Positions 1-42,822 of a stretch of 42,822 nt of DNA are shown here, one piece after another. A program made the position numbers and the translations under genes. Each line of letters starts with the position of its first letter. Within the stretch, counting starts at the first letter, position 1. The notes beneath the pieces were generated by a model. It was not told the DNA's origin. It did not search any database and saw only the letters and a program-made list of their open reading frames with translations. This DNA comes from a virus: IMG/VR virus record IMGVR_UViG_3300005613_000131, positions 1 to 42,822 of that record. The stretch is one strand, 5' to 3'.

Positions 1-117
1 TTGGAAGACTATGATGCAAAGGGTATCAGGCTGGTAACTTACACCACTCCGCTGTTGGGCAGTAAGCTATGTCTTGGAAGGATATTTGATGTCCAAGACT
101 CCGCAGTAACCTATTAA
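1..117 (+). CDS. Major capsid protein, C-terminal fragment (duplicate of the 42.8 kb end)
   Basis: These 38 codons and the TAA stop at 115-117 repeat the last codons of the capsid gene that begins at 41791. It is the same gene seen twice because the window overlaps itself, not a second copy. Confidence 0.9.
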   Translation: MEDYDAKGIRLVTYTTPLLGSKLCLGRIFDVQDSAVTY

Positions 118-123
118 GGAGGC
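1..123. repeat. Terminal direct repeat, left copy (circular-genome overlap)
   Basis: The first 123 bases are identical to the last 123 (42700-42822). The repeat falls inside the end of the capsid gene and runs to the ribosome site of the next gene. That is what an assembler leaves when a circular or circularly permuted molecule is cut at an arbitrary point, so the genome is complete at 42,699 bases. A true short terminal repeat is possible but unlikely inside a coding region. Confidence 0.93.
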
Positions 124-126
124 GAC

Positions 127-969
127 ATGACAGTAGGTTTTGTTTTAACAAAAGGGCCAATCATCCTAGAAGATGGTGCAAGTCTGTGGCTTCCTCGCAG
201 AGTAATAGAAGGTCTGGTGAACTATGAAATCCCAGATGTCTATACTCAGGATTCCACACAAAAGTATCCATTAGGAACCAAGTTGGAGTTTGCCGACGGT
301 AGACTATTCCGCTATGGGAAGTTTGGTGCAGCCAGTACAGCCTGTCCTTTAGCTCGTTTGGTGGCTAATGGGAATCTTGTTCCTGGCTCAGCTGCTACCT
401 ATGGCTATGAAGGTAGCCTTGATGCCACCAGTGATTATGCTGTGGGGTCAACTACCCTGGTCTTGAATGATACCACAGACAGGACAGAGAATCACTATGA
501 GGATGGTACGCTTGTTGTATTCCCAAGTGGACATTTCACCACTTATAGGATTGCAGGCAATGAAGTAGCTACTAGTGTGGATGATGTTACCATCTACCTA
601 GATGACCCTAATGGGTTGAAAACTGCATTGGTAGTCAACTCCACAGGTGTGACAGCTTACCCATCTATCTTTAGCAATCTAAGAAATCCAGGTGATTGTG
701 ATAATGGGTATTCCTATTCACCTTGTATGGGCTTGTACCTAGGTAACACTATGACAAGTGGATACTATGGCTGGATTCAAAGGCGAGGTCTAGCCTGGGT
801 GACACCAACTGCCTACTTTGGTGATGGGGCTAGTGAGAGGCAAGCTCAGATGCATGTCTATGGAGAAAGTGCATTGAAGAACAGTGATGCTTCTCAGATG
901 GTAGGCTATCTAGCTCAGATGACTGTGAGTGGCTATGGTGATGGTGTAGTATGGCTACAGCTGGAGTAA
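127..969 (+). CDS. Putative capsid-associated structural protein
   Basis: 280 residues, nine bases after the capsid gene, with ribosome site AAGGAGG. No catalytic motif or membrane segment is visible. An early segment reading YPLGTKLEFADGRLFRYGK (about residues 48-66) resembles a pattern in proteins encoded just downstream of the capsid gene in other tailed phages, and the rest is Gly/Thr/Ser/Tyr-rich and looks beta-stranded. The position suggests a head decoration or head-closure component made together with capsid from the 41.2 kb promoter. The structural role is inferred from position and composition; the exact job is not known. Confidence 0.55.
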   Translation: MTVGFVLTKGPIILEDGASLWLPRRVIEGLVNYEIPDVYTQDSTQKYPLGTKLEFADGRLFRYGKFGAASTACPLARLVANGNLVPGSAATYGYEGSLDATSDYAVGSTTLVLNDTTDRTENHYEDGTLVVFPSGHFTTYRIAGNEVATSVDDVTIYLDDPNGLKTALVVNSTGVTAYPSIFSNLRNPGDCDNGYSYSPCMGLYLGNTMTSGYYGWIQRRGLAWVTPTAYFGDGASERQAQMHVYGESALKNSDASQMVGYLAQMTVSGYGDGVVWLQLE

Positions 970-977
970 GTAGACTT

Positions 978-1079
978 ATGAAGGATAAGAATTACAAACA
1001 GCCAAAGGCCATATTCCCACCTGAGCATCCTTCACATGGGAGACCTGATAAGAAGGATGTCAGTAAGCCAAAGAAATAG
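978..1079 (+). CDS. Small lysine/proline-rich protein (33 aa)
   Basis: A 33-residue reading frame from ATG 978 to TAG 1079, full of Lys, Pro and Asp with no hydrophobic stretch. A weak ribosome site (GGAG at 963-966) lies about 11 bases upstream. It fills the gap between two structural genes and precedes a strong hairpin. Its charge resembles the small basic proteins near the terminase (30742, 30923), but no family is recognised. It could be non-coding. Confidence 0.4.
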   Translation: MKDKNYKQPKAIFPPEHPSHGRPDKKDVSKPKK

Positions 1080-1089
1080 TCAAGGTTAT

Positions 1090-1111
1090 AGGGGGAGATT
1101 CGTCTCCCCCT
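1090..1111 (+). terminator. Strong intergenic hairpin, possible partial terminator or attenuator
   Basis: GGGGGAGA at 1091-1098 pairs fully with TCTCCCCC at 1103-1110 around a TTCG loop, and the flanking A1090 and T1111 add a ninth pair. Only two T residues follow, so full rho-independent termination is doubtful. It sits between the capsid/decoration genes and the tail genes, where it could lower downstream expression or stabilise the capsid mRNA 3' end. Confidence 0.55.
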
Positions 1112-1131
1112 TAAACCTATAAGGAGTTAAT

Positions 1132-1515
1132 ATGTTAGCAAAAGTTAGAGCAGGTGAGTGGCAGACAGCTACCATAGACATTGACCGAGCTAGTGAGTTT
1201 ACAGGTGATGACGTTGACCGCTATTCTGACCTGGTAGACCTTGGCTCTGAGTTTGGCGATGTGTTGGTAGAGATACCAGCCTTAGATGCTAGTGGGGTAG
1301 TTAGCCTATACACCCAGAAGGATGCTGACAAAGACACTGTACCTAAGCAGGTTCAGATATTTGACGATGATGCCACTGGACATTTTGTCCATGGCACAAG
1401 CTCTGGTGCTGGAGGCTTTGCAATAGTATTCCATGTAGGTGCAGCCCAGTATCTTAGAGTCCATGTGGCTGCTAACCAGGCAGCTGATAGGACATTCTAC
1501 GTTAAGGGGTGTTGA
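1132..1515 (+). CDS. Putative virion structural protein
   Basis: 127 residues, ribosome site AAGGAG before ATG. Acidic and beta-rich by pattern, with no membrane helix or catalytic motif. A GTSSGAGGFAIVFHVGAAQY segment (about 90-109) looks like a small beta-sandwich core. It is the first gene after the 1.1 kb hairpin and is followed two bases later by the next gene, so the run 1132-9102 is probably one transcript. A head or tail decoration role is inferred from position only. Confidence 0.45.
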   Translation: MLAKVRAGEWQTATIDIDRASEFTGDDVDRYSDLVDLGSEFGDVLVEIPALDASGVVSLYTQKDADKDTVPKQVQIFDDDATGHFVHGTSSGAGGFAIVFHVGAAQYLRVHVAANQAADRTFYVKGC

Positions 1516-1516
1516 T

Positions 1517-1819
1517 ATGGGTAATGATGGGTTATTCATAACCAGTGACGCACCAGAACACGTTGGTAAAGTTACATGGCTTAAAATCTTGGAAGATGGT
1601 AGTAGGGAATGGTATGAGAAGGTTGATGGTGAATGGGAAATGGTTGCTTCGGAACCATCACCTGCTACACCATCTGACATAGCTACTGCAATAGCCGACC
1701 ATGCTGCTATAGCCACAGCACACCATCCAATACCAGATGGACTTACAGGCTCAAAAACCATTGGAGGATATAAACTAACCTTCACAGCTGGTTTATTAAC
1801 TGGATTTGAAGTGGTATAA
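1517..1819 (+). CDS. Small fibre- or baseplate-type protein with DHAAIATAHH motif
   Basis: 100 residues. I use ATG 1517, one base after the previous stop, because AAGGGG lies just upstream; a longer frame back to 1439 would only overlap the previous gene. The segment DHAAIATAHH near residues 67-76 is of the DHxxIxxAHH type common in fibre and collar proteins of environmental phages. The C-terminus is short and hydrophobic. The function is otherwise unknown. Confidence 0.5.
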   Translation: MGNDGLFITSDAPEHVGKVTWLKILEDGSREWYEKVDGEWEMVASEPSPATPSDIATAIADHAAIATAHHPIPDGLTGSKTIGGYKLTFTAGLLTGFEVV

Positions 1820-1830
1820 AGGAGGATAAC

Positions 1831-2034
1831 ATGCCATTATCAGTACAGAGTTTATCACCAAATAGCTCTCCAGACCAAATCAAACAGGCTATCAGCGACA
1901 GTATAGCCCAATGTGTGAATGAGGGTAAGGCACAGGAACAGTGTGTGGCTATAGCTTACCGCTATGCAGAACAGGCTACTGGCAGACCAACATCCACATT
2001 AGCTAAACCTGGAATGGAGTGGGCTGGAGAGTGA
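1831..2034 (+). CDS. Small conserved-type phage protein (CxxEGKxxEQCxAIA motif)
   Basis: 67 residues, ribosome site AAAGGAGG. Residues from about 28 on (CVNEGKAQEQCVAIAYRYA) form a short helical motif with the GK-x-EQ-x-VAIA pattern found in many small phage proteins or attached to larger structural ones. No enzyme function is evident. Its TGA stop overlaps a GTG codon of the next gene (GTGA), implying translational coupling. Confidence 0.5.
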   Translation: MPLSVQSLSPNSSPDQIKQAISDSIAQCVNEGKAQEQCVAIAYRYAEQATGRPTSTLAKPGMEWAGE

Positions 2035-3041
2035 GGTCAATTAGCTCAGCACTTAAAAATGCTCAGAAGGCTGCTTCTGTAAAACCTTATATAAGACTAA
2101 GGTTCACAACCAATTCTGGTGCTACCCATGACTACTCCCACAGACTAATACAGCTTGAGCATACTGAGGAACCATATAACGATTGGGCTAATATATTCCT
2201 ATATAACAATGATAAATCTATTCCAAACCTCAAAGGCTCATGGGTTCAAATAGGCTATGGGTGTTATACAGGTAGTGGTGTTGATTATTCTGAAACTTCC
2301 AGGCTGTGGGTAAAAAACCAACAACTTACTAGTAGAGAGGGAGATTTATTCACCATGCTTCATTGCGAAGGTATGTGGGCAAGCCTACAAGAATTAGATT
2401 TGATAACCAAGGGTGAGCCTCCATACTACGATGGGCAATATGAGGAGAACTATACCATCTATGATACTATAAAGGCTATATTAGAAGTTGGTGACATTAC
2501 CCTTGAAGCTATAGGAGACCAGAGTGATGGTATCATAGATGATTTCTGTCCTAAAATTTGGATAAATGAATCTCCGTTTGAAAATCCTGCCGATGTTACC
2601 TATAGACTGATAGCTATGACCAAATGTTTCCTTAGACCAAAAGCAGACATGAAGATGGAAGTACGCTTCCCACAAGAATCAGATAGTGTGGATGAGAGTT
2701 ATCACTCCAGTTATCCACATTATTTCCATGAATATCGTGAGGTAGATAAAGTAATTGTACCAAACCACATCATAGTATTTGGTAACGCTAGTGGTGACCC
2801 TGATGATTGGGATGTAATTATTGCACATTCCAGGGATGAGGAATCAATAAGCCAGTATAAAGAGGTTACTCGCCACCACATAGCTGAGGATATTAACAAC
2901 CAAACTGATGCTAACAATAGAGCATCTGCTATAATGACCAGGCTTATATTTGAGAAGTTGGGTGGTAAGATAACAATTCCACATGATTGTAGAGTGGAAC
3001 TATATGATAGAGTCCATGTAATAGACACCAGGGAGAATTAG
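2019..3041 (+). CDS. Putative tail hub / baseplate-like protein
   Basis: Up to 340 residues. The frame opens at GTG 2019, but GTG 2031, which overlaps the previous stop as GTGA, is an equally good start. The N-terminal part (about 20-110) reads like a beta-barrel with the phrase LYDDKS-like replaced by LYNNDKSIPNL. The C-terminal part ends in a helix, then beta strands with KITIPHDCRVELYDRVHVID. This order (helix rich in Ala/Asn/Arg, then a 'position the reading on the axis' beta domain) is typical of gp27/gpD-like tail hub folds. Recognition is by pattern, so a different tail protein remains possible. Confidence 0.42.
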   Translation: MGWRVRSISSALKNAQKAASVKPYIRLRFTTNSGATHDYSHRLIQLEHTEEPYNDWANIFLYNNDKSIPNLKGSWVQIGYGCYTGSGVDYSETSRLWVKNQQLTSREGDLFTMLHCEGMWASLQELDLITKGEPPYYDGQYEENYTIYDTIKAILEVGDITLEAIGDQSDGIIDDFCPKIWINESPFENPADVTYRLIAMTKCFLRPKADMKMEVRFPQESDSVDESYHSSYPHYFHEYREVDKVIVPNHIIVFGNASGDPDDWDVIIAHSRDEESISQYKEVTRHHIAEDINNQTDANNRASAIMTRLIFEKLGGKITIPHDCRVELYDRVHVIDTREN

Positions 3042-3914
3042 ATGGCAACTACAGCTAACTTTGAAGATGTCTACCGAGCTAGATACCACTGTTGGGGAAG
3101 CAGATGTGATGGAGCTTATGGCTCACAGGAAAAATGGTCAAATATGTATAATGGAACCGACAGTGATTCATATAAAACCACGTGTAGTGATGTCGTATGT
3201 ACTTCGTTTCATGATACTTTATCTGGATGGTTAAACCGTGTTATAGTTGGTTTTAATACTTCTGCTATTCCAGATGATGCTGTGATATCCCAGGTAGTGG
3301 TAAAAGGCAATTATAGGTGGTATCATTGTGCTGCCAGCAGAGGTGACGAACTATCTACTACTGCTAAATTTATGAGAGCTTCCAGTCCTCCATCTGGTAT
3401 ATTTGATATTGGTGACCCATCACCATGCTCATCTGCATGGCAGTATCTTCGTGATTTGGATATCTATTTAGGTGAGCAATATGTGGAGGTTGACCCAACA
3501 TTTACCTTTAAGCCACTAAGTGTGACTCTAAATTCTTATGGTATAGCATCCATAAACAAAAGTGGCTATACCTATATTGCCATAATAGATAATGATGATA
3601 CTCCAATATATCCAACCTATGGTAGATGGGGATTTGACTTTGAAGATTTATCTTTGGATATCACCTATGGTACATCTGAGGATTTAACCGTTGTTACATT
3701 GCAGCCAACAGATATAGATACTGCATCATTAACAATGAATGGTGAAATAACACAAGGTGCAGCTACCAAGAGAGGCTTTGATTATGGCTTGGCATCTGGT
3801 GAATTAGATAATGAGTGGTATGAGGAAGGCACATATGGCAAAGGCACATTTGAAAAGGAAATAACTAACCTCACACCAGGTCAGGATTTTTGCTACAAGG
3901 CAAAGGCATGTTGA
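3042..3914 (+). CDS. Fibre-like protein with C-terminal FN3-like domain, ended by an in-frame UGA
   Basis: 290 residues, ATG directly after the previous TAG. The N-terminal two thirds are a beta-rich, cysteine-containing domain (Cys near residues 17, 22, 48, 53). From about residue 215 a fibronectin-III-like fold begins (TLQPTDIDTASLTMNGEI ... FEKEITNLTPGQDFCYKAKAC). Such phage FN3 modules normally finish with another strand of the form YGSEV. Here UGA at 3912-3914 cuts the module, and the missing strand (WTYGSEVCV) is encoded next in the same frame. Either the mRNA is read through to give a 445-residue product, or the gene has been split. Confidence 0.6.
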   Translation: MATTANFEDVYRARYHCWGSRCDGAYGSQEKWSNMYNGTDSDSYKTTCSDVVCTSFHDTLSGWLNRVIVGFNTSAIPDDAVISQVVVKGNYRWYHCAASRGDELSTTAKFMRASSPPSGIFDIGDPSPCSSAWQYLRDLDIYLGEQYVEVDPTFTFKPLSVTLNSYGIASINKSGYTYIAIIDNDDTPIYPTYGRWGFDFEDLSLDITYGTSEDLTVVTLQPTDIDTASLTMNGEITQGAATKRGFDYGLASGELDNEWYEEGTYGKGTFEKEITNLTPGQDFCYKAKAC

Positions 3915-4379
3915 ATGACTGACTGGACATATGGCAGTGAAGTTTGTGTAGAACCTAATATCCTAGTATGCGATTGGGTGTATGGTGAGGAGGTTTGTGC
4001 TGTACTGCCATCAGAGGAGGAGGATGAAGTCTACCCAACGGATTCTAGGATTAGAGTAACCAGCTTAGTACATAGATGGCAGCCAGGCTTATATCAGTTG
4101 GAAATAAACCTAGGTGAATTAACTGCTGAGTTTGCTATAGATGATGTTATTAAACAGCCTAAAACAAGTACAACAAGTGATGGTGTGCAGCCACCTGCTC
4201 CGCCAATACCAATTATCAAAAGGTCAGATTGTAATATGTGGAGTGTTGGTAGAACTACATGTATTGATGTCCATAAATATATATGCAACCCAAATGAACC
4301 ACCAGATGAATATGGTATGTTTGAATGTGCGTGGTATTTATATAAACCATTCACCAAAGAATGTGGATGGAGTTGGTGA
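3915..4379 (+). CDS. Continuation of the FN3-like fibre protein (or separate small Cys-rich protein)
   Basis: 154 residues in the same frame as 3042-3914, starting with ATG immediately after UGA. It lacks a good ribosome site (only AAAGG about 14 bases upstream). The opening residues WTYGSEVCV complete the upstream FN3-like fold, and the phrase recurs about 16 residues later as WVYGEEVCA, an internal duplication. The rest is Cys-rich and Trp-rich near the C-terminus. The continuity favours a readthrough extension or a broken gene over an independent protein. Confidence 0.5.
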   Translation: MTDWTYGSEVCVEPNILVCDWVYGEEVCAVLPSEEEDEVYPTDSRIRVTSLVHRWQPGLYQLEINLGELTAEFAIDDVIKQPKTSTTSDGVQPPAPPIPIIKRSDCNMWSVGRTTCIDVHKYICNPNEPPDEYGMFECAWYLYKPFTKECGWSW

Positions 4380-4381
4380 AC

Positions 4382-4774
4382 ATGGGTATAGAAAAAACTG
4401 GTAAGCCAAAGCAGTTGAGAACTTGGGAGGATACTCAGTATCTAGACCTTGAGCGTAGGCAGATACATGTACCAGCAGGTAGAATTAGATTTGATATGCT
4501 GGATGAGGATTTGCAAAGAGCTATTGGCCAAGGTTTACCTATAGGCTATTACAGTGGTGATGGCTCAACTTCTGATACTGGTTTAGATGAAATAGGTAGA
4601 GTGGTATTCATACCTATAAGATGGGGTAATAGCAAATATGGTATGTGTGTTTATGGCTCAGATGTTGCTCTTTATGGAACAGCACGATATGGTGAAGCAA
4701 CATATAGAGGGTATGTGCCCAAGACAGGCAAATACAGTGGTTCTGGTGGTTATGGATATGTGAGGTACGGATGA
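4382..4774 (+). CDS. Structural protein with Tyr-Gly repeats
   Basis: I choose ATG 4382, two bases after the previous stop, with GGAG about 12 bases upstream; an earlier ATG at 4361 would overlap that gene. The product has 130 residues. The C-terminal 50 residues carry repeated YG pairs (KYGMCVYGSDVALYGTARYG and similar), a low-complexity beta pattern seen in fibre or adhesin tips. Its stop overlaps the next start (ATGA). A tail-tip or fibre role is inferred. Confidence 0.5.
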   Translation: MGIEKTGKPKQLRTWEDTQYLDLERRQIHVPAGRIRFDMLDEDLQRAIGQGLPIGYYSGDGSTSDTGLDEIGRVVFIPIRWGNSKYGMCVYGSDVALYGTARYGEATYRGYVPKTGKYSGSGGYGYVRYG

Positions 4775-5082
4775 TAAATCTAAATCATATACCAAAAGAC
4801 TTTAGAGACAGGGTTAGAATTAGTCTTGAGGAGCATCAAAAAGATGGTGAGTTTATATTCAACTTTGACAATGATTGGGATTTGCACCTATATGCCTTGG
4901 TGCTTAGGTCACAAGGTGTTGAACGCTTGGATGTAGAATCCAAATTACTTGAATTGCCATTGATACATGTACCACAAAATAAAAAGGAAAGATATATAAA
5001 TGATGTACTAGACTCTATAGTGGTAGGCTATAAAAATCCAAAAGAAGCCTTACCAGTATTTATAGCACAAGGAGGTGAATAA
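4771..5082 (+). CDS. Hypothetical late protein
   Basis: 103 residues, starting on an ATGA overlap with the gene before. Mixed charge, with short helical and strand segments, no membrane helix or known motif. It lies between two fibre-type genes and is followed at once by another ribosome site. It may be a fibre assembly or tail protein; the sequence gives no stronger clue. Confidence 0.5.
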   Translation: MINLNHIPKDFRDRVRISLEEHQKDGEFIFNFDNDWDLHLYALVLRSQGVERLDVESKLLELPLIHVPQNKKERYINDVLDSIVVGYKNPKEALPVFIAQGGE

Positions 5083-5083
5083 T

Positions 5084-6331
5084 ATGAGCACAGGAACAGC
5101 GGTGTCAACTGGTGATATAATCACCGCAGCTAAAATGAACCTTAAATTAGAGAGTGTGGATGATGATGAAGTTTCCAAGACAGATGCTAGAACCTATGGT
5201 GTAGATGGTACTGGCCAAGACTGTACGTGGTATACTGATACAGCTAGTGTCTATATGAAGTTGGATGTATCAGAGGAAAGTCTAATATTTACCGATGACT
5301 TCTACCTTAAATTTGGTGATGCCTCAGATGTATCAGTTACATGGAATGGCTCTGCCTTGCTATGGCTACCAGTCACAGATGATACAGGTATATTCCAAAT
5401 AGGTAATGGCACCAATGATATGGACTTTACCTGGTATGGTGGTGCTGCTACTAAATATGTTACCTTTGACGTTGGTAGCAGCAAGGTAACATTAGAAGAT
5501 ATAGACCTATACCTTGGTGACAATGACCAGCTTATCTTTGGCGATGGTGCTGACATTGTAATAGATTGGACTGGCAGCCTTTATTTACTGGTTCCAGCTA
5601 CAAATGACACTGGAGCTATCAACATAGGTAATGGCACTACTGACATTGACCTCAAGATATTCCTAGGCTCAACCAATGAGTATGTAGAGTTCAATGTTGG
5701 TGATAGTAAAACCAACTTTGTTGGCAATGCCTCCACAGTTATCACAGTTACCAGTACTTTGACTGGAGCCACAGCCGACAATGCTGTGGAGATAAATGTA
5801 ACAGATTCACAAACCAACTCTAGTGGCTATGCTAGAGGTCTATACATATCTGCAACTGCTGGTGGAACAAAGACTGGCTCAGGTGAGCATAACTCCCTTG
5901 GCATTGACCTAACTGTTAGTGGTGATACTCCATATGCTTATATAGGTAGTCTGTATATGGTAACTTCGGACAATCCCACTATTTCCTTAGCCAGTGCCAT
6001 GACAATTTATATAGATGACCTTGGTACTGCAACAGCACATTTGCACCTGTTAGACCTACAGTATGGTAGTACCAATGCTCCCACTACTAGAAATGCTTAT
6101 CAGAGGTTTAGGAACCACTCTGATAATACTCCAACTACTATAATGTACCTACAAGCTAACAACAATGCTAAGGCAGCTACATATCTAATTGAACAGGAAG
6201 CAAATACCAAAGGTCCAGTGCAGGTAGGCACACTAACCAATGACACTATAGGTACTGATGCTGAGGATGGTTGGATAGATATTCTTGTTGGAGCAACAGC
6301 AGCAAAGATTCCATTCTGGTATGATGATTAA
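5084..6331 (+). CDS. Repeat-containing fibre / receptor-binding-like protein
   Basis: 415 residues from ATG 5084 (GGAGGTG seven bases before); a GTG at 5075 in the same frame would overlap the previous gene. Residues about 70-220 hold two copies of a roughly 75-residue beta unit: F/IFGDGxDxxIxWTG, then DTGxxxIGNGT, then YVxFxVGxSK. The middle is a Thr/Ser-rich beta segment, and the C-terminus ends with a short EDGWIDILVGA turn and an aromatic tail. The pattern matches phage side-fibre or spike shafts that bind the cell surface. No catalytic residues are evident. Confidence 0.6.
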   Translation: MSTGTAVSTGDIITAAKMNLKLESVDDDEVSKTDARTYGVDGTGQDCTWYTDTASVYMKLDVSEESLIFTDDFYLKFGDASDVSVTWNGSALLWLPVTDDTGIFQIGNGTNDMDFTWYGGAATKYVTFDVGSSKVTLEDIDLYLGDNDQLIFGDGADIVIDWTGSLYLLVPATNDTGAINIGNGTTDIDLKIFLGSTNEYVEFNVGDSKTNFVGNASTVITVTSTLTGATADNAVEINVTDSQTNSSGYARGLYISATAGGTKTGSGEHNSLGIDLTVSGDTPYAYIGSLYMVTSDNPTISLASAMTIYIDDLGTATAHLHLLDLQYGSTNAPTTRNAYQRFRNHSDNTPTTIMYLQANNNAKAATYLIEQEANTKGPVQVGTLTNDTIGTDAEDGWIDILVGATAAKIPFWYDD

Positions 6332-6340
6332 AGGAGGAAT

Positions 6341-6742
6341 ATGAAAGTTACCAATAGAGATGTGTTTGAAGGCAAAAATGCACTCCAAGAATTACTGAGA
6401 TGTAGGCTACCAGTTAAAACAAGTATGGATGTAGCCAAGCTGAGTAGGAAGTTCAATGAAGCCTTAAAAGATATAGATGTGGTTAGAAAAGGTCTAATTG
6501 ACAAATATGGCACTAATTCTGAAAGAGGTGGCAAGGAGGTCAAAGCTGACAGTGAAAACTACCAAAAGTTTATGGAGGAGTTTGACACCTTGTTGGATTT
6601 GGAAGTGGACATAGTAGCTAATAAGGTTAAGCTGCCAGAGAACATTAGTTCTACTTGTGATAAATGCAAGCACAATATGGACAGACCACTAGAGTTGGAA
6701 CCTTGGATTCTTGCCTCATTAGATAAATTTGTGGAGGTGTAA
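6341..6742 (+). CDS. DUF1617-like phage protein
   Basis: 133 residues, ribosome site AAAGGAGG. The N-terminal part (LLRCRLPVKTSMDVAKLSRK, then a helix ending RKGLIDKYG) and the C-terminal segment ending in LELEPWILASLDKF match my memory of the DUF1617 family, small alpha-helical proteins in late operons of tailed phages. A CDKCKHN cysteine pair near residue 104 is unusual. It sits just before the connector-like gene. The molecular role of the family is unknown to me. Confidence 0.45.
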   Translation: MKVTNRDVFEGKNALQELLRCRLPVKTSMDVAKLSRKFNEALKDIDVVRKGLIDKYGTNSERGGKEVKADSENYQKFMEEFDTLLDLEVDIVANKVKLPENISSTCDKCKHNMDRPLELEPWILASLDKFVEV

Positions 6743-6744
6743 CA

Positions 6745-9102
6745 ATGACCTTAACCGAAATGCAGGCTGCACTAAAGATAGAACTGTCAGATGATTCCTG
6801 GGACAGTGGTGAGTTAGCCAGAGCAGTTACCGAAGCTGTGGCTGATGTTAGCAGATTCCTACCAGATGAAAAAATATCAGAGTATACCTTAACCTTCGAC
6901 ATAGATGATGAAGCCTTTACCAGTGCAGGTGCACATGACACCTATGTTTCATTAGCTAACAAACCAATAGACTATGATTCTGAAACAGTAACCAGTGCTG
7001 ATGGTGAAACCACTTACACCAGAGACACTGACTATACCATGAAGTATAGAGAGGGTAAGATAACCACTATAGATGGTGGTGATATGGCAATATCTACTGG
7101 TTATCTTATCAGCTACACTGTGGATAAAATTACCCTAGACATAAGCTCCATAACCGACGCTATTAGAGTGTTGAAGGTTGAATACCCAATGGGAAGATTA
7201 CCACAGGAATTTGTGGACTTTGCTGTGTGGGGTGACATCCTTCACCTTAACATTTATTCAGAAGGCAAACCACAGAATATGTACGAGGGCAAACACCTTC
7301 TAGTCTACTATGAGGCAGCTTGTACTGCTCCAACAGCAGATGCTAATGGTAGCTTTCCGAGAATCCTTGATGAGGTTGTTATTAAAGGAGCCTCTGCTTA
7401 TGCACTAATGTCCAGAGGTATTAAGGAGCAGCATGATGCTCTTACTGCTTTGGATGCAGCATCTACAGGGTTAGGAACCATTGCCATCACTGAGGCAGAA
7501 ACAGCATTAGATAAAGTTTCCACATATGTGGATGCTGCTGATACCACATTGGGTGGTATAGAAAGTGAAGTTACCGACATAGACACGGTATTAACAGCCA
7601 TTGCAGCATTGTTGGATTTGGCCGACACTGCATTAGACAAAGTTACTACCCATGTAGGTGAAGCTGGTACTGCACTTGACAATGTTGCCACACATAATGG
7701 AGAAGCAGCCACAGCTTTAGACAAGGTTGATACTCATATCCAAGAGGGTAAAACTGCACTGGACAAAGTTCCAACACATAATGATGAGGCTGATACAGCT
7801 TTGGATAATGTAACCACACACATAGCAGAAGCTGGTGCAGCATTGGACTCTATCAATGGTTCCTCTGGTCCACTAACTGATGCTGGTACTGCGTTGGGTA
7901 GAGTAGCCACATATGCTGATGAGGCTAAAACTGCATTGGATAGCATTTCAACTTATATAGGTGATGCCAACTCCGCACTGGATAAGGTAGCCGCAGAAAT
8001 TGAGAAAGCTGGTAGTGACACCGATGAGGATATGGAGAATGTAAACACCCTACTGTTAGATGCAGAAACCGCATTGGATACTGTAGCCACACAAATAGCA
8101 TCTATGGCTACGGCTCTTGGTGAGATAGCAGATATAACCACTGATGAAGAAACACTTAGGGATGCTGGCTCCACTTTTCTATCCTCTGGTGATGACTATA
8201 TAAATAAGGTAAATGTTGGTGACCGTGTAGCTGAGATGTATAACCTATATGCTAACACCAAAGCCACATTAGCCAGACTATCCGATGCAATAAGAGGTGC
8301 TAAGATTTCTGAGGCTGAAACTTACCTATCATCTGCCTTACAGTTTATAAATGAGGCAGCAACCAGGGCTGTATTGGTTGATGGTTATATAGCCGAAGCT
8401 AAGGAGAGGATAAACCAAGCTAGGGCCTATGTAGATGAAGCCAATGGTAGATTAGCCATCTGTGACAGGTACAATAGTGAAAGTGCTGCCAGACTTGGTA
8501 TATCTACTGTATACATAAATGAAGCCACAGGTCAACTTGGTATAGCAGATAGGTATATAAATGAGGCAACTGTTAGAGTAACTATGTCTGATGGTTATGT
8601 GTCTGAATCCACTGGCAGGTTAAACATCTCTGCTAAGTACATTGATGAGGCAACAGGTAGAGTTAACATGGCCAATGGATATGTGAATGAAGCCATGTCC
8701 AGGCTTGGCATATCTGATAGGTATGTATCTGAGGCTGGTGCTAGAATAGCAATGGCTGAGAGATTTATAGCCGAAGCTGATGGTTGGGTAGCTTTAGCAG
8801 ATAGAAAGGTGGCAGAGGCTAATGCTCGTCTAGCCCTGATAGCTAACTACATAAACCAAGCAACTGTGAATGTAAGCCAAGCTAATACCTACATATCTGA
8901 GGCACAAAGTAGAGTTGCAGTTGAAGAGGTGCTAAGAAACACGGCTGAATCCTATGTTAATGTAGCCGTCCAGCAGCAGGCATCATCTGAGAGATACCTC
9001 AAGGAAGCTGTGGAACGCAGGAATGAGTTTTGGTCAATCCTCCAAGATAAATCACAGTTTAGGGACGAGCTAAGTCTTGTATCCCAGAGGCAGCCAGCTT
9101 GA
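6745..9102 (+). CDS. Connector-like N-terminal domain fused to a long helical-repeat stalk
   Basis: 785 residues. The first ~235 residues resemble head-tail connector or adaptor proteins: an N-terminal helix pair (LARAVTEAVADVSRFLP), a beta segment ending in YEAACTAP, then a helix with DEVVIKGASAYALMSR. From about residue 293 come six tandem 14-residue repeats of the form ADTALDKVTTHVGE. From about 548 to 730 comes a second array of 14-residue units of the form YINEATGRLGISDR. Fourteen residues equal two heptads, so both arrays should form long coiled-coil rods. A neck fibre, whisker or stalked adaptor is the best guess. The pairing of a connector-like head with a rod this long is unusual. 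Confidence 0.6.
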   Translation: MTLTEMQAALKIELSDDSWDSGELARAVTEAVADVSRFLPDEKISEYTLTFDIDDEAFTSAGAHDTYVSLANKPIDYDSETVTSADGETTYTRDTDYTMKYREGKITTIDGGDMAISTGYLISYTVDKITLDISSITDAIRVLKVEYPMGRLPQEFVDFAVWGDILHLNIYSEGKPQNMYEGKHLLVYYEAACTAPTADANGSFPRILDEVVIKGASAYALMSRGIKEQHDALTALDAASTGLGTIAITEAETALDKVSTYVDAADTTLGGIESEVTDIDTVLTAIAALLDLADTALDKVTTHVGEAGTALDNVATHNGEAATALDKVDTHIQEGKTALDKVPTHNDEADTALDNVTTHIAEAGAALDSINGSSGPLTDAGTALGRVATYADEAKTALDSISTYIGDANSALDKVAAEIEKAGSDTDEDMENVNTLLLDAETALDTVATQIASMATALGEIADITTDEETLRDAGSTFLSSGDDYINKVNVGDRVAEMYNLYANTKATLARLSDAIRGAKISEAETYLSSALQFINEAATRAVLVDGYIAEAKERINQARAYVDEANGRLAICDRYNSESAARLGISTVYINEATGQLGIADRYINEATVRVTMSDGYVSESTGRLNISAKYIDEATGRVNMANGYVNEAMSRLGISDRYVSEAGARIAMAERFIAEADGWVALADRKVAEANARLALIANYINQATVNVSQANTYISEAQSRVAVEEVLRNTAESYVNVAVQQQASSERYLKEAVERRNEFWSILQDKSQFRDELSLVSQRQPA
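7621..7863 (+). repeat. Tandem 42-bp coding repeats, first array
   Basis: About six 42-base units encode the 14-residue motif xxTALDxVxTHxxE (residues about 293-373 of the 785-residue protein). Codon differences show the units have diverged, so selection is on the helical pattern rather than the DNA. Confidence 0.8.
8386..8935 (+). repeat. Tandem 42-bp coding repeats, second array
   Basis: About thirteen 42-base units encode the 14-residue motif YIxEAxxRLxIxxR (residues about 548-730). The consensus differs from the first array, so the two arose by separate expansions. Confidence 0.8.
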
Positions 9103-9176
9103 ACTTCATACTAGTTGGAGTAGCCACAATAGTAATTATCCTCATTATTATAATTGTTTTGCTGAAACCAAAGTAA
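9099..9176 (+). CDS. 25-residue single-helix membrane peptide (TTG start)
   Basis: TTG at 9099 overlaps the TGA of the previous gene (TTGA), and AGAGG at 9086-9090 sits eight bases upstream. The peptide is almost entirely one hydrophobic helix (VGVATIVIILIIIIVLL) ending in the basic KPK. Its TAA overlaps the next ATG (TAATG). Coupling on both sides argues that it is translated. Size and layout resemble small phage membrane proteins that assist lysis, but no family is recognised. Confidence 0.5.
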   Translation: MNFILVGVATIVIILIIIIVLLKPK

Positions 9177-9325
9177 TGGTATACAGGATGCAATGTCCAA
9201 ACTGTGGCTATAAATACTATTATGTTGGCAAGAAGTATGATGTTGAGACCTGTCCTATATGTGGTAAATCTGCTAACTTTAACCACTTTGTATCTTATGA
9301 ATCGGATAGTTATTGGAATCCTTAG
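9176..9325 (+). CDS. Small zinc-ribbon protein
   Basis: 49 residues, starting on a TAATG overlap. Two CPxCG knuckles (CPNCG at about 7-11 and CPICG at about 26-30) make a compact rubredoxin-like zinc ribbon. It ends at TAG 9323-9325, directly followed by an in-frame TTG opening the next reading frame. The role is unknown; these mini ribbons are common in this genome. Confidence 0.6.
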   Translation: MVYRMQCPNCGYKYYYVGKKYDVETCPICGKSANFNHFVSYESDSYWNP

Positions 9326-9505
9326 TTGGAATGTGAGATAATCCACAACAGAAACCGCTTGGAGCTTCATGCTACATGGTTAATGTTTGACCCTGAGGAG
9401 ACTGTGGAGGAAGTAGGTTATAAACTATTCCTAGAACAGATACAGGAAAAAGGAATAGGCTTCCGAGTAGAACATAATACACTTATTCTATTCCCATCTT
9501 TGTAG
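9326..9505 (+). CDS. Hypothetical 59-residue protein (TTG start or TAG readthrough)
   Basis: An open frame of 59 codons begins with TTG immediately after the TAG of the zinc-ribbon gene and stays in the same frame. The protein has the balanced composition of a real product, with an amphipathic helix (PEETVEEVGYKLFLEQIQEK), but no good ribosome site is seen. Its last 18 bases overlap the 3' end of the DNA polymerase gene on the other strand. It may be reached by reinitiation or TAG readthrough. Confidence 0.4.
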   Translation: MECEIIHNRNRLELHATWLMFDPEETVEEVGYKLFLEQIQEKGIGFRVEHNTLILFPSL

Positions 9506-11140
9506 ATACTTAACCTCTACTGGTGTAGGAAATTTAGTTATATCATCTAGCCTAGGTGTTTCCACTTTTCCATCAAACAATATCTCATCATGTACCTGCA
9601 AGCACATAGGTAAACCCTTACACCTTAGCAGCGCACGTTTCATTATCTCCGCAGCACTACCTTGTATTGGATAGTTGACAGCCTTCCTAAATATCTTATC
9701 TTCGCTCTCTTCCTCAATAGTTGGTAATAAGATATTTCTCCCAAATAATGTAGTTATATATGGATGCCTTAATGCTTCCTCCTGCATGGTTTGAATCCAG
9801 TCACCTGCTCCTCTCCATTTATCAAACCACATTTGCTTCAACTCCGATGCCCTGTGTATATTTCTAATGTTAGCTGTCTCTGCAATGGTTTGGTCAGTAG
9901 CCCCATATATCATGGCAAAATTCACATTCTTAGATGGCCTTCTAGGAATACCTAGGAAGTCAGCAGTTTCTTGGTGTATGTCTCTACCAGTTTCAAATAT
10001 ATACTGCATTTCCTTATCACCAGATATATAGGCTAATACTCTTAATTCCACCTGGCTAAAGTCAATGTCGGTAAAACATTCACTATCTGGAATAAATATC
10101 TCTCTAGTCTCACCTTTTGGTATATTTTGCATATTCCTTTCAGTGGAGCTTATTCTACCAGTAACAGCATCCATGTGAAATCTGGTATATGCTCTATCCT
10201 CACCCTGCCAAGGTTTAATATATGTAGATAGGAGCTTAGCCTTAGCCCTGTATTCCAATATCATAGCAGCCAATGGGTCATCCATCTTCTTTAAGGTTCC
10301 CTCGTCAGTCCTTAGCTGTTTCTTGCCAGTCTTACCACCCCTAGTAAATGGTATCCTCTTAAAGCAGTTGTATGCTCCACGCTTTGCTAACATATATCCA
10401 ACCTGCTGTGGAGAACTGAGACTGAATCCTTCTTCTTTAGCTAGACCAGCAAAGTATTCTGCCTCTGTGGATAGCTTATTCTCCAACTCTGCCCTAGCCT
10501 CTTGGTCAATTTTAATACCTCTAAATGACATATCTATTAGTATTGGTATTAACTGGTTCTCAACATTGAAGTATTCCTTATCTGCTTTAGGTAACAGAAA
10601 GTTATAAACTCCAAATGTAGCCATTGCATCTTGGCAGCACTTCTTAGCCACAGCTTCTTGTGGTGCATCTAGCATTATCTTAGCATTGTATTCAGCAAGG
10701 AACTTTGGCACTGGCTGTACCTCATACCAAGAACCACCATGCAATGCCACATGTGATGCCATATCAATTAACTTAGTAGGTCTAATGTTCAATAGGTTAC
10801 CAAGTATATTAGTATCTATAGAGTTCTCGGCAGATGTCTCATATTCCCTCAAACATAGCACATCAAAAGGAGCGTTGTGGTATAGTCTAGCCACTAGTGG
10901 GTCTTTCAGCAAATGCCACGGTGTAACTGGCGATGGTTTTGGGAATAGTTGGAAATAAAAAGCTATTGTAGGACTGACAGCTACTCCAACTCCAATAGCA
11001 ATACGTTCCTTTAGTGAGATGGTTTCCACATCTACGGCTATCATCTTAGGGTTTGTGAGATAATCCCTAAACATGCCAGAGCGTGGAGGTTCATCACCAT
11101 AGTAATAGAAATCCAGTTGATTATCATGTGCTAAATTCAT
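9488..11140 (-). CDS. Family A DNA polymerase with 3'-5' exonuclease
   Basis: 550 residues; the phage replicative polymerase. The DnaQ-like proofreading domain shows Exo I (VDVET, D37/E39), Exo II (HNAPFD, D93) and Exo III (QDAMATF, D171). The polymerase domain has TGRISSTERNMQNIP, motif A DFSQVELRV (D360), motif B with K404 and NFAMIYG, and motif C VHDE (517-519). All catalytic carboxylates are present. It lacks the 5' nuclease domain of bacterial Pol I and is compact, as usual for phages. Last gene of the early minus transcript; its start overlaps the deaminase stop (ATGA). Confidence 0.95.
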   Translation of the reverse strand: MNLAHDNQLDFYYYGDEPPRSGMFRDYLTNPKMIAVDVETISLKERIAIGVGVAVSPTIAFYFQLFPKPSPVTPWHLLKDPLVARLYHNAPFDVLCLREYETSAENSIDTNILGNLLNIRPTKLIDMASHVALHGGSWYEVQPVPKFLAEYNAKIMLDAPQEAVAKKCCQDAMATFGVYNFLLPKADKEYFNVENQLIPILIDMSFRGIKIDQEARAELENKLSTEAEYFAGLAKEEGFSLSSPQQVGYMLAKRGAYNCFKRIPFTRGGKTGKKQLRTDEGTLKKMDDPLAAMILEYRAKAKLLSTYIKPWQGEDRAYTRFHMDAVTGRISSTERNMQNIPKGETREIFIPDSECFTDIDFSQVELRVLAYISGDKEMQYIFETGRDIHQETADFLGIPRRPSKNVNFAMIYGATDQTIAETANIRNIHRASELKQMWFDKWRGAGDWIQTMQEEALRHPYITTLFGRNILLPTIEEESEDKIFRKAVNYPIQGSAAEIMKRALLRCKGLPMCLQVHDEILFDGKVETPRLDDITKFPTPVEVKYLQRWE

Positions 11141-11601
11141 TTCATTATGTATAAACCACTGTGGTTATATAGTACAATTCCACTATCGAGGAGTAATCTT
11201 TTGCTAAATTCCCAGCCAGGGTAGTTTGTGTACCTATAATGTATTATCACTACACCAGCATTTATTAGTATCTTAGCACAAAAAGAACATGGTATATCCT
11301 CAGGCCAGATATAAAGTTCAGAACCCCTTGTGCATATACCAAACCTAGCAGCATTGGCTATACAATTCTGTTCTGCATGTGCACCTCTACAAAGCTCAGG
11401 CTTTTCACCAGATGCTAGTCCTTCCCTAGCACAGCCTAAGTCCTCGCAATGTGGATGTCCTCTAGGTGCACCGTTAAATCCAGTGCTTATTATAGTTTTG
11501 TCTTTAACCAACACACAGCCATATTGCCTTCGCAGGCATGTGCTCCTAGTTGATATTAACTTTGCCATATCAAAGAAATAGTTATCCCAATCTCGTCTCA
11601 T
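11137..11601 (-). CDS. dCMP deaminase-like enzyme
   Basis: 154 residues, ribosome site AAAGGAG. The zinc-dependent deaminase signature is complete: HAE (H75, E77) and PCSFC (C105, C108). The N-terminal GCVLVKDKTIISTGFNGAPRG block is characteristic of dCMP deaminases, which turn dCMP into dUMP and so feed dTMP synthesis. Coupled to the DNA polymerase downstream. No thymidylate synthase is seen, so the product probably enters host metabolism. Confidence 0.9.
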   Translation of the reverse strand: MRRDWDNYFFDMAKLISTRSTCLRRQYGCVLVKDKTIISTGFNGAPRGHPHCEDLGCAREGLASGEKPELCRGAHAEQNCIANAARFGICTRGSELYIWPEDIPCSFCAKILINAGVVIIHYRYTNYPGWEFSKRLLLDSGIVLYNHSGLYIMK

Positions 11602-11602
11602 T

Positions 11603-12427
11603 TTACTCCTTTCTCATTATAATAATGTCCTCATCATCCACAACTTCCTTACCTTGGCTCTTAGCTATTTTGGTAAATCCATGTCCAGGAGCTTTCCATT
11701 TCTCCCACAATTCAGTTTTGAATCCAGCACTATGACATACCTTCTCAGCCCACTTACCTAAATATATTCTTTCACCACCTTCTATCCTATCTTTTACTAT
11801 GGTGGTTAATGTACCTCCAGGCACTAGACTTCCATAACACTTCCTATAGATTCTCTCCATCTCCATGTTATATGTAAAGGTGTTTAGCTTACTTATATTC
11901 TGAGGAGATTTGCTATATTCCAACATCTGAGCATCCTGCTGTACTAGCCAATCGTCTGGTGCATCCTTTCTACGCTTCCTTACCCTACGTATATCCATAG
12001 CACCAGCATATGGTGGACTGGTAATAATATGATTACATGGAAACGGTAGTATAATCCTACAGTCACCTTTAATAAGTGTAACCAAACTACCAGCCTCAGG
12101 TACCTGTCTAGTCAATTCCTCTTTAGCCTGTTGTTGTAGTTTTTGGTAGCCATCCTCTACTTCTATCAGAACTACTCTACAGCCTTGTAGCGCAGCTATC
12201 ATTAGAGTACCAGTGCCACCAAATGGGTCTAGTAATATATCTCCTGGTTCTGACACATATTCAATTATTTCCTGCTGTAGATGGAAATTCATTTTAGCAG
12301 GATGCTTGAAAACCTCTGGTGGGAAGAACAGGTTTCTCCTATCAGATGTATCATTAGGAAATAGCAACCATCCCTTATCATTCCTTGGATAGCCTGGTGC
12401 GAAGGTTTTTGTAGCTCTTTGCTCCAT
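11603..12427 (-). CDS. DNA methyltransferase (N6-adenine or N4-cytosine type)
   Basis: 274 residues from ATG 12427, preceded by AAGGAG eight bases away; the frame stays open upstream, but that part reads as non-coding and overlaps the next gene. SAM-binding motif I is DPFGGTGT (67-74), with an upstream HPAKM segment of motif X type, and the catalytic motif IV is TSPPY (136-140). X-I-IV order with TSPPY indicates amino-methylation of adenine N6 or cytosine N4. No cognate restriction enzyme is nearby, so it is an orphan, probably protecting phage DNA. Its target site cannot be read from sequence. Confidence 0.88.
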   Translation of the reverse strand: MEQRATKTFAPGYPRNDKGWLLFPNDTSDRRNLFFPPEVFKHPAKMNFHLQQEIIEYVSEPGDILLDPFGGTGTLMIAALQGCRVVLIEVEDGYQKLQQQAKEELTRQVPEAGSLVTLIKGDCRIILPFPCNHIITSPPYAGAMDIRRVRKRRKDAPDDWLVQQDAQMLEYSKSPQNISKLNTFTYNMEMERIYRKCYGSLVPGGTLTTIVKDRIEGGERIYLGKWAEKVCHSAGFKTELWEKWKAPGHGFTKIAKSQGKEVVDDEDIIIMRKE

Positions 12428-12689
12428 CTTCTGAGTCTCCTTCCCACGTATCATTCTTAACCCACCTAGTATTACACTTAGGGCATTGGAATAGTGTAGC
12501 ACCATTCTTATAAATATAGTTAAGCGGTATCTTACAATACACACAATATGGTATAACACCAATCCACTTGCTATTCAATACATCCTGCATAGCCTGTATG
12601 GTGGATACTAGCTTGAATGTTAAGTGTATTTCTTCTGGTGGTGGTTTCAGTATACCAACCAATGTCTCTAATGATGATTTTACTTCCAT
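12378..12689 (-). CDS. Zinc-ribbon protein
   Basis: 103 residues. A helical N-terminal half precedes a four-cysteine ribbon (CVYC at about 49-52 and CPKCNTRW at about 69-76). The last 50 bases overlap the start of the methyltransferase in another frame. The start directly follows the stop of the small gene upstream. DNA- or RNA-binding is plausible but not shown. Confidence 0.6.
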   Translation of the reverse strand: MEVKSSLETLVGILKPPPEEIHLTFKLVSTIQAMQDVLNSKWIGVIPYCVYCKIPLNYIYKNGATLFQCPKCNTRWVKNDTWEGDSEDGAKSYKNLRTRLSKE

Positions 12690-12842
12690 TTATTGTGCCT
12701 CCTGTTCTTTTTCATCCATGTATCTATTAAATTCCAGTATTAGTATATTATCCATCTTGGCTAGTAGGTATCTCTTGTCTAGATTCTGTTTCCTCTCCAG
12801 ATAGTTTCTAAATGCGTTCCATGCTTCCTTATATGGATTCAT
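12690..12842 (-). CDS. Hypothetical helical protein (50 aa)
   Basis: ATG 12842 with AAAGGAGG just upstream, TAA at 12690 abutting the next ATG. The protein (MNPYKEAWNAFRNYLERKQN and on) is highly charged and predicted helical. Its spacing and strong ribosome site support translation. No function recognised. Confidence 0.65.
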   Translation of the reverse strand: MNPYKEAWNAFRNYLERKQNLDKRYLLAKMDNILILEFNRYMDEKEQEAQ

Positions 12843-12863
12843 ATTACCTCCTTTCCTTATATT

Positions 12864-13163
12864 TCACTTTCTTGTTTTTGTTTTCCATCTCCACCAGGAA
12901 TCTATTATATGGGTAAATTCTTCTCTTAGTTCTACATCAAATACCATTGCTTGTACCAGCCTGTTTTTAATTGTTTGGTAAGTATAGTTTTTGGATTCAA
13001 TGGCGGATTCAATGAAAGTTATTACATTAAATCCTGTATCCAACTCTCTTAACTTTTCATTTACTATTTCCAACGGCAGGCCATGTGTATCCATTAACTC
13101 AAATACATACTTACCATCGAATAATGGCTTATTTACCAACCTTGACTTATATAAATTGTCCAT
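12864..13163 (-). CDS. Hypothetical protein
   Basis: 99 residues, starting on a TAATG overlap with the ERCC4-like gene upstream, with AAGGAAG as ribosome site. It is helical and ends in a basic tail (WWRWKTKTRK). The coupling suggests it works with the nuclease, but no family is recognised. Confidence 0.55.
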   Translation of the reverse strand: MDNLYKSRLVNKPLFDGKYVFELMDTHGLPLEIVNEKLRELDTGFNVITFIESAIESKNYTYQTIKNRLVQAMVFDVELREEFTHIIDSWWRWKTKTRK

Positions 13164-13906
13164 TACTTCCTTATCTTTCCAATTGCTTTTAATAACTTGG
13201 TTGCATCAACAATTCCTATATTCTCAGTCTTTGCTAACTCCTGAGCATCTTGGTTTAATATCTCCCACACAGTCCCATACCTATCTATCAATGCCTTAGC
13301 CTTCTTCTCCCCAAGGAATGTCCTACACTTCTTCCCTGCCTCTGTGTATACTCCCATCAGTGTTAAGACTTGTGGATTCCAATCTCTATGTATCATCTTG
13401 GGTTTGATATATCTTCTTAGCGTGCTGTGCTCTAGCTTCTGTGAGCTATGATACAGTGACACTAGACAACTAGCTGTGTGCTCATAGTCAAATGTCTTAA
13501 TGTGAGATATACCAGCTTTTGATAGCTGATACAGCCATGAATCAAGCAGGGATACACTAACATTGTATTTACGGTATTGCCTAATAAACTTACCATCTTT
13601 TGTGGGAATCCATGTCTGAATACCTGGTCTATTATTATATAATATAGGACTATAGAAGCAATCCTCTATCAGCAGTATTAGCTCATCTACAGATTCCATG
13701 TCCCTGCCTAGCTGCTCCTCAGTGGCATCAATACTGGATAGCAACTCACCTAGTTTTTTCCTGGATACTCCAATCCTTCTGTTGATGGTATCAATCCAAG
13801 TATAGTCTGGGAATCCTTTATTGTTAAACGCATCCTTATAGGTAGGAACAGATTGTTGGATTATAGTCTCAATGTTGGTTGGCTCAAATATATCACAGAA
13901 TATCAT
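13163..13906 (-). CDS. ERCC4/XPF-like nuclease domain protein with C-terminal HhH
   Basis: 247 residues. Residues ~37-77 (IDTINRRIGVSRKKLGELLSS, then ELILLIEDCF) match the ERCC4 nuclease core, in which a RKxxxDLL-type segment precedes a beta strand ending LLIE. The family's ERKxxxD signature reads SRKKLGE here (48-54), so a key Glu is replaced and catalysis is uncertain. A C-terminal helix-hairpin-helix (about 205-245, KALIDRYGTVWEIL ... LAKTENIG) would bind structured DNA. In phages such proteins probably process recombination or replication intermediates. Starts on an ATGA overlap. Confidence 0.6.
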   Translation of the reverse strand: MIFCDIFEPTNIETIIQQSVPTYKDAFNNKGFPDYTWIDTINRRIGVSRKKLGELLSSIDATEEQLGRDMESVDELILLIEDCFYSPILYNNRPGIQTWIPTKDGKFIRQYRKYNVSVSLLDSWLYQLSKAGISHIKTFDYEHTASCLVSLYHSSQKLEHSTLRRYIKPKMIHRDWNPQVLTLMGVYTEAGKKCRTFLGEKKAKALIDRYGTVWEILNQDAQELAKTENIGIVDATKLLKAIGKIRK

Positions 13907-14076
13907 TCTTCACCTTTCCAATGATAACCATCGTCTAGGTTTAATGCAAAAGCCATCAAGAGGAAAATCTGTATATTAACATTACCACCAGCATTAAGCA
14001 AATGCGTTACTTCTGGTTCTACTATGGAATACTTTCTACCATCTTCCCATTCAGTGGTAATCTTAACTATCTTCAT
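13903..14076 (-). CDS. Hypothetical protein (57 aa)
   Basis: ATG 14076 on a TAATG overlap with the gene upstream, AGAGGA as ribosome site, ending in an ATGA overlap with the ERCC4-like gene. Contains a short hydrophobic stretch (VNIQIFLLMAFAL) too weak to call a membrane helix. Tight coupling on both sides supports it being real. Confidence 0.6.
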   Translation of the reverse strand: MKIVKITTEWEDGRKYSIVEPEVTHLLNAGGNVNIQIFLLMAFALNLDDGYHWKGEE

Positions 14077-14429
14077 TATCCTCTACCCATGAATGGTATA
14101 TTTCCAAACCCATGAGGTGGTATTATCTTTGGCTGAATCCTTGGCTTAGGTGTGGCAGTTCCTTCCACTTTGTCTATTTGCCTGCAATATAAAGTTCCAC
14201 AATCTGCACATATATCATAGTAGCCAACTAATGCAGTAAACTTCCTAGCTTCCTTTATTGGTTGTCTCTTATCAATCAGGTGGCTTTCAGTCATTAGTAT
14301 AGGTATCTTCATACCAGGTGTTAGATTGCCCTTTTCTATTTCATTGTTAGTTTCAATCTCCACTATACAGTGTTTTGAACCACAATTGGGACATTGGGTA
14401 AATGTGAGTGGGTATTTAAGTTCTTCCAT
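14076..14429 (-). CDS. Zinc-ribbon protein
   Basis: 117 residues. CPNCG at about 13-17 and CADCG at about 74-78 give a four-cysteine zinc ribbon separated by a 56-residue beta segment. The tail is rich in Pro and Lys (TPKPRIQPKIIPP) and ends in GRG, which suggests nucleic-acid contact. Coupled to the genes on each side. Confidence 0.6.
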   Translation of the reverse strand: MEELKYPLTFTQCPNCGSKHCIVEIETNNEIEKGNLTPGMKIPILMTESHLIDKRQPIKEARKFTALVGYYDICADCGTLYCRQIDKVEGTATPKPRIQPKIIPPHGFGNIPFMGRG

Positions 14430-14430
14430 T

Positions 14431-14718
14431 TTATTCTCCTTCCTTTAGAGCTTGCCATTCTTCTTTGTCAATCCAATAATATGGCGTGTAGTAAGGTTCA
14501 TTATCAGGGTCACACTCCTGCAAATGTATTATTGCTTCCAACTCTTTAATAAGCCCCTCCCTCTCATTTGCCCGTATAAGAGGCTCGGCTTTGTCTAGCT
14601 GGGCTTGGGCTATCGCCCGCTCTATGCCTAATACGTCCCCAGCTATATCATTACGGAGGTGTTGGGGTATGCCCACTATGTCTTGTATCTCCGTAACTGT
14701 CAGTTTAGCTTCTTCCAT
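14431..14718 (-). CDS. Hypothetical protein with C-terminal Trp/Tyr motif
   Basis: 95 residues, helical, ending in YYWIDKEEWQALKEGE. The neighbouring genes at 14827 and 15099 end in similar EWQAFITQELEKGE and RWQEWVKWLRERIG segments, so these early proteins may share a small C-terminal helix arising by duplication or exchange. Function unknown. Confidence 0.55.
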   Translation of the reverse strand: MEEAKLTVTEIQDIVGIPQHLRNDIAGDVLGIERAIAQAQLDKAEPLIRANEREGLIKELEAIIHLQECDPDNEPYYTPYYWIDKEEWQALKEGE

Positions 14719-14830
14719 AGTTCCCTCCTTTTCTAAAAATTCGCTTAATAAAATCCAAAAGTATACACCAAAATCTGTGCCCAGCTTTAGGCGGAGAATT
14801 CCATAAGGGACTCGGATAATATTCCATCAT
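14705..14830 (-). CDS. Small basic protein (41 aa)
   Basis: ATG 14830 with AAAGGAG four to five bases upstream, overlapping the previous stop (ATGA) and the next gene by 14 bases. The protein is aromatic and basic (WCILLDFIKRIFRKGG). Placement and ribosome site make it likely to be translated; function unknown. Confidence 0.5.
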   Translation of the reverse strand: MMEYYPSPLWNSPPKAGHRFWCILLDFIKRIFRKGGNYGRS

Positions 14831-15102
14831 TCTCCTTTCTCTAGTTCTTGCGTTATGAAGGCTTGCCACTCACTATTGTGGTAATAAGACCACTCTAAAC
14901 CTACATAACTATTTGAGTGCTTGTTCACCCAATCTACTACTTTCCTTATCCCTGCCCTGAAACTACTTTCATGTATATCCATAGCCCCTGCACTTGAGGG
15001 ATTACTTTTAACATGATTCACCAACTCCTCTACCTTTTGTGCAGTCTGTTCCTCCCTGAACTGGTTGGCTAGTGTTTTGGGTTCTTTATATTCTTCCATC
15101 AT
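14827..15102 (-). CDS. Hypothetical early protein
   Basis: 91 residues, two adjacent ATG codons after AAAGGAGG. Helical, with a C-terminal SEWQAFITQELEKGE segment like that of the 14431 gene. No enzyme motif seen. Confidence 0.55.
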   Translation of the reverse strand: MMEEYKEPKTLANQFREEQTAQKVEELVNHVKSNPSSAGAMDIHESSFRAGIRKVVDWVNKHSNSYVGLEWSYYHNSEWQAFITQELEKGE

Positions 15103-15290
15103 TTCCTCCTTTCCTCTGGGCTTCCTATTCTTTCACGTAGCCACTTTACCCATTCCTGCCATCTATATTCATATTTATAGTTTGGGTCTGCTGCAACAGA
15201 AGCAGGAACATCCTTGCCTGGAGCAATCAGTCCAGTATCTCTATAAAATTCACTTGCTAACTTTTCATACCTTTCACTTGCATCCATCAT
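15099..15290 (-). CDS. Hypothetical early protein
   Basis: 63 residues, helical, with a tail RWQEWVKWLRERIG. It follows the ASCH-domain gene directly and overlaps the next gene by four bases. It belongs to the cluster of small early proteins with Trp-containing tails; function unknown. Confidence 0.55.
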   Translation of the reverse strand: MMDASERYEKLASEFYRDTGLIAPGKDVPASVAADPNYKYEYRWQEWVKWLRERIGSPEERRK

Positions 15291-15878
15291 TCAATTCTCC
15301 AACTCCAACCTATACACCCACACCCATAGATTATTTATTTTCTCTAGCTGTGGTATAGCAGCATTGCCACCCTCCAAGATAAAGCTCTTCTCTGTCAGTG
15401 GTAGCTGCAACCTCTCTACTCTCACAGGGAAGATGCGGAGGAAGCATCTAGCTACCCATTCGGGCATCATTATGGTTGATTTGATAACCCAAGGATTACC
15501 ATTCTCTTTGATTATCTCCTCCCATTCTTGCTGTGACATACCTGCTTTATAAATAATATCTGCTTTGGCTTCCTCTAGGCTTATTACACCACTCGCTAGA
15601 TGCTCGGATGTATTGATATATTCAGCCCAAGCCTCTTTGACATAGACAACCTCGCCCTCGTGGTAGGGAGGCTTGGCATAAACTATTTTGTCCATATAGT
15701 CCTTGTAATGGAATCCCCATGTGCCGTCGTAAGAAGGAAACGGATTATAGTAACTATCAGGTTCTTGATTGATTTCCCCTAAAGCCTTCCCTGCCCTTCT
15801 AGTTTCAGTCTCTCTGTATTCCTGCAAGACCTTCAATTTGGCTTTCCAGATGTTAGGCTTAAATAACATTCCTTTCAT
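15291..15878 (-). CDS. ASCH-domain phage protein
   Basis: 195 residues, ribosome site AAGGAG. The N-terminus (MKGMLFKPNIWKAKLKVLQE then ETETRR), a central HEGEVVYVKEAW and a late MPEWVARCFLRIFPVRVERL together match phage ASCH-superfamily proteins. ASCH is a beta-barrel related to PUA and is known or predicted to bind RNA. It begins about 20 bases after the 3' closing helix of the structured RNA at 15.9-16.5 kb, so the two share a transcript. Whether the protein acts on that RNA is speculation. Confidence 0.72.
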   Translation of the reverse strand: MKGMLFKPNIWKAKLKVLQEYRETETRRAGKALGEINQEPDSYYNPFPSYDGTWGFHYKDYMDKIVYAKPPYHEGEVVYVKEAWAEYINTSEHLASGVISLEEAKADIIYKAGMSQQEWEEIIKENGNPWVIKSTIMMPEWVARCFLRIFPVRVERLQLPLTEKSFILEGGNAAIPQLEKINNLWVWVYRLELEN

Positions 15879-15899
15879 ATTCGCTCCTTATTCAATTCT

Positions 15900-16495
15900 C
15901 CTTTGGGCTTGCCAGCTCGGTATCCTTCCCCTTTATGCCCGATACTCTTAGGACACTGGCAAGCCCTGACCTGAGACCTACACGCAATCCCTTCTGTATT
16001 ATTTGCCACCGAATCTTCGGAATGTTCGCTGCCGTCTGCACACAGATACGCACAGTCCATCCATTCCTACCTTACCCTCCTCGGCTCAGGTCTGCGATTT
16101 TGACTTGGCTACTGCCCGTTTAAGTCAGGCTTTGAGAAACGTCCTGTAACCAAGCCATCCTCGCAATCCCAGCTAGTGTAGACGGTATCATGTAGCTATT
16201 CATTACGTTAGCACACACCTTATCCGTGCCCTTTCGGGTAGCTAGGACTGTCACTACTGGGAACTAGGGGACTTTCACCCCATAGACAGGGTTGTGGATA
16301 ATCCTACTTAGGCGGAGTTGCACCGCTCCCACTGTCGAGGCTCTACGCTACTTCCTATTTCTAGGTGCTAATCAGCTTTCAGGCGTAGTTATACGGTTCG
16401 CTGCGTCTATATTCCGCCATCCCCAGCAATAACCATATTTAATTATTAAGGTGCTTGGGAGGCCCAGGTGGATAGTCCTGAGCCTCCAGAGGAAT
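15900..16495 (-). ncRNA. Large structured non-coding RNA candidate (~590 nt)
   Basis: No plausible gene lies here, the region is visibly more GC-rich than its surroundings, and it is full of paired helices. Examples in window coordinates: 15905-15915 with 15956-15966 (11 perfect pairs), 15968-15975 with 16085-16092 (8), 16101-16106 with 16122-16127, 16171-16175 with 16193-16197, 16248-16252 with 16285-16289 enclosing 16264-16270 with 16278-16285, 16343-16348 with 16383-16388, and 16458-16468 with 16477-16487 (11 with one G-U). On the minus strand two hairpins are capped by GAAA tetraloops (16229-16238 and 16354-16365). Minus is the likely strand because of these loops and its co-directional genes. 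Size and phage setting recall ROOL or GOLLD RNAs, but I cannot assign a class. Confidence 0.75.
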
Positions 16496-16506
16496 GAATA
16501 TGTATA

Positions 16507-17292
16507 TTATGCTCCATTAACCTTGCTTACTATATTTTGTATTTTATCATAAGTGGGATTATCTATAACAGTACCAACCAATGTAGGAGGCACTGATTCC
16601 TCACAGACATTACACATGAATGTTCCATTTTCCATGTAGGTATGGAGCATCAAATCTGTGCTGTCACCAAGAGAATTAAATCCTGCTCTTTCCTTCTGGT
16701 CAGTTCTAACTTCCTCATACCCACCAGTTTTTGGGTTAGGTCTACTAGCATACACATCCCTAGAGTGGTGAGTTAGAACTAGGTTTTTCTTATGCACCCT
16801 GGCTTGATATAGCAATCCACGCATCCTGATATTTGGTTCTCTATATTCTATTGGCAGCAAGCTGGTTCTAAGCTCTTTGCCACCAACGACATTACCATTT
16901 TCATCTAATTGTAATTCTTGTTTCTCCTGTAGAAAGGCTGTGCAAATAGTTTCCCATAGCAAAGTACCAGTGTCAATTACTCCAGTAGCTATGCCATTAT
17001 CCTTGTTGAGGAAGCCAATATAATCTTGGAGAAATGAATACCAAAACTCTTTCATACCTGTTATTATCTTACTTGGCTTGAAAGTTGGAGTATCACCAAC
17101 TCCAAAATCACCTTGGAATGGAACACTGTATTCCTTATGAGTGATTAGTCCTTCATCAACCTCAGCTTTGAATCTTGGTGCTGCCCTGTCAAAGCCACCT
17201 AAGTCTAGTTCCATGTATAACATTGGCTTAGGAAATGATAGAGCTAATGAAGTCTTACCAGTTTTGTCATTCCCCCAAATACCAACTATCAT
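16507..17292 (-). CDS. Sak4-like / AAA_24 P-loop ATPase
   Basis: 261 residues, ribosome site AAAGGAG. Walker A is GNDKTGKT (7-14) and Walker B is GVIDTG (D107). A histidine pair in LVLTHHSRD (about 174-182) resembles the sensor region. The RecA-like core with almost no N-terminal extension fits the phage AAA_24/Sak4 group, ATP-dependent recombination or single-strand annealing helpers. A late CNVCEE (about 230-235) may bind metal. It lies beside a Cas4/RecB-type nuclease and a possible ssDNA-binding protein, the usual setting for a phage recombination module. The structured RNA follows its stop codon directly. Confidence 0.75.
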   Translation of the reverse strand: MIVGIWGNDKTGKTSLALSFPKPMLYMELDLGGFDRAAPRFKAEVDEGLITHKEYSVPFQGDFGVGDTPTFKPSKIITGMKEFWYSFLQDYIGFLNKDNGIATGVIDTGTLLWETICTAFLQEKQELQLDENGNVVGGKELRTSLLPIEYREPNIRMRGLLYQARVHKKNLVLTHHSRDVYASRPNPKTGGYEEVRTDQKERAGFNSLGDSTDLMLHTYMENGTFMCNVCEESVPPTLVGTVIDNPTYDKIQNIVSKVNGA

Positions 17293-17506
17293 TTATTCTC
17301 TCCTTTTCCACATCTTGACGACGTAGTAGTTCATCCTCAAGCCTTTTACGTAGAATCCACATTGGCTCAAACTTTAGGTCAATATCCTGTATATCAACTG
17401 CATAACCAGTATCCATATACAGTCTAACCATGCTACCAATTTCAGTTACAGCTATTACATTACCATATGATACTGGTCTATCCGACCTAATATCTCTTAT
17501 AATCAT
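17267..17506 (-). CDS. Hypothetical small protein
   Basis: 79 residues, overlapping the nuclease stop by four bases and the ATPase start by 26. The N-terminal 45 residues look like a small beta-barrel, followed by a charged helix (RKRLEDELLRRQDVEKERI). No family recognised; coupling ties it to the recombination genes. Confidence 0.55.
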   Translation of the reverse strand: MIIRDIRSDRPVSYGNVIAVTEIGSMVRLYMDTGYAVDIQDIDLKFEPMWILRKRLEDELLRRQDVEKERINDSWYLGE

Positions 17507-18345
17507 GCTATCCCTCCTTTTTCAACTATTCCTTTAGGACAAAACTCAGCTACATCACAATAGCTTTGGCATCTTCTACCCTCCCAAGATTCCTCAGAAT
17601 TACATACCTCAGGAAAGTAGTTATTGTCCTTCTTGTAATCAGCCAAAGCATTGAGTAACCTTTGTCTTTTTGCTGCAAAATAGGCTAATACTTCATCATC
17701 TGGTAATCTCTTTATAGGTATTAACCTTATATTAAAATCAATACCTCTAGTAGCAGCTACAGATAATCCACCATCTCTTACCATGACCTGTAGCTGCATG
17801 TTATTGATAATGATTCCAAGTTTCTCCAGTTTTATCCTATAGTTGTTAAGTTGTAATTCTTCATTACTCAAATCAGCATCCTCTGGCTTCACCAAGAACT
17901 CAGCATCTTTCCCTTTGCCTACCTTAGTAATGCCAAGTGCTCGGACTACCCTGTAGCTTCCCCATGTCTTATAGTCAGTTAATGTCCAACTGTTGGTGCT
18001 GTTGTATTCCAACAAGTCGAATATATCCCTACCATCTGGTGACATAGCTATTTCAGCAGGTAGTCCAAGCTCCTCAGCATACTTTTGAAGCTCTCCATGC
18101 ACCTTTGTCCCATGGATGCTAAAAGCCCTAGATTGTGGGTTGACACCATAATCCCTAGTTATTTTAAGGAACTCCATCATAGTGCCATTAAGTAGTTGGG
18201 TAGTAGATGGTTCACCATTCCACTCTCTGTCTTGGGAGATGAGCCTCAAGGTAGGCTCAGTCATACATTGGTGGCATTTGAAACATTCCTCCAATGGGAC
18301 TGGCTTACCTTGAAACTTGTCACATATAAACCATTTTAATGGCAT
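17503..18345 (-). CDS. Cas4/RecB-type PD-(D/E)XK nuclease
   Basis: 280 residues. Active-site blocks: SIHGTKVH (H78, H83), IFDLLE (D110) and TDYKTWGS (D124, K126), followed by a helix with LQLQVM. Four C-terminal cysteines (C248, C259, C263, C269) resemble the iron-sulfur clamp of Cas4 and AddB; an N-terminal CFKCHQC (21-27) could give further ligands. Such phage enzymes are ssDNA/dsDNA exonucleases that resect ends for recombination. No CRISPR array or cas gene is present, so this is a replication/recombination enzyme. GAGGGTGG precedes ATG, which overlaps the previous stop (ATGA). Confidence 0.82.
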   Translation of the reverse strand: MPLKWFICDKFQGKPVPLEECFKCHQCMTEPTLRLISQDREWNGEPSTTQLLNGTMMEFLKITRDYGVNPQSRAFSIHGTKVHGELQKYAEELGLPAEIAMSPDGRDIFDLLEYNSTNSWTLTDYKTWGSYRVVRALGITKVGKGKDAEFLVKPEDADLSNEELQLNNYRIKLEKLGIIINNMQLQVMVRDGGLSVAATRGIDFNIRLIPIKRLPDDEVLAYFAAKRQRLLNALADYKKDNNYFPEVCNSEESWEGRRCQSYCDVAEFCPKGIVEKGGIA

Positions 18346-18545
18346 CAGTCCACCCTCTCAAGTTCATTGGCATGTAGCATAGGTATTTTCCCTATTCCAT
18401 CCAACTCAACTTCATATGGATACTGGACTCGACCGTGTGATTTTCCACTCCATACATCGGTGACAACTCCGAGCTTACCAGCGAATCGTGGAAATGCTTT
18501 GCAGTTATTTTTAATTTTAACTCTGTCACCAACTTGGAACTTCAT
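18345..18545 (-). CDS. Small SH3/KOW-like beta-barrel protein
   Basis: 66 residues. FQVGDRVKIKNNC at the start and KLGVVTDVW then YEVELDGIGKIPML later form the strand pattern of an SH3-like barrel such as KOW-type domains. It overlaps the nuclease start by one base. Binding to DNA, RNA or a partner protein is possible. Confidence 0.6.
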   Translation of the reverse strand: MKFQVGDRVKIKNNCKAFPRFAGKLGVVTDVWSGKSHGRVQYPYEVELDGIGKIPMLHANELERVD

Positions 18546-18547
18546 GG

Positions 18548-18721
18548 TTATTCCTCCACGTTAACTTCAACTACCTCAGGTGTAATGTACGCCTCCAACT
18601 TCTTAGCATTGACAATTACATCATTTATTGTTGGATGTGGAAATGCCTTCAATGCTAGTTCAGTAGCCTGGCCAATACAAAACATTCGGAGTTTGGTTGT
18701 CTCTTCTTGCTTTGTTGCCAC
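18548..18721 (-). CDS. Hypothetical protein (57 aa, GTG start)
   Basis: GTG 18721 overlaps the TAG of the gene upstream (TAGTG), with AAGGAGG six bases before. It contains one amphipathic helix pair and an acidic tail (TPEVVEVNVEE). The strong ribosome site argues that it is a gene; function unknown. Confidence 0.62.
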   Translation of the reverse strand: MATKQEETTKLRMFCIGQATELALKAFPHPTINDVIVNAKKLEAYITPEVVEVNVEE

Positions 18722-19365
18722 TATGCCTCCTTGACATGGAACACACCATTCTCATCCTTGGTAATTCTACCTGTGGAAATCATTGAGGCGAGGAATCCAC
18801 TTTCAGTGTTGTCCAAGATTGAGGTAATGAGTCCACCAGCCTTGATGGTTTCATTCTTAAAAGCCTCCTGGTTAAAGTCAGCCTCAGATTTACCATCAAG
18901 TATCCTTAGAGCTTCATCCAAGGCACTTGGTCCTTTACCAGTACGTTTTGTGTCTCCAGAAGAGGTAGAGATAATCTCCCAACAGTCCCTTGGGGTTTCT
19001 TCACCCTTTGTGGAATCCCACATCATATGGCCAGGTGTCAGTTTACATTCAAGGTATTTGCCAACCAAATCAGGGAAATCCTCATTCTCGGTAAGCAGTT
19101 TAATTCCTGATTCTGCAAATACACCCCATCCACTCTGCTTCCTTTTACTCCTTGGGAATGATAGCTGTAGTATAGGAAACACATAAGACTCACTGGTTTC
19201 AATTATGTCAAGCTCAGTGAATAACAGGTTCACATACTCCTTTGCAGGTGTAATGTTAGTCCTCATCTCGGTATTAAAGCTCTCTAGTCTTCCTTTGAAA
19301 TGTGTTACAGGTATTGCCCTATAACCATCTTCTAATCCTCTAAAACTTGGTGCTGTGTCTTCCAA
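18721..19365 (-). CDS. Possible single-stranded-DNA-binding or recombination accessory protein (TTG start)
   Basis: 214 residues from TTG 19365, which has AAGGAGG six bases upstream. A central beta region (LLFTELDIIETSESYVFPIL ... KYLECKLTPGHMMWD) has the look of an OB fold, followed by a linker and a mixed C-terminal region ending in a short beta element. It lies first in the run with the Cas4-like nuclease and Sak4-like ATPase. The SSB assignment rests on context and fold impression only. Confidence 0.45.
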   Translation of the reverse strand: MEDTAPSFRGLEDGYRAIPVTHFKGRLESFNTEMRTNITPAKEYVNLLFTELDIIETSESYVFPILQLSFPRSKRKQSGWGVFAESGIKLLTENEDFPDLVGKYLECKLTPGHMMWDSTKGEETPRDCWEIISTSSGDTKRTGKGPSALDEALRILDGKSEADFNQEAFKNETIKAGGLITSILDNTESGFLASMISTGRITKDENGVFHVKEA

Positions 19366-19366
19366 T

Positions 19367-19570
19367 TTAATCCTCCTTAGCTAAAATTATTTTTATTGGT
19401 TTCAATGGTTCTTGTGTACCTATAGCATTAACACCTCCAGTAATTATTATTTCAGTTAGGTAGTCCTTCAAGGACATTTCCTTTAGTGAGGCCATGTGCT
19501 TTATGACCACCTTTTCTTCCTTTGTTACTGACAATACCACATGCCAATTTGACTTTGTTAATTTATCCAC
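19367..19570 (-). CDS. Possible ribbon-helix-helix regulator, leaderless GTG start
   Basis: 67 residues. WHVVLSVTKEEKVVIKHMAS then LKDYLTEIII fits a strand followed by two helices, as in Arc/MetJ-type repressors. The start GTG 19570 lies exactly six bases after the -10 hexamer TACAAT, and no ribosome site is present, so the mRNA would be leaderless. The promoter carries two copies of the 16-bp box, which makes this a candidate regulator, perhaps of those boxes. The fold call is tentative. Confidence 0.5.
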   Translation of the reverse strand: MDKLTKSNWHVVLSVTKEEKVVIKHMASLKEMSLKDYLTEIIITGGVNAIGTQEPLKPIKIILAKED

Positions 19571-19576
19571 TATTTA

Positions 19577-19606
19577 ATTGTATCACACTCGCAGACAGCG
19601 TGTCAA
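19577..19606 (-). promoter_or_regulatory. Sigma-70-type promoter for 19570 gene (minus)
   Basis: On the minus strand TTGACA (19606-19601), an 18-base spacer and TACAAT (19582-19577). The predicted start of transcription coincides with the GTG start codon at 19570. Confidence 0.8.
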
Positions 19607-19622
19607 TAGAACAACTGTACTA
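19607..19622 (-). promoter_or_regulatory. Box 1: 16-bp operator-like site abutting -35
   Basis: Plus-strand reading is TAGAACAACTGTACTA, an imperfect palindrome touching the -35 hexamer. The same arrangement occurs at 25673-25688 and 25785-25800. Confidence 0.72.
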
Positions 19623-19629
19623 AATAAAT

Positions 19630-19645
19630 TAGAACAAATGGTCTA
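19630..19645. promoter_or_regulatory. Second box copy, imperfect
   Basis: TAGAACAAATGGTCTA, 23 bases from box 1. It keeps the invariant half TAGAACA and the closing CTA. Confidence 0.5.
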
Positions 19646-19653
19646 TGTATTTT

Positions 19654-19695
19654 ATTGTAAATATAATTCTTATATAATACATAATTAAATATATA
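19654..19695. repeat. AT-rich 42-bp element, copy 1
   Basis: 37 of 42 bases match 40635-40676 in the same orientation. It lies in the 156-base gap between the helicase-like gene and the 19.6 kb promoter. The element is partly self-complementary (ends TTATTG.../...ATAATTAA). Confidence 0.75.
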
Positions 19696-19726
19696 TTCCT
19701 GTATTCCTAGATATATCAGGTTACAA

Positions 19727-20476
19727 TTAACCATCTAATCTACGAAATGTCAAATCTTTCCTGTCTATGTCTATTATGATAGGTTTAAGCTGCTCCTCAG
19801 CATGGCGTACCTTGTCGAAGGATAATTGTATTTTGGAATCTGCTAGTTTGGTAGTTCTAACAGCTGTATCACACCAGTCTATGAAGATACTGGAGCCAAA
19901 TATATCCTCGGAGGAAGATAATGCCTCACCTTCAAAGATTTGGCTCTTACGCTCATGGTGTATCATTATTAAAGCCAGTTTGTATTTATCTATTATGGAA
20001 TTCATTCTATCCAGGAGTTTCCTGGTGTCATATTCATCTGTTAGTCTGCCAGATACTATGGAATAGATTGGGTCTACTATGAGGACTGCTGGCCTGGCTT
20101 CTGACAGTTCTTTCTCCAAGTCAGCTTGGTAGTATGGTTTGTCTAGTTTATAGTATGTTTCAGTTAGGAAATATACAGGCATCTTGGTTGAATTAACATT
20201 ATTGCCTGTGATATATTTAACCACTCTTTTACGATGTTCCTGTTTTGGTATCTCTAGCTGTAAGGTATAGTTAGAACATGGGATGGTCTTGAATCCAAAC
20301 AAGTCATTACCCTCTGCTAGGGTGAAGGCAATGTGAATGGCTAACATTGACTTCCATGTTTCAAACTTACCAAACAAAATCATCTTAGTTTGTGGTAGTA
20401 ATAGTCCATGACTTATAATATATTGTTGAAATGGTGGATTCCATGCTTGTAGTGATTGGTATGTCATTGCTCTCAA
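19727..20476 (-). CDS. RepA/AAA_25-type P-loop helicase-like ATPase (TTG start)
   Basis: 249 residues. I choose TTG 20476 because AAGGAG lies seven bases upstream (20484-20489); longer frames overlap the previous gene. The Walker A loop reads GKFETWKS (36-43), with Trp where the second Gly usually stands, a variant seen in RepA-like phage ATPases. Walker B is AVLIVDP (D135), and MIIHHE-like LALIMIHHERKS follows. RepA-like hexameric helicases unwind DNA at replication forks, and no other helicase is recognised here. No primase domain is fused. Confidence 0.7.
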   Translation of the reverse strand: MRAMTYQSLQAWNPPFQQYIISHGLLLPQTKMILFGKFETWKSMLAIHIAFTLAEGNDLFGFKTIPCSNYTLQLEIPKQEHRKRVVKYITGNNVNSTKMPVYFLTETYYKLDKPYYQADLEKELSEARPAVLIVDPIYSIVSGRLTDEYDTRKLLDRMNSIIDKYKLALIMIHHERKSQIFEGEALSSSEDIFGSSIFIDWCDTAVRTTKLADSKIQLSFDKVRHAEEQLKPIIIDIDRKDLTFRRLDG

Positions 20477-20496
20477 CTTATAACTCCTTTGTATAT

Positions 20497-20715
20497 CTAT
20501 TTTACATCTTCGTCTGGGATAAAAACCCAAGTACCACCATGACGATTGGTATACCATTTCTTATCATGGATTTTCCAGAAAGTATACCCTTCCTTCAATG
20601 CTTCAAGTATGGCATCAACTCCTGCTTCACATGAATAGCGATGGCTAAATAAGGGATTCTCAATCTTGGCCTTTTCAAGAATCTCAGTAGCATCCCACTC
20701 TTTAGGTCTCCACAT
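20497..20715 (-). CDS. Hypothetical protein
   Basis: 72 residues with several Trp. The second half (HDKKWYTNRHGGTWVFIP) looks like a short beta hairpin. It precedes the helicase-like gene by 20 bases in the same transcript. Confidence 0.55.
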   Translation of the reverse strand: MWRPKEWDATEILEKAKIENPLFSHRYSCEAGVDAILEALKEGYTFWKIHDKKWYTNRHGGTWVFIPDEDVK

Positions 20716-20727
20716 TTTAGTCCTCCT

Positions 20728-21000
20728 TTAATCAATAAACAATTCTGCGTTTATTTCCCACATTAACTTGGTATTCATTCTAATCCATATCATGTTTTCC
20801 ATCTCGCTGAGCAGTTGGTTAGTAAGTAGCCAAGGGATTTGGTTATCCTTGTCACCATAGATTGGTTCATTGAATAGTGAATGGCAGATATAGTTTGTGG
20901 TAAGCTCTTCATGGTATGAGATTAGACTAAGTATAAAGAGTTTGGCTACCATTCTACCACCTATTTCTTTGACATGTAGTGGGATAGACATTTCATCCAT
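20728..21000 (-). CDS. Hypothetical protein
   Basis: 90 residues, helical with a hydrophobic stretch (MVAKLFILSLISYH) that is too short and interrupted to call a membrane helix with confidence. The start overlaps the end of the upstream gene by eight bases. Confidence 0.5.
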   Translation of the reverse strand: MDEMSIPLHVKEIGGRMVAKLFILSLISYHEELTTNYICHSLFNEPIYGDKDNQIPWLLTNQLLSEMENMIWIRMNTKLMWEINAELFID

Positions 21001-21247
21001 TATTTGTCTCCTTCCAAGCTCTGGTAATCTTTATGATATTACCATTACGTTCTATCCAAACTGGCTTTCCTTCCAGGTCTTTTACATCATAGACACCATA
21101 GCTTTCAATAAAATCCAATGCTTCCTTGCCATCTATGATTTGTAAAGCTCCTGTTGATTCTGCAACCATTGAGTTAAAGAATAGAACTGGATGGCCAACG
21201 TCCTTATTGCCAAAGCCTACGTTTTTGATTATTGCTAATTGTTCCAT
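20993..21247 (-). CDS. Hypothetical protein
   Basis: 84 residues. The C-terminal half contains GKPVWIERNGNIIKI, a beta-hairpin phrase common in small phage proteins of unknown role. No catalytic motif. Confidence 0.55.
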   Translation of the reverse strand: MEQLAIIKNVGFGNKDVGHPVLFFNSMVAESTGALQIIDGKEALDFIESYGVYDVKDLEGKPVWIERNGNIIKITRAWKETNNG

Positions 21248-21257
21248 TACTCACCTC

Positions 21258-21479
21258 CTAGTTTAGGTTTACATTTTTATCAATCATTTTTATTTTTTCC
21301 AATTCCCCTAGTAGACCAACTACAGCCTCCTCTAGTTGGGTAACACTCACATTGGCTATTCTTATTATATGTTCTTCATTGGTATTATCGAAACCAACGA
21401 ATACATAAGCACAGTTGTTGGCTCTAGCCTTGTCAAAGGCGTTATCTATAGTCTGCTTGAATACATCAATTACCTTCAT
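21258..21479 (-). CDS. Hypothetical protein
   Basis: 73 residues; alternating helix and strand (AYVFVGFDNTNEEHIIRIA), ending in a helix. Overlaps the regulator stop by four bases, so it is co-translated with it. Confidence 0.55.
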   Translation of the reverse strand: MKVIDVFKQTIDNAFDKARANNCAYVFVGFDNTNEEHIIRIANVSVTQLEEAVVGLLGELEKIKMIDKNVNLN

Positions 21480-21892
21480 TGTTCACCTCCTATCAATTCC
21501 TTTTGTTTAACTAACACTAAATCCCACAACTCCATATCTGATAGGATGGCACAGATGCCAAGCTCACAGGCTCTACGGAATCTAGTACAGCCTTCACATT
21601 GTGGTAGGTTATCCTCAGTATATCGAAGTTTAAGTTTAGCTATCCACCTACTGGCTGTGCTGGTGTCTATGCCAAGGTTCTTGGCTACTGTGCTAAGGCT
21701 ACCTTCTAGTAGCAGTTGCTCTATAGGCTTACGATGCTTTAGCTCTAAGTATTTCATGTGTGGAGTCTTTAGATGGTCGAAGTTGGATGGTGGTATAGTA
21801 GCCAGCCTCTTATGCTTACGCTGACCTCTAGGCTCTTGGTACTCTACTAAACCATGCTCTTCTAGGATTTTTTGTTTTAATGATTTAGCCAT
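21476..21892 (-). CDS. Helix-turn-helix protein with C-terminal cysteine cluster
   Basis: 138 residues from ATG 21892 with GAGGTG upstream; the longer frame has no ribosome site. Residues ~70-100 (IEQLLLEGSLSTVAKNLGID then TSTASRWIAKLKLR) are a clear HTH of the sigma-like/resolvase type. A following four-cysteine cluster (QCEGC ... CELGIC) is likely a zinc site. It could be an early transcription regulator. Its target is unknown. Confidence 0.7.
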   Translation of the reverse strand: MAKSLKQKILEEHGLVEYQEPRGQRKHKRLATIPPSNFDHLKTPHMKYLELKHRKPIEQLLLEGSLSTVAKNLGIDTSTASRWIAKLKLRYTEDNLPQCEGCTRFRRACELGICAILSDMELWDLVLVKQKELIGGEQ

Positions 21893-21902
21893 ATACACCT
21901 CA

Positions 21903-22106
21903 CTAACTGTAAACCAATATGGATACACGTCCACATTTGTCACACACATATATCCTATAAGGTTGTCCAGTGTTTTTGAAATGGTATACCATTGGGTCTA
22001 GTTCAGTTACACCAATACACCCTGTGCATGGCTTGTATGTAGAAATATATGTTTGTGGTGGGTTAATAAACTTTACTTTTGGCTTGGTTATCATAAACTT
22101 TCTCAT
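21903..22106 (-). CDS. Zinc-ribbon protein
   Basis: 67 residues from ATG 22106, preceded by AAAGGAG. CTGC (about 27-30) and CDKCG (about 55-59) form one zinc ribbon with a conserved-looking strand FMITKPKVKFINPP at the start. Role unknown. Confidence 0.6.
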   Translation of the reverse strand: MRKFMITKPKVKFINPPQTYISTYKPCTGCIGVTELDPMVYHFKNTGQPYRIYVCDKCGRVSILVYS

Positions 22107-22117
22107 GTTATCTCCTT

Positions 22118-22225
22118 TTATTTCCAAGGCAAGAAGCCTTGTGCTAACCAACCTACTATGGTGATAACTGTAAACATTACCACAGTGGTGGCTATTGTTG
22201 CTAATATAGCGTGTTTGGTACTCAT
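22118..22225 (-). CDS. Single-pass membrane peptide (35 aa)
   Basis: ATG 22225 overlaps the previous stop (ATGA). One hydrophobic helix (ILATIATTVVMFTVITIVGW) with a short polar tail. Weak ribosome site; translation is probably coupled. Function unknown. Confidence 0.55.
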   Translation of the reverse strand: MSTKHAILATIATTVVMFTVITIVGWLAQGFLPWK

Positions 22226-22353
22226 CTTTTACCTTTAATCCATCTAGCTAACAGCATTAACCCACCAATTACTAGGATAAGAACACCGAGGTATATGGCT
22301 ATGACTCCTACAGCATAGATGATATAGTTAATTATATCATATATCAGTTCCAT
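22222..22353 (-). CDS. Single-pass membrane peptide (43 aa)
   Basis: ATG 22353, AGGTG eight bases upstream. A long hydrophobic helix (VGVIAIYLGVLILVIGGLML) ends in the basic tail RWIKGKR, which would face the cytoplasm. Next to another membrane peptide, possibly acting together on the host membrane. Confidence 0.58.
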   Translation of the reverse strand: MELIYDIINYIIYAVGVIAIYLGVLILVIGGLMLLARWIKGKR

Positions 22354-22355
22354 TG

Positions 22356-22511
22356 TCAAACACCTGGTGATTCCTTATACAAGGCACATTTCCTTAACTG
22401 CTCAACCTTACGGTTTCTAAGCCAAATGTCCTTGGCTTTACAGTAGTTCCTAGTTCTCACTGTGGTTATGTATCTAATCCTATTAGCACAGTTAGTACAA
22501 GCTACTTTCAT
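22356..22511 (-). CDS. Small four-cysteine protein (51 aa)
   Basis: ATG 22511 with GAGGT upstream. CTNC at 5-8, then single Cys at about 24 and 42, set in a basic helical protein (RKVEQLRK). Resembles a mini zinc finger. Its TGA is two bases before the next ATG. Confidence 0.6.
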   Translation of the reverse strand: MKVACTNCANRIRYITTVRTRNYCKAKDIWLRNRKVEQLRKCALYKESPGV

Positions 22512-22515
22512 TTTG

Positions 22516-22728
22516 TTACCTCAATAGTATAGCATCTGCATGGAAGAATCCAATGATAGCTCCATCATGTCTAACCATAACATGTATACAGTTCACATGT
22601 ATACTTATATCTGCTTTACCCCAAACAGATGCCATATGACATTGGTTAGTAAATTGGTCACCTCCATACCTTTCTAACCTAATCCAACCGTCTGTGTGAT
22701 AATCAATTGGTAGTACAACTACTATCAT
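22516..22728 (-). CDS. Hypothetical beta-rich protein
   Basis: 70 residues, ribosome site GAGGAG. Strand-rich with several His (HVNCIHVMVRHDG). No known family. Confidence 0.55.
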   Translation of the reverse strand: MIVVVLPIDYHTDGWIRLERYGGDQFTNQCHMASVWGKADISIHVNCIHVMVRHDGAIIGFFHADAILLR

Positions 22729-22760
22729 TCTACTCCTCCGTGTTTCAAAGCCTTAGCAAA

Positions 22761-23015
22761 CTATAACTGTTGTAGTCTATATTGGTAATACATACCATAA
22801 GCGAACATAGCCATAGCAAATATGGATAGAGCTTCCTCTGCTGGCATACTCACCAAGTCTAACATGGTTTTCTTAATGCCCATAGACAATACAGCTTGGA
22901 GCAAATCCTCATTGAATATGTCAGTGAATAGCTCTTTGTTGCTTTCCATAAGCTCCAGGATTTTGTCTGCCTGTTGGTTTATTTCCTCATCTGATACCTT
23001 TATATACTCTTCCAT
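22761..23015 (-). CDS. Hypothetical helical protein
   Basis: 84 residues, acidic N-terminal helices and a hydrophobic C-terminal helix (ALSIFAMAMFAYGMYY) that could touch the membrane. Separated from the next gene by two bases. Confidence 0.52.
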   Translation of the reverse strand: MEEYIKVSDEEINQQADKILELMESNKELFTDIFNEDLLQAVLSMGIKKTMLDLVSMPAEEALSIFAMAMFAYGMYYQYRLQQL

Positions 23016-23017
23016 TT

Positions 23018-23425
23018 TTATTGTACCTCCTCTATTATTTTACATTGTGTGGCCACCACTGTATGCGTTTTGGCTGTGCATTCCCTATCATCTTCATAAA
23101 AATGCCAATTGACTATGCCATATAAAGTTGGTGTTCTAAACCCAACTTTACACATGGTTAGCTCAGGAAACCACTTATGTATTTTAAGTGCTTCGGATTT
23201 CCTAGTGAATATGTGAAATCCACCAGTATAGGCAGTATGGGTAGTAGTGGCAGGTCCCCCATGTATTGGTATCACACTAGTATTGGCTTTACTAAACCTC
23301 TTCTTTGTTATCTTTATCCTTGGTACCCCACATACACCAGTATAGTAGTTATCATCCTTACCAATTAGTAGCTTGTATCCAGTCCTTCTTCGGTATGTAT
23401 CAGATATTACAGTCGCTATGCACAT
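23018..23425 (-). CDS. Hypothetical protein
   Basis: 135 residues, mixed alpha/beta, many His and Thr. It begins MCIATVISDTYRRRTGYKLL, an N-terminal strand followed by a basic turn, and has a central HTAYTGGFHIFTR. The N-terminal Cys after Met is suggestive of an Ntn-type start but no family is recognised. Confidence 0.5.
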   Translation of the reverse strand: MCIATVISDTYRRRTGYKLLIGKDDNYYTGVCGVPRIKITKKRFSKANTSVIPIHGGPATTTHTAYTGGFHIFTRKSEALKIHKWFPELTMCKVGFRTPTLYGIVNWHFYEDDRECTAKTHTVVATQCKIIEEVQ

Positions 23426-23437
23426 TAGTCCTCCTTT

Positions 23438-23665
23438 CTAGTAATCATCCATGTGGATTTCAGCATATACCACTAATACTTTGGTATCAGGAAAATACCA
23501 AAATACATTACCATGCTCTAGGTTTACAATCATAATCCTACCATCATGTTTATGTGATGTCATAATGTATAGCTGCCGACCTTTTGGGAACTTTATACAT
23601 GCACCGTAATTTACATTCCCAAGCTCTATTGGTTCAACCTCTGGTCCACTTCTGATTACTATCAT
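23438..23665 (-). CDS. Hypothetical protein
   Basis: 75 residues, beta-rich (GRQLYIMTSHKHDGRIMIVN). Shares one base with the stop of the upstream gene. No recognised family. Confidence 0.5.
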   Translation of the reverse strand: MIVIRSGPEVEPIELGNVNYGACIKFPKGRQLYIMTSHKHDGRIMIVNLEHGNVFWYFPDTKVLVVYAEIHMDDY

Positions 23666-23856
23666 TATTCCTCCTTCCTTAATTCACTTGGTTTCTTCCA
23701 GCCAATCTTACGCTTTAGCCACTGTACTGCTTCGTTGAAGTCAGTACCTTCACGCTCTTGTACCTTAGCTACGGCAGCACGGAAGCCAGCTTTACCACCA
23801 TTGCTACGTTCTTCTGGGGTAAACTTATGTCTACGTGGATTGTATTTCCTTGACAT
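23665..23856 (-). CDS. Small basic protein with KGG-like motif
   Basis: 63 residues. FTPEERSNGGKAGFRAA recalls the KGG stress-protein motif (GGKA), and the tail WLKRKIGWKKPSELRK is strongly basic. Nucleic-acid binding is plausible. Confidence 0.55.
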   Translation of the reverse strand: MSRKYNPRRHKFTPEERSNGGKAGFRAAVAKVQEREGTDFNEAVQWLKRKIGWKKPSELRKEE

Positions 23857-23874
23857 TAGTCACCTCCCTTTTTA

Positions 23875-24066
23875 TTATAACCTTCCCAGGCGGCGAAGTA
23901 GCCGCCTGGCGTTCCAACGCTTTTTACCCATAACTTGTGGACAAAAGGCGTCATGGGTAGCATTGAAGCACCAGAGGGCTTTCCGATACTCTCTGGGGGA
24001 ATATTCCGCTTCGGAAGGTTCAACACCTTCCCAGTTACAGTAGTGGCAACTTAACCTTGCGTTCAT
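23875..24066 (-). CDS. Small Cys/His protein, probable zinc finger
   Basis: 63 residues from ATG 24066 (AGGAGGG upstream), overlapping the previous stop as ATGA. CHYC at about 7-10, then CFNATHDAFC, gives a C2-HC or C4 site; the tail is Arg-rich (RWNARRLLRRLGRL), fitting a nucleic-acid binder. Confidence 0.58.
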   Translation of the reverse strand: MNARLSCHYCNWEGVEPSEAEYSPREYRKALWCFNATHDAFCPQVMGKKRWNARRLLRRLGRL

Positions 24067-24185
24067 TTCCTTTCCCTCCTTTTGTTCTTCCATATTTCTC
24101 TGTCAATGATGTAGTTAATTATACCAATGATTATCATGCCTACACCAATGCCAGCTAAGAACCATCTAGCTATTTCCTCAGTCAT
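24063..24185 (-). CDS. Single-pass membrane peptide (40 aa)
   Basis: ATG 24185 preceded by AGGAGG and overlapping the previous stop. One hydrophobic helix (WFLAGIGVGMIIIGIINYII) followed by a very basic tail (WKNKRRERK). Fourth in a set of small early membrane peptides. Function unknown. Confidence 0.6.
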   Translation of the reverse strand: MTEEIARWFLAGIGVGMIIIGIINYIIDREIWKNKRRERK

Positions 24186-24370
24186 ATTACCTCCTGTTCG
24201 TATAGGAATATATCTTCCATTGGAAATACTGTGGCACATGATATACACACAAAGGCATTATGCTTACCACTATAGTGTAGATTACCACTACAAACAGGGC
24301 AATCATGGATGGATGGCTCAATGTGTTTAAGCCTTGCTACCTCTGGGTCAACCTCTAATGGTTCTATCAT
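24182..24370 (-). CDS. Zinc-ribbon protein
   Basis: 62 residues. CPVC at about 24-27 and CISC at about 42-45. Overlaps the end of the 24348 gene by 23 bases. Role unknown. Confidence 0.58.
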   Translation of the reverse strand: MIEPLEVDPEVARLKHIEPSIHDCPVCSGNLHYSGKHNAFVCISCATVFPMEDIFLYEQEVI

Positions 24371-24689
24371 ACCTCAACTGTATACCACCATAAAACTTTT
24401 GTTCATGTTGTTTGTATATACCTGATATATACCATTGCCACTTGTGTTGGTATATTACATTTAGCATATTAGCCAACTCAAGTGCCAGGTTCAGTCTATC
24501 CTTGGTAGTACGGGTGTACCAACCAGCATGTGATAATGTGATATGGTTCTTTGTAAATGATGCTATTCTATTGCCATGCAAATACATGTTTATTTTATCA
24601 GAGTCCATCACATCCAGTTCTAGGTATGTATTGTTGGCTATCTTCTTCCTTGGTCGTCCGTGTAATTGTGCTTTTACATCTTCATACAT
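24348..24689 (-). CDS. Conserved-type phage protein (NTYLE ... GWYTRTTKDRLN)
   Basis: 113 residues. The opening KIANNTYLEL, a central HGNRIASFTKNHITLSHAGW and the turn YTRTTKDRLNLAL match a family spread across phages and plasmids whose function I do not know. It is probably a small alpha/beta DNA- or RNA-associated protein. Ribosome site GGAAGTG. Confidence 0.6.
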   Translation of the reverse strand: MYEDVKAQLHGRPRKKIANNTYLELDVMDSDKINMYLHGNRIASFTKNHITLSHAGWYTRTTKDRLNLALELANMLNVIYQHKWQWYISGIYKQHEQKFYGGIQLRYDRTIRG

Positions 24690-24715
24690 TACTCACACTT
24701 CCTTTAATGGATTAG

Positions 24716-24943
24716 TTATGGGTTATGTGTTAAGCATAGATAAGTACCAATACACCTAGAGTGCCCAGGGTTAGGAGCATCTTCGTGGTTGCACACACCT
24801 TTGTTGTATTGGTTACATGCCTTGTGTGGTAGTATGAACTCAGTTAGGTACTCATCCAGTTCATACTGTGAGATAGTATAGTTCCCATCTTTTCCCCTTG
24901 TAGCGTGCTGCTCAATCCATTCCTTGGCTGTTAGGTCTCTCAT
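24716..24943 (-). CDS. Hypothetical protein with Cys/His pattern
   Basis: 75 residues, AGGAGG before ATG. The N-terminal half is helical; the second half has CNQYNKGVC and CIGTYLC plus His residues, a likely metal site. Confidence 0.55.
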   Translation of the reverse strand: MRDLTAKEWIEQHATRGKDGNYTISQYELDEYLTEFILPHKACNQYNKGVCNHEDAPNPGHSRCIGTYLCLTHNP

Positions 24944-24966
24944 TGTACCTCCTTCTTATTTTATTC

Positions 24967-24980
24967 GAGCTAATTAGCTC
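24967..24980. repeat. 14-bp perfect palindrome GAGCTAATTAGCTC
   Basis: It lies in the 160-base gap 24944-25103, just upstream of the AGGAGG of the 24716 gene on the minus strand. It could be an operator or an RNA hairpin in the mRNA leader. The rest of the gap shows only a short open stretch with no start codon. Confidence 0.5.
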
Positions 24981-25103
24981 ATCCCTACCTATTAACTCCT
25001 GCTACAATCTGGTATCAATACCGATTCAAGCTTGCCAAATGATTATAGTTATCCACATTAATAGGCAGGGTGAACCAATTAGGTATTCTTGTCCTTACCT
25101 CAC

Positions 25104-25268
25104 CTAGGGCCTCCTTCCTTCTATGGTGGTAATTTCATAGCTGTCACTATTGATAGCACTAACCACCAATTCACGGTAACCTGATATTAAGCCTGCCTGA
25201 ACTTGCTCCACATCCTCTTTACTAACCCAAACACCTACTTGGATAATTACCTCATTATCATCTTCCAT
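25104..25268 (-). CDS. Hypothetical protein (54 aa)
   Basis: ATG 25268 with AAAGGAGG upstream, ending at TAG 25104. Alternating strand and helix (NEVIIQVGVWVSKEDVEQVQ). Strong ribosome site; function unknown. Confidence 0.6.
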   Translation of the reverse strand: MEDDNEVIIQVGVWVSKEDVEQVQAGLISGYRELVVSAINSDSYEITTIEGRRP

Positions 25269-25274
25269 TAGTAT

Positions 25275-25595
25275 TTACCTCCTTTCCTTTAGGTAGTCCT
25301 CAGTTCTCTCTTCTACCTCTGGCTTGTTCACTATCCTTACCTTTGATGGTCTGGTCAGTCCATTCTCCAATGTATATTTGGTTTCCGCAGCCACGGTAAG
25401 TAGCTTGGCTGTATCTTCCAACCGCTGAGCGTCTAGGTAGTAACATGCCTTTGATATAGGATACTGTTGTAACTGGTGTAGATGTTCCTCAACCTCATGG
25501 ATACACTTATAAAATGCTGTATTGGCTACAGTTATAAGTGCATCATAGTCCAATGTTACCTGGTCAAAACATAGGTCATTCTCTGTTCTATCCAT
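25275..25595 (-). CDS. First gene of the main early operon, hypothetical
   Basis: 106 residues, AAGGAGG before ATG, about 47 bases downstream of the -10 of the main early minus promoter. Helical, with an acidic N-terminus and a basic C-terminus (PSKVRIVNK). First genes in phage early operons often modify host functions, but nothing here identifies a target. Confidence 0.6.
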   Translation of the reverse strand: MDRTENDLCFDQVTLDYDALITVANTAFYKCIHEVEEHLHQLQQYPISKACYYLDAQRLEDTAKLLTVAAETKYTLENGLTRPSKVRIVNKPEVEERTEDYLKERR

Positions 25596-25642
25596 TGTAC
25601 CTCCTTACTTTGCATTACCTCATAGCTCTCTGCTACTATTAT

Positions 25643-25672
25643 ATTATACTACCATACTATTGCACTTGTCAA
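25643..25672 (-). promoter_or_regulatory. Main early minus-strand promoter
   Basis: Minus-strand TTGACA (25672-25667), 18-base spacer, TATAAT (25648-25643): a perfect consensus pair. It should drive the operon running down to 9.5 kb. Confidence 0.88.
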
Positions 25673-25688
25673 TAGAACAATAGTGCTA
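25673..25688 (-). promoter_or_regulatory. Box 2: operator-like site abutting -35 of early promoter
   Basis: Plus-strand TAGAACAATAGTGCTA. In the direction of transcription it reads TAGCACTATTGTTCTA followed at once by TTGACA, the same layout as boxes 1 and 3. Confidence 0.75.
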
Positions 25689-25714
25689 AATCGCTATCAG
25701 CACACATGAGCTAC

Positions 25715-25748
25715 TTGACATAATGTTCCTTGGTTGACATAATGTTCC
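25715..25748. repeat. Two 15-bp direct repeats (19-bp period)
   Basis: TTGACATAATGTTCC occurs at 25715-25729 and 25734-25748. It lies between the two divergent promoters and could bind a regulator or replication initiator. Confidence 0.8.
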
Positions 25749-25784
25749 AGCTTTTCACAATTTCTTTTCCGTCCATAGCTAAAT

Positions 25785-25800
25785 TAGAACACCTGTCCTA
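25785..25800 (+). promoter_or_regulatory. Box 3: operator-like site abutting -35 of plus promoter
   Basis: TAGAACACCTGTCCTA directly followed by TTGACA. Confidence 0.75.
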
Positions 25801-25829
25801 TTGACAAACTTTTAGCACCATGCTAAACT
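25801..25829 (+). promoter_or_regulatory. Promoter of the lone plus gene
   Basis: TTGACA (25801-25806), 17-base spacer, TAAACT (25824-25829). The -10 matches only 4 of 6 consensus bases, suggesting a regulated or weaker promoter. Confidence 0.65.
25811..25827. promoter_or_regulatory. Perfect inverted repeat TTTAGCA-CCA-TGCTAAA over the plus promoter
   Basis: Seven-base arms around CCA, covering the spacer and most of the -10. A bound protein here would block RNA polymerase; it may be an autorepression site. The half-site TAGCA resembles that of the boxes. Confidence 0.7.
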
Positions 25830-25943
25830 ATAATCATAAGCTGTTGAAGTGGTAACAGCAATAGCACATTAAAAACTGAATAGTCAAATACAGCGGGTGT
25901 GGAACCATTCGTGACTATTCTGAATAAAAAAGGGAGGCAATAC

Positions 25944-26546
25944 ATGAGTGAAGTAACATTCGATGGACTAAAGAAACAGCTACAAGACGCTCTAGCCAGT
26001 GGTGACGTTGGCACTATAACGAGAGCTAGTCAAGCTGTAGCAGATTTCCAGCGTGCCCAAGCTAGAGTAGCTGCCGAAAGAGTACGTGAGGAAACCAACA
26101 GACTGTCTGGGGAAAGACAAGCTCTAGCCGAGGAGCTAACGAAGATTATCAGAGCCTCAAAGCTGGGGAAAGCCAACTTTAGCATAACGCTGGAGAACAT
26201 CGTGTTAGCTCTAGAGCTTGTCAAGCTTGCTCCTGACATCGTTAAGCAAGTCGAAGCCGTGAAGGGCACAACAGTTATCTTCAAGCTACCAGACGAGCAA
26301 AGCGACAAAGCACGCACAGCTTTGGCAGTAGTGCCCACGAAGCGTAGTAGTGGCGGCGGAGTCGGCAGAACTGGCAAGACTAGCGAAGAGTATGGCATGA
26401 GCCTGAATGAAGTCTATGAGAAGTATGCCACGCCAGAGGACAAAGCTAAGATGGCAGATGCTACTAGCAATAGCAGCCAGTGGCAAATCAAAGTAGCTGT
26501 CAAAAAGCAGGCAATAGCCAATGGGCAGTTGGCTCCAGTAAAGTAG
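25944..26546 (+). CDS. Lone plus-strand gene of unlike composition, possible regulator
   Basis: 200 residues from ATG 25944 (GGGAGG upstream); a longer frame from 25899 lacks a ribosome site. Residues ~25-75 form a long Ala/Arg/Glu helix, probably a coiled coil. A basic Gly-rich linker (about 140-152) leads to a C-terminal helical unit with NEVYEKYATPEDKAKMA and WQIKVAVKKQAIANGQL. Its codons are richer in G and C than its neighbours. Divergent from the early operon, with its own operator and terminator, it has the layout of a phage switch gene, but no classical DNA-binding fold is evident. Confidence 0.6.
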   Translation: MSEVTFDGLKKQLQDALASGDVGTITRASQAVADFQRAQARVAAERVREETNRLSGERQALAEELTKIIRASKLGKANFSITLENIVLALELVKLAPDIVKQVEAVKGTTVIFKLPDEQSDKARTALAVVPTKRSSGGGVGRTGKTSEEYGMSLNEVYEKYATPEDKAKMADATSNSSQWQIKVAVKKQAIANGQLAPVK

Positions 26547-26555
26547 TGCCCACTA

Positions 26556-26593
26556 TAGGACGGGATAAGTTGCCAATCTCGTCCTATTCTTTT
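26556..26593 (+). terminator. Rho-independent terminator
   Basis: Eleven paired bases (26556-26566 with 26576-26586, one G-U) around a nine-base loop, followed by TTCTTTT. It closes the lone plus-strand gene. Confidence 0.82.
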
Positions 26594-26602
26594 GCCTGCT
26601 AT

Positions 26603-26618
26603 TAGAACATATGTGCTA
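26603..26618. promoter_or_regulatory. Orphan box copy TAGAACATATGTGCTA
   Basis: Matches the box pattern fully, but no TTGACA adjoins it on either side. Confidence 0.6.
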
Positions 26619-26783
26619 CTGTGAGAGCTTGCACAATGCGCTTGTCTTGTTGCTGTCTGTGTGATTACACTCATAATCAAATCAATGCACACCCAGCACG
26701 CTTAGAAGTGCGCTTGAGTTAATTCATAGCTAATCAATTTACTCTACTCCCAGCTATGCTCGACGATTCATTCTCCCAGCTAG

Positions 26784-26799
26784 GAGCACATTAGTTCTA
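26784..26799. promoter_or_regulatory. Imperfect orphan box copy
   Basis: On the minus strand TAGAACTAATGTGCTC, differing from the box pattern at two key positions. Confidence 0.35.
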
Positions 26800-26844
26800 A
26801 TCCAGTGAGGCACGGGTGACTTAATTATGAGGTATATGTGACTT

Positions 26845-27006
26845 TTAGTTACTCTCTCGCAAATTATCCATTGGTAGATTTATCACTTTTTGACAGTTAG
26901 GACATGCGGCTATATTCCATCTATCCTCACGGTGTTGGAATGTTCTACCACAATCACACTGGATTAGGTACAATTTCTTTAGCTTATCATGTGCTATTAT
27001 CTTCAT
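26845..27006 (-). CDS. Mini zinc-ribbon protein (53 aa)
   Basis: ATG 27006 with GGAGGTG upstream. CDCG (17-20) and CPNC (35-38) form one zinc ribbon. Last gene of the 27.9 kb minus cluster. Confidence 0.65.
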   Translation of the reverse strand: MKIIAHDKLKKLYLIQCDCGRTFQHREDRWNIAACPNCQKVINLPMDNLRESN

Positions 27007-27018
27007 GGTCTCACCTCC

Positions 27019-27195
27019 TTATATAGCATAATCACTCTCTATTCCTCTAGCAGCCTCATAAGTAATTGGCATCCATTTGATTCTCTTGCAATACTTACAC
27101 TTGAATAAACCCATGTTGCCATCACGCTTATCCAGCTGCTCAACAAACCAATGCGCTTTAGTTGGTGATTTCCTACATATATCTATTCTAGCCAT
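27019..27195 (-). CDS. Small Cys-containing protein (58 aa)
   Basis: ATG 27195, overlapping the previous gene by 13 bases, with GGAGGG upstream. A CKYC pair (33-36) in a basic segment, plus Cys7, suggests metal binding. Stop TAA 27019, close to the ribosome site of the next gene. Confidence 0.6.
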   Translation of the reverse strand: MARIDICRKSPTKAHWFVEQLDKRDGNMGLFKCKYCKRIKWMPITYEAARGIESDYAI

Positions 27196-27602
27196 TTTGG
27201 TGGTATCCCTCCCACACTTGCTATCTGTACCATTAACTCAGCCATTCTAGCATGTATCCTAGCTTCAACCAATACATAGTCTGGATACTTACTGGTTATA
27301 TTTCTCAATCGTTGTCTCAATGCTGAATGTTGCCTTAGCAGCCTATATCTCTTTTCACTATCCTCTTTTGACAGTAATAATCTCTTCCTACCACGTAGTC
27401 CTGGATTATATGGATTTTGCCTCAGATAATCATAGCCATTTTCCAGCCAACACTTTGGATGGAAATACATAAAGTATGTGAGCTTGACACCATCACTATC
27501 CTTTATGGTTCTACACTTAACTATAGGTGTGCCTTTCTCTATAGGCTCAGGACAATAATGGCACTTAGTCCTTTTCTTGCACCAAGTCATCCAAACATTC
27601 AT
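27183..27602 (-). CDS. Zinc-finger protein of PARP/LIM-like spacing
   Basis: 139 residues. CHYCPEPIEKGTPIVKC, then YFHPKCW, gives C-x2-C ... H-x2-C, the spacing of PARP-type or LIM-like single fingers. The second half is a basic coiled helix (KRYRLLRQHSALRQRLRN). A DNA-end or nick-binding role is possible but unproven. Confidence 0.6.
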   Translation of the reverse strand: MNVWMTWCKKRTKCHYCPEPIEKGTPIVKCRTIKDSDGVKLTYFMYFHPKCWLENGYDYLRQNPYNPGLRGRKRLLLSKEDSEKRYRLLRQHSALRQRLRNITSKYPDYVLVEARIHARMAELMVQIASVGGIPPKWLE

Positions 27603-27604
27603 AG

Positions 27605-27946
27605 CTAATCCTTTATCAATCTTTCTAATTTGACTACCAATTCCTCAGCAGCCTCAGCAATTTCACCTTCACTTGAGTATCTATATCTACCATTTTGCTC
27701 TAGCCTATTAATCAATAAATGTATGGCCTCATGCTTTGCATCCCTCTTAATATCCTTGAAGGGCTTATCCTTAGCAGGTAATTTACTGTTCAGAGTAATG
27801 GTTGTCACCATTTCCCCTGGTTTAGAAGCTATTGTAGCAAAAGCTCCATCTATAGGTTTATACCTGAAATATACCTGATAGCCAGTTAATCCAAACTTAA
27901 CCTGCCATTTCTTAAACTCTTTTTGAAATAACTCAAAATCATTCAT
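27605..27946 (-). CDS. SprT-like/HExxH putative metalloprotease-fold protein
   Basis: 113 residues, AGGAGG before ATG, first gene of the 27.9 kb minus promoter. A helix carries HEAIH (72-76), the zinc-protease signature, followed 20-25 residues later by Glu residues in EIAEAAEELV that may supply the third ligand. The N-terminal GYQVYFRYKPIDGAFATI strand pair matches small phage HExxH proteins. The substrate is unknown. Confidence 0.65.
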   Translation of the reverse strand: MNDFELFQKEFKKWQVKFGLTGYQVYFRYKPIDGAFATIASKPGEMVTTITLNSKLPAKDKPFKDIKRDAKHEAIHLLINRLEQNGRYRYSSEGEIAEAAEELVVKLERLIKD

Positions 27947-27966
27947 GTTCCTCCTATCTATATTTA

Positions 27967-27995
27967 ATTATAACATAAATAAAATATATTGTCAA
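27967..27995 (-). promoter_or_regulatory. Minus promoter of HExxH/zinc cluster
   Basis: Minus-strand TTGACA (27995-27990), 17-base spacer, TATAAT (27972-27967): perfect hexamers and ideal spacing. No box adjoins it. Confidence 0.88.
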
Positions 27996-28008
27996 GAGCA
28001 AAAAACAC

Positions 28009-28037
28009 TTGACATAATAATCTCAGTGTGATACAAT
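28009..28037 (+). promoter_or_regulatory. Late plus promoter before terminase small subunit
   Basis: TTGACA (28009-28014), 17-base spacer, TACAAT (28032-28037). Divergent from the promoter above, -35 to -35 distance 13 bases. The start codon at 28044 coincides with the expected transcription start. Confidence 0.88.
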
Positions 28038-28043
28038 AGTAGT

Positions 28044-28577
28044 ATGGCTGGTGAAACAGAAGAAATAGCACAGACTATGATACCATACTTCCCAGAGGAC
28101 AGTAGGAAATCAAAATACCTAGCTTACAGAGTTTGTGGATTTAATGTTAGTGAGTCCACACAGTTGGTAGGTGTATCCCAAGCATGTGTTAGGAAATGGC
28201 GCAGCTTGGACAAAGAATTTGCAGAGCTTGACCTAAGTGGCTTAGGTGAGCTAAAGAAACAACTAAGTGCTGAGTTCCTTAACCTTGAATTTACTAGGAA
28301 TTTCCACCTAGTCCTACAGAAGGATTTGAATGTACTCCTCAAAAGTGTTAAGAATGGTGAATCACTTACTGATAAGGAGAATCAATACCTCCTCAAGTTG
28401 AGGCAATTCTACACTCCACAACAGTATGCCATGATTCAACAGTTAATAGGTGAAGCCAAGTCCGATGACTTCAACTTTACCGACTTGGTATTCAGTATAA
28501 AGAAGGAAAGAGCAGAATTGACAGTAAGAGGAACACATGCTTTGCCCAAAGTGCAAGACTCCAATGGTGAGGATTAA
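28044..28577 (+). CDS. Terminase small subunit-like HTH protein, leaderless
   Basis: 177 residues. An N-terminal HTH (YLAYRVCGFNVSESTQLVGV then SQACVRKWRS, about 27-56) is followed by a helical oligomerisation region and an acidic C-terminal part. The shape and its place at the head of the packaging/virion block fit a terminase small subunit that recognises phage DNA. No ribosome site is present and ATG lies six bases after TACAAT, so the mRNA should be leaderless. The large subunit is 2.5 kb downstream, so the call is by context and HTH, not by close similarity. Confidence 0.62.
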   Translation: MAGETEEIAQTMIPYFPEDSRKSKYLAYRVCGFNVSESTQLVGVSQACVRKWRSLDKEFAELDLSGLGELKKQLSAEFLNLEFTRNFHLVLQKDLNVLLKSVKNGESLTDKENQYLLKLRQFYTPQQYAMIQQLIGEAKSDDFNFTDLVFSIKKERAELTVRGTHALPKVQDSNGED

Positions 28578-28683
28578 GATAACCAAGTATGAAATCCTCT
28601 ATAAGTGTAGGATTTGTGGTACTCCACAACTCTGTAGGGCAGATAATGGCAAACTTATAAAGGAGTTGGATGGGAATAACTGA
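28564..28683 (+). CDS. Small CxxC protein (39 aa)
   Basis: ATG 28564 lies inside the end of the previous gene and the TGA overlaps the start of the next by 14 bases. CRIC (15-18) plus Cys24 suggest a metal knuckle. The ribosome site is weak, so translation may depend on coupling. Confidence 0.45.
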   Translation: MVRIKITKYEILYKCRICGTPQLCRADNGKLIKELDGNN

Positions 28684-28999
28684 GGTAGTTGCTGTCGTTG
28701 GACTATTTATACTTCTGGTAGGTAATGTAGTAACAATGGCTCTATACCGCAGGAATGAAGATAAACTACATGGTCATCTTGAAGAAAAAGTTGAGAATCT
28801 AAAGGAAACTATTGATGGTTCTAATCAACGAGTAGGGTTAGTGGAGAAAGTTGATGGTATTAGCAGACATCTTACTGCGTTGGAATCTGAATGTCATACT
28901 ATGTTCCCAATAATTGAGAATAAATTGGATTTGTTAAATGGCAAAGGGAAAGAGAGCAACACTAAGGCAAAAAGTAGCAGGAAGAAGAAACCTGTTTAA
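28670..28999 (+). CDS. Membrane-anchored coiled-coil protein
   Basis: 109 residues, ribosome site AAAGGAG. One N-terminal membrane helix (VVAVVGLFILLVGNVVTMAL), then an amphipathic coiled-coil region of about 60 residues, and a basic tail (SSRKKKPV). This build resembles XhlA-type or spanin-like accessory lysis proteins. It precedes the holin-like gene, which supports a lysis role, but the link is inferred. Confidence 0.55.
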   Translation: MGITEVVAVVGLFILLVGNVVTMALYRRNEDKLHGHLEEKVENLKETIDGSNQRVGLVEKVDGISRHLTALESECHTMFPIIENKLDLLNGKGKESNTKAKSSRKKKPV

Positions 29000-29050
29000 G
29001 GCACAGGTTCTCCGTGTTGGTAGAAGAGGTATGAAGTATAGGAGTAGGTT

Positions 29051-29230
29051 ATGACTGTAGAAACCTTAAAAGCTGCTTCACGGCCAATATGCTTAATCAT
29101 GTTGGTATTCACCTTATGTGTGTTGGCTATATTTGACGCTGCACCTACATGGTTTCTTGGCATGTCCATACCTATAGTTAGTGGTTTAATGATAGAACGT
29201 GCAGTAAGGAAAACTAAGGGTAATGAATAG
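29051..29230 (+). CDS. Holin-like two/three-helix membrane protein (59 aa)
   Basis: ATG 29051 with AGGAG eight bases upstream. Two hydrophobic helices (ICLIMLVFTLCVLAIF and TWFLGMSIPIVSGLM) are followed by a charged tail (ERAVRKTKGNE). The order RPxxxxxx-helix-P-helix-ERAxRK matches the tail half of the small 3TM holin family. Holins permeabilise the membrane to time lysis. No endolysin gene is seen beside it. Confidence 0.6.
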   Translation: MTVETLKAASRPICLIMLVFTLCVLAIFDAAPTWFLGMSIPIVSGLMIERAVRKTKGNE

Positions 29231-29238
29231 GAGGTAAT

Positions 29239-29442
29239 ATGCCAGTATTCAAACCAAGCATTAGAAGGAATGTTATCCAGCATACTAGAGCAAAGTTAAC
29301 TGGTAGAGGTGTAGCTCTAAAACATCCCATAAGAACTACATTAAAGGCTAAAGCGTATATGACCAGATTGCCAACATTTGGACAACGTGCATATTCCTAC
29401 AACGCTTTAAGACAAGCCAAGAATAAGCTGGGGCTAAAGTAA
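29239..29442 (+). CDS. Small basic protein
   Basis: 67 residues, AGGAGG before ATG. Very basic (Arg/Lys spread evenly), no hydrophobic helix. May bind packaged DNA. Its TAA overlaps the next ATG (TAATG). Confidence 0.52.
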   Translation: MPVFKPSIRRNVIQHTRAKLTGRGVALKHPIRTTLKAKAYMTRLPTFGQRAYSYNALRQAKNKLGLK

Positions 29443-29735
29443 TGGCAGCAATAGGTGATGTATTCTCCGACATAGAATCTGTGGAGAACAATGCTTACAT
29501 TACCATTAGACCTGGTGAAGGTGAGGAAGTTATTGTCAATAACATCTATTTCGAGGATGATGTGGAAATATCTTTTTATGATGACACCAATGAGGTAGAC
29601 TTTGATTCTGCTACTGGTGCTGGCATATACTCCAGATTTGGATTTGATTTAACCTACACTGACTATATTAGGGTTAAGAATGTAGGAGGAGAAACACATC
29701 CCATAGGCTATTCAGGCCGATATACGAAGGTATAA
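29442..29735 (+). CDS. Small beta-sandwich structural protein
   Basis: 97 residues on a TAATG overlap. Strand-rich and acidic (NAYITIRPGEGEEVIVNNIY), ending with YIRVKNVGGETHPIGYSG, a pattern of fibre-associated or head-decoration domains. Adjacent to a fibre gene. Confidence 0.55.
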   Translation: MAAIGDVFSDIESVENNAYITIRPGEGEEVIVNNIYFEDDVEISFYDDTNEVDFDSATGAGIYSRFGFDLTYTDYIRVKNVGGETHPIGYSGRYTKV

Positions 29736-30730
29736 TGATTAAAACTCCAGAATCTTTACATTGGCTAAAAGATGTTAATGTAGCATCACCTACAGATGAC
29801 TATGCTTTGGTATATGATTCTGCTACTGGACTATGGGGCGCAGAACAGATAGACCATGGTGCATTGGCTGGATTATCAGACGATGACCATGCTAACTACC
29901 ATACAGATGCTAGAGGTGATGCTAGATACCTATATAGAGAGAATACCGTTGCTTTTACTCCTGATGGTAATTATGAACCAGCTACTAAGAAATATGTAGA
30001 TGACGCAGTATCAGATGCAGGTGGTGGTGATATGACCAAGGCTGTTTATGACCAAGATGATGATGGTATTGTGGATAATTCAGAGTCACTAGAAGGTTCA
30101 ACCAAGGCGCAGGTGCAGGACCATAACCCAAAGGTGCATGCTAGTAGCCATGAAGATACTGGTGCTGATGAAATCTCTGTTGCTGGATTATCTGGTGAAC
30201 TTGCAGACCCACAACCTTCCAATTTCCTTAAATTGTCAGATACACCTGCCTCTTATTCTGGGCAGGTAGGTAAGTTTCCAAAAGTGAATTCTGATGAAGA
30301 TGCTTTGGAATTTATGACCAGGTGTGCTATTAGAGCAAAGCGTACCAGTACCCAGTCAATAACTGGTGATGGCTCTGCATATGTAGTTCAACTAAATACC
30401 GAAGATTATGATTTAGGTGATGATTTTGACAGCACTTCTACATACCGTTTTACAGCACCAGTAACAGGTTACTACGCCATAACAGCTATGGCCGAATGGG
30501 ATTTTGCTGTAGCTAATGCCAAGCGATATGCGGCAGCTATTAGGATAGATGGAACTGCTGATATGGAATCACATTTAATTGCTGGAACAACTGAACGGTT
30601 AACCAATACCATAGCAGATTTTAGATATCTTACATCAACACAAACTGTGGATTTGGTTGTTGGACATAATACTGGTTTAGCTAAGAATTTACGGCGTGCA
30701 TACCTAACTGTGCATCTTATCCATCAATGA
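29735..30730 (+). CDS. Tail fibre-like protein with C-terminal C1q-like domain
   Basis: 331 residues. N-terminal segment has LAGLSDDDHANYHTDARGDA (about residues 44-63), the DH-x-x-L...DDDH repeat typical of phage fibres. A middle HASSHEDTGADEIS segment follows. From about 200 on, a C1q/TNF-like jelly roll (RAKRTSTQSITG, YRFTAPVTGYYAITAMAEW, YAAAIRIDGTA, YLTVHLIHQ) is the likely receptor-binding knob. Unusually, this fibre lies upstream of the terminase and far from the other fibres. Confidence 0.72.
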   Translation: MIKTPESLHWLKDVNVASPTDDYALVYDSATGLWGAEQIDHGALAGLSDDDHANYHTDARGDARYLYRENTVAFTPDGNYEPATKKYVDDAVSDAGGGDMTKAVYDQDDDGIVDNSESLEGSTKAQVQDHNPKVHASSHEDTGADEISVAGLSGELADPQPSNFLKLSDTPASYSGQVGKFPKVNSDEDALEFMTRCAIRAKRTSTQSITGDGSAYVVQLNTEDYDLGDDFDSTSTYRFTAPVTGYYAITAMAEWDFAVANAKRYAAAIRIDGTADMESHLIAGTTERLTNTIADFRYLTSTQTVDLVVGHNTGLAKNLRRAYLTVHLIHQ

Positions 30731-30741
30731 AGGAGTTGAGC

Positions 30742-30918
30742 ATGGCTAAGAAATGGATTCAAAAAGCTATAAAACATCCAGGTGCCCTGCACAAGCAACT
30801 AGGAGTTCCTAAAGGCAAAAAGATACCAGTATCCAGACTACGTAAGGCTGCTAAGTCCAAAGGAACTCTTGGCAAACGTGCTAGACTAGCTCTAACATTA
30901 AGAAAGTTTAGGAGGTAA
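30742..30918 (+). CDS. Small basic conserved-type phage protein
   Basis: 58 residues, start ATG 30742 (GGAG upstream). MAKKWIQKAIKHPGALHKQL then GVPKGKKIP and GKRARLALTLRKFRR form a pattern found in many environmental phages next to packaging genes. Role unknown; a capsid- or DNA-binding peptide is plausible. Confidence 0.65.
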   Translation: MAKKWIQKAIKHPGALHKQLGVPKGKKIPVSRLRKAAKSKGTLGKRARLALTLRKFRR

Positions 30919-30922
30919 TATA

Positions 30923-31030
30923 ATGGCTAAACCATGCCCAGGTAGTAAAATTAGGTCTGGTGGCAAAGGCAGAGGTCTAGGCCATGGCAAAGGTCGTGGA
31001 CCAATAGGTAAACCATATAAGGCTAAATAA
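30923..31030 (+). CDS. Gly/Lys-rich micro-protein (35 aa)
   Basis: ATG 30923 after AGGAGG, TAA overlapping the terminase start (TAATG). The middle is GKGRGLGHGKGRGPIGKP, low complexity and basic. Coupling to the terminase suggests it is translated and may aid DNA handling. Confidence 0.6.
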   Translation: MAKPCPGSKIRSGGKGRGLGHGKGRGPIGKPYKAK

Positions 31031-32595
31031 TGTCAATCCAAGCAGAATTGTTTGCTTCCCTTATCAAGGACAAGAAGCGGTTTATAGAAACCCTGCTGTC
31101 TATTGAGGACAAATCCTGTAATAGGATTCCATTCATATTGAATCCAATACAGGCTGATGTTATGTCCACACAGACGGGTAGGGATATCTATGTAAAACCA
31201 GCACAGGTTGGTATGTCATCCTTAATACTTGCTGAGAGGATGATAGACACTGTGACCACACCAGGGACTAACACCGTCCTGATTGCATTTGAGGAATTCA
31301 TAACCCAACGGCTCTTGGATAAAGCTCAATTCTTTTACGATATAGTTGACTCTCTTAACATACCTGGCTGGCCTCAGATGAGCCATCGTTCCAGTTATGA
31401 GAAAACATTTCCAACTATACACAGTTCCATGTATATCTCCTCGGCCAGGTCATTTGTGGCAGGGAGAGCAGAGGTTATACATCACCTTATATGTGATGAG
31501 TTAGCCTTTTGGGAACCTGGGTCGATTGAGCGTATATTGGTTCCAGCAATAAAAAGGGTTCCGTATGATGGCACCATTGATATACTATCCACGCCAAACG
31601 GTGAGGATAATGCTTTCTGTGAAATGTATAAGCTAGCCAAGGAGAATCTATCAGTATTTACAACGCATTTCTATAGATGGTTTGACCATCCAGAATACTC
31701 TATATCAATGGAGCAATTGCCACTTTATAAGAAAGAAGCAGTGTCAAGGTTAGGTCTTGATAAACCATTAAAATTAAATCTTGATGAGAAAAACCTAATT
31801 GATAATTTTGGTGTAACTGATAGCCAAATCCGTTGGCGTAGGTACAGTATATTTGAGTTGGAAAGTTTAAGAAGGTCTGGTGAAACTCGTAGATTATTTC
31901 CACAAGAATACCCAGAGAATGATGTTGATTGTTTCCTAGCCACTGGTGATATGTACTATGATACTGACATGTTAAATGATAAGGCTAAGAATTGTTACCC
32001 AGCAGAGATACATAAACTCCACGCAGATATATGGTATCCACCAGAACCAGATAGATGGTACATTATATCCATTGACCCTGGCCAGGCTAAGGTAACACAA
32101 ACAGCGATAACAGTTCTAACCTTTGATGAGGAGGATGGAATAGAAATACCTAAATACTGTGCTAGAGCAGCAGGGTTATGGACTCCAGAAGTAACTAAGG
32201 AGATTGCATGGGAGTTAGGTCATTACTATAATTGGGGAGTAATAGTCTGGGAAGCTAATTCACATGGCATGGCATTAGCTCCACTTATGAAGGAATATCC
32301 TAATCTCTACTATAGGCGTGATATAATCAATGGTAGAGAAAGTAATGAGTTGGGTTGGTACACCAGTCCTAAAACTAAGGATTATATGTTAGCCACACAG
32401 TCCAGGATGCTGTCAGATATGACAGTCCATGACATTGAATTTATTAGCCAGTGTAGGAATATCAGATTATCTGGAGACCAAGCTATGTCTGTTGGTATAG
32501 ATGATATCCATGATGCTTGTTGCATTGGTCTAGTCTGTAGAGACACTAGACCAGTAATGCGAGGCTATGTAGGGAGTTCAGGTTACAAATGGTAA
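31030..32595 (+). CDS. Terminase large subunit
   Basis: 521 residues; the motor and nuclease that package phage DNA. Walker A variant KPAQVGMSS (56-64), Walker B LICDELA (D156, catalytic E157), coupling motif STPNG (187-191). The RNase H-like nuclease has IISIDPG (D349), VIVWEAN (E408) and DDIHDA (D495), the usual acidic triad. Starts on a TAATG overlap. Circular permutation of the genome fits headful packaging, though the cutting mode is not proven. Confidence 0.95.
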   Translation: MSIQAELFASLIKDKKRFIETLLSIEDKSCNRIPFILNPIQADVMSTQTGRDIYVKPAQVGMSSLILAERMIDTVTTPGTNTVLIAFEEFITQRLLDKAQFFYDIVDSLNIPGWPQMSHRSSYEKTFPTIHSSMYISSARSFVAGRAEVIHHLICDELAFWEPGSIERILVPAIKRVPYDGTIDILSTPNGEDNAFCEMYKLAKENLSVFTTHFYRWFDHPEYSISMEQLPLYKKEAVSRLGLDKPLKLNLDEKNLIDNFGVTDSQIRWRRYSIFELESLRRSGETRRLFPQEYPENDVDCFLATGDMYYDTDMLNDKAKNCYPAEIHKLHADIWYPPEPDRWYIISIDPGQAKVTQTAITVLTFDEEDGIEIPKYCARAAGLWTPEVTKEIAWELGHYYNWGVIVWEANSHGMALAPLMKEYPNLYYRRDIINGRESNELGWYTSPKTKDYMLATQSRMLSDMTVHDIEFISQCRNIRLSGDQAMSVGIDDIHDACCIGLVCRDTRPVMRGYVGSSGYKW

Positions 32596-32681
32596 AAGAG
32601 ATTATGAAAACTGTGGTTATATTCGTTGTTGGCGTAGTGCTACTCATAATCATTCTGTTTATATTAAAGGAGTTTGGATGA
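32589..32681 (+). CDS. Single-pass membrane peptide (30 aa)
   Basis: ATG 32589 overlaps the end of the terminase gene, stop TGA overlaps the next ATG. The peptide is one helix (VVIFVVGVVLLIIILFIL) with a short polar tail. Similar in build to the 9099 peptide. Possible membrane or ejection helper. Confidence 0.5.
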   Translation: MVKEIMKTVVIFVVGVVLLIIILFILKEFG

Positions 32682-32908
32682 AACTACCATTTGGTTTAAC
32701 TCCTACAGAAATACACGCCTTTGAGATTGGCTTTGCAGAAGGAGCAACATTTTTCAAGAGGTGTAGACCAATGCCAGAAGCATACGACAATCCATTAGAA
32801 AGTGAGTGGCACTACTATACTATGGGTAGACCAATAGGAGTATATGTCAGCACATTTGTTCTGATTGTTGGTATAATACTTTCACTTAAACTAGGAGGTG
32901 TAATATGA
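32678..32908 (+). CDS. Membrane-anchored small protein
   Basis: 76 residues on an ATGA overlap. A soluble N-terminal part is followed by one C-terminal hydrophobic helix (VYVSTFVLIVGIILSLKL). It sits between terminase and portal. Function unknown. Confidence 0.55.
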   Translation: MKLPFGLTPTEIHAFEIGFAEGATFFKRCRPMPEAYDNPLESEWHYYTMGRPIGVYVSTFVLIVGIILSLKLGGVI

Positions 32909-34569
32909 GTACAGAAGTTAAGAATTGCATCAACAAATGTAATGAACTAAAAGACTTTTGGAAGGAACGCAACAAGCAATTCAAGGTTTGGTATGACCTT
33001 CTGTTGATGAAAGACCAGCTAAAGCAAGAAGATATGGAAACTGTTGTAACCAATGACCCTAGGACTGGGTATAACCTAGCTTTACATCTACTAACCAGTG
33101 CCACCATGTCACATAAGATTTCCACTGAAGGTTTGGAAAAACCAGAAATTGTTGATACCAGCTATCTGGAAACCTTCATAGAGCGTAGGTGGCATAACAT
33201 TGAAAAAGAAGAAGCTAGGAAAGGTAAGCAGTCATGGCTCCGTAGAGTTCTAGAGTTAATGCTGGCTACTGGTTGGTATTCAGTATTTGTAGGTGCTGGA
33301 GACGATTACCTATCTGCTGAGATATGGCATCCAGCTAATGTATTCCCAGAATATGGAGAAAATGGTTTAGAGGCTTGTGCCCATATATATAGGTTGAAAC
33401 CAATAGCTGCTGTAAGGAAGGCGAAGGTATATAATATAACATTTCCATTCACACCTAAGTCAGATGTAATTGTATATAATCTATTCCAGCTAGATGAGGA
33501 TGGTGATGTAACCAATACCCTAGTTATTGGTGATAAACTTGCTAGACCTAAATCAAAGCTGGTTAGTGAACAAGCTTCAAAAGTTATACCAGTGTTAGTA
33601 TCTCCAGTTAGTGGCCTCCCAGATAGTGGTGTGATAATATCCGATGATTCATGGCAAAAGAACTTTGGTGAATCCATTGTTGCGGTAAATGAGCATGAGT
33701 TTACCAACAATAACAAAATGCAGAGTTATATCCAGCAGTTGGTAAGAGACTCATCCAACCCACGTTGGTTTGAAAAATCCCGCAGCAAATCTGGTATATT
33801 GAAGTCTGAAACCATTTTCAAGAGAGGTGCTATATTCCGAGGCACACCAGAGGAAGATATTATGCCTTTACCTACAGTACCTATACCAGTAGAGATTAGG
33901 ACAATTCTAATGGATAATGCCAATCGCATACAGCGTGGTTTGTTTCCATGGTCTTTGCATGGTAATATCCAACAGCAAATGTCTGGCTATTTGGCTTCCC
34001 AGATAAACTCAGCAGCTTTGGGTGTATTGACTCCATATAGCTTGGGGTTAAGGACCTTGCTATCCAGTGTAGATAACTTTTGGCTGCATGAGACACTGGA
34101 GAGGAATCTACACCCATATGGCTTTAAGAAACCTGATAATCTACCAAAGGATATTGAGTTTGAAATCCAACATGAGATGGAAATTCCAGGTAGCACAGTG
34201 CAGAGAGCCACAGTAGCCAGGATGCTTAACCCAACATTCAAACTCAGCTTCCCAAGGGTTATTGATATGTTATTCCCTGAGATAAAAGATTCCATTAGAG
34301 AACAAGCTACGGTGAATAAAGATGAAGCTATGATGGGTATAGTGGCTCAGACCATAGCACAGATATTGGCTTACAGACAGGAAGCTAAATTTGCCAAAGA
34401 TGCTGGTGATTCTGCCACAGCTAGTTTATTCAATACCGCAGCCGATACCTTGCAATCCCAATTAGGTGTTGCTGGACAGCAACAGCCAACTCAAGGTCAG
34501 ATGCCTGGTAGGATGCAACAGTTTCAACCAAAGGAAGAATATACTCCTGAGGAATTTAGAGGTGTGTAA
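32905..34569 (+). CDS. Portal protein
   Basis: 554 residues, AGGAGG before ATG. Follows the terminase and precedes capsid genes, as portals do. Length and content fit: an N-terminal alpha/beta wing, LRRVLELMLATGWYSVFVGA and a WHPANVFPEYG beta turn (about 128-156), a long helix region near residues 345-400 (HGNIQQQMSGYLASQINSAA), and a Gln-rich, disordered C-terminus. It forms the ring through which DNA enters the head. Identified by context and fold pattern. Stop overlaps the next ATG (TAATG). Confidence 0.82.
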   Translation: MSTEVKNCINKCNELKDFWKERNKQFKVWYDLLLMKDQLKQEDMETVVTNDPRTGYNLALHLLTSATMSHKISTEGLEKPEIVDTSYLETFIERRWHNIEKEEARKGKQSWLRRVLELMLATGWYSVFVGAGDDYLSAEIWHPANVFPEYGENGLEACAHIYRLKPIAAVRKAKVYNITFPFTPKSDVIVYNLFQLDEDGDVTNTLVIGDKLARPKSKLVSEQASKVIPVLVSPVSGLPDSGVIISDDSWQKNFGESIVAVNEHEFTNNNKMQSYIQQLVRDSSNPRWFEKSRSKSGILKSETIFKRGAIFRGTPEEDIMPLPTVPIPVEIRTILMDNANRIQRGLFPWSLHGNIQQQMSGYLASQINSAALGVLTPYSLGLRTLLSSVDNFWLHETLERNLHPYGFKKPDNLPKDIEFEIQHEMEIPGSTVQRATVARMLNPTFKLSFPRVIDMLFPEIKDSIREQATVNKDEAMMGIVAQTIAQILAYRQEAKFAKDAGDSATASLFNTAADTLQSQLGVAGQQQPTQGQMPGRMQQFQPKEEYTPEEFRGV

Positions 34570-37500
34570 TGGATGGATTTGAAGAACAGTTAAAAAGATG
34601 GCAACAAAAAGCCATTGATGCCTATGGTATATTAGAATCTATAAAGCCTAAGTCCAGAGAGGAAATGGTCACTGAACAGTCTCCTTGGCAGGCTACTACT
34701 GCATTATCTCCACTACAAAAATTACTGTCATGGTTTATGCGTGCCAGCTATCCCATGCACTATGAGCAAAAAACTGGTGCACTAATACCAGGATTGCCTG
34801 GTCCAGAAGCAGAACAGGTAAAGAAGGAAGTTGAAGCTGGTTCTACCCTTGCTGAAACCAAGGCAATATCTGATTACGAAGAATCAACTTGGTTCCTTAA
34901 TGTCTATTCAGCAACTCCAACAGATTTTACCAAGGCTAACATTACTTCATTTGATGAATACCTGGAGCGATTTCCTCCAGAACCACAAACTGACCCAGCG
35001 GATATAGCTGCTGCTAAGGAATATGCTGAAACCTATCTATTGCCAGGGACTAAGACTCCTGTTGACCTTGCTCCAGAGGATTATGCTGCTGCTAAGGAAT
35101 TTATAGTCAGTCCTCTAGAAACTAGGCCACAGTTCAAAGGCATACACCTAACCACTGTTGAAGAAATGGTTAAGTGGCTACAAAAGGAAGTTGAGTTACC
35201 AGAATTAGCTGAGGAAGAAAAAGGCCAGTTGCTTGAGGTTCTCAAATCTGAATCAGGTCTCACAGATGAAGAGTTGGCTGAAATAGAAGCCAGCACCAGT
35301 GATTGGACTGCTAAGATGGAGGAATATCAGCAAGACAGGGAGCAAATTAAACGGTACAAGTTAGGTTTGGAAACTCCCAATATGCCAGCAATGTCTATTG
35401 GTGATAGAATGAAGCTATTTGGTTCCCAGCCAGCATTAGCTTTAATGGATGCTATGCAGCCATTTTGGACTTATTGGAACTTCCCAGAAGCAGCAATAGT
35501 TACCAGAGGTGCGATGAGTATAGGGAAATACTTTCCTAAACTATCTAGTAAGGAGTCTAAAGAAGCCGAAGAGGAAATGAAATCAGAACTTGATTCCTTG
35601 TACCAGAAGAATAGGGAAGCTGGTATGGGATTCTGGATGGCACATAGCAAAGCATGGCAGGATTGGGAACTTAGCCAATGGGGTAAAATGGGTCTTGAAA
35701 TTGTGCTTGACCCTGTGTCATACCTTGGATTTGGCTTACTTATAAAAGCAGCTAAGGCTACAAAAGGTGTGCCAGTAATTGGTAAAATCTTTGGTGGGCT
35801 AGGTGCATTTGAACGTGGATTTATAACTGCTACAGAGGCTCCATTTACCGCTGTCAAAGGATGGATGAAAGCCATACCAAAGACTACTGGACAAAGAGCA
35901 ACTAAGTCAGGTGCATTTACTAGAGATAGCATATTTGCAATACATGGTAAAAACGCCAGTAGACTTGGTAAAACTATGGAGCAGATTACACTGGATGAAT
36001 TTACCTCATTGAACGAAAAAGCCATATCACATACATTAGCTAATCCAGATGCCATAGATGACTTAGCCCAACTTGGTAGAGCTTACATTAAAAGGGATGT
36101 ACTAACCCATGATGATTTGGCTGGGTTAGCCTCAAGAGTTGGCTCCAAGCTAAAGCCAGATGACATTACTCAAGGCATGGTAGAAGCCTTTGAGCATATT
36201 GTAGAACACACCAATGTCAAAGGTAGTAAGTTTAGAGTATATAAGTTGAAAGAGGCTGCACAAAAATTGCTTAAAGATGTCCTTGAGGTTGCAGAAACTC
36301 CAGCCAAGATGAAGATTGTCAAAGATTTTATAACTGAATTATATTCCGATGCAATAACCAAAGGTAGGCATATTGCTACTGAACTACCTATGGTGGACTC
36401 TATTGACCAAGCAGCTTCACTGGCAGAGAAAGCTATATTTACTGAGGCAAAGGAAGGATTGTATTTCAAAAGACTACATGGTGGCTTTACTGCTGCCATA
36501 ATGAATAATGCAATTGACCCATTTGTTACCCAGATATGGCGAAATTGGATAGACAAGAAGATAATAATGCCATTTGCCAGAGCTTACCTAATTACAGGTT
36601 CATATGCACCTTGGAACTGGGCAGAAGAAGTAGGTAGAACTATCTTTGGTAGAGGTGGTACTATATATGGTAAAAACACTCCAGCTGAGTTGGAGGCTCT
36701 TACTCTAGGTTTAATGTTTGATAGAACAGTTCTACAAGGTGCCAGCCTAGCCAAGGAAAGCTACAAGAATATCCTAAAGAAAAGACTTCTGAGACCAGGA
36801 GCAGAAATAGGTATTGGTGAAATCTCTCAATCAGCATTGTTGAAGGAATTGGAAGCTGATGTCGGCAAGCCAATGCTAGAGAAAATCTTAATGCTAGGTT
36901 GGCTACCAGGACAAAAGGGTAGAGCTATCCATGAAGCCATGTACTTCCCAATTAGAGCTTCACAATGGTCAGGTGGTATGCAGCGTTCTGGCTATGTCAC
37001 ATCTAAGTGGTTAGAAAACCTAAATGATATAGCTGGTGATACCATGAAATCCATACATAATGCTATGCCACCAACCACACTTGATGGTGTAGCAGGATTA
37101 CCAAGCAAGACAAAGAAGGCATTTGCTAAAGGCTTGGAGCAACGTGGATTAGTTGGTCCAGAAGCAGTTAGGAATTACCCTAAAAACTTCTCTGTTAGGA
37201 ATATCCATGCCAGTGAGGTACATGAAGCTAGACTAAAATATCCAGACCTTGGTGTTGTAGGGGATATGGCAGAAGAAGCTGCATACAGTGGTAGGTTATG
37301 GGATGATGTTGGCGGCTTTATTGAATCCGCATGGGATAAGGAAATAGATGATGTGTTAGCAACACCAGAAGCCAAGGCTAAGTTTATGGAGAAGTTTGTA
37401 GATGATGCTCTTGGTAGCGTAGAAAGGGTGCAGGATGCTGATACATTACTAGCCTTTGCCAAATACCTACAATCTATATCTACAGACTTGCCTGAGACTA

Positions 37501-40500
37501 CCTCAGCACTGTTTGTTGGCTTACAGCATAAAGGAGCCAAAGCAAGGAATAGGATTATCAGGGCACAGATATATGATGAAGGCTACCAGAGAATAGCACC
37601 ATTCCTAGATACTGGTGATGCCCAAGCTAGAAGATTATTGGAGTTCATCCATGAAAATATGGATGTACTGACTGTTGCCCAAGCTAATGAATTAGAGAAG
37701 AACCTATCTATCTATATGTCTAGAGTAGAAGCACTTACCAATACCAGAAGAAAGGCTATGGCTCGTAGTAGAGAATTGTTGGAAGAGGGTATAAAACCTG
37801 GCACTCCTACTTGGTATGAGGAGACAGACAGAATATGGCAAGAGCACTTCAAAATAACAGACCCAGAATTATTCTCCTTACAACGAGCAGCAGCCAAAGA
37901 CCTAGATGTTGCTATGGGTATGAAAGATATTCCAAAACCAATAATAAACGCCTCTGGTAGAACTCTTACTCCAATGGATGTGGCATCCCTCCACTATGCT
38001 ACAGGTAATGATTTAGCCTATGCCATAATGAACTCAGAGGCTCTTATGCCAAAACCATATTTTGTAAAGTCTACTGCTGTGGAAGCTATTGACATGGCTC
38101 GTAGGGCAGGAACCACTAGAGAAGCTCTAGGCTTTACCGATGATGCTATTGGTGGAGTGTATGACCAAATAGTGCATGGACTACGTTCTGACCCAGCTAT
38201 CCATGATGTGCTAACTGTTCGACGTATGCAGTTGGATAACTTTGCTATGGACTTGGAGTCTATTAGAATCAACGGCTCTATTAGTAGTGACACCACTAAA
38301 GTGGTGCAGAATATGGCTGATGATTTTGCTAATAATTTGGAGAAGTTGGACATATATGCCAAACCCATTGGTGGTTGGGAACCTATGTATCGTGGTAGTC
38401 TTGCCCCAAAAGATATTCTAGGTGGTGGTGATTTTCCTGGAGTATTCCTTTCCACCAAAAAGGAGTATGCAGCCCAATATGGAGCTATTAAGGAATACTA
38501 TGTGGTACAAGGACAAAGATTACTGGATTTGGATGATATTGTAGTTAAGGAACTTATTGGTGAATTTTCCAAAAAATATCCTAAGGTGATAAATCTTATT
38601 GATAATTTGCCAGATGACCTTTTCCTATTTCCAAATGATGAGTGGGTTAAATTTCTTAGAAGTAAAGGATACACTGGAACCTCCATAGGTTCTGATAGAT
38701 TTATATTTAATCCTAAGGATGTGCTGACAACTAAGCCAACCATTCCAACTCACCTAGGTGAAGGTTCCTCAGACTGGTGGCGTATCAAACAAGAAGCTAT
38801 GGACAAAGCTATGGTCTCCTACCACCAAGACTTTACTGACTATACCAACCTCAATGCTCTAGATGCCTTTATGCGACATATATTTCCATACTGGACTTAT
38901 GAATCCCAACGATGGTTCTGGCTTCCTCGTAACTTTGTAACCCATCCAGGTGTTCTTAATACCTGGGGTAAATATATGAATAACTCTGACTATGGCTATA
39001 TCCACATGCCTGGAACTTCCTTAGATGTGAACATAATGCGTGGTACGGTTTACAAAGGTGGCATGTCTACTCTGGTTAGACGTGACTACCCAGACTATTA
39101 TGATGAAGCCTTCCCTGAGTTATTTGAATCAGTGGACTATGCCCAAAGATTGGGTTTCTTTCCCAACATATTCTATGGTTTCTTAACCTCAGAGTTTGGC
39201 GGTAGACAGCCACAGCGAGGACAGCTTCTTCCTGCAATAGTTAGAACACCACTAGACCTATTTGTTGCTGCACATCCAGGCTCAGAAGCAGCTAGACAAA
39301 TACAGGATAGATTATTCCCAGACTACTTTAGACAGTATTCCCAAATATGCCAAGCCACCCACTTAGCCACAGATGACCAAATTCGTAGAGGAATAAATGG
39401 AGTATTTATTTGGGAAAAGATGCAACGAAATGACCCACTTACACCAGAGGAGTCAGAGTTGTGGAATCAAGCTAGACAAAAGGTAGCAGCGCTAGGTCCA
39501 CTTATGGAGCATGGTGGTATCTATAGACTACGCCATGAGGATAGAACAGAGGCATATGAGTTGTTTGGTAAATATATAGAGGAGATAACTGGTATATCAC
39601 CAGACATGCAGAAGAAACTCCGTATGCACGGTATGTCAGTAGGTGACATAGTTGGTGGCTTATCCCAGATGGATATGCTGCAAATTGAGGAAGCATTAGA
39701 ATACCAGCGGTGGATTTCTCCCAGAGTAACTGCCTCACTTAGACCAAGCAATGAGCAGGAGGTTAATCTAATTCTATCAGAATTTTGGACTATGGTAAAA
39801 CAACACAATGATGATAACATGGATAGACTAGAGGAGTTAGAGGCTCAAGCATTTGCTGGACAAGGTGGGTGGATTTCCCGTGAAGAATACGTGGAAAGTG
39901 TAAGGTCAATCATGTCTGATAATGCCAGCTATATACATGAACTCAGAGGTGATACATATGACCCAGCAACAGGGACATACAGCCAAAATCCCAATGCTAA
40001 AACCAAGTTTAGAAATGTTCCAGTAACCCTAGAAGAGCGGTCAGCTTTCTATGCAGAACGTGGTGTAATACTTACCATGTCCACTTTTGATGAGATGTTG
40101 GCTATGTGGTATGAATTATCTCCTAAGCAGGTAATTGACCCAGAAACAGATAGGCTATATACTGATTGGTCTACATACTTTGCCACTATGGATGCAATAG
40201 AAGGTCTAATGCCACCTGACCTTAAATCCGAATGGGAAGCATATATGAGTCGTAATAGAACTCCAGGTTGGATTAGATATAAGCAGGCTACAGAGGAATA
40301 CCTAGTTCCTTATTGGAATGTAACTAATCTGATTAAAGAACAATTTAGCCCAGAGGAGCAAGCTCTTATAGATGAATACTACCTAATAAAGGACATAGAC
40401 CCACTTAGAGCACAAGCCATACAAGACTACACCATGCCAAATGGTCTAAAGCTATTATCACAGTACCGTAGCAGACTATCAGATGCAAGGAAGAAGTTGA

Positions 40501-40625
40501 GAATGTCAATTCCAATGGTGGATGCACAACTCCTATATTGGGGTAGGACTGCAACTTTACTTACTCCAAAAGCTGAGGAGCTTTACAACCAACTAGTAGA
40601 TGAAGGACAAAGGCTATATGGATAA
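34569..40625 (+). CDS. Giant virion (probably ejected) protein with ADP-ribosyltransferase-like domain
   Basis: 2,018 residues, one seventh of the genome, coupled to the portal. Mostly helical, with a hydrophobic stretch at about 378-417 (YLGFGLLIKAAKATKGVPVI) that could enter a membrane. Residues ~1265-1388 match the ART-like domain of phage polyvalent proteins: YRGS (1274-1277), GVFLSTKKEYAAQYG (1291-1305), a strand ending LLDLDD, then SKGYTG and FIFNPKDV. A later part (about 1415-1445, FMRHIFPYWTYESQRWFWLP) resembles the end module of internal virion proteins. Such proteins are packaged and injected with the DNA. Catalysis is inferred: the R/H-S/T-E pattern is incomplete. Confidence 0.65.
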   Translation: MDGFEEQLKRWQQKAIDAYGILESIKPKSREEMVTEQSPWQATTALSPLQKLLSWFMRASYPMHYEQKTGALIPGLPGPEAEQVKKEVEAGSTLAETKAISDYEESTWFLNVYSATPTDFTKANITSFDEYLERFPPEPQTDPADIAAAKEYAETYLLPGTKTPVDLAPEDYAAAKEFIVSPLETRPQFKGIHLTTVEEMVKWLQKEVELPELAEEEKGQLLEVLKSESGLTDEELAEIEASTSDWTAKMEEYQQDREQIKRYKLGLETPNMPAMSIGDRMKLFGSQPALALMDAMQPFWTYWNFPEAAIVTRGAMSIGKYFPKLSSKESKEAEEEMKSELDSLYQKNREAGMGFWMAHSKAWQDWELSQWGKMGLEIVLDPVSYLGFGLLIKAAKATKGVPVIGKIFGGLGAFERGFITATEAPFTAVKGWMKAIPKTTGQRATKSGAFTRDSIFAIHGKNASRLGKTMEQITLDEFTSLNEKAISHTLANPDAIDDLAQLGRAYIKRDVLTHDDLAGLASRVGSKLKPDDITQGMVEAFEHIVEHTNVKGSKFRVYKLKEAAQKLLKDVLEVAETPAKMKIVKDFITELYSDAITKGRHIATELPMVDSIDQAASLAEKAIFTEAKEGLYFKRLHGGFTAAIMNNAIDPFVTQIWRNWIDKKIIMPFARAYLITGSYAPWNWAEEVGRTIFGRGGTIYGKNTPAELEALTLGLMFDRTVLQGASLAKESYKNILKKRLLRPGAEIGIGEISQSALLKELEADVGKPMLEKILMLGWLPGQKGRAIHEAMYFPIRASQWSGGMQRSGYVTSKWLENLNDIAGDTMKSIHNAMPPTTLDGVAGLPSKTKKAFAKGLEQRGLVGPEAVRNYPKNFSVRNIHASEVHEARLKYPDLGVVGDMAEEAAYSGRLWDDVGGFIESAWDKEIDDVLATPEAKAKFMEKFVDDALGSVERVQDADTLLAFAKYLQSISTDLPETTSALFVGLQHKGAKARNRIIRAQIYDEGYQRIAPFLDTGDAQARRLLEFIHENMDVLTVAQANELEKNLSIYMSRVEALTNTRRKAMARSRELLEEGIKPGTPTWYEETDRIWQEHFKITDPELFSLQRAAAKDLDVAMGMKDIPKPIINASGRTLTPMDVASLHYATGNDLAYAIMNSEALMPKPYFVKSTAVEAIDMARRAGTTREALGFTDDAIGGVYDQIVHGLRSDPAIHDVLTVRRMQLDNFAMDLESIRINGSISSDTTKVVQNMADDFANNLEKLDIYAKPIGGWEPMYRGSLAPKDILGGGDFPGVFLSTKKEYAAQYGAIKEYYVVQGQRLLDLDDIVVKELIGEFSKKYPKVINLIDNLPDDLFLFPNDEWVKFLRSKGYTGTSIGSDRFIFNPKDVLTTKPTIPTHLGEGSSDWWRIKQEAMDKAMVSYHQDFTDYTNLNALDAFMRHIFPYWTYESQRWFWLPRNFVTHPGVLNTWGKYMNNSDYGYIHMPGTSLDVNIMRGTVYKGGMSTLVRRDYPDYYDEAFPELFESVDYAQRLGFFPNIFYGFLTSEFGGRQPQRGQLLPAIVRTPLDLFVAAHPGSEAARQIQDRLFPDYFRQYSQICQATHLATDDQIRRGINGVFIWEKMQRNDPLTPEESELWNQARQKVAALGPLMEHGGIYRLRHEDRTEAYELFGKYIEEITGISPDMQKKLRMHGMSVGDIVGGLSQMDMLQIEEALEYQRWISPRVTASLRPSNEQEVNLILSEFWTMVKQHNDDNMDRLEELEAQAFAGQGGWISREEYVESVRSIMSDNASYIHELRGDTYDPATGTYSQNPNAKTKFRNVPVTLEERSAFYAERGVILTMSTFDEMLAMWYELSPKQVIDPETDRLYTDWSTYFATMDAIEGLMPPDLKSEWEAYMSRNRTPGWIRYKQATEEYLVPYWNVTNLIKEQFSPEEQALIDEYYLIKDIDPLRAQAIQDYTMPNGLKLLSQYRSRLSDARKKLRMSIPMVDAQLLYWGRTATLLTPKAEELYNQLVDEGQRLYG

Positions 40626-40634
40626 ATATATTTA

Positions 40635-40676
40635 ATTGTAAATATATGTCTTATATAATGGATAATTAAATATATT
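40635..40676. repeat. AT-rich 42-bp element, copy 2
   Basis: 37 of 42 bases match 19654-19695. It lies just after the giant gene and before the HNH-like gene. It could be a protein-binding site, an unwinding element or a weak transcription pause. Confidence 0.75.
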
Positions 40677-40723
40677 AGTTTACATAACGAAAACTACATT
40701 ACATAATACTCTTGTGAGGTGAA

Positions 40724-41182
40724 ATGAGAAACACCAAAGAATACATGAGGGAATACCAAAAAGCTAGGAGAGCCAAGTTATCCAGTCAAGGTATGTGCAA
40801 GTGTTGTTGTTCTAATCCAGCAACACCTGGTTTTGCAACATGTGATGTGTGCAGGACTAGGTCAAGGCAGCATATGTATAATAAGAAACCAAGAAAACGT
40901 CATACTGGCATACATTCCAAAATAGAGTTTACAAAACCATCTAAACCAATTATTTGTCCTTTGTGTGATTCAATACCAAGCCAGCTATATTGGCACCACT
41001 GGGATAACAATCATCCAGAGCTTGGCATGTGGTTATGTCCTTATTGTAATATAATTGTGGAACTGGAAGAAAAAGGTTTGGTGGAAAAATATAAAAAATT
41101 AAAAGAAGAAATTATTTATATTTACAACTGTAAAGTGCTAGAAAGTCAGCTTAGCTTGAGATTTTTAGAGAAAACTACTTGA
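40724..41182 (+). CDS. HNH-like double zinc-knuckle protein, possible homing endonuclease
   Basis: 152 residues, GAGGTG before ATG. An N-terminal C4 knuckle (CKCCCSNPATPGFATCDVCR) is followed by a basic linker and a CPLCD ... WHHWDNNHPELGMWLCPYCN block, the layout of HNH nucleases with structural zinc. The His pair would supply the catalytic and metal ligands. It interrupts the portal-to-scaffold order, is flanked by AT-rich spacers, and its last third is much richer in A than its neighbours. All this fits a selfish insertion, though activity is not shown. Confidence 0.6.
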   Translation: MRNTKEYMREYQKARRAKLSSQGMCKCCCSNPATPGFATCDVCRTRSRQHMYNKKPRKRHTGIHSKIEFTKPSKPIICPLCDSIPSQLYWHHWDNNHPELGMWLCPYCNIIVELEEKGLVEKYKKLKEEIIYIYNCKVLESQLSLRFLEKTT

Positions 41183-41207
41183 CAATAAACTCACAGTATG
41201 TTATACT
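41179..41207 (+). promoter_or_regulatory. Promoter of scaffold and capsid genes
   Basis: TTGACA (41179-41184), 17-base spacer, TATACT (41202-41207). It overlaps the end of the HNH-like gene and lacks the box. It gives extra capsid expression. Confidence 0.87.
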
Positions 41208-41228
41208 TATAGTAATAGGAGGTGAATA

Positions 41229-41777
41229 ATGCCCGAAGATGACCAGACTCAAGAAGGCATAGTAACTCCATCTGAACCACCTAAGCCAACAGCAAAGATG
41301 GTTCCAGAAAAGGATTTGCTCGCCTATAAGAGTAGTGCCGAAAGGGAAAAGAAAGAGCTACAGGCCAAGTTAGAGCAAACCACAGAAGCTCACCAGCAGG
41401 CTCATAGTAATTACCTTCAAGCACAGGCTGCCAAAGAGCAGTTGGAAGAACAGCTAAAAGAGGGCACAGCTACCAAGGATGAGGTAGCACAACTCCAATC
41501 AGAGCTTGAGAACAAGAAAACTCAAGTTGTTAATCTTGAACAAAGGTTGACAGACCAAAAAGTGGAATTTATACATAATACATTTGGAACTCCACTTGAT
41601 ACACTTAAAGGTAAAACGGTTGAGCAGTTGGAACTTGTACTTGAAACCCTCCAAGCAGCAGGTGTGAGAAAGCCACCACCTTTAGACACTGGAGGAGGTG
41701 ATGTTCGTGGAGCAGTTCCATCAACACCAATAGACCAATGTAGAGAGGAAATTGCTGCACTTAGAGGAAATAAATAA
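41229..41777 (+). CDS. Capsid scaffold protein
   Basis: 182 residues, AGGAGGTG before ATG. A charged coiled coil (about 38-115, REKKELQAKLEQTTEAHQQA and on) lies between a flexible acidic N-terminus and a disordered Gly/Pro region. Position just before the major capsid gene and build are those of phage scaffolds, which shape the procapsid and leave. No protease domain is fused. Confidence 0.85.
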   Translation: MPEDDQTQEGIVTPSEPPKPTAKMVPEKDLLAYKSSAEREKKELQAKLEQTTEAHQQAHSNYLQAQAAKEQLEEQLKEGTATKDEVAQLQSELENKKTQVVNLEQRLTDQKVEFIHNTFGTPLDTLKGKTVEQLELVLETLQAAGVRKPPPLDTGGGDVRGAVPSTPIDQCREEIAALRGNK

Positions 41778-41790
41778 GGAGGAATAAACT

Positions 41791-42816
41791 ATGGGAGCAG
41801 TAGTTGGACATTGGAAAAACTTAACAGAAGCCCAGAAGCTTACCCAATCCCAGCTGATTCCTGGTGTTATCGAGGAAGATATATACCGCAACAGCTTACT
41901 TGACCGTACCCCTGTAGTCCTTGCTCAAGGCCAGTCAATTAAGTGGAATAGGGAATCTACTGTCCTGGATGATGCAGTCCAGAACATGGACATTGGTGAG
42001 AAGATGACTTGGACTTCCAATGTTGAATATGACCAACAGGAAACTTCCCTCAAGAGAAAAGCAATCCAAAGATTGCTGGATAATTTCATAGTTGATGTTT
42101 ATGGAACTATAAACAACTATGAAGCTCAGGCTCTCTGGGAAATAAAGAAGGGTATGATGAGGAAGTTAGGTGATTCCCTAATTTATGATGATATCACCTA
42201 TGGCAGTTCTAAACAATTCGATGGCTTACATGCACTGGCAGCCATCCAGACTGGCACTGACCTTGACATTGATGAAGGTGGTGCTTTGTCTATGGGTAAT
42301 GTAAGGACGGTAATAGATGCCATGAAATATGGTGTTGATGCTATCTATCTTCCTTATTGCATCCACCGTAGAATAAATGCAGCCTACCAAGAGCGTGCAT
42401 TTGCTGGTACCGCTGGTGACCATGTGATGTCTCTAATCTCATTTGGCTATAATGAAGTTGGTAGAAGGGTAATGTTCTTCGACGGGATACCTTTGGTGCC
42501 AACTGACTTTTTAGTCAAGGAGAATGATGGTGTTGGTGATGGTAGTGACCTCAGAGCCAAGTATACCACTGGTACTGAAACATATTCCATATTCTTCATC
42601 AAGTTTGGTGACATCTTTAATTCAGAACCAGGCTTGTGTGTGGGATTTGGTGACCCTGAGATGGGTCAAAGCCTGTATAAGGTCGAACTCTTTGACAAGT
42701 TGGAAGACTATGATGCAAAGGGTATCAGGCTGGTAACTTACACCACTCCGCTGTTGGGCAGTAAGCTATGTCTTGGAAGGATATTTGATGTCCAAGACTC
42801 CGCAGTAACCTATTAA
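41791..42816 (+). CDS. Major capsid protein
   Basis: 341 residues, AAGGAGG before ATG, strong promoter upstream. The N-terminal arm, long-helix region (EAQALWEIKKGMMRKLGDSL) and a C-terminal domain with VRTVIDAMKYGVDAIYLPY then MFFDGIPLVPTDF are those of HK97-fold phage capsid proteins. It forms the head shell. Its end is repeated at 1-117 because of the overlap of window ends. Confidence 0.88.
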   Translation: MGAVVGHWKNLTEAQKLTQSQLIPGVIEEDIYRNSLLDRTPVVLAQGQSIKWNRESTVLDDAVQNMDIGEKMTWTSNVEYDQQETSLKRKAIQRLLDNFIVDVYGTINNYEAQALWEIKKGMMRKLGDSLIYDDITYGSSKQFDGLHALAAIQTGTDLDIDEGGALSMGNVRTVIDAMKYGVDAIYLPYCIHRRINAAYQERAFAGTAGDHVMSLISFGYNEVGRRVMFFDGIPLVPTDFLVKENDGVGDGSDLRAKYTTGTETYSIFFIKFGDIFNSEPGLCVGFGDPEMGQSLYKVELFDKLEDYDAKGIRLVTYTTPLLGSKLCLGRIFDVQDSAVTY

Positions 42817-42822
42817 GGAGGC
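42700..42822. repeat. Terminal direct repeat, right copy
   Basis: Identical to bases 1-123; see the left copy. Confidence 0.93.

Follow-up and report, generated by a model that had tools for sequence, protein, structure and literature searches.

What is carried in a long gap between two genes of a phage operon, if not a protein? The DNA analysed here (hereafter the window) is a virus record of 42.8 kb (42,822 nucleotides), which contains the genes of a family-A DNA polymerase, a methyltransferase, a Sak4-like protein, a terminase and a major head protein, and on its minus strand ~630 gene-free bases separate the Sak4-like gene from the next gene. The initial annotation, made from the sequence alone, placed in this gap a large structured RNA of ROOL/GOLLD size, which could be either a new class or a divergent member. 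We have therefore asked whether the stretch folds, whether its fold is kept in other phages, and to which known RNAs, if any, it is related.

A gene-free stretch that folds

From the Sak4-like gene to the ORF at 15291-15878, none of the reading frames is conserved, and the lone ORF of 61 aa in the gap (15875-16060, minus strand) is without counterpart in relatives (tblastn, best E=1.2), so that the stretch is gene-free as annotated. Its GC content is 0.48-0.51 vs 0.35-0.45 in the flanks, in agreement with the higher GC noted initially, and no promoter or terminator was recognised around it on its own strand. The individual helices are also as first described: the stem GGGCTTGCCAG/CTGGCAAGCCC is a perfect 11 bp, the stem GGAGGCTCAGG/CCTGGGCCTCC has 11 bp with one G-U, and two GAAA hairpins lie on the minus strand (CCCGAAAGGG and GGGG-TGAAAGT-CCCC; see the table). 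The thermodynamic fold that the annotation had proposed as a check gave an MFE of -217.3 (z=-3.3), and none of 100 shuffles was as low. Furthermore, the stem-chain score of the stretch is 47, whereas shuffles had a mean of 10.3 and a maximum of 40.6, and 0 of 3000 reached 47. In a blind scan for chained stems through 777 kb of the window and related phage DNA on both strands, the stretch ranked first (47.0 vs a shuffle maximum of 36.6), and the next ranks were taken by homologous regions of other phages.

With refined coordinates, the folded region comprises, entirely on the minus strand, an array at 15905-16433 and a hairpin, H, at 16458-16487. In the direction in which the early operon is read, five helix-closed modules make up the array in the order M1-M2-MB-M3-M4, with 0-1 nt between neighbours.

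Table. Features of the array and its neighbours in the window
Feature	Position	Strand	Length	Sequence or structure	Basis or remark
AAA_24 / Sak4-like ssDNA annealing protein gene	16507-17292	-			upstream neighbour; phrog_124 E=5.8e-6, Pfam AAA_24 E=2.9e-6
Hairpin H	16458-16487	-		11 bp with one G-U	directly after the Sak4 stop codon
M1	16250-16433	-	184 nt	tRNA-like; long closing helix GUUAUUGCUGGGGA/UUCCCAGUAGUGAC	fold
tRNA(Leu)-type D-arm	16403-16419	-		UGGCGGAAUAUAGACGC	directly inside the M1 closing helix
T-arm-like hairpin	16267-16281	-		GGGG-UGAAAGU-CCCC, 4 bp	two nt before the M1 3' closing strand
M2	16166-16248	-	83 nt	three-way junction P1/P2/P3 plus pseudoknot	covariance model R1, covariation
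P2 hairpin of M2	16229-16238	-		CCCGAAAGGG	kept in most M2 modules
MB	16093-16165	-	73 nt	UGCGA..UGGCUUGGUUAC/GUAGCCAAGUCA..UCGCA	stem scan; L002 homologue CCCUGCGAGGCUUGG/CCAAGCCAGCAGGG
M3	15968-16092	-	125 nt	GACCUGAG/CUCAGGUC	stem and order
M4	15905-15966	-	62 nt	GGGCUUGCCAG/CUGGCAAGCCC	perfect 11-bp stem; L002 homologue
Gene of protein of unknown function, phrog_874	15291-15878	-			downstream neighbour; E=8.5e-16

Hairpin H recurs in the related locus L003 as GGGAGGCUCAGAU/AUCUGGGCCUCCC, with a compensatory change from G-C to A-U; as it has no U-run, it is not a classical terminator. In M1, the core of the closing stem, UUGCUGG, is common to the M1 modules of other arrays, and the stem covaries across 22 phages, in a test that leans towards the stem because these sequences were gathered with a complementarity filter. 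The M1 of the window is a long variant, which has the UUGCUGG core and the leader in common with other M1 modules and differs in the rest. The M3 stem and order are kept in L002, L093, L094, L098-L100, L102 and L109, and the M3 homologues have CCUGAG/CUCAGG and the order in common; the M3 model, R2, is weak on the M3 of the window (E=0.23, with two unrelated places ranking above it), and thus the homology of the latter rests on the stem, the order and L002. The assignments of M4 and MB are based on L002 and the fold.

Covariation of M2 and its distribution in other phages

M2 is the best-defined module, and its fold is demonstrated by 36 modules that were anchored on sequence, not on complementarity. 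The inner Y-R pair of P1 is standard in 36/36 of them vs 29.0 with shuffled partners, the outer pair o1 in 36/36 vs 27.4, and o3 in 26 vs 13.6, while P3 covaries in the correct register only. On an alignment of 23 sequences, the M2 structure scored 0.211 vs 0.096; none of 500 shuffles reached this score, and slid controls stayed at or below 0.067. The five-base stretch that separates P3 from P1 complements the P3 loop, forming a pseudoknot whose partner pairs over at least 4 bp in 31/37 modules (P=0.0005; P=0.001 for the members departing from CUAC alone) and in the window over 4 bp, GUGU/ACAC. The relatedness of the sequences inflates these covariation tests somewhat; the changes still recur in many combinations. 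On the operon strand, P1 shows 16 G-U vs 3 A-C cells, and because of this excess the operon strand is taken as the sense strand.

A covariance model of M2, R1, was built from 23 other phages with the window left out, and it matched the window at the position of M2 with E=1.7e-10 (41 bits). The matched module has a P1 stem of the CCAGCYA/URGCUGG type, a GNRA hairpin as P2, P3, and the pseudoknot from the P3 loop to J3/1. In total R1 found ~35 contigs, 23 of which are its training sequences. A second match in the window (33155-33279, plus strand, E=4.5e-4) was rejected as a false positive, since it reflects conserved codons of a coding gene that is also present in G425; matches of R1 near 1e-4 are therefore not safe. 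R1 gave no match in 398 genomes from the phylum to which the Thiothrix MAG belongs, an uninformative result. A long subtype of M2 was also seen (L003:4870-5120, L073 minus strand near 19070-19340, and L128:5600-5830), with strong conservation of primary sequence, CCGAUAGGGAGUUG..AGAAAACCUAUCUAAGCC..UUUAGGAACUNCAC..GACAGGG, pointing to a conserved core with an active or binding role.

Relatives of the array were reached by several routes. A search with the Sak4-like protein led to two close relatives, and an alignment of the exonuclease to 53 loci, many of them with arrays. A first motif scan with GGCTACTGGCTGGGA gave mostly chance matches, two already-known loci excepted; a scan for the M2 5' arm plus the P2 hairpin added ~20 further arrays, its remaining hits being due to chance as the closing stem is missing. 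Altogether, related arrays occur in ~35 contigs of uncultured phages. L002 (contig 3300018080_000293) has the same five modules as the window, and L003 (3300033149_001104) and G003 (3300008516_000059) have a shorter form of ~270 nt built on M2; the number of modules (1-5), their order and their genomic place differ between phages, and single modules of ~80 nt exist. In most phages with an exonuclease-Sak4-HHH-methyltransferase-polA block, the array precedes the exonuclease gene; in the window, G001, G002, G003 and L120 it lies between the Sak4 and HHH genes, and in phages without this block it is placed elsewhere. Wherever the core genes were mapped, the array strand is the block strand. In L178 (4428-4568, minus strand), a lone M2 stands behind TTGACA-17-TATGAT, an 11/12 promoter match, and is followed by a terminator-like hairpin. 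Among cultured phage records, there was no homologue of the array by blastn and none by tblastn of the neighbouring proteins.

Two further observations are worth describing here. The last module is nearly identical in L098:5465-5523, L109:4870-4930 and L121:105-165, where the other modules differ, which looks like module exchange. In L185 (3050-3640, minus strand), M2 is followed by a hairpin with a weak likeness to abiF RNA (E=0.026, short of the gathering threshold) and then by a tRNA(Leu)-like unit.

These results show that the array is real and that its structure is under selection. Covarying pairs among homologues, the absence of which would have spoken against the initial reading, were found by comparison with shuffled and slid controls in the helices and the pseudoknot of M2, and the conserved coding signal that would have spoken against an RNA was looked for and not found, there being no conserved reading frame. 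Covariation of homologues, the match of an independent covariance model and the absence of a coding signal together support the reading of the stretch as a large structured RNA that is encoded in the early operon and falls in no known family.

tRNA-like modules and possible functions

Some of the modules resemble parts of tRNAs. The D-arm motif TGGCGGAA(N2-8)AGACG has six matches in 1.6 Mb searched on both strands, and all six lie in or beside arrays (the window, L093, L116, L120, L131 and L185); by eye, these D-arms come after an acceptor-like helix and UG, the arrangement of tRNA(Leu). T-arm-like hairpins number 5 vs 0.9 expected, and three of them abut the 3' closing strand (L093, L101 and L176); in L093 and L185, a T-arm with a seven-base T-loop was seen by eye directly before the 3' strand. 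The complete layout of acceptor-like helix, UG plus D-arm and T-arm is clear by sequence in L093 and L185; in the window the D-arm is clear, and the T-arm-like hairpin, of 4 bp, is set two nt off the 3' strand. In none of these units was a true tRNA called or an anticodon arm recognisable, and without a recognisable anticodon arm the modules cannot decode. ARAGORN found 0 tRNAs in the window, and RF00005 was not reported in the Rfam scans. The tRNA-like modules are a subset; M2 has no tRNA topology.

Several tRNA-related features were also noted nearby or in other phages. True tRNA genes are present in 4/26 other phage records searched, either related or array-bearing; the closest relative of the window, G001, has a genuine tRNA-Tyr (6605-6691, plus strand) ~650 nt downstream of its array. 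The array module at L101:5570-5720, with GAGGGUUCAAGUCCCUC as a canonical T-arm and CCA encoded at its end, is not called as a tRNA. In the operon of the window, a protein of 99 aa (12864-13163, minus strand) carries an alanyl-tRNA-synthetase-like motif, FELMDTHGLPLEI (Pfam tRNA-synt_2c E=6.8e-6, under the curated cut-off). It was considered as a partner of the array and set aside, having no homologue in the relatives examined, and the presence of such a tRNA-related gene in the same operon as a tRNA-like RNA array may be coincidental.

From these observations, we infer that the array would be part of the operon transcript, some phages using a separate promoter for it, and that its modules may act in trans as stable small RNAs. 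The fixed strand, the varying neighbours and module number, and the M2 that stands alone in L178 argue for action in trans over control of a single gene, and the stable stems, the fast-changing interiors and the tRNA-like parts suggest mimicry of tRNA or other host RNAs. The modules would then be mimics that bind host factors for tRNA handling or translation; candidate targets are RNase P, RNase Z, the CCA-adding enzyme, translation factors and a tRNA-directed defence nuclease, with the conserved stems possibly serving as a docking scaffold and the interiors tracking the host's version of the target. We thus tentatively favour, at somewhat less than even chances, a cassette of small RNAs that act in trans, some of them mimicking tRNA, as probable decoys for tRNA-handling host factors. 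Counted against this reading are that only some modules are tRNA-like, the best-defined one, M2, not being among them, that true tRNA genes are few in the records searched (4/26, and none in the window), and that the array of the window has no recognisable promoter or terminator, which leaves room for co-transcription and a role in cis.

The main rival is such a cis role, in which the array would be an element of the early mRNA for its processing or stability (tRNA-like punctuation cut by RNase P/Z, an exonuclease block or an antiterminator) and would set the levels of the flanking genes. The array does lie on the operon strand wherever mapped, and in the window it exactly fills the gap between two genes and lacks signals of its own; however, the flanking genes vary between phages (exonuclease, HHH protein, phrog_874 and others), the module number ranges from 1 to 5, and the lone M2 copy of L178 follows a promoter match, so that we regard this role as possible and rather unlikely. 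A further possibility is an ornate ROOL/GOLLD-like RNA that forms multimers or cages made of RNA only. Being phage-borne, ~530 nt long and dense in helices, with a pseudoknot and a function unknown as for ROOL/GOLLD (PMC12286853), the array fits this picture; the lack of a covariance-model match even at E<=10, the short forms of L003 and G003, the single modules and a position away from tRNA islands make such an assembly improbable.

A decayed tRNA gene cluster with no present function could also leave D- and T-arms of the tRNA(Leu) type that lack anticodon arms, an explanation that we consider very improbable, as it is contradicted by covarying helices and a pseudoknot kept across dozens of phages. 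Least credible is a protein-coding or DNA-level element, such as an origin or a recombination site: the array sits among replication and recombination genes, as such an element might, and yet G-U is tolerated on one strand only, the orientation is fixed and no reading frame is conserved, which largely contradicts this reading.

Beyond the favoured cassette of trans-acting RNAs, it is conceivable, albeit doubtful, that the family represents a new class of phage RNA cassettes, in which interchangeable RNAs made of tRNA parts and pseudoknotted junctions have diversified to bind or decoy tRNA-related or defence factors of the host; if so, it would parallel, at the level of RNA, the gene islands that serve anti-defence. 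Should the modules indeed mimic tRNA, phages would carry RNA decoys against tRNA-based control or defence by the host. What large structured RNAs do for phages is a long-standing question, and the array family is separable into small domains with a covariation-supported fold, each of which can be made, probed and tested alone.

Comparison with known RNAs

An Rfam scan of the window reported no family above the gathering threshold. The models of ROOL (RF03087), GOLLD and HEARO, which had been named for comparison, were run, and in a permissive scan of the region none of them was listed up to E=10; group II introns were likewise unmatched, and the GAAA tetraloop-receptor motif (CCUAAG..UAUGG) was not enriched. 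The fold is moreover a chain of separable modules. An attribution to the ROOL/GOLLD kind is thus not supported; of the two possibilities raised initially, that of an unclassified RNA in no known family is supported. No description of the array family was found in the literature searched, of which coverage is partial. The array family is a previously unclassified RNA family of uncultured tailed phages.

ROOL and GOLLD, large RNAs of phages whose function is unknown, are frequently located close to tRNA islands, and tRNAs can occur within the linkers of GOLLD (PMC12286853). Like them, the array is phage-borne, large and intricately folded, and some of its modules are tRNA-like; unlike them, it is composed of tandem independent modules in variable number, with no match in sequence or structure and no tRNA island. 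Many members of GOLLD exceed 800 nt and have a universally conserved 3' region, whereas the array has ~530 nt and a 3' module that is not conserved family-wide. Clusters of compact RNA units on an early transcript are also formed by phage tRNA arrays, among them the stable RNAs C and D of T4; in contrast, the units described here are not decodable tRNAs and M2 is a pseudoknotted three-way junction. The tRNA-like structures (TLS) of viruses stand at the ends of RNA-virus genomes and share with our modules the mimicry of acceptor, D- and T-arms without an anticodon arm, here in arrays of DNA phages. Processive antitermination RNAs such as HK022 put and EAR are structured RNAs inside a phage or bacterial operon; unlike these, the array is mid-operon, variable in place and without an Rfam sequence match. 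The array is best filed as a new family, a modular form of large structured phage RNA.
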